Source: a virus
Strand: one strand, 5' to 3'
Length of the DNA stretch: 22,553 nt
IMG/VR virus record: IMGVR_UViG_3300046007_006030
Coordinates: 1 to 22,553 of that record
Shown here one piece after another: positions 1 to 22,553 of the stretch. Below the pieces are notes generated by a model, which was not told where the DNA came from, made no database searches, and saw only the letters and a list, made by a program, of their open reading frames with translations. Every line of letters starts with the position of its first letter. The first letter of the stretch is position 1. The translations under genes were made by a program, and so were the position numbers.

Positions 1-23
1 AGGAGAGTAGATATAACAACCTA

Positions 24-43
24 GCCCACCCCGAAGGGTGGGC
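24..43. terminator. GC-rich hairpin downstream of the first minus-strand gene
   Basis: An 8-bp perfect stem (GCCCACCC / GGGTGGGC) with a CGAA tetraloop lies about 40 nt past the stop codon of the minus-strand gene ending at 83. No T-run follows on either strand, so it may be an RNA 3' end or stabilising hairpin rather than a classical intrinsic terminator. Confidence 0.5.
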
Positions 44-82
44 AGGGACGAATCCTCTTCGGTTGTTTCGAGCACCACCTCG

Positions 83-349
83 TTAGATCGGTTGCACTTG
101 GTTAGCACGGAGTTCTATGCCCACCATGAGCGCATTCAGATAATTGTTCATTTCACGCTTGCTCACAAATCCGGGTGAAATTGAGCGGACACCACGAACC
201 GAATAGTCATCACCAACGGATGCAACCTGCTGCAACTGGAAACCGCCGTAGGCTTGCTGAAGACTTAACTTGTTTGCTGGCGTAGTCTGCAAGATGGCAT
301 TGATGTTGTCGACTTGCGCTATCAGCAAAGACTTGTGAATGTAGTTCAT
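83..349 (-). CDS. hypothetical small phage protein (88 aa)
   Basis: I do not recognise a family. The 88-residue protein has no obvious membrane segment or cysteine motif. The ATG at 349 is chosen because a TTGACA-17-TACAAT promoter lies immediately upstream, with only 6 nt between the -10 box and the ATG. Transcription would then begin at or next to the start codon, and I see no Shine-Dalgarno. It is the last gene of a minus-strand run (688-1095, 365-601, 83-349) in which each gene has its own promoter. The relatively high GC content matches its neighbours but not the rest of the window. Likely an early accessory gene. Confidence 0.7.
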   Translation of the reverse strand: MNYIHKSLLIAQVDNINAILQTTPANKLSLQQAYGGFQLQQVASVGDDYSVRGVRSISPGFVSKREMNNYLNALMVGIELRANQVQPI

Positions 350-355
350 GTTCGT

Positions 356-384
356 ATTGTACCTTTACTTGGTGAGGTTGTCAA
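356..384 (-). promoter_or_regulatory. sigma70-type promoter, 6 nt from ATG
   Basis: On the minus strand TTGACA (384-379) and TACAAT (361-356) are separated by 17 nt. The -10 box ends 6 nt before the ATG at 349, so the predicted start site falls on the start codon. The -35 box lies inside the 3' end of the upstream gene (365-601). Confidence 0.7.
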
Positions 385-601
385 GTTTGGTTTCAAGAAA
401 CAATAACACTTGATACGCTTGTTCCGCTTCGCGTTGAAAGTCTGAACCATTCTTACCACGGGTAATGTACCCCTTCAGTTCCAACATCGTATCCACCTTA
501 CTGCGAAAGATCATGTCCTGGAGCAAGACGATTTCTTTGGAGTTCAGTTCAAGCGTCCGAGTTGTCTTTCGGATGCGGGGAATTTCAAGAGTGGTGGTCA
601 T
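365..601 (-). CDS. hypothetical small phage protein (78 aa), helical
   Basis: The 78-residue product is rich in Leu, Glu and Lys and probably mostly alpha-helical. Its second half (QREAEQAYQVLLFLETKL) looks amphipathic. I cannot assign a family. The start at 601 is supported by a TTGCAG-16-TACAAT promoter whose -10 lies 6 nt upstream of the ATG, the same arrangement as its neighbours. The 3' end overlaps the -35 region of the next gene's promoter, so the two genes are packed tightly but promoted separately. Confidence 0.7.
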   Translation of the reverse strand: MTTTLEIPRIRKTTRTLELNSKEIVLLQDMIFRSKVDTMLELKGYITRGKNGSDFQREAEQAYQVLLFLETKLDNLTK

Positions 602-607
602 GGAAGT

Positions 608-635
608 ATTGTACCTTACTTTGTCGTGACTGCAA
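608..635 (-). promoter_or_regulatory. repeated sigma70-type promoter (copy 1)
   Basis: Minus strand TTGCAG (635-630), 16-nt spacer, TACAAT (613-608), then 6 nt to the ATG at 601. The -35 box and the start of the spacer (TTTGCAGTCACGACAAAGTA) are nearly identical to the promoters at 1102-1129 and 1176-1203. Confidence 0.72.
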
Positions 636-641
636 ACGGGG

Positions 642-674
642 GGGACTGGAAATTATTCATTTCTTTCCAGTCCC
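642..674. terminator. 11-bp stem hairpin between two minus-strand genes
   Basis: GGGACTGGAAA (642-652) pairs perfectly with TTTCCAGTCCC (664-674) around an 11-nt loop. It lies just after the stop of the gene ending at 688 and just upstream of the next promoter, where a terminator is expected. There is no clear U-tract. Confidence 0.6.
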
Positions 675-687
675 TCCCTTCCAGGGG

Positions 688-1095
688 TTAGATGGTTACG
701 GTGCGGGTTCCGACTGGTCGCCGTGCTACTTGGTTCACTCGTGAATCGCATCCGTCAATGGCGTTAGCAGCGGCAAGCAATGTGTATGCCATCTTGCGCA
801 TCTCATCCGCAGTGTGAATGCACTCGCAAAGTTTATCGGTGTAGATATCCCGAGTGATGACATTAGCATATGCGTTTCGCATATGAGCCGGAATCATGAT
901 ACGCAAGCCACCTACGCGAAGGTCTGCAACCCAACCCCAAGTGCCATTGCATTCAATGCGGGTGTAGTTGCTACGGTTGCGGAGTGTGAACTCCTCAACT
1001 ACTTCGGTGCGTGCAGCGGAGCGAGTGAGTTCGGCTGAGCGTGAGGTTGAATCGAAGAGGGATCGGACGGATGGGAAGGTGGTGTTCTGTTCCAT
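688..1095 (-). CDS. hypothetical phage protein (135 aa)
   Basis: No recognised family. The reading frame is open further upstream to 1140, but the ATG at 1095 (MEQNTTF) is preferred. A TTGCAG-16-TACAAT promoter ends 6 nt before it, and any longer form would begin upstream of that promoter. The body is rich in Arg and Thr with three Cys residues and is probably a soluble cytoplasmic protein. It is transcribed away from the plus-strand gene at 1210, with two nearly identical promoters between them. Confidence 0.65.
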   Translation of the reverse strand: MEQNTTFPSVRSLFDSTSRSAELTRSAARTEVVEEFTLRNRSNYTRIECNGTWGWVADLRVGGLRIMIPAHMRNAYANVITRDIYTDKLCECIHTADEMRKMAYTLLAAANAIDGCDSRVNQVARRPVGTRTVTI

Positions 1096-1101
1096 GTCGG
1101 T

Positions 1102-1129
1102 ATTGTACTCGATATTGTTGTGACTGCAA
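1102..1129 (-). promoter_or_regulatory. repeated sigma70-type promoter (copy 2)
   Basis: Minus strand TTGCAG (1129-1124), 16-nt spacer, TACAAT (1107-1102), then the 6 nt ACCGAC before the ATG at 1095. These 6 nt and the -10 box are identical to those of the divergent promoter at 1176-1203. Confidence 0.75.
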
Positions 1130-1175
1130 AGGGGGAGCACAAATAAAGTTTATTTAATTTGTTGGTGAAGCATGC

Positions 1176-1203
1176 CTGCAGTCACGACAAAGTATCGTAC
1201 AAT
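1176..1203 (+). promoter_or_regulatory. repeated sigma70-type promoter (copy 3)
   Basis: CTGCAG (1176-1181), 16-nt spacer, TACAAT (1198-1203), then ACCGAC and the ATG at 1210. This is the plus-strand, inverted counterpart of the copies at 608-635 and 1102-1129. Confidence 0.72.
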
Positions 1204-1209
1204 ACCGAC

Positions 1210-1389
1210 ATGGCAAAGAACACCACCACCGTCAATCACTCAGACCTACCCTGCACCTGCACGAGCATGGATCAATATGTAGATGGCTTGTGCCCCGGAT
1301 GTATCGAAGCCGCAGACCGCGATGCGGATCTAAAGGAACACTTGGACGAAGAGAATGCATTCTTGAACACCCTGCGCTGCAACAAGTAA
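1210..1389 (+). CDS. small Cys-rich hypothetical protein (59 aa)
   Basis: A 59-residue acidic protein with CTC near residue 15 and CPGC near residue 28, plus one Cys close to the C-terminus. The CxC plus CxxC arrangement could bind a zinc ion; this is inference. I do not recognise a family. An upstream ATG at 1159 exists in frame, but it lies before the promoter, and the ATG at 1210 sits 6 nt after a TACAAT -10 box, so 1210 is preferred. A strong terminator follows at 1428. Confidence 0.65.
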   Translation: MAKNTTTVNHSDLPCTCTSMDQYVDGLCPGCIEAADRDADLKEHLDEENAFLNTLRCNK

Positions 1390-1427
1390 AGGGGAGCATA
1401 TAACCCTCGAGGGAGGGTAAGGGCAGA

Positions 1428-1455
1428 CAGAGCACCCGCAAGGGTGCTCTGTTGT
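1428..1455 (+). terminator. intrinsic terminator of the 1210 gene
   Basis: CAGAGCACCC (1428-1437) pairs perfectly with GGGTGCTCTG (1442-1451) around a GCAA tetraloop, followed by TTGTTTATT. This marks the end of the GC-richer block. Confidence 0.85.
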
Positions 1456-1600
1456 TTATTAAATAAATAAATTTATAAAAATTTATTTGATTTCAATTTA
1501 AATTGAACTCGAAATCATCATGTCCGAGTAGTAATTTGGGTCCCATCTTTCCAGCCCTTATCGGACGGGCTAGCGCGGAGAACTCACACACTCAAATATT

Positions 1601-1708
1601 CTCAAATATTCTCATATGCCATAAAAATTTCGGAGCGCATCAAGTCCTCAAAAGGTGCACACCCCCATACCTCAAAATACACGATATGCCATAAAAAATT
1701 CTGGGCCC
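1601..1708. repeat. degenerate 38-bp direct repeat, period 70
   Basis: The segment from 1601 and the segment from 1671 both start with CTCAAA, share ATATGCCATAAAAA at 1614 and 1684, and continue with similar GC-containing tails. They lie between two transcription units. Confidence 0.5.
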
Positions 1709-1749
1709 CAAAGAGACCTAGAAAGTTTATTCAAAAATTTTAAAGAATT

Positions 1750-2310
1750 TTAGATAGGGTAATTTGAATCTGCTGGACTAGTACCAAAGTGTGGATAAGG
1801 ATCTATTGGAAATGGAATAGTAGTATCATCAATACCATGATTGGGCCAAGGATTAGGTATTCTAGGTATTCTTCGAATAGGTAGATGCCAACCTTTGTTT
1901 GGTCTGGAACGATCCCATTGATCACCAATACCATTTGGAGCTAAATTTTGTAGTCCTTGCCAAGTTTCCCACCAAAGATGTACCTGAGTAGGGTCACCAT
2001 TATTAACCAAAAAACTAAGCCAGAAATACCACATTTCATCTAACCAACGAAACCATTCTTCAGGATCATTACCGGTAGGTTGTGGTGGTGGTCCGCCTGG
2101 ATTTGAAGTTGGTTTTTGTGTTGGTTGTGTTGGAGATTGTGGAGATGGACTTTGCCAATGACCATCTGGTGTTTTAAATGGTTGTTCGTATCCAGGTTCG
2201 TTCTGTGGTGCAGGATTAGCATCTGATTCATTCAACATTCTTTTCATGTTGTTAATTTGCTCTTGTAACTGTTCGCACTTGTGTTTATAAAAATTGGTTA
2301 AATGATCCAT
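1750..2310 (-). CDS. tagged Pro/Trp-rich late protein, paralog A (186 aa)
   Basis: Residues 1-28 form a short amphipathic helix (MDHLTNFYKHKCEQLQEQ...) shared almost exactly with the genes at 2420-3076 and 3146-3553 and more loosely with 5137-5736. The helix ends in MLNE|SDA. Next comes a low-complexity Pro/Gln-rich linker, then a Trp-rich block containing PTGNDPEEWFRWLDEMW that is also present in the 2420 gene. The C-terminus is again Pro-rich. A T4 late box (TATAAATA) lies 5 nt before the ATG, so this is a late gene, probably a virion component. L-x-E at the helix end resembles cleavage sites of the T4 prohead protease gp21, suggesting delivery into the capsid; this is inference. No enzymatic motif is visible. 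Confidence 0.75.
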   Translation of the reverse strand: MDHLTNFYKHKCEQLQEQINNMKRMLNESDANPAPQNEPGYEQPFKTPDGHWQSPSPQSPTQPTQKPTSNPGGPPPQPTGNDPEEWFRWLDEMWYFWLSFLVNNGDPTQVHLWWETWQGLQNLAPNGIGDQWDRSRPNKGWHLPIRRIPRIPNPWPNHGIDDTTIPFPIDPYPHFGTSPADSNYPI

Positions 2311-2315
2311 GGAGT

Positions 2316-2323
2316 TATTTATA
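2316..2323 (-). promoter_or_regulatory. T4-type late promoter box, 5 nt from ATG
   Basis: Exact TATAAATA on the minus strand, followed by ACTCC and the ATG at 2310. In T4, transcription starts about 6 nt after this box, which would be the A of the start codon. Confidence 0.8.
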
Positions 2324-2328
2324 AAAAA

Positions 2329-2353
2329 ACTCTGGATCTTTAAAATCCAGAGT
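2329..2353 (-). terminator. terminator between paralogs A and B
   Basis: ACTCTGGAT and ATCCAGAGT form a perfect 9-bp stem around a 7-nt loop. On the minus strand it is followed directly by a run of T and then by the late promoter of the next gene. The same stem occurs at 3097-3121. Confidence 0.85.
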
Positions 2354-2419
2354 CTTTGTGAAAAATTAATTTTATATTATATTTTTTATCTGATAAGTCA
2401 ATACTAGTTGGGTTTTTTA

Positions 2420-3076
2420 TTACGATCCATAGTTGGGGAGTGTAGGTGGTTTTTGTCTTGGTCTCGAATAAGGTCGGTCATATGGCCATGTTGGATAGCT
2501 CTCTGGGTCATTAGGCGCAGCCCAATCCGGAAGCGGAGACATAGGTTGTGTTGGATCGCCTACTTGCGGTTTACGTGGAATTGGTATTACAGGTGTGTTG
2601 TTGGGCTTAGGGTTAAATGGAATATTTGGTGGCCCATTAGGATTTGCAGGTTGACTTTCCCAATTCCACTCACTACCACCTGGAGCTAGTTTTTGAATAT
2701 CTCTCCAAATTTTCCACCAATATCCACTATTAGTATTAGGAGAAGTCATATTATATGGATACTTGTTAATATACCATTGCCACATACGATCTAACCAATT
2801 ATTCCATTCTACGGGATCATTACCTGTAGGTGGTTGTGGTGCATCGCTAAAATCATATGGTGATGGTGGACCATGCTGATCACTTCCAGGAAATCCTGTT
2901 GGAATACCATAATTTGGACTACGTGGACCTACTAGATCCCATTCAGTAGGCATTTGTATTGGTGTCAACCCTCCATCAGGAGGAGCATTAACTTCACTTA
3001 ACATTTTTTTAATGTTGTTAATTTGCTCTTGAAGCTGTTCACACTTGTGTTTGTAAAGGTTTGTTAAATGATTCAT
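2420..3076 (-). CDS. tagged Pro/Trp-rich late protein, paralog B (218 aa)
   Basis: Closest relative of the gene at 1750-2310. It has the same N-terminal helix (MNHLTNLYKHKCEQ) ending MLSE|VNA and a Pro/Gly-rich linker. The Trp-rich block PPTGNDPVEWNNWLDRMW is at about residues 79-96, followed by a WWKIWRDIQKLAPGG segment that parallels WWETWQGLQNLAPNG in paralog A. The C-terminal third is Pro-rich and probably disordered. A late box lies 5 nt before the ATG and terminators lie on both sides, so it is a self-contained transcription unit. No known domain is recognised. Late timing and the shared tag argue for a virion-associated role. Confidence 0.75.
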   Translation of the reverse strand: MNHLTNLYKHKCEQLQEQINNIKKMLSEVNAPPDGGLTPIQMPTEWDLVGPRSPNYGIPTGFPGSDQHGPPSPYDFSDAPQPPTGNDPVEWNNWLDRMWQWYINKYPYNMTSPNTNSGYWWKIWRDIQKLAPGGSEWNWESQPANPNGPPNIPFNPKPNNTPVIPIPRKPQVGDPTQPMSPLPDWAAPNDPESYPTWPYDRPYSRPRQKPPTLPNYGS

Positions 3077-3081
3077 AAAAG

Positions 3082-3089
3082 TATTTATA
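3082..3089 (-). promoter_or_regulatory. T4-type late promoter box, 5 nt from ATG
   Basis: Exact TATAAATA on the minus strand, then CTTTT and the ATG at 3076. It directly abuts the T-run of the terminator at 3097-3121. Confidence 0.8.
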
Positions 3090-3096
3090 TAAAAAA

Positions 3097-3121
3097 ACTC
3101 TGGATTTTAAAGATCCAGAGT
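3097..3121 (-). terminator. terminator between paralogs B and C
   Basis: Perfect 9-bp stem ACTCTGGAT / ATCCAGAGT with a 7-nt loop and a T-run on the minus strand. It has the same arms and similar flanks (CTTTGTGAAAAATT on the plus strand) as the hairpin at 2329-2353, consistent with duplication of the whole gene cassette. Confidence 0.85.
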
Positions 3122-3145
3122 CTTTGTGAAAAATTTTAAATTACT

Positions 3146-3553
3146 TTAATTGGTATTAGATATTTCCCATTGTTCCCAAGATGGTGAACCGAAAGGATGT
3201 GGGTTATTGTAGTGCCAGTTTCCAGGTTGTCGAACCCATTTTTCCCATCCTTGTGATCCAATTTCATATGGACATTTTGGTGGCTCTTGACCAGCAGGAG
3301 CAGGTCTAGGTGTACCTTTTGGATTACGTGCAGGAGGTGCTGGTGTAGGACGTGGGGCTGGTGGTGCTACGTAAACAGGTGGTCTCAGTGGATATGGACT
3401 TTGGTAATGTCCATCTGGTGTTTGAAATGGTGGAGCATATCCAGGAGGATTCTGTGGTATTGCATCAGATTCACTCAACATCTTTGTAAGGTTATTGATT
3501 TGCTCTTGAAGTTGTTCGCACTTGTGTTTGTAAAGGTTAGTTAAATGATTCAT
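3146..3553 (-). CDS. tagged Pro-rich late protein, paralog C (135 aa)
   Basis: The frame stays open to 3775, but the ATG at 3553 restores the family N-terminus (MNHLTNLYKHKCEQ) and lies 5 nt after a late box, so it is used here. The helix ends MLSE|SDA. A short segment (PGYAPPFQTPDGHYQSP) matches paralog A almost word for word, followed by a strongly Pro/Ala-rich linker. The C-terminal segment has several Trp residues but lacks the PTGNDP block. It shares a palindromic promoter with the divergent gene at 3579. No known function. Confidence 0.72.
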   Translation of the reverse strand: MNHLTNLYKHKCEQLQEQINNLTKMLSESDAIPQNPPGYAPPFQTPDGHYQSPYPLRPPVYVAPPAPRPTPAPPARNPKGTPRPAPAGQEPPKCPYEIGSQGWEKWVRQPGNWHYNNPHPFGSPSWEQWEISNTN

Positions 3554-3558
3554 AAAAG

Positions 3559-3570
3559 TATTTATAAATA
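3559..3570. promoter_or_regulatory. palindromic two-way late promoter
   Basis: TATTTATAAATA is a perfect palindrome and reads as TATAAATA on both strands. On the minus strand the box is 5 nt from the ATG at 3553. On the plus strand it is 8 nt from the ATG at 3579. Confidence 0.78.
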
Positions 3571-3578
3571 TTGTACTT

Positions 3579-4322
3579 ATGAAAACCTTTAAAACTTTTC
3601 TTTTTGAAGAAATGACATCAAATAATGTGTCAATTTCGAATAGTGCTCCACAAATTCCAGATACTTCAAAAAATTTGAATTTTAATTCACCCACAGGTGT
3701 TTCAAATACTGCAATGAACACTGTTGGGAAAGTAAATACAAAAAAACCGAATAATAAACGTTCAGACGATGACAATAATGGAGATGACGAAGATTTTGAT
3801 GGATGGCTAAGAAATAACCCAATGCCAGATCCAAGTGACCCGTTATATGACTCAGATGGTGATGGAATGGTAGATCCAGATAAAAGAGAGGCATATGAGG
3901 ATGCATGGAAATCGTGGAGAGATAATCTTCTCGACTGGATGTTAAATCGTAATATGAATAACCCACCGAGATTCCCAGAAGATGATGAGCCATATTTCCC
4001 TGGAGAATATGGGGGACAGTTTGATCACTGGAATCGTGAAATAGACATTTTATCTGATGAAAGATATAGACAACCAGGAGATCCTCCATTAAACCTACCA
4101 CCAGATATGTCCAAAGAAGATTATGAAATGTGGAAAAAATTATTAAGAATTAAAGGTTCAGAAGCCAGAGACATTTTTGATTGGATCTGGAGATATTATC
4201 GAGCAGGACAACCAGGATTTCCAGGTGTTACTTCACCAATAGACCCTGATGGTTACGCTGATCCACTTTTTCCAAATTCACCATCAAGAACACCTCGAAG
4301 ACCTGGTGAATATCAGGCATAA
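3579..4322 (+). CDS. late Asp/Trp-rich protein with capsid-targeting-like N-terminus (247 aa)
   Basis: The N-terminus MKTFKTFLFEEMTS resembles the capsid targeting sequence of T4 internal head proteins (MKTYQEFIAEA), with LFE|E a plausible prohead-protease site. A Ser/Asn-rich segment follows, then an acidic stretch (residues 62-75). A Ca2+-loop-like motif DSDGDGMVDPDKRE lies at 91-104, followed by a Trp/Pro-rich body with repeated acidic Trp-containing segments (DAWKSWRDNLLDW, YEMWKKLLR, FDWIWRYY). The late box overlaps that of the divergent paralog C. No known domain covers the body. Probably a packaged or virion protein. The calcium loop is short of a full EF-hand and closer to the thrombospondin type-3 pattern. 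Confidence 0.7.
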   Translation: MKTFKTFLFEEMTSNNVSISNSAPQIPDTSKNLNFNSPTGVSNTAMNTVGKVNTKKPNNKRSDDDNNGDDEDFDGWLRNNPMPDPSDPLYDSDGDGMVDPDKREAYEDAWKSWRDNLLDWMLNRNMNNPPRFPEDDEPYFPGEYGGQFDHWNREIDILSDERYRQPGDPPLNLPPDMSKEDYEMWKKLLRIKGSEARDIFDWIWRYYRAGQPGFPGVTSPIDPDGYADPLFPNSPSRTPRRPGEYQA

Positions 4323-4352
4323 ACCTTAACTAAATAGATGTAAGGAGATACT

Positions 4353-4511
4353 ATGCTAGTAAAAATTAAAAAGTTTGTTAAGAGTGTGCCACTTATGGGT
4401 TGGGTTGTCGTTGGAGTAGTTCTTGCTGCTCTTGTTATCTTTAAGGTCTCGGAAGCCAAGGGTCATCCTGGGTATCCTAAAGAGGCTCCCGTAGTTGCTC
4501 CTGCCAAGTAA
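4353..4511 (+). CDS. small single-pass membrane protein (52 aa)
   Basis: A short gene with a good Shine-Dalgarno (AAGGAG at 4342-4347, 5 nt before the ATG). The product starts with a basic segment (MLVKIKKFVK), then one hydrophobic helix at about residues 13-31 (LMGWVVVGVVLAALVIF), then a short Pro/Ala-rich tail ending APAK. This suggests an inner-membrane peptide with a cytoplasmic N-terminus. It could be a lysis accessory or host-membrane factor, but nothing specific identifies it. It lies 30 nt after the 3579 gene and is followed by two hairpins. Confidence 0.65.
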   Translation: MLVKIKKFVKSVPLMGWVVVGVVLAALVIFKVSEAKGHPGYPKEAPVVAPAK

Positions 4512-4518
4512 TTAGGAT

Positions 4519-4585
4519 GGCTCAGTTGAGCCCTACGATTGGTTATAAGGGGTTCTGATTCATTATCTGAGTCAGAACCCCTTAT
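4519..4585 (+). terminator. tandem hairpins after the small membrane gene
   Basis: A small stem (GGCTCA / TGAGCC at 4519-4532) is followed by a perfect 14-bp stem, ATAAGGGGTTCTGA (4545-4558) with TCAGAACCCCTTAT (4572-4585), around a 13-nt loop. No U-tract follows. It may be a terminator, an mRNA-stabilising end or a structured RNA. Confidence 0.6.
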
Positions 4586-4616
4586 GTATTGTGGGAGGCT
4601 TTAGAAACGAAAAAAA

Positions 4617-4641
4617 ATCTGAATCTTTTTATGATTCAGAT
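4617..4641. terminator. bidirectional intrinsic terminator
   Basis: ATCTGAATC / GATTCAGAT form a 9-bp stem with a 7-nt T-rich loop. Seven A precede it and CTTTATT follows, so it can serve the plus-strand unit ending at 4511 and the minus-strand unit ending at 4681. Confidence 0.8.
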
Positions 4642-4680
4642 CTTTATTCAAAAATTTTAAATTTTGATTAGTTTTTAAAT

Positions 4681-5133
4681 TTAAGATTTGTTGGGTGCGT
4701 ACTGAGGCATACCCATTGGGTAATTTTGAAAATTTTCTGGATAATTTCCTTGTCTCTTACCAAATAGAAATGGATCTAAATTTGGATATTCATGCGCTAA
4801 TTGATATAAAAACAACTGCCATAAGGTCATATCGAGAGTAAAACGTCCTATATCCTCTGGTGTAAGAGACTTTACCCAAGCTATAAATCTTTTATGTAAT
4901 GCTGGAGTTGGACTATTTTCTCTAAATATTCTTTCAACTTCATCCCAATCTACGGGTACACCTGGATCATCATTATCATCATTAGGTCTAGGTGGTCCCT
5001 GCATATCTTCTGGTTTAACAAATGGATATTGGTGTTGATCAAATGCTACAGGTTGAATAAACCTAGTATCAGCAGATAAATCTGCTTCTAATAAAAAATT
5101 TATTTTATGATTTAATTTGTAGTTATGAATCAT
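4681..5133 (-). CDS. late hypothetical protein with capsid-targeting-like N-terminus (150 aa)
   Basis: The N-terminal 17 residues (MIHNYKLNHKINFLLEA) form a basic amphipathic helix ending in LLE|A, which fits the L-x-E rule of T4-type prohead protease sites. An acidic Pro/Asp linker (about 45-62) follows, then a probably folded helical part (62-120) with FIAWVKSLTPEDIGRF and LWQLFLYQLAHEYP. The last 30 residues are rich in Asn, Pro, Gln and Tyr. It follows 5137-5736 with only 3 nt between genes, so the two are probably cotranscribed from the late promoter at 5742. No known domain is recognised. Confidence 0.7.
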   Translation of the reverse strand: MIHNYKLNHKINFLLEADLSADTRFIQPVAFDQHQYPFVKPEDMQGPPRPNDDNDDPGVPVDWDEVERIFRENSPTPALHKRFIAWVKSLTPEDIGRFTLDMTLWQLFLYQLAHEYPNLDPFLFGKRQGNYPENFQNYPMGMPQYAPNKS

Positions 5134-5136
5134 TTT

Positions 5137-5736
5137 TTATACAACTGTATTTTTATTAGATGTACTTACTCCAACATTTGGTCCAGCTGTCATTGGATTA
5201 CCATCTTCATCTGTACTAACTGATGCTACGGTATTTGTTGCTTCTATAGGTTTCCAAACTTCTCCACCATTAATATAGTCACCATAGGGGGAAGTTCCAG
5301 TTTTAGAAGGAGATCTCCAAGTTCCAGATGCCTCATCCCACCATATTACACGTTGTCTTTTACCATCCATATAAAGATGATATATTCTTCCATTTACACC
5401 ATTGGTACCATTACCAACTTTTATACCTTGTGGGAATAATAATTTCCATTGAGCTAGTTCTTCTTTGGTTAATCTTTTAAAGAAATCTCTCATATAATTT
5501 GAATCTCTTAATTTATCTGGGTGAATACTCTTCATCATAGCTATTAATTCTTGAGCTGTTTTTCTGTTATATGTTGCCCTAAATACACCTCGAAATAAAT
5601 CGCCCCAACCAACATTTGTAGTTTCATCATCATAATAAGTAGAATCACCTTGAGCCAAAACAGCTTCAGTTAATTGTTCAAGTTCTTGTTGTAATTGTTC
5701 TGCACGATTTTTGTAATATTGTGTTAGGTAATCCAT
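5137..5736 (-). CDS. tagged late protein, divergent family member (199 aa)
   Basis: The N-terminus MDYLTQYYKNRAEQLQQELE is clearly related to the tag of the genes at 1750, 2420 and 3146, but the rest is unrelated. Residues 45-100 are helical and basic with charged Lys/Leu heptads (KLRDSNYMRDFFKRLTKEEL). Residues 110-150 look like beta strands with Trp and Tyr (IYHLYMDGKRQRVIWWDEAS). The C-terminus is Thr/Ser/Asn-rich. The late box is 5 nt before the ATG. It is probably a virion protein carrying a different cargo domain on the same delivery helix. No family is recognised. Confidence 0.72.
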   Translation of the reverse strand: MDYLTQYYKNRAEQLQQELEQLTEAVLAQGDSTYYDDETTNVGWGDLFRGVFRATYNRKTAQELIAMMKSIHPDKLRDSNYMRDFFKRLTKEELAQWKLLFPQGIKVGNGTNGVNGRIYHLYMDGKRQRVIWWDEASGTWRSPSKTGTSPYGDYINGGEVWKPIEATNTVASVSTDEDGNPMTAGPNVGVSTSNKNTVV

Positions 5737-5741
5737 AAAAG

Positions 5742-5753
5742 TATTTATAAATA
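5742..5753. promoter_or_regulatory. palindromic two-way late promoter
   Basis: Second copy of the palindrome TATTTATAAATA. The minus-strand box is 5 nt from the ATG at 5736; the plus-strand box is 8 nt from the ATG at 5762. The 5 nt (CTTTT) and the layout are the same as at 3559-3570. Confidence 0.78.
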
Positions 5754-5761
5754 TTAGAACT

Positions 5762-5950
5762 ATGAAATCTTTAGAAGATACGATTCGTCAATTACACCAA
5801 AAATATAAAAATTCACCAAGTCTTTTGAGTGAGCAGTATATTAAATCGAACTCCAATACTACTTTTATATCTCAACAACCTGTTAATACTAACAATGTAC
5901 GTAATGTACTTTTAGGTAACTTTAAACCATCTAAAAATACCTTTAGATAA
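5762..5950 (+). CDS. small late hypothetical protein (62 aa)
   Basis: A 62-residue, Asn/Ser-rich, basic protein. The first ~25 residues (MKSLEDTIRQLHQKYKN) form a charged helix followed by LLSE|Q, similar in style to the tagged proteins nearby. The start is set by the plus-strand arm of the palindromic late promoter, 8 nt upstream. The remainder is probably disordered. It ends just before the tandem repeat block at 5971. Possibly a small packaged protein; no family is recognised. Confidence 0.6.
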   Translation: MKSLEDTIRQLHQKYKNSPSLLSEQYIKSNSNTTFISQQPVNTNNVRNVLLGNFKPSKNTFR

Positions 5951-5970
5951 CTTTATATAATACATACTAA

Positions 5971-6040
5971 AGTATATCTAGAGTATATCTCTAGTATATT
6001 CTATAGTATATTCTATAGTATATTCTATAGTATTCTCTAG
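5971..6040. repeat. AT-rich 11-12 bp tandem repeat block
   Basis: Six adjacent copies: AGTATATCTAG (5971-5981), AGTATATCTCT (5982-5992), three exact AGTATATTCTAT (5993-6004, 6005-6016, 6017-6028) and a degenerate AGTATTCTCTAG (6029-6040). Each exact unit borders a CTATAG palindrome. It lies in the 154-nt gap between the genes at 5762 and 6105 and encodes nothing. Confidence 0.85.
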
Positions 6041-6091
6041 AGAACCTTAAAAGTCTTTTGAGTGTACTATGTATTTTTAAGATAGCAAATA

Positions 6092-6099
6092 AATAAATA
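6092..6099 (+). promoter_or_regulatory. variant late promoter box, 5 nt from ATG
   Basis: AATAAATA, one mismatch from TATAAATA, followed by TTATT and the ATG at 6105. The 5-nt spacing is the same as for the exact late boxes in this window. Confidence 0.6.
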
Positions 6100-6104
6100 T
6101 TATT

Positions 6105-6782
6105 ATGGAGTTACCAAAATCAGCACCGTTAAAGAAAAATGTTGCTGGGTACCCAATTGAAGGTAGTGCGCTCTTACCTTCAGAAACTCCAAATGCAAAA
6201 ATTCCAATAACCGAAAAAAATATTTTAATTGGATCGATTGATGAATATTTTAAAAATGATGTATTAACTAAAAATGATATTGCTGAAGCTCAAGGAGTGG
6301 CATATTGGGGATCGCAATATCAAAGAATGCAATATGAACAATTAAGAAAACGAGATCCGTTATACGAACAGTATATCATAAAGACATACGGATCGTATTC
6401 AAATTTTGAACAAGTAAATTCAATAGGTGATGCTTTAGATGTTTTTAATCCATATGTAGATTATAAAATTGATGTCACAATAATTACTAAAGACAAATAT
6501 TATAAAACAGACCACATATCTCCTTATGAAATTATAAGTGAATCTTTGAGTGGATTGTGTAGTGTAGATTATTTGCGAGTTAATGGTAGTGCAGATAAAC
6601 TTACCGGTACTTTATATAAAAAATACATCCTACCATCAAAAATTAATGAAAGATCTAATTTCTTTTTTCCCATGGTAGGTAACCGAATTGGAATGTGGAA
6701 TATTGTTAAACAAAAATGGTCTTCATTTTACATGAATAGAGTTATTCGGTTTGTACGCGATGACACAACTGGATTAGAATAA
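6105..6782 (+). CDS. conserved-type phage protein with possible C-terminal SH3-like barrel (225 aa)
   Basis: Residues 1-100 are helical with a Gln/Tyr-rich segment (AYWGSQYQRMQYEQLRKRDP). Residues 120-220 alternate beta strands and end in MWNIVKQKWSSFYMNRVIRF. This reminds me of the small SH3-like barrel proteins (DUF2693 type) of T4-like phages, in which a strand of the type W-D-x-x-x-x-x-W-R-S-F precedes the end. The match is by eye only. A start-adjacent late-type box (AATAAATA) suggests late expression. It could equally be an unassigned virion protein. Confidence 0.6.
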   Translation: MELPKSAPLKKNVAGYPIEGSALLPSETPNAKIPITEKNILIGSIDEYFKNDVLTKNDIAEAQGVAYWGSQYQRMQYEQLRKRDPLYEQYIIKTYGSYSNFEQVNSIGDALDVFNPYVDYKIDVTIITKDKYYKTDHISPYEIISESLSGLCSVDYLRVNGSADKLTGTLYKKYILPSKINERSNFFFPMVGNRIGMWNIVKQKWSSFYMNRVIRFVRDDTTGLE

Positions 6783-6785
6783 ATA
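6778..6785 (+). promoter_or_regulatory. possible late promoter box
   Basis: AATAAATA overlaps the stop codon of the preceding gene and lies 8 nt before the ATG at 6794, the same spacing as the plus-strand boxes at 3563 and 5746. One mismatch to consensus, so this is tentative. Confidence 0.4.
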
Positions 6786-6793
6786 ATAATATC

Positions 6794-6973
6794 ATGTCCA
6801 CCGAAGAGCAAAAACGTATTGACCACCTCTATGCAATACTCTTTCGTGAGGCAAAGATTATTGTCTCTAGTTATGAAAAATATTTAAAAGAAAAATTAAC
6901 ATCTAAAGACCTGGCACAGAAAATGTTAAGTCTTAGAGATGCAGTACTTCGTATAGAAGATTCAAATAAATAA
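6794..6973 (+). CDS. small helical hypothetical protein (59 aa)
   Basis: A 59-residue charged protein, probably a two-helix bundle (STEEQKRIDHLYAILFREAK, then KEKLTSKDLAQKMLSLRDAV). The gene is clearly richer in GC than the gene before it. The start ATG has no strong Shine-Dalgarno; a late-type box lies 8 nt upstream. It ends just before the TTGACA promoter of the next gene. No family is assigned. Confidence 0.62.
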   Translation: MSTEEQKRIDHLYAILFREAKIIVSSYEKYLKEKLTSKDLAQKMLSLRDAVLRIEDSNK

Positions 6974-7001
6974 TTGACATACCTTATGTGTGTGATATAC
7001 T
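6974..7001 (+). promoter_or_regulatory. sigma70-type promoter, 7 nt from ATG
   Basis: TTGACA (6974-6979), 16-nt spacer, TATACT (6996-7001), then 7 nt to the ATG at 7009. A perfect -35 box and no Shine-Dalgarno suggest a leaderless transcript. Confidence 0.78.
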
Positions 7002-7008
7002 CGGGTAT

Positions 7009-7503
7009 ATGAACATTTTTGTTTTAGATAAAGATCCGTATGTTGCAGCACAGATGATGTGTGATAAACATGTTGTTAAAATGATTCTTGAAGGTTGTCA
7101 GATGCTTTCAACGGTTCATTCTTTAGATGTAGTGCAAGATAATAAGCCAGCATTGTACAAACCATGCTTTCACAATCATCCATGTACTATTTGGGCAAGA
7201 GCATCTAAGTCCAATTATTATTGGTTAGCCAATCATACATTTGAATTGACTAATGAATATACTAGCCGTTATGGTAAAATTCATAAGTCTACTAATATGG
7301 CACATTGGTTTATTAAAAATGCACCAAGCAATCTTCCAAATATTATTTGTACTGACTTTGCACAGGCAATGCCAGAACAATATAAGAATGCCGATGCAGT
7401 AACTGCATATCGTGCATATTATCTTGGCGAAAAAACTAAGTTTGCTAAATGGAAATTAGGAAATATTCCAAAATGGTTTGACAAAGTTACTTGCGTTTGT
7501 TAA
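7009..7503 (+). CDS. conserved T4-like phage protein, possibly DNA-glycosylase-like (164 aa)
   Basis: The pattern MNIFVLDKDPYVAAQMMCDK, HVVKMILEGCQML, FHNHPCTIWARASKSNYYW, LTNEYTSRYGKIHKS, FAQAMPEQY and FAKWKLGNIPKWF is one I recall from a family widespread in cyanophages and other aquatic phages. It is sometimes placed with pyrimidine-dimer glycosylases (T4 DenV type), but I cannot confirm catalysis from sequence alone. The conserved His, Cys, Glu and Trp residues suggest an enzyme. The ATG at 7009 is chosen over 6988 because the earlier ATG lies between the -35 and -10 boxes. Predicted leaderless early gene. Confidence 0.78.
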   Translation: MNIFVLDKDPYVAAQMMCDKHVVKMILEGCQMLSTVHSLDVVQDNKPALYKPCFHNHPCTIWARASKSNYYWLANHTFELTNEYTSRYGKIHKSTNMAHWFIKNAPSNLPNIICTDFAQAMPEQYKNADAVTAYRAYYLGEKTKFAKWKLGNIPKWFDKVTCVC

Positions 7504-7518
7504 TAATGGTGATATAAT
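7491..7518 (+). promoter_or_regulatory. sigma70-type promoter
   Basis: TTGCGT (7491-7496), 16-nt spacer, TATAAT (7513-7518). The leader of about 16 nt contains AAAGGA, a Shine-Dalgarno for the ATG at 7541. It overlaps the end of the preceding gene. Confidence 0.65.
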
Positions 7519-7540
7519 TTTATGTACAAAGGATACTATT

Positions 7541-7852
7541 ATGAGTAATGTAAAAATCTTTCGGCTTAATTCGGGTGAAGAAATTTTAACAAGATTTATT
7601 GAAAACGACACATCGTGGACTTTTAAGGATCCTGCCATTTTAATTCCAATGGAACGAGGACAGATTGGTCTTATGCCTTGGATGATGTATAGTAAGGCAT
7701 CATTAGGAATTACTATTCCTAATACCTTTATTGCGTTTACTGTTGAACCTTTGGATGAACTTAAAAATCAATATGATAGTAGTTTGAATAAGGGTATTAT
7801 TACTTCCACGGGTAGTGTCAGTGGACCAAGTGGATTAAAACTTACTACCTAA
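7541..7852 (+). CDS. conserved small phage protein, possible Sm-like barrel (103 aa)
   Basis: The pattern FRLNSGEEILTRFIEND, FKDPAILIPM, IGLMPWMMYS, ITIPNTFIAFTVEP and a C-terminal LKNQYDSSLNKGI is typical of a short beta-barrel protein found in many cyanophage-like T4 relatives. An Sm/Hfq-like fold is my inference from the strand pattern. The ATG at 7541 is chosen over 7478 because it has AAGGA about 8 nt upstream and follows the -10 box; the longer frame would start before the promoter. The stop is 3 nt from the next gene, so cotranslation is likely. Confidence 0.75.
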   Translation: MSNVKIFRLNSGEEILTRFIENDTSWTFKDPAILIPMERGQIGLMPWMMYSKASLGITIPNTFIAFTVEPLDELKNQYDSSLNKGIITSTGSVSGPSGLKLTT

Positions 7853-7855
7853 TGA

Positions 7856-8236
7856 ATGAATATTGATAATGTTATTTTAAATTATCTTCCTGTTGCCAAA
7901 CCCCTATCGATGGCAATGGAAAGACAAAAAAAACATATATCATTAATAATATATAAACGTAAAATTATCGCGGTGGGTCAGAATGTATTTAAGACCCACC
8001 CCGATACTTTTCGTTTGGGATATCGTGGTTCTGATATGCATTCGGAACTAGATGCATATCGTAAAATATCAAAGTCATTAAGAGGAGAAAAACTAATTCT
8101 TCTTAATTTTCGTTTTAATAGGTTTGGTGATTTTAGAAATTCTAAACCATGCTCGATCTGTTCTAAATGGTGTAAAGAAATATTTCATTCAATATATTAC
8201 ACTAATGACGATGGCATACAGCCATATAAATATTAG
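7856..8236 (+). CDS. zinc-dependent cytidine-deaminase-like protein (126 aa)
   Basis: The deaminase signature is visible: H62-S-E64 (catalytic Glu and one Zn ligand, usually HAE or CAE) and P98-C99-S-I-C102 (PCxxC, two Zn ligands). A strand LILLNFRF separates them and a Trp-Cys helix follows PCxxC. The size fits single-domain members of the cytidine deaminase superfamily. The substrate is uncertain: dCMP, free cytidine or a nucleic acid base. The phage context favours nucleotide metabolism. The Ala to Ser change in HSE is unusual but tolerated in some relatives. It is translationally close to the gene before it. Confidence 0.72.
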   Translation: MNIDNVILNYLPVAKPLSMAMERQKKHISLIIYKRKIIAVGQNVFKTHPDTFRLGYRGSDMHSELDAYRKISKSLRGEKLILLNFRFNRFGDFRNSKPCSICSKWCKEIFHSIYYTNDDGIQPYKY

Positions 8237-8248
8237 AAGGATATACTG

Positions 8249-9595
8249 ATGCCAAGAAAAGCATGTTGTTGTACAACAATTCCACCAGAACTAGGAAGTT
8301 GCTGTCGTCCAATATATAATGGTTGTGTTGGCAAAGAATATACATTTACTTTTAGATTTTCTGCAAAATATCCATGTATGAATTTAAATGGAACCCCAGC
8401 AATTTATCAATGTGATAATAATTCAAGTATATCATATAATATTCCAGGAAATTTTGAAACTTTTGAAGTTACTTGTGCATATTTAATTAATTCTCCTGCA
8501 GAAATAAGAGCAGAACCAGCCTGTATTGGTCCAGGTAATTCCAATTTAACTTCTAACTGTGGTAATTGGGGATGTCAGGGTTCAGGGTTTAATCCAATGG
8601 TTCCTAGTACATGGAAATACTGTTCAAATTCTATTTTTTCATGTTTAAAATGTAATTGTTATACAAATCCTAATTATTCCTATTGTAACTTTGATGGAGA
8701 TAAATTAAAAACATCTTGTAATTGTTTTACAGGATTTATACCCTTTATTTACAATTGTACGCTTGAAGGAAATAATGTATTTCAACTTGATGGTACCAAT
8801 CCAGCACCATGTGGTGAAGATGGTTTTGGAAATATTAGACCGTTTACATTAATTCAAGAAGGAAATTCACAATTAATTGATCTTTGGAGTGCTTGTTATA
8901 GATCTTATATATTAAAAGAAAATGATTTTGGATTTTCAGATTTAGGATGTGGTTGTACATTTGATCCAGGATCAGATAATTTATTAGATTCATATACTGT
9001 ACAGTTTATACCAGATCCAAATATTCCTGAACAAAATGATATTAATTATATACCTAAAATTAAATTAGATTTAATTAAATTTAATTTTAATTGTAGTCAA
9101 GATGGTAATAGCACGTCATTCATACTTCCAGGATATAATATAAATTTATCATTGGGTATTGGTTATGACGCAGAATTTAATTGTGGTACTGTTAATAATC
9201 CTATATCAGAATATCTTACCATACCATTTCAAATTTGTGAGGATACTTTTTTTGGTGGTATTTATTATGATGGTTTATACGTAGAAGGAAATTACAACAG
9301 ATCAAGTTTTACAACAGATCCTTTTGATTTGTGTATTCCTCCCAGTACAACAAATCACATAAAAGATAATTCTGGTGGAAGATGTAACATAGAAGTATTT
9401 TATAGTGATGGCTATTTTGGTGATTCAGGTGGTCTTATAGGTAATGCTGGAATTCCTTCAAATGATTTTGGATCGGTTGTACCACAACCCAATTTACCAA
9501 CTTTTTGTAAATATAGTTTTGATCCAAGTTTACCAGACAGTTTATACTGTGATTATCTTAGATTTTCAAATAAAATTTTAGTAAGTGAGGTTTAA
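8249..9595 (+). CDS. large cysteine-rich protein of unknown function (448 aa)
   Basis: The first Shine-Dalgarno-led gene after the deaminase (AAGGA, 9 nt before the ATG). The product has about 31 cysteines, concentrated in residues 6-175: MPRKACCC at the start, then CC, CxC, CLKCNC and CNC motifs. It is also rich in Asn, Tyr, Phe, Gly and Pro. The later part alternates beta-strand-like segments and has sparser Cys. No signal peptide or membrane segment is seen. The composition suggests a structural or adhesive protein with metal sites or disulfides. The intracellular environment of assembly argues for metal clusters or late oxidation. No family is recognised. Confidence 0.72.
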   Translation: MPRKACCCTTIPPELGSCCRPIYNGCVGKEYTFTFRFSAKYPCMNLNGTPAIYQCDNNSSISYNIPGNFETFEVTCAYLINSPAEIRAEPACIGPGNSNLTSNCGNWGCQGSGFNPMVPSTWKYCSNSIFSCLKCNCYTNPNYSYCNFDGDKLKTSCNCFTGFIPFIYNCTLEGNNVFQLDGTNPAPCGEDGFGNIRPFTLIQEGNSQLIDLWSACYRSYILKENDFGFSDLGCGCTFDPGSDNLLDSYTVQFIPDPNIPEQNDINYIPKIKLDLIKFNFNCSQDGNSTSFILPGYNINLSLGIGYDAEFNCGTVNNPISEYLTIPFQICEDTFFGGIYYDGLYVEGNYNRSSFTTDPFDLCIPPSTTNHIKDNSGGRCNIEVFYSDGYFGDSGGLIGNAGIPSNDFGSVVPQPNLPTFCKYSFDPSLPDSLYCDYLRFSNKILVSEV

Positions 9596-9596
9596 T

Positions 9597-9911
9597 ATGC
9601 GTACAATTAAAGTTACATATTATGGAAATACAAATAATAAAAAAATAGCAAATTTTCAAATTAAAGAAAATGATATTTTAGAACTTATTGATACTGTAGA
9701 TTATAAAAGCCCATATACTTCAGAAAAAGCTTATATTGAACATAATAAAAATAAAGTAAATCTATCTAAAAAAGGATTTGGTGAAGTAGTAGCATCATTT
9801 ACTAAATTATTTGGATTTAAAACTTGTGCTCCGTGTAATAAAAGAAGACATTATTTAAATAAAATTACTCCATTATGGATTTCAAAGATTATTACCAAAT
9901 TTTATAAATAG
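9597..9911 (+). CDS. small basic protein with CxxC-KRR motif (104 aa)
   Basis: The ATG at 9597 is preferred to a GTG at 9585 because GTGAGG lies 6 nt upstream and the start follows the previous stop by 1 nt. Residues 1-35 look like beta strands. The C-terminal part holds FKTCAPCNKRRHYLNK, a motif I associate with small phage proteins of the form C-x-x-C-x-K/R-R-x-x-x-L-N. It may bind zinc, and the highly basic tail could bind nucleic acid. The exact function is unknown. It probably works with, or is simply cotranscribed with, the cysteine-rich gene before it. Confidence 0.68.
   Translation: MRTIKVTYYGNTNNKKIANFQIKENDILELIDTVDYKSPYTSEKAYIEHNKNKVNLSKKGFGEVVASFTKLFGFKTCAPCNKRRHYLNKITPLWISKIITKFYK
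9903..9910 (+). promoter_or_regulatory. T4-type late promoter box
   Basis: Exact TATAAATA overlapping the stop codon of the preceding gene, 7 nt before the ATG at 9918. Confidence 0.65.
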
Positions 9912-9917
9912 TATACT

Positions 9918-10280
9918 ATGGCATGCATTAAAACAATTTTAAATTTTCAAAATGAATTACGCCTCCATCACTGGGGAACTAAATCATATTCCGCACATAA
10001 AGCTTTAGGTAAAGCCTATGTGGGTATTGATGGTTTATTAGATACTTTTGCAGAAACTTATATGGGTACTTTTGGTAAAGATGATTTAAAAGAGATTAAT
10101 GAATTAAATTTAAACGGACCACACAAAACAACTGCTATGCAAGTGTTAAGTTCTTTTGAAGATTATTTAACTCAAGAAGTATCAAAAGATCTTGGTGCAG
10201 ATCAAACTGCATTGTTAAATATAAGGGATGAGATGCTTGCTTTGGTACAACAAACCAAGTACTTACTAACCTTGTCCTAG
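9918..10280 (+). CDS. DUF5856-like helical phage protein (120 aa)
   Basis: The N-terminal LRLHHWGTKSYSAHKALGKA, a predicted four-helix layout and a Tyr/Gly-rich turn (TYMGTFGKDD) resemble a conserved phage family (DUF5856) distantly reminiscent of ferritin-like or Dps proteins (LHW-T-x-S-x-A-x-H). His17, His18 and His27 could be metal ligands, but full ferritin ligation is not evident. Function unknown. The late box lies in the end of the preceding gene. Confidence 0.7.
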   Translation: MACIKTILNFQNELRLHHWGTKSYSAHKALGKAYVGIDGLLDTFAETYMGTFGKDDLKEINELNLNGPHKTTAMQVLSSFEDYLTQEVSKDLGADQTALLNIRDEMLALVQQTKYLLTLS

Positions 10281-10288
10281 GAGTTAAT

Positions 10289-10654
10289 ATGAAAATTTCA
10301 GAACTAGTTTACGAAGTCCGAAAACTAGCACGCAAAGAAGAAGATCCTATCAACAAGGATCTTTTTTATCAATGTGCTAAATCATTAGAAATTCTTGGAA
10401 ATCTTGCAAAGATATCCGATCTTGCAGTTGCAGAACATAACGCAGCAGAAGAACCATCAATTGATTACGGTGGTGAACTTAAATGGAATGTAGATGATGT
10501 AACTCTATCAATGATGGATGAACATATCGATGACCTAATTCAATATGGATTTATGGATCCAATTGATCGTTGGCCCTATGGCGAGCAACCTTTTACTAAA
10601 TTTGTTGCCAAATACGCTCAACGTCATTTCATCAAAGATTCTAAAACAGAATAG
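10289..10654 (+). CDS. hypothetical acidic helical protein (121 aa)
   Basis: It follows the preceding gene by 8 nt, with AGGAG before the ATG. The protein is acidic and helical, with a central LKWNVDDVTLSMMDEHIDDL segment and a C-terminal WPYGEQPFTKFVAKYAQRHF. I recognise no family. Its last 31 nt overlap the 3' end of the minus-strand metallopeptidase gene, a tail-to-tail overlap. GC is somewhat higher than in the adjacent late genes. Confidence 0.72.
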   Translation: MKISELVYEVRKLARKEEDPINKDLFYQCAKSLEILGNLAKISDLAVAEHNAAEEPSIDYGGELKWNVDDVTLSMMDEHIDDLIQYGFMDPIDRWPYGEQPFTKFVAKYAQRHFIKDSKTE

Positions 10655-11223
10655 ACCTTTGATGGAATCGATACATGGCTCAAAACAGCCATATTAGATG
10701 GCATGATGCGTAGAACACATTTGCTATAATATGGATCTTGTTTGAAAGAATAAAACTTTCGTGATTTTTCCATCATGAAGTGACTATAAATGTATACATG
10801 AGCCCGTTTTGAATACATTTTTGTATCAATTTTTAATTTAAATTCATTAATTAAGCGAACTGCTCGTTTTTCACAGTCTCTTTCCATTGATCTTACAATA
10901 AAAAATGCTCTTTTAACATCTTTAGCAGCATAATTTTTACCTTTTAGCCATCCATCTACAATATTTGAGGCTTTATATGACTTTTCATATATTTTACTGC
11001 TATTGATATATTGTAAAAAATGACAATATTCATGAACTAGCACATGTAAAAATTGATTACATTGTCTGGCAATACGAATGGCCTTTCCAGACTCATCAAA
11101 ACACCCAGAACATCGAAAACCGTCTACATTGACGCATTTACCACGTCCAATAATAAGTTTCATATTATATTGGGCAAGATGCTGACGTACAAATTTTATA
11201 AACTGATGACTCATCTGTTCCAT
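10624..11223 (-). CDS. HExxH zinc metallopeptidase-like protein (199 aa)
   Basis: H64-E65-Y-C-H68 in the context FLHVLVHEYCHFLQYI is a classical zincin active site (HExxH). A downstream helix MERDCEKRAVRLI offers a candidate Glu third ligand. Cys30, Cys38 and Cys41 (GKC...CSGC) could form a second metal site, as in SprT-like proteins. The C-terminal ~70 residues are basic and aromatic. The start is supported by a very strong GAGGAGG Shine-Dalgarno 6 nt upstream, preceded by an exact late box (11245-11252). It may be a virion or assembly peptidase, or act on host proteins; the substrate cannot be read from sequence. Confidence 0.78.
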   Translation of the reverse strand: MEQMSHQFIKFVRQHLAQYNMKLIIGRGKCVNVDGFRCSGCFDESGKAIRIARQCNQFLHVLVHEYCHFLQYINSSKIYEKSYKASNIVDGWLKGKNYAAKDVKRAFFIVRSMERDCEKRAVRLINEFKLKIDTKMYSKRAHVYIYSHFMMEKSRKFYSFKQDPYYSKCVLRIMPSNMAVLSHVSIPSKVYSVLESLMK

Positions 11224-11244
11224 AAAGTCCTCCTCAGTCAGTAT

Positions 11245-11252
11245 TATTTATA
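11245..11252 (-). promoter_or_regulatory. late promoter box of the metallopeptidase gene
   Basis: Exact TATAAATA on the minus strand, about 20 nt upstream of the ATG at 11223. In contrast to the leaderless cases, the leader here contains a near-perfect Shine-Dalgarno (GAGGAGG at 11231-11225). Confidence 0.72.
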
Positions 11253-11260
11253 ATAATCAC

Positions 11261-11288
11261 TTGACAGGTCAAATCTAGGGTGTATAGT
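11261..11288 (+). promoter_or_regulatory. sigma70-type promoter of the HTH gene
   Basis: TTGACA (11261-11266), 16-nt spacer, TATAGT (11283-11288). The leader of about 25 nt carries AAAGGAAAG before the ATG at 11320. It is back to back with the late promoter at 11245-11252. Confidence 0.8.
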
Positions 11289-11319
11289 GTAGTAACTTCT
11301 TATAAGAAAGGAAAGTTTT

Positions 11320-11556
11320 ATGGATATTACTACTGTTGACCGTCCGACTAAGATTCAGAGAGTGTTTGATTATATGCGAAATGGCACTCCTCTGAATGCA
11401 TGTGAAGCCCGTAAGCGTTTTAAGGTTGCAAATATGCGCGCAACTATGAGCAATCTTCGTGAGGCTTTTGATCGTATGGATCTCAAGTATACTGTAGTTC
11501 GTGAGACCGTTAAGGGTCGTGCACACTACCGAGTTGTTCGCTCTCGTAGTCGGTAA
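11320..11556 (+). CDS. small winged-HTH-like DNA-binding protein (78 aa)
   Basis: The 78-residue basic protein has a helix (KIQRVFDYMRNG), a turn, and LNACEARKRFKVANMRATMSN as a probable helix-turn-helix (A-x-x-R-F-x-V-x-x-x-R). A two-strand wing (LKYTVVRETVKGRAHYRVV) and an Arg-rich end follow. This matches small phage HTH proteins seen in T4-like genomes. It has its own strong sigma70 promoter and Shine-Dalgarno, so it is probably an early regulator. The higher GC content resembles that of gp32 and the first kilobase. Confidence 0.75.
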   Translation: MDITTVDRPTKIQRVFDYMRNGTPLNACEARKRFKVANMRATMSNLREAFDRMDLKYTVVRETVKGRAHYRVVRSRSR

Positions 11557-11584
11557 AATTTGTAAAATTTTTGTAAGGGACCTA

Positions 11585-11604
11585 GACCTCCAGTAATGGG
11601 GGTC
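11585..11604. terminator. probable terminator between convergent genes
   Basis: GACCTCC (11585-11591) pairs with GGGGGTC (11598-11604), including one G-U pair, around a 6-nt loop. It lies between the plus-strand stop at 11556 and the minus-strand stop at 11605. The U-tract is weak. Confidence 0.55.
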
Positions 11605-12879
11605 TTATCCTATTTGAACATTTAGTTCTAAGGTCACGGGTCCAACAAAATCAATATAAAGATTTCGTGGAGAATTTGCTTGTTTAAGATATATTACACT
11701 TGCTTGATCAAATCCGGGAGTACCAAGGTAATATAAATTAGTAGATACTAAATTTGTTTTAGTAATTTCTGAATAAACAAATACCGAATATCCTTTTAAT
11801 GATGGGTGACTTAAATCTAATTTAAATCCATTATTAATAGCAATTGATATTGCACTTGATGCACGCAACACATAACTTGTAGGATAATTTAATAAAAGTG
11901 TTGCAGTTGGATTCCCGTTGGTATCAACTGACTGATCTATTTGTGCAAATATTGCTGCATCAAATACAAATGTTTTATCTCCACTTGCCGCATTATAAGA
12001 ACTATCAGAAAGTCTAGAACATGAATCACATACAATCCACTGTGTGCTGCATGTGGCTCCCTCATACTGACTTCTTAAGAATGCTTGTAATTCATTTTGT
12101 TTTTCAAAACAATTTACTTGATTACCATCACCATTATAAACAACATAACACCCAGTTGTTTTTGTACTCTTAGATAAAATATCGGGATTAGAATTTCCAC
12201 GAATAAATTGAGTTAGTGTTTTAAATGATGAAGATACATTTTCATTCGTAAGTGTTACACCACAGTAGATTAGTTCTTTTTTATCTTTTAATTGTATTGC
12301 ACCAGAAACTAAAAGCTTACCAGAATTTAAAGTTGATCCTGAAATTTCAACATATTCTTGTTTTGAAAATACAGATCCTAAAATTCCTTTATTTAATACC
12401 GACTTAAATTTAGAATCATTTAAATTATTTTTAATCCAATTAGAATTAGTTGCACCAATATACGTTGTTGAATACTGTGGTGGTTTTACAAAATTATTTT
12501 TTATATAATACGTGTATGTATTATCATATGTAAAACCGGAAACAATCCCACCTATAATGAGTTTATTATCTCCAGTTAATGCCTGTAAACTAAAAACACC
12601 AGATATATCTCTACGTAGTTCTACATCAGCATCATAATAATCACCATTGCTTAATGCAAAGGTTGTACCAGGTGGTGTATTTTGAAACATTTTAACAAGT
12701 GTTGTTCTATCCGAATTATCATAACACTCTGAATAATCAATAAAACAACTTAACCCAGTAATAGATACATTTGGTGTAGAATTTATATATCCTTTTGTAA
12801 ATACTGGATCATATGTAGATCCAGCTATTTCAAAACCATAATTTTGTATTACCTGGGATGCAGTGAGGAAAAATGACAT
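11605..12879 (-). CDS. putative virion appendage protein (424 aa)
   Basis: A Ser/Thr/Asn/Gly-rich, beta-rich protein with no enzymatic motif and no membrane segment. A central Cys cluster (ATCSTQWIVCDSCSR) stands out. The N-terminus (MSFFLTASQVIQNYGFEIAG) and the C-terminus (LYIDFVGPVTLELNVQIG) look like oligomerising or docking parts of a phage fibre or adhesin. It starts 1 nt after the stop of the 307-residue gene upstream, so the pair is probably one operon and the products may form a complex. The assignment as a virion protein is inference from composition and context. Confidence 0.68.
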   Translation of the reverse strand: MSFFLTASQVIQNYGFEIAGSTYDPVFTKGYINSTPNVSITGLSCFIDYSECYDNSDRTTLVKMFQNTPPGTTFALSNGDYYDADVELRRDISGVFSLQALTGDNKLIIGGIVSGFTYDNTYTYYIKNNFVKPPQYSTTYIGATNSNWIKNNLNDSKFKSVLNKGILGSVFSKQEYVEISGSTLNSGKLLVSGAIQLKDKKELIYCGVTLTNENVSSSFKTLTQFIRGNSNPDILSKSTKTTGCYVVYNGDGNQVNCFEKQNELQAFLRSQYEGATCSTQWIVCDSCSRLSDSSYNAASGDKTFVFDAAIFAQIDQSVDTNGNPTATLLLNYPTSYVLRASSAISIAINNGFKLDLSHPSLKGYSVFVYSEITKTNLVSTNLYYLGTPGFDQASVIYLKQANSPRNLYIDFVGPVTLELNVQIG

Positions 12880-12880
12880 A

Positions 12881-13804
12881 TTATGATGCTAGATATGTAA
12901 TTACTTGTGTTCCAGTATTAGATATTGCATAAATTTTATTTGTGTTAATAACATTCAGAGAAACACTTTCACCTGGATCTAGAGCATATCCAAATGATGA
13001 GCCAATCAATCCAGCTGTATTTCCGATATATACAAAATCTGTATTTGTGGAAAGTGCTTTAATATTAATTTCAGAAGTTGTTGTATATCCAGCTGAATCT
13101 AATTGTCCAACTGAAACTGAAGTAGTAGATAATCTTCCAGTTTTAAATGTAGATGGTCTGCCTACTCCCAAAGATGTAAAATCACTTCTCAATCCAACTA
13201 CTTCATTATATATTGCAGTCATACCACCTAAAAGGTTAGTATCGTTTATAGATAGTGGATATCCACCAGAAAATCCTTGGACGGCTAAAGTTGTACCTAT
13301 AGTTGCATTTATTGCTGCACCAGAAATACTAACTTTTAATGCATCACCCGAGATTCCTAGAGCAGATCCACTAGAATCTACTAAATTAACATAAACATAG
13401 GTCAAACCGCTTGGACCAAATACAGAAACTGAATCGGTATTTCGTGATAATGATCTACCACCAGTTACTTCAATTCTTGTGCCGGATTGAGTTGAGACAT
13501 ATACAGGAGATCCACTGAGTCCAATAGCACTAACTGTGCCACTAACAACTACAGGGCCTGCTGCAGGTCCCTGTACAGCGATTGTACCAGTAAACCCAGA
13601 AATGGTAGCAGTCATTCCACCAGCAACGGTTACAGGAAATGGTGTTGCTGCTGATACAATTGTTGCAGAGCCAGTTACACCATATGCTAATTTCATTACT
13701 TGAAAATGTGCAGTGATGCCTCCAAATCTAGCTACATCAGTAGCAACAGCAGCTGTAAGACCGGAAGTTTCAATAATAAGATTTGTGTCGTTGTCTACTG
13801 CCAT
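12881..13804 (-). CDS. repetitive beta-rich virion fibre or decoration protein (307 aa)
   Basis: Residues 50-130 consist of short Val/Thr/Ser/Gly strands recurring about every 10-15 residues (TVSAIGLSGSPVYVS, TLAVQGFSGGYPLSI), as in slender phage fibres. The C-terminal ~60 residues (DFVYIGNTAGLIGSSFGYAL, then a PGESVSL turn and a YAISNTGTQVITYLA ending) form a compact beta domain that I recognise from many phage head-fibre and tail-associated proteins. The leader contains AGAGGAAA before the ATG, with a weak late-type box at 13830-13837. It probably forms the shaft to which the downstream 424-residue product attaches. Confidence 0.72.
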   Translation of the reverse strand: MAVDNDTNLIIETSGLTAAVATDVARFGGITAHFQVMKLAYGVTGSATIVSAATPFPVTVAGGMTATISGFTGTIAVQGPAAGPVVVSGTVSAIGLSGSPVYVSTQSGTRIEVTGGRSLSRNTDSVSVFGPSGLTYVYVNLVDSSGSALGISGDALKVSISGAAINATIGTTLAVQGFSGGYPLSINDTNLLGGMTAIYNEVVGLRSDFTSLGVGRPSTFKTGRLSTTSVSVGQLDSAGYTTTSEINIKALSTNTDFVYIGNTAGLIGSSFGYALDPGESVSLNVINTNKIYAISNTGTQVITYLAS

Positions 13805-13829
13805 GGTTTCCTCTAAATAGTTCTAGCAA

Positions 13830-13837
13830 TATTTAGG
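13830..13837 (-). promoter_or_regulatory. weak late-type promoter box
   Basis: CCTAAATA on the minus strand matches 6 of 8 bases of TATAAATA. It lies about 25 nt upstream of the ATG at 13804, and the leader contains AGAGGAAA. Tentative. Confidence 0.35.
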
Positions 13838-13849
13838 TGTATTAAATTA

Positions 13850-13877
13850 TTGGATAATCAATAATCGGTGATATAAT
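13850..13877 (+). promoter_or_regulatory. sigma70-type promoter of gp33, 6 nt from ATG
   Basis: TTGGAT (13850-13855), 16-nt spacer, perfect TATAAT (13872-13877), then 6 nt to the ATG at 13884. No Shine-Dalgarno fits between them. Predicted leaderless. Confidence 0.75.
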
Positions 13878-13883
13878 AGTATT

Positions 13884-14120
13884 ATGTATATAGACGAAGC
13901 CGCAAAAGAAAAATTTTCTTCCCAAATAATAGATAGAGTAAAGGTTACAAAATTACCCTTTATCGATTGTGTTTTAGAATTAGCCAATGAAATGGGTATA
14001 GATCCCAGTTCTGCTGGAAAATTACTAACTAAACCAATTATTGAAAAAATTGAAGTTGAAGCAAAATTGCTTCATTTTATAAAAGAAAAAAATAAAAAAA
14101 ATAAACTACCAGTTGACTAA
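13884..14120 (+). CDS. 33: gp33-like late transcription co-activator (78 aa)
   Basis: In T4, gp33 bridges the sliding clamp gp45 and host RNA polymerase so that the gp55 sigma factor can fire late promoters. The small acidic/basic helical protein here (FSSQIIDRVKVTKLPFIDCV, then AGKLLTKPIIEKIEVEAKLL) fits the pattern of short cyanophage gp33 proteins, in which a helix precedes a K-L-L/I-x-x-x-I/L-x-x-K-I-x-x-E-A segment. Position supports it: T4 also has gene 33 close to gene 32. It is shorter than T4 gp33 (112 aa), as expected for this lineage. The late boxes in the window make a gp33/gp55 system necessary. Its stop overlaps the -35 box of the gp32 promoter. Confidence 0.72.
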   Translation: MYIDEAAKEKFSSQIIDRVKVTKLPFIDCVLELANEMGIDPSSAGKLLTKPIIEKIEVEAKLLHFIKEKNKKNKLPVD

Positions 14121-14140
14121 TTGATTTCTAGGGGTATAAT
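14113..14140 (+). promoter_or_regulatory. strong sigma70-type promoter of gp32
   Basis: TTGACT (14113-14118), 16-nt spacer, TATAAT (14135-14140). The start site should be near 14147, giving a leader of about 33 nt that contains a hairpin. Confidence 0.82.
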
Positions 14141-14153
14141 AAACACAGAAAGG

Positions 14154-14170
14154 CCGAGGTAGATCCTCGG
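14154..14170 (+). promoter_or_regulatory. leader hairpin in front of gp32
   Basis: CCGAGG (14154-14159) pairs with CCTCGG (14165-14170) around a TAGAT loop, 9 nt before the ATG at 14180. The only Shine-Dalgarno-like sequence (AAAGG, and AGG in the stem) lies in or before the stem. T4 gp32 represses its own translation through a structured leader, so this may be the counterpart. Confidence 0.55.
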
Positions 14171-14179
14171 GCAAATACA

Positions 14180-15037
14180 ATGGCAAATTTTTCAGATTTC
14201 AAGAAGAAGAGTAAGAACTCAGTCGCATCCCTAACCGAGCGTATGGATAAGCTAACCTCAAAGGAGAGTTACAAAGATGATCGTCTTTGGAAGCCTGGTA
14301 TTGACAAGGCTGGAAACGGTTATGCAGTAATTAGATTCCTTCCTGAAATTGAAGGAGAAGATAGTCCCTTTGTTTCAGTTTACAGCCATGCCTTCAAGGG
14401 TAAGGGTGGTTGGTTGTTTGAAAACTGCCCAACTACTCTTGGAGAAAAGTGCCCAGTTTGTGAAGCAAACACGGAACTCTGGAATAGTGGAATTGAGGAT
14501 GATAAGAATATTGCACGCAATCGTAAGCGTAAGTTGACTTACATTTCAAACATTCTTGTTGTTGAAGATCCAGCAAATCCAGAAAATAAAGGAAAGGTTT
14601 TTCTTTATCAGTATGGTACCAAAATCTTCCAGAAGATTCAAGCACTTGCTCATCCAGAATTTAAAGATGAGACAGCAATTGATCCATTCAACTTTTGGAC
14701 TGGTGCAGACTTTAAGATCAAGATTCGCAATGTGGGTGGGTATGTAAATTATGATCGTTCAGAGTTTGCTGCTCCTGCTCCTCTTCTTGGTGGAGATGAT
14801 AAAAAGTTAGAGGAACTTTGGAAGAAGCAATATGCTCTTAAGGAGTTTACTGACAAGAGTCAGTTCAAAAGTTATGATGAACTCAAGGCTCGACTAAAGA
14901 AGGCAACTGGTGATGACATTCGTGCCCAGTTTACTGAGTCAAAGAGTGTTGAAGATGATGTCACTAATACGATAGTTAGTGAAGACATTGAGGAAAAAGA
15001 TCCTCTAAAGTACTTCTCCGAAATGGAGAATGATTGA
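14180..15037 (+). CDS. 32: gp32 single-stranded DNA-binding protein (285 aa)
   Basis: T4 gp32 coats single-stranded DNA during replication, recombination and repair. The three expected parts are visible. A basic N-terminal segment (FKKKSKNS, residues 7-14) corresponds to the cooperativity LAST motif. The OB-fold core carries the zinc site H70-x12-C83-x7-C91-x2-C94, spaced almost as in T4 gp32. The acidic tail (EDIEEKDPLKYFSEMEND) recruits partner proteins in T4. Length is close to T4 gp32 (301 aa). The gene has its own strong promoter, a structured leader and a perfect terminator, and its GC content is higher than in the flanking late genes. gp59 does not follow, unlike in T4. Confidence 0.95.
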   Translation: MANFSDFKKKSKNSVASLTERMDKLTSKESYKDDRLWKPGIDKAGNGYAVIRFLPEIEGEDSPFVSVYSHAFKGKGGWLFENCPTTLGEKCPVCEANTELWNSGIEDDKNIARNRKRKLTYISNILVVEDPANPENKGKVFLYQYGTKIFQKIQALAHPEFKDETAIDPFNFWTGADFKIKIRNVGGYVNYDRSEFAAPAPLLGGDDKKLEELWKKQYALKEFTDKSQFKSYDELKARLKKATGDDIRAQFTESKSVEDDVTNTIVSEDIEEKDPLKYFSEMEND

Positions 15038-15040
15038 GAA

Positions 15041-15064
15041 AAGCCCCGCAAGGGGCTTTTTTTA
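15041..15064. terminator. bidirectional terminator after gp32
   Basis: AAGCCCC (15041-15047) and GGGGCTT (15052-15058) pair around a GCAA loop, followed by a T-run. On the minus strand the same stem is followed by TTTTC, so it can also end the minus-strand gene stopping at 15062. Confidence 0.92.
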
Positions 15065-15553
15065 TCCCCAAGAAGGACGAGATGATGCTTTTGTTAATCG
15101 ATCAAAGAACATAACATTTTTTTGCATATTTGCTGTTCGTGCTTCTGTTTTACCCTGGTCATTACTAACTAAATCTTGTTTCATACCAATTTTAGAATTT
15201 AATTCGTGCATAGCACTATACATTCCATTCATTTGATTATATATTTCTTCTTGCCCAGATGCTCTATTAAGCATTCCTGATTGAATTGTCTCAGCACTTT
15301 CTACTATAGGTGTATTTAATGAGACATATGATGCCATACTAGATTCCATAGGAGTTATAACTTCTCTATCTGGAATACGTGGTGACTGTGATGTAAATGA
15401 AATAACATTGTTTTCTGGTTGTTTAATTTCATCCATTTCAAATACATATGATCTTTGTTCTGAATTGGTTGAAGTATTTAATGCTTGATCAAAATTTGAT
15501 TGTTCAGCTTTTAAATCTAAATCAAAAGTGTTTTGGTTTATATTTGGATTCAT
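15062..15553 (-). CDS. hypothetical late tail-region protein (163 aa)
   Basis: A Gln/Asn/Ser/Glu-rich, probably mostly disordered or helical protein (DLDLKAEQSNFDQALN; IYNQMNGMYSAMHELNSKIG near residue 110 looks like a short coiled coil). I recognise no family. Its ATG (15551-15553) overlaps the TGA (15550-15552) of the -1 extension of the gp26-like gene as ATGA. Ribosomes finishing the frameshift product could therefore restart here directly. That makes it a candidate partner in baseplate hub assembly. It ends at the terminator shared with gp32. Confidence 0.68.
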   Translation of the reverse strand: MNPNINQNTFDLDLKAEQSNFDQALNTSTNSEQRSYVFEMDEIKQPENNVISFTSQSPRIPDREVITPMESSMASYVSLNTPIVESAETIQSGMLNRASGQEEIYNQMNGMYSAMHELNSKIGMKQDLVSNDQGKTEARTANMQKNVMFFDRLTKASSRPSWG

Positions 15554-15753
15554 TGATTAATTATATTAAATGGGTTATTATTTGATTGTGACGAATTTTG
15601 TGTTTGCAAATTTTCTAATAATAAATTAATATAAATTTCTCTTTCCCATACCATCATGTTTTCTATTTCTGTAATACTCCAAGAAAACGTATTTATTAAT
15701 TTAAAATTTGATTTATAATAATCGGTAAGATCAAAGTATCTTACCGAAAGATA
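15550..15753 (-). CDS. -1 frameshift extension of the gp26-like gene (67 codons, no own start)
   Basis: The frame is open from the slippery site to a TGA at 15552-15550, 67 codons, with no start codon or ribosome site at its beginning. It encodes YLSVRYFDLTDYYKSNF, then WSITEIENMMVWEREIYINL, and an Asn/Gln/Ser-rich end. The W-S-x-x-E-I-x-x-M-x-x-x-E-R segment resembles the extension domains of tail chaperones made by frameshifting in other phages. A frameshift at 15759-15753 would produce 218 + 67 = 285 residues. An internal ATG pair (ENMM) could only yield about 35 residues. The alternative is a sequencing indel in the T-run. Confidence 0.7.
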   Translation of the reverse strand, partial: YLSVRYFDLTDYYKSNFKLINTFSWSITEIENMMVWEREIYINLLLENLQTQNSSQSNNNPFNIINQ

Positions 15754-15759
15754 AAAAAA
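15723..15759 (-). promoter_or_regulatory. predicted programmed -1 frameshift signal
   Basis: On the minus strand the heptamer T TTT TTT (15759-15753) is in the correct X-XXY-YYZ frame (codons GAT TTT TTT). It is followed by the 6-nt spacer ATCTTT, then a perfect 9-bp stem, CGGTAAGAT (15746-15738) with ATCTTACCG (15731-15723), around a 6-nt loop. The zero-frame stop TAA is inside the stem. No U-tract follows the hairpin, which argues against a terminator. Confidence 0.72.
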
Positions 15760-16406
15760 TCTAATACCCCATTTACCTCCTTTTCAGAACCGTCTAGTAA
15801 TTTGATTGTGGCTGTAAGTCTAGGTTGATTTGATAAAAAGTTATCAAATTCTTTTAACACTGATATTGGAAGGTTGTTTATTATTTCTTTAATTTCATCT
15901 GGTACAAATTTATTAAAGTCATAAATTTCTTTTTGAACAATTATTTTTTTAATACAAACTTTATAAAAATCATTAGTTTCAAAAGAATTTAATTTAAGAA
16001 GATCAGAAAAAATAGGTGACTCTAATTCAATTAAAATATTATTGTTTATATTAACAATTTTTTTATTTAATGAATTTACACAAACTATATCTGATATATT
16101 TAATTCATATTTGTTTTTTTCAAATATAACTGAGATATGTTCATCTACACTTTTTGATCTAATGTGTAAAAACAAATATTCTGCATCTGCAATACATAAT
16201 TCATTAATATCAATATTATTTGTATTATTTTTTATAATCTCATAAAGAGCAATCAGAGCTAATTTTTTATTATTTTCTTGTAAAATAATAGAAAGATTCT
16301 TAGCATCCTTTACTTTAAATGGTGTAAATGATACTTTTAATTTACTTACAGGTAATACTACTTCGTACTTTGGAAAATATACATTCAATTCATCTAATAA
16401 ATTCAT
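15741..16406 (-). CDS. 26: gp26-like baseplate hub assembly protein (221 aa)
   Basis: The layout matches the T4 gp26 / T4_baseplate family (T4 gp26 is 208 aa). It begins MNLLDELNVYFPKYEVVLPV, continues LKVSFTPFKVKDAKNLSIIL, and has a long region of helices rich in Asn, Ile and Lys (IALYEIIKNN, LLKLNSFETNDFYKVCI). It ends with a strand-rich LTATIKLLDGSEKEVNGVLDFF. In T4 the protein is needed to assemble the central hub. It lies 5 nt after the gp54-like gene in a minus-strand operon. The notable feature is the slippery site and hairpin at its end, which predict a second, longer product. Confidence 0.75.
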   Translation of the reverse strand: MNLLDELNVYFPKYEVVLPVSKLKVSFTPFKVKDAKNLSIILQENNKKLALIALYEIIKNNTNNIDINELCIADAEYLFLHIRSKSVDEHISVIFEKNKYELNISDIVCVNSLNKKIVNINNNILIELESPIFSDLLKLNSFETNDFYKVCIKKIIVQKEIYDFNKFVPDEIKEIINNLPISVLKEFDNFLSNQPRLTATIKLLDGSEKEVNGVLDFFIFR

Positions 16407-16411
16407 AATAA

Positions 16412-16978
16412 TTATAATCTTTCGTTTTTATAATCTCTATAGTTAAACACTACTGTGTAACGCAAATATGGATCTGGTGCAACGCTACTAACCCTGAGTG
16501 GAGTTGTTTCAACAGGAAACACTTCATTAAAGGTATATCTAGAAACTATGTTTCCATTTAAATCTAATAAATTTAATATTACTTTACAGTTTTTTACAAT
16601 ATCATCATAGTAAGCCAATTTAAATGGTGTATTATAACTTCCTACAGAATACCCACCACTATAGATAGAATTAAACCAATCGTTAAAAAACAATAACGTT
16701 CTATTATCACCAGTTACTGGAAATGTAATAGCAAACCCGTTAGCAAAACTTTGACTTCTTGGAATTAATCGTCCAACGCCATAGCCAGATAAATCATCTG
16801 CAACATGATCAATTGCTCTTTGATTTAATAAAAATTCATCTACAACATATTCTGGATCTAAGAATGAAGAACTTGGTGTATTAAAAAATGATATTGAATA
16901 TCTGTTAGGTCGTTGAATACCTTTATGTTGTGTAAAGTAATTTTTTAAACTTGATATGGTGTTATCTAAATTAGGCAT
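16412..16978 (-). CDS. 54: gp54-like baseplate-tail tube junction protein (188 aa)
   Basis: The N-terminus RPNRYSISFFNTPSSSFL parallels T4 gp54 (RNNMFSCVFATTPSTKSSSL). The centre has FFNDWFNSIYSGG, where gp54 and tail tube proteins carry a W-V/F-N-S/x segment. The C-terminus (VSSVAPDPYLRYTVVFNYRD) ends with the strand typical of tube-family folds. gp54 primes tail tube polymerisation on the baseplate together with gp48, which is encoded just across the divergent promoter. It is shorter than T4 gp54 (320 aa). A gp19-type tail tube protein is the alternative, since both share the fold. Its ATG overlaps the end of gp4 by 8 nt. Confidence 0.68.
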   Translation of the reverse strand: MPNLDNTISSLKNYFTQHKGIQRPNRYSISFFNTPSSSFLDPEYVVDEFLLNQRAIDHVADDLSGYGVGRLIPRSQSFANGFAITFPVTGDNRTLLFFNDWFNSIYSGGYSVGSYNTPFKLAYYDDIVKNCKVILNLLDLNGNIVSRYTFNEVFPVETTPLRVSSVAPDPYLRYTVVFNYRDYKNERL

Positions 16979-17390
16979 TGGAGAATAATTCTTTTTCTGT
17001 TAAAAGTTTAAACACAAAATTGTGTTTTTGGCAGTACAATTCTGCTGCTTTCCATTTGGCAACATTGACTATCCATGTTAATTTTTCTTTTTTTGATGCA
17101 TTTTCTTTTAACATGGTTTGTTTTTTTGGTTTTACTTCAATCATCCAAGATTCAAGTTTGTCGTTATTTTTAATTTGAACAAGAAAATCAGGAATATAGT
17201 TTCTGATCTTATTATCTACTGGATTATGATAAGGAACCATAATTTCTTCAAAAGACCATTTTATAATATTTTCATTTCCATCACAAAATTTGCATACACT
17301 TCTTTCCCATAGAGAACGGCAATTGATAGAATCTGGATTTCCCACATATTTTTTTTGATTTAAGGGAACATATTTAGTTCTATACGCCAT
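16971..17390 (-). CDS. 4: gp4-like head completion protein (139 aa)
   Basis: The motif string LWERSVCKFCD, IKWSFEEIMVPYHNPVDNK, RNYIPDFLVQI, WMIEVKPKKQT and AKWKAAELYCQKHNF matches T4 gp4 (also called gp50/65), which completes DNA-filled heads before tail joining. D and E-V-K spaced as in PDF...EVK resemble a TnsA/PD-(D/E)xK nuclease core, consistent with a suggested nuclease ancestry. The ATG at 17390 (MAYRTK) is preferred over 17411 because GATAAATA lies exactly 5 nt upstream and the longer start would overlap that promoter. Length fits T4 gp4 (150 aa). Confidence 0.88.
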   Translation of the reverse strand: MAYRTKYVPLNQKKYVGNPDSINCRSLWERSVCKFCDGNENIIKWSFEEIMVPYHNPVDNKIRNYIPDFLVQIKNNDKLESWMIEVKPKKQTMLKENASKKEKLTWIVNVAKWKAAELYCQKHNFVFKLLTEKELFSNA

Positions 17391-17395
17391 TAAAA

Positions 17396-17403
17396 TATTT
17401 ATC
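17396..17403 (-). promoter_or_regulatory. late promoter of gp4 operon, 5 nt from ATG
   Basis: GATAAATA on the minus strand (7 of 8 consensus bases), then TTTTA and the ATG at 17390. Same 5-nt spacing as the exact boxes at 2316, 3082, 3559 and 5742. Confidence 0.7.
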
Positions 17404-17408
17404 AAAAT

Positions 17409-17416
17409 CATAAATA
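17409..17416 (+). promoter_or_regulatory. late promoter of the gp48 operon
   Basis: CATAAATA on the plus strand, 8 nt before the ATG at 17425. It is back to back with the gp4 promoter at 17396-17403, so one 21-bp region launches both baseplate operons. Confidence 0.68.
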
Positions 17417-17424
17417 TTATTAAT

Positions 17425-18228
17425 ATGGCATACTTTGCACAATACCCATTAGGATCCTATGCTGCAGAACAACCTTTATGGATTAACTTTTATACAGCAC
17501 CATATTCTTTGAAAAATTTTGAAAGAACCAGGTCTGGTATTGTTAATCGGAGTTTTGGAAGAATAAGGCTACCTTTACCCAAAGAACCTGGATATTCAGC
17601 AAATCATGATTTTGCTCAATCTGACAATCCAGTAGGACCTGTTTTAAGCATGGCAGGGGTAGCAAACTCCGGTGGATTTGGTAGATTTGACACATTATTT
17701 GATCGTACACTGCAACCAGCACAATTTTATTCCGAAAAGCAGTTTGCAACATCAACATATAGACGATTTTCAAATATTACTGAACTATCTATGATCAGTG
17801 AAGCAAGAAAAACTTATCAGTTTGATTATATCTTTGCTCCCCATAATGCTAATGAAAGTGTAGCCGTAGAAAACATTGTAGCTTCTTTTAGAAAATGGTC
17901 TTATCCAGCAATTGCTGACTTTCCTGAAAGAACATATCCACAAAATTTATGGACTATTGTAGTTACTAAGGGATCACAGCCATCTTCATTTGAAAACTTG
18001 ACTGAAGTATGGCTTGGAGAACCATTGCCGTGTGTATTACAAAGTGTAACAGTTAAAAAGAATGATAGAGTTGATCCTATTGTAAGATTTTTACCAAACG
18101 GTGCTTCTTCATATACCTTAATGTCTTTGGTTTTTATAGAGTTTGAAACTGGCACATTCGTACCATCAGCAAATTATATTTGGTCTAAATCAGAAGTCTC
18201 ATATAATACTTTTGGATATGCCCAATAA
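17425..18228 (+). CDS. 48: gp48-like baseplate tail tube cap protein (267 aa)
   Basis: T4 gp48 sits on the hub and starts the tail tube with gp54. Two segments align by eye with T4 gp48. YQFDYIFAPHNANESVAVEN matches the T4 segment VFTWDLTPRSTEDLMAI. The region NLWTIVVTKGS, EPLPCVLQSVTVKKND, VRFLPNGASSYTLMSLVFIE matches T4 NPTVWMVKNF, FGPCQIQSIRFDKTPNG, NLPSTFTLEITMREI. The protein is shorter than T4 gp48 (364 aa), mainly at the N-terminus. It is the first gene of a plus-strand baseplate operon (gp48, gp53, hub, hub, gp25, gp6) under a late promoter. Confidence 0.85.
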   Translation: MAYFAQYPLGSYAAEQPLWINFYTAPYSLKNFERTRSGIVNRSFGRIRLPLPKEPGYSANHDFAQSDNPVGPVLSMAGVANSGGFGRFDTLFDRTLQPAQFYSEKQFATSTYRRFSNITELSMISEARKTYQFDYIFAPHNANESVAVENIVASFRKWSYPAIADFPERTYPQNLWTIVVTKGSQPSSFENLTEVWLGEPLPCVLQSVTVKKNDRVDPIVRFLPNGASSYTLMSLVFIEFETGTFVPSANYIWSKSEVSYNTFGYAQ

Positions 18229-18244
18229 TTAAATTGAGTTTAAT

Positions 18245-19102
18245 ATGAAATTTTTTACTAACTTACCAAAAAGAGCATATAATACTCCAATAGGAACAAT
18301 TAATCTTTGTGATTTTTATAGTTTTTATAATAAAAAATTAGATAATAAACGACAGATCACAACTGTTATTGATAATCAAACTACTTTAATCGAAACATCA
18401 TTATCTACATTTAATGATCCAGATTCATTGTGGGTTTTCTTACATTCAAATAATAAAATAAATCCCTTTGACTTAACTAAAGAAAATGCCACAACGTATA
18501 TTACAGAGAATGAAGTTAAAACATCATTTAACCCTGTAACGATTACATCAACTAGTTTTTCTCCTTCAGGTATTACATTTAATCCTCCAGCAGGAAGTAT
18601 CTTAACAGAATATGTTGGTGCAACATCTGGAAATCCATGGGAATACTCATATGTTGGTAATTTTAATTTAAATGGAAGTTTTGCTCTTGTAGAAAAATCA
18701 AATTCGTATAATACATCTGTCACAGTAAAACCAAGTTATGTGTCGTCAGGAGAAGAATTTATATATCCGTCTGCTTCTCCTGTAACTAATTTGACATTTT
18801 TATATAGTGGAGATACATATTTTTCTATTAAAAATAATGTCACTGCTAATCGTAGTATTAAATATACAGATAGTATAGAAAAACAATTTAGTTCTACAAA
18901 AGATAAAGAAATTATTACTAAAGGTGGTGGAGAAAAACTTGATACAATAGATAAATTTTTACCCGAAGCTCTAACAGGTAGTAATGACATTACATTAAAT
19001 CAAATTGTTACCAGTGAAACGAAACAAATTAATGTTATATCTTCTTTAGATTTACCTTCCTCATTATCTACTCTAGTGACACCTAAATATTCTGGTATAT
19101 GA
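18245..19102 (+). CDS. 53: gp53-like baseplate wedge protein (285 aa)
   Basis: The N-terminal part carries the gp53 pattern MKFFTNLPKRAYNTPIGTIN, then a LysM-like segment ending in DPDSLWVFLHSNNKINPFDL. The latter corresponds to T4 gp53 NPQLYWVLLMCNDNYDPYYG. In T4, gp53 joins wedges around the hub. The protein here is ~90 residues longer than T4 gp53 (196 aa), with Ser/Thr-rich beta-like extra sequence from about residue 100. Its stop overlaps the next start (ATGA), so the two are translationally coupled. Confidence 0.82.
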   Translation: MKFFTNLPKRAYNTPIGTINLCDFYSFYNKKLDNKRQITTVIDNQTTLIETSLSTFNDPDSLWVFLHSNNKINPFDLTKENATTYITENEVKTSFNPVTITSTSFSPSGITFNPPAGSILTEYVGATSGNPWEYSYVGNFNLNGSFALVEKSNSYNTSVTVKPSYVSSGEEFIYPSASPVTNLTFLYSGDTYFSIKNNVTANRSIKYTDSIEKQFSSTKDKEIITKGGGEKLDTIDKFLPEALTGSNDITLNQIVTSETKQINVISSLDLPSSLSTLVTPKYSGI

Positions 19103-21042
19103 ATCCTAAATCAAATCCTTTTAATTCCCCTTTAGTTGGGATATTTTTACAAAATAATGATGAAACAATATCATTAAACATATTAACAAATAATGAAGAA
19201 TGTGAATACCATAGACTAGAATTAACAGAAAGCATGTTTGATGCTTTTCCTTCTGGTGTCTTAATTGTTAGAGACAAAGGTGATTTTATTTCTAGAGTTA
19301 ATCAATATAATATCAATTATGTAAAATTTGTTTATGAGAGTGGTGGAACTGATACATTTAGATTTCACTCCGTTGCTAATTTAAATAATGCAGCATCTGC
19401 TACCGAAGAATCATATGTTTCTATGCAGTTTAGTAATCAATTTTACTTTTATTGTCAAGAAAATAGTTTAACTTCAGTTTTAAATAATCCAAAATCTAAA
19501 GTATTTCAAATAGATAAGTTTTTTGAAGAAATTATGTCAAGTGTTGGAGAGCCCTATCTACAAAAAATTTTTGCAAATAGACCAGTTCCCACAGATAACT
19601 ATGTTTGCTACAGACCTTTAAATCCTAAATTAGATGGTACTGAAGTAGCATCTGGTAATATTGCAGAATATTTAAATTATATTACTAACTATGCAGTTCC
19701 ATTAATTGGAGGTGTATATGCAGCTTATGCTGATAAACCAAGATATGTGTATTGGAGTAATTGGGGAAATTATATTACTTTAAAATATATATCTTCTGTT
19801 GATGAAGATAGAGATGGGAATGAGGCTTTAAATAATTATAATTTAAGATATGCAATTTATTCGGGTGATCAAGCACAACAACCCATGAATGGTAATATAT
19901 ATAAAAAAATATACAATTACAGTACTAATCAAGGTTTACAATTTATTACTAAACAATATTATTATGTTAGAAAAACTCCAAAAATTTTAGATATTCCAGG
20001 TGCTTCTGGTGGAAACACCTATAGTGAATTGGCATATCAATTTTTAGATGATGGTTCAAAATACAATATACAAATAGTTGGAAATACAGCAGGAATAAAT
20101 GCTTTTGCTAAAGGTGCCGAAGAATTAGAATATTCAGGAAGTTGGGGTTATCCAAACGATAATACTATACCTAATAGTTCATCTGTATCTACGCACATGT
20201 CACATCAATACGGTTTAGGAAAAAGTTATAATCAATTTAATCTTGCTGGGATTACAGGAGCATATGAATTTATTGATAACAGTGAAATGTGGAAAAATGT
20301 GTTTGATCTAACACCCATTGATCCATATTATCCTACTGTAATAGCAACACAAGCAAATCCAAGTTCTAGTAATTTACAAAAAGTATTAGATATAAAATAT
20401 AATTCTTTAGTTAAACTTGCTGGATCTACTGCAAACAATCAATTAGAATTAATAAGAAAAATAGAATTACAAAATTTTGTCATGTACTCGTTATGTTGTA
20501 TGGGTGAAGATTCTGATGATTCTTTTTTTGCCGTATTGACATCATATAATCAAAATACAGTAATAGATAGCCAAGCTTCCAATATTAAATGGGTTTATGG
20601 TTGGAATAAAATTAATTTTTCTCCTGTTACTCCTAGTTCTAATCCAAATCAAATATATTCAGATAAAGATGTAATGGAGTTATCTCATTGGGTATTAGAT
20701 GCAAATGTAAAATCTGCAGCAACGCCCGATGCTACTGGAGTTAATACTTTTGCAATCAACTTAAATGAATCAAACAATACTGTAGGTGGTCAAACTCCAA
20801 CGTATGCTCCTGGTTGGAATTCTCCACCATCTGGATTTTCTTATAGACCTATTGGATTAAAATCTACTCAAGTAGTCAATGCTACTGGTACAATAAATCA
20901 TGTTGTAAAAATGTATAAAAAATCATGGAAAAATGTTTTTAATACATCTGGAATAACATTATCTAATTGGAATTCATCATACGATAATAAATATTTGTAT
21001 TATTTTACTGCAGAAAACGTTTTAGATGGAACCTGTCCATAA
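19099..21042 (+). CDS. large baseplate hub-like protein, gp27 N-terminal-like (647 aa)
   Basis: Residues 10-130 follow the layout of the first hub barrel of T4 gp27: LTESMFDAFPSGVLIVRDKG, then NYVKFVYESGGTDTFRF and QFYFYCQENSL. T4 gp27 has [20 protein letters not shown] at the matching place. Later, around residues 205-225 (YAAYADKPRYVYWSNWGNYI), the protein recalls the gp27 segment VGSDKFVFVWQDIMG. The remainder (230-647) is Asn/Ser/Tyr-rich and has no counterpart I recognise. No gp5-type lysozyme motif is seen. It probably forms the ring around the tail spike together with the next gene. Function by analogy only. Confidence 0.6.
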   Translation: MNPKSNPFNSPLVGIFLQNNDETISLNILTNNEECEYHRLELTESMFDAFPSGVLIVRDKGDFISRVNQYNINYVKFVYESGGTDTFRFHSVANLNNAASATEESYVSMQFSNQFYFYCQENSLTSVLNNPKSKVFQIDKFFEEIMSSVGEPYLQKIFANRPVPTDNYVCYRPLNPKLDGTEVASGNIAEYLNYITNYAVPLIGGVYAAYADKPRYVYWSNWGNYITLKYISSVDEDRDGNEALNNYNLRYAIYSGDQAQQPMNGNIYKKIYNYSTNQGLQFITKQYYYVRKTPKILDIPGASGGNTYSELAYQFLDDGSKYNIQIVGNTAGINAFAKGAEELEYSGSWGYPNDNTIPNSSSVSTHMSHQYGLGKSYNQFNLAGITGAYEFIDNSEMWKNVFDLTPIDPYYPTVIATQANPSSSNLQKVLDIKYNSLVKLAGSTANNQLELIRKIELQNFVMYSLCCMGEDSDDSFFAVLTSYNQNTVIDSQASNIKWVYGWNKINFSPVTPSSNPNQIYSDKDVMELSHWVLDANVKSAATPDATGVNTFAINLNESNNTVGGQTPTYAPGWNSPPSGFSYRPIGLKSTQVVNATGTINHVVKMYKKSWKNVFNTSGITLSNWNSSYDNKYLYYFTAENVLDGTCP

Positions 21043-21051
21043 TATTATATT

Positions 21052-21759
21052 ATGTCAAATACAAATCAAATAAAAATTTATCCGTATACTATTGCAAAAC
21101 ATGCAATTACTCCTGTAACTTCACGGGATAGTTACGAATGTGCAAATTCGGAAATAACTCGTGGTTTAACATCTTCTCCAGATTCTTTACAGGGGTGTTT
21201 TGATTCATTCCCAGCAATTAAAAAAATTGCAGAAGGTTTGGATGTTTTACCATCAAATTTATGGACAGGATCTACAGGAAGTGTTCCTCCAAAAGGAATA
21301 TTGGTTATAAGAGATTTGTTAACTGGATTAACAGGAGGAGAATGTGACGAGGTTCAATCATCTTTGGGTCCTTCTTGGTTGGGTTGTTTATGGGGAACAC
21401 CAGAAGCACCTTTTAGTTGTGTTTGTCCAGAGGTTGGTGACAATTACGCTGCATATTTAAAACACAGATTAAATGTTGCAACTTTTTGGAAAACTTCTGT
21501 TAAAGTTCCTGTAGATAGAAGAGAATTTTTAGATGGTTTAAAATACCAAACAAAAATAGATTTAACGGTTGCAGGTGATTATAATATTAGACCAGGGTTT
21601 ATAATTGAACTTTTAGTCGATCACCCAACTAGAACCCCTATCAATACTGGTAAGTCAATCTTTTCGGGGTTATATATGATAATTTCTGTTAAACATATCT
21701 TAAATAGTGGTGGAACACATGAAACCGCTTTAACTGTAACTCAGATTCCTGATAAATAA
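21052..21759 (+). CDS. baseplate hub-like protein, gp27 C-terminal-like (235 aa)
   Basis: The C-terminal half has the layout of the last barrel of T4 gp27: IDLTVAGDYNIRPGFIIELL, then FSGLYMIISVKHILNSGGTH and ETALTVTQI. T4 gp27 has [38 protein letters not shown] and LYMFTNAT in the same order. The N-terminal half contains several Cys (ECANSE, GECDE, GCLWG, CVCPEV) and Gly/Pro turns. It directly follows the 647-residue hub-like gene, suggesting that a single gp27 has been split in this lineage. It could also be an independent wedge or spike adaptor. Confidence 0.6.
   Translation: MSNTNQIKIYPYTIAKHAITPVTSRDSYECANSEITRGLTSSPDSLQGCFDSFPAIKKIAEGLDVLPSNLWTGSTGSVPPKGILVIRDLLTGLTGGECDEVQSSLGPSWLGCLWGTPEAPFSCVCPEVGDNYAAYLKHRLNVATFWKTSVKVPVDRREFLDGLKYQTKIDLTVAGDYNIRPGFIIELLVDHPTRTPINTGKSIFSGLYMIISVKHILNSGGTHETALTVTQIPDK
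21751..21758 (+). promoter_or_regulatory. possible internal late promoter
   Basis: GATAAATA overlaps the stop codon of the preceding gene and lies 6 nt before the ATG of gp25 at 21765. It may simply reflect the D-K-stop codons, so confidence is low. Confidence 0.35.
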
Positions 21760-21764
21760 TTTTA

Positions 21765-22145
21765 ATGCAGAACACAGATTTTTCAATACTCCTTGAAAAA
21801 ATACCATCTACTAATAGTAATACGGATATTGCTATGGTAAGTGGGTACAATAGTATTGTACAAAAAATATCCCATTTGTTTAATACAAATAAAGGAGAAC
21901 TAACATCTGATAAAAATTTTGGTTCAGATTATTATGTTTATATATTTGATCCAATTAGTAATAAATCTTTATTAGAAAATACCATGTCACACTATATTCA
22001 AGCATCAATTCAGGGTGTCACAGATGTTACTGTAGAGTTATTTTCATATACTCAAAGTATATTACAGTTTAAAGTTAAATTTGGTTATTTTGATGGAATA
22101 AAATTACAAAGCAATATTTATTGCAATATTGAGGTAAATCTATAA
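21765..22145 (+). CDS. 25: gp25-like baseplate wedge protein (126 aa)
   Basis: gp25 forms the inner wedge and starts the sheath in contractile tails. The gp25-like fold is readable: VSGYNSIVQKISHLFNTNKG, then ELTSDKNFGSDYYVYIFDP (the family has a G-E-x-x-x-D-P-x-F-G motif here), a helix LLENTMSHYIQASIQG and C-terminal strands ending IYCNIEVNL. The length is normal (T4 gp25 132 aa). It overlaps the gp6 start by one base (TAATG). Confidence 0.88.
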   Translation: MQNTDFSILLEKIPSTNSNTDIAMVSGYNSIVQKISHLFNTNKGELTSDKNFGSDYYVYIFDPISNKSLLENTMSHYIQASIQGVTDVTVELFSYTQSILQFKVKFGYFDGIKLQSNIYCNIEVNL

Positions 22146-22553
22146 TGGCGTATAATACAAAAGATCTGAATGTTTCTTCTTTAGACTTTACTGATATAGT
22201 AAATTCTTTAACCCGTTTCTTGTCAGCACAGCCAAGTTTATCCGGTATTGATTTTAAGAATTCATCAAGTGCAGCCAATATGTTTATTAATATATTAGCT
22301 ACAGCTACTGCATATAATGGTGCATATAGTTATTTTGGATTTAATGAATCATTTAAGGTTTCTGCACAAAACTTAGAATCTTTTTCTGGATTGGCTGCAA
22401 ATGAATCTATTGTATTACCATTTACTCAATCAGCTACCACAGATATAACATTAGAAGCCTCCGCAGTTATTCCTGCTTATACTTCATTTACATCACAAGC
22501 AATAGATGGAACTAATATATTATTTTTTAATATTCAAGATATTGCTATAGGCT
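22145..22553 (+). CDS. 6: gp6-like baseplate wedge protein, 5' part only
   Basis: 136 residues are visible before the window ends. The N-terminus (LDFTDIVNSLTRFLSAQPSL, DFKNSSSAANMFINILATAT, FGFNESFKVSAQ) fits the gp6/gpJ family N-terminal pattern seen after gp25 in many T4-like and P2-like phages. gp6 dimers form the continuous ring of the baseplate and drive its change of shape. The gp25-gp6 order matches cyanophage-like genomes and P2 W-J order. Confidence 0.85.
   Translation, partial: MAYNTKDLNVSSLDFTDIVNSLTRFLSAQPSLSGIDFKNSSSAANMFINILATATAYNGAYSYFGFNESFKVSAQNLESFSGLAANESIVLPFTQSATTDITLEASAVIPAYTSFTSQAIDGTNILFFNIQDIAIG

Follow-up and report, generated by a model that had tools for sequence, protein, structure and literature searches.

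Tagged late genes of the window

The DNA analysed here (the window) is a 22.5-kb fragment of a T4-like IMG/VR contig. Four minus-strand genes of predicted cargo proteins lie near one end of it, at 1750..2310 (gene 1, 186 aa, Pro/Trp-rich), 2420..3076 (gene 2, 218 aa, a paralog of gene 1), 3146..3553 (gene 3, 135 aa) and 5137..5736 (gene 4, 199 aa, helical plus beta). Their reading frames start with MDHLTNFYKHKCEQLQEQINNMKRMLNES from the ATG at 2310, MNHLTNLYKHKCEQLQEQINNIKKMLSEV from the ATG at 3076, MNHLTNLYKHKCEQLQEQINNLTKMLSES from the ATG at 3553 and MDYLTQYYKNRAEQLQQELEQLTEAVLAQ from the ATG at 5736; the listed ORF of gene 3 starts further upstream, at a TTG, but the true ATG is the one at 3553. 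An earlier note on this DNA had proposed that these genes share an N-terminal helix of ~28 residues. The helix is real, and a search of the window with the tag only returned exactly these four genes, with E values of 6e-22 to 2.5e-5. The tag comprises residues 1-28 of gene 1 (2227-2310) and the corresponding parts of gene 2 (2993-3076) and gene 3 (3470-3553), all on the minus strand, and in gene 4 it extends through LTE at residue 24 (5665-5736, minus strand). An [LI]xE site is located at residue 28 in genes 1-3 and at residue 24 in gene 4, giving the predicted cuts MLNE/SD, MLSE/VN, MLSE/SD and LTE/AV, respectively. The description of MLxE followed by S or V in three of the genes was therefore correct (S, V and S), gene 4 having instead LTE followed by A. 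Beyond the tag, the body of gene 1 contains one further LxE (LDE, residue 92), and the bodies of genes 2 and 3 contain none.

The assignment of these genes as late is supported by putative promoter boxes 5 nt upstream of their starts. The box TATAAATA occurs on the minus strand at 2316..2323 for gene 1 and at 3082..3089 for gene 2, with 5 nt between box and ATG in both cases. The palindromic sequence TATTTATAAATA, a predicted bidirectional late box, is present at 3559..3570, with its minus box 5 nt before gene 3 and its plus box 8 nt before the gene at 3579, and again at 5742..5753, with its minus box 5 nt before gene 4 and its plus box 8 nt before the gene at 5762. Of the 95 tagged genes across the family that have a late box, 75 have it precisely 5 nt upstream of the ATG.

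The bodies behind the tag had been described as unrelated. This holds for gene 4, which is truly different, but only partly inside the window, because genes 1, 2 and 3 are partly related paralogs. The bodies of genes 1 and 2 form one BLAST family and share PTGNDPxEWxxWLDxMW and LAPxG, those of genes 1 and 3 share GYxxPFxTPDGHxQSP, and the DNA of the three genes shows partial tandem duplication (159 bp at 83% and 187 bp at 79%). That the tag is merely a product of recent duplication is thus true for these three genes but false for the family, given the body families found elsewhere; body diversity is proven by other contigs and not by the window alone. A PHROGs search with the proteins of the cluster gave no reliable match, the matches to PHROG 4000 and 23374 being weak (E 0.04 and 0.01) and set aside. 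The structure model of the gene 4 protein (pLDDT 48) was too uncertain for use.

Three other genes of the cluster, missed in the earlier note, begin with different sequences and follow the same single-LxE logic. The predicted cargo gene at 3579..4322 (plus strand) has an N-terminus of the T4 internal protein type, MKTFKTFLFE/EM, with no later LxE and a DxDxDG loop in the body. The candidate cargo gene at 4681..5133 (minus strand) has a third kind of N-terminus, ending in INFLLE/AD, also with no later LxE. The small late gene at 5762..5950 (plus strand, 62 aa) has its single LxE at residue 24 (SLLSE/QY), and its product is possibly a core or cargo protein.

Comparison with a close relative, L055, revealed considerable turnover. 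The three-gene cargo block (1743..3552, minus strand) is absent from the syntenic place in L055, which has a different tagged gene. Gene 4 has an ortholog there (L055:7831-8430) in which the 28-residue tag is identical and 81 of 168 body residues are kept. Cargo identities between the window and L055 were 46-69%, compared to 87-100% for most neighbouring shared genes. The 3579 gene has a 69% identical ortholog, the 4681 gene one of 46% identity that retains NFLLEAD, and the 5762 gene one of 88%.

The tag family and the prohead protease motif

As the earlier note had anticipated, the tag recurs with varied bodies in many phages. It was found at the initiator Met of 147 nonredundant proteins from about 80 viral loci, in 2-9 copies per contig and followed by at least 59 families of bodies; with this number of tagged proteins, the shared helix is not a chance likeness. 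The consensus, MxYLTNYYKNxxEQLQExxNxLExxLxE, contains several LxE. Three findings contradict the idea that the helix is conserved solely as a portion of some larger fold: the 59 body families, an exchange of the tag at the predicted cut (below) and a structure model in which the tag is predicted to be a separate helix. A contig scan for tagged genes in bacterial or archaeal genomes found none, and a profile of 44 tags had no match in T4 and five other T4-like isolates. Searches of annotated phages by tblastn with whole genes, tags and consensus tags yielded no more than two matches, both marginal (E 3 and 10); in isolates the tag thus cannot be recognised.

The T4 gp21 motif, [LI]xE, occurs at residues 20-36 in 145 of the 147 tagged proteins and is followed directly by A or S in 71 of these 145, counts that are not independent because the tagged proteins share ancestry. 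In the bodies, the motif was strongly depleted relative to composition-preserving shuffles, with 83 occurrences observed and 184 expected (z -8.8), and [LI]xE[ASG] occurred 12 times against 48 expected. L.E and I.E were the first and second most depleted among 345 x-n-y pairs, reversed and neighbouring motifs were not depleted, and control ORFs showed no avoidance (observed/expected ratio 1.03). With one protein per family, 47 motifs were observed against 80.9 expected, below all 500 shuffles. An artefact of disordered, Pro-rich composition was rejected, since the shuffles preserve composition and the reversed E.[LI] was above expectation. Proteins in the same loci with a T4-type capsid-targeting sequence (CTS; MKTFKxFLxE) showed the same avoidance after their site (21 versus 47.7). 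LxE was also kept where the spacing of the helix had changed, as in SFTRKLLNE/S (L006) and YKKSLMLNE/D (L011), and in one family the tag had been exchanged exactly at the predicted cut codon, with a DNA identity of 19/60 before it and 52/60 after it.

Of 28 tag-bearing contigs tested, 11 encode a homolog of the gp21 family (Peptidase_S77), with E values of 2e-37 to 6e-42. The window, being a fragment, includes none of gp21, gp22 and gp23, so the evidence for the protease comes from related contigs alone. The predicted cleavage sites of the head proteins, to which the earlier note had pointed as a check, were as expected: [LI]xE was present in gp23 only at residues 14, 42 and 55 and once near 260, and gp22 of related contigs had 11-14 sites, as in T4.

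Probable head targeting and alternative roles of the tag

The in-silico checks thus support the earlier reading of a capsid delivery tag. On the sequence evidence, the tag is very likely a new class of capsid-targeting propeptide that acts like the T4 CTS without showing homology to it. Each tagged gene would be transcribed late from its own T4-type late promoter, and the ~28-residue helix would dock the protein to the prohead core. A gp21-type prohead protease would then cut behind the L/I-x-E that ends the helix, and also at the further LxE within it, releasing the body; this cleavage is proposed because of the placement of the motif and its body-wide avoidance. The body would stay among the DNA in the mature head and, as a rapidly changing effector or anti-defence protein, would probably leave together with the genome on its ejection into the next host. 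Injection into the host is putative and based on analogy. Tag, promoter and cut site would together make up a cassette that is exchangeable and can be coupled to new bodies.

Almost none of the bodies has a recognised function. The PHROG labels cytidyltransferase, peptidase and endolysin occur in the tagged set taken as a whole and were set aside. For the commonest cargo family, comparison of a structure model (pLDDT 73) with the PDB and with viral structures gave no convincing fold match. It is possible, though rather unlikely, that head targeting by the tag is correct but the bodies work within the head, in DNA condensation or in a core or head-size function, rather than as injected effectors. 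The most widespread cargo family has a basic, Gly/Lys-rich C-terminus, 60% of bodies have a net positive charge, and T4 IPIII also influences head assembly (PMC9026906). However, the extreme turnover of bodies, their presence or absence in close relatives and their fast divergence fit host-directed proteins better, as does the relation of the DUF7178 cargo to a polyvalent protein. A role of the tagged proteins in the prohead core or scaffold, like that of gp22, gp67 or gp68, with degradation in maturation, is very unlikely: their apparent late expression and a helical N-terminus with several LxE are core-protein-like, but a body destined for shredding should not avoid the cut motif, and LxE is lacking altogether from 83 of 141 bodies, against 11-14 sites in the clade's own gp22. 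Least plausible, to the point of being hardly credible, is that the helix, as a domain for oligomerisation or assembly, belongs to a family of tail, fibre or other late proteins and ends in LxE by coincidence, since the coiled-coil-like tag sequence and the duplicated window paralogs that would suit it are set against the retention of LxE under changed helix spacing, the avoidance of the motif by bodies and T4-type CTS proteins alike, and an exchange breakpoint at the LxE codon.

Relation to known packaged proteins and significance

The tag closely parallels the CTS of T4 IPI, IPII and IPIII and the Alt propeptide (PMC9026906, PMC3012670), in that a common N-terminal propeptide is found on differing late proteins. 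It likewise terminates in L/I-x-E, the T4 protease motif (PMC9026906), in a clade with a gp21-family protease, and its bodies are poor in further sites and form a repertoire that varies among relatives. In contrast to the T4 CTS of 10-19 residues (T4 propeptides are 7-65 aa; PMC9026906), the tag is about 28 residues long, has another sequence with several internal LxE and no match in the T4 genome, is carried by dozens of body families in up to nine copies per contig, and is joined to a late promoter 5 nt upstream of the ATG. T4-type CTS genes (MK[KTSN]FKxFLxE) occur at the same loci of the same phages, one of them in the window (3579); they share the LxE avoidance but have a short N-terminus unrelated in sequence to the long tag. 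These phages thus seem to rely on two or more types of signal.

Ejection proteins of the giant phage SPN3US are similar in having propeptides and being head proteins cleaved by the prohead protease, as is predicted for the tagged set, and many SPN3US head proteins are reported to enter the host (PMC5694885, PMC10052503). SPN3US belongs to an unrelated phage group, and the likeness drawn here is one of description. Phage polyvalent proteins are predicted to be virion-packaged, injected conflict proteins (PMC5512222). DUF7178, found in two tagged bodies, also occurs in a giant phage protein of the polyvalent type and, elsewhere, adjoining a portal gene; polyvalent proteins are single large multidomain chains, whereas the tagged bodies are separate proteins with a common tag (PMC5512222).

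The tag would provide a second, independent capsid-targeting signal with which foreign proteins could be packaged into phage heads. Proteins that enter the cell with the injected phage DNA are active before the expression of any phage gene, and to our knowledge those of uncultured phages are not recognisable by homology. Candidate injected proteins can be read from sequence by two signals, the tag at the N-terminus and the avoidance, throughout the body, of the motif cut by the phage's own protease; dozens of orphan gene families thereby become testable as anti-defence or host-takeover candidates. For T4-like phages in general, motif avoidance may also serve to test whether a given protein encounters the head protease. 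Judged from its genes, this uncultured T4-like group very probably uses one helix on dozens of otherwise unrelated proteins for loading them into the head. We put at about even the chances that late promoter, near-leaderless start, helix and protease site move as a unit, a mobile delivery cassette that joins new bodies at the cleavage codon and gives the clade an open-ended, fast-changing arsenal of head-delivered effectors, with tens of families without known relatives.

The tag family and its bodies

The window is DNA of a T4-like phage (a 22,553-base IMG/VR virus record) and encodes a gp32-like ssDNA-binding protein, a tail tube protein, a head-closure protein and baseplate wedge proteins. 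The same N-terminal segment opens four of its minus-strand genes, 1750, 2420, 3146 (listed from 3146; true start, the ATG at 3553) and 5137. The earlier note had described a common N-terminal helix on unrelated bodies. The helix does open all four genes, but 1750, 2420 and 3146 are in part related to one another as paralogs and are partial duplicates at the DNA level, so that only the body of 5137 is independent within the window.

In a scan of viral contigs, the four tags alone matched 78 loci. An iterated profile search within these loci revealed 182 tagged frames, and 147 nonredundant tagged proteins were left after an initiator Met was required. The tag consensus is MxYLTNYYKNxxEQLQExxNxLExxLxE, and the bodies fall into 59 families by BLAST, 36 of them singletons. 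In the AlphaFold model of the commonest cargo family, the tag forms a single helix (residues 2-30) before a separate body. The 25 contigs tested carry 2-9 copies each; none was found in the genomes of T4, S-SKS1, S-SRM01, P-SSM2, HTVC008M or DSL-LC03, and no confirmed tag among ~85,000 bacterial and archaeal genomes scanned. For the major capsid protein of one tag-bearing contig, the nearest isolates are all cyanophages, at 52-54% identity; this assigns the tag to uncultured relatives of the cyanomyoviruses. Among the open-access papers listed by literature searches, none was seen to describe it. One protein, L056:10001-11305, holds a second tag-like segment, TNYYNNLSKQLQERINYLQHILNEE, internally near 10430, as if two tagged proteins had been fused.

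Placement and avoidance of the prohead protease motif

T4 gp21 cleaves after L/I-x-E; T4 virion proteins shed N-terminal propeptides of 7-65 residues, and its core proteins are cleaved into numerous fragments (PMC9026906). [LI]xE was present at residues 20-36 in 145 of the 147 tagged proteins, its per-position frequency falling from 0.15 near residue 28 to ~0.004 past residue 36. Comparison with shuffled sequences revealed 83 [LI]xE in the bodies against 184 expected (z -8.8), and 12 [LI]xE[ASG] against 48; the same test showed no depletion of [LI]xD, [LI]xK, [LI]xQ, E.[LI] or [LI]..E. L.E and I.E were the two most depleted of all 345 x-n-y pairs in the bodies, while in controls they ranked 328 and 125 of 395, and in 174 control ORFs taken from these loci there were 604 [LI]xE against 584 expected. 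The depletion holds with one protein per body family (47 versus 80.9 expected, lower than all 500 shuffles). The same avoidance was seen in 30 proteins of these loci with T4-type MK[KTSN][FLY]xx[FY][LIM]xE starts (21 versus 47.7). Cysteine is nearly missing from the bodies (L005-L083; 0.1% versus 1.7% in controls), unlike the tag, which frequently has one (LCE).

A Peptidase_S77 (gp21) gene was found on 11 of 28 tag-bearing contigs. In the gp23 encoded around it, [LI]xE is confined to positions 14, 42 and 55 plus a single site near 260; gp22 has 11-14 sites. The protein encoded between gp21 and gp22 (L103:7116-7802, L100:3015-3860 and equivalents) has one or a few sites, which in most contigs lie close to the N-terminus, and an almost site-free body; it is probably another head-internal protein. 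These patterns indicate that the cleavage rule of the clade matches that of T4 and that the motif is avoided by exposed proteins that have to stay intact. Together, the observations make it very probable that the tag serves head targeting plus cleavage: it would dock to the prohead core, the prohead protease would cleave the tagged protein, and the body would be retained in the head.

In three cluster neighbours with other N-termini, LxE occurs once, close to the N-terminus, and not again: 3579 (MKTFKTFLFE), 4681 (INFLLE) and 5762 (SLLSE). The cluster thus appears to contain seven candidates for head-directed proteins, with three or four kinds of N-terminus among them. A role in the core is just as possible for 5762.

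Late boxes and expression

Allowing at most one mismatch, the late box lies exactly 5 nt before the ATG in 75 of the 95 tagged genes with a box; an exact box at this spacing precedes 44/147 tagged genes versus 11/598 controls. In the window these boxes are at 2316-2323, 3082-3089, 3559-3566 and 5742-5749. As T4 late boxes begin at -13 (PMC2988020), +1 would fall on the A of the ATG, and the spacing leaves no room for a Shine-Dalgarno site. The late mRNAs are predicted to be leaderless and would be translated as such. The late box of gp23 in the same phages lies ~30 nt upstream of the gene, which also has an AGGAG site. Divergent late genes share palindromic TATTTATAAATA boxes (3559-3570 and 5742-5753), so that a single box may drive transcription both ways. 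Terminator-like hairpins of nearly identical sequence, CTCTGGAT...ATCCAGAG, recur between the cargo genes in both orientations (2325-2375, 3075-3142, 4610-4663). Small divergent genes are preceded by inverted repeats around GTATTGTAC...GACTGCAAA (606-634, 1078-1230), perhaps early promoters.

Tag exchange and cargo function

Members of one cargo family in L008 and L064 match at 52/60 bases directly 3' of the LxE codon but at only 19/60 before it; the tag has therefore been exchanged at the predicted cut site. The 5137 ortholog pair has the opposite pattern, with 28 tag residues identical and 81/168 of the body kept (Fisher 2e-8). L055, a close relative, is syntenic with the window, and most common neighbouring genes are 87-100% identical. 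It is without block 1743-3552, has another tagged gene at 8965-9687, and its shared cargo genes are 55% (5137), 46% (4681) and 69% (3579) identical. In one protein the tag is followed by the module KRSNxFGPAIPDxKQxxEYRxAKAEL, which is C-terminal in others (L036:11543-12676 and L037:11431-12522 versus L008:7448-9187), and modules therefore also shuffle within bodies.

Almost none of the tagged bodies matched known families; DUF7178 was found in two. In Rhodobacteraceae phage LS06-2018-MD07, DUF7178 lies within a protein of >2,750 aa that also has a methyltransferase and a weak, sub-cut-off match to ART-PolyVal; in Roseobacter phage CRP-738 it is part of an 835-aa protein whose gene is between the portal and coat genes. 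For polyvalent proteins of this sort, packaging into the virion and injection are predicted (PMC5512222), and T-even internal proteins are described as a diverse defence-protein set in which only the CTS is conserved (PMC3012670). Given these polyvalent-type relatives and the T-even precedent, many bodies are, on balance, most likely effectors or anti-defence proteins that would be injected into the host.
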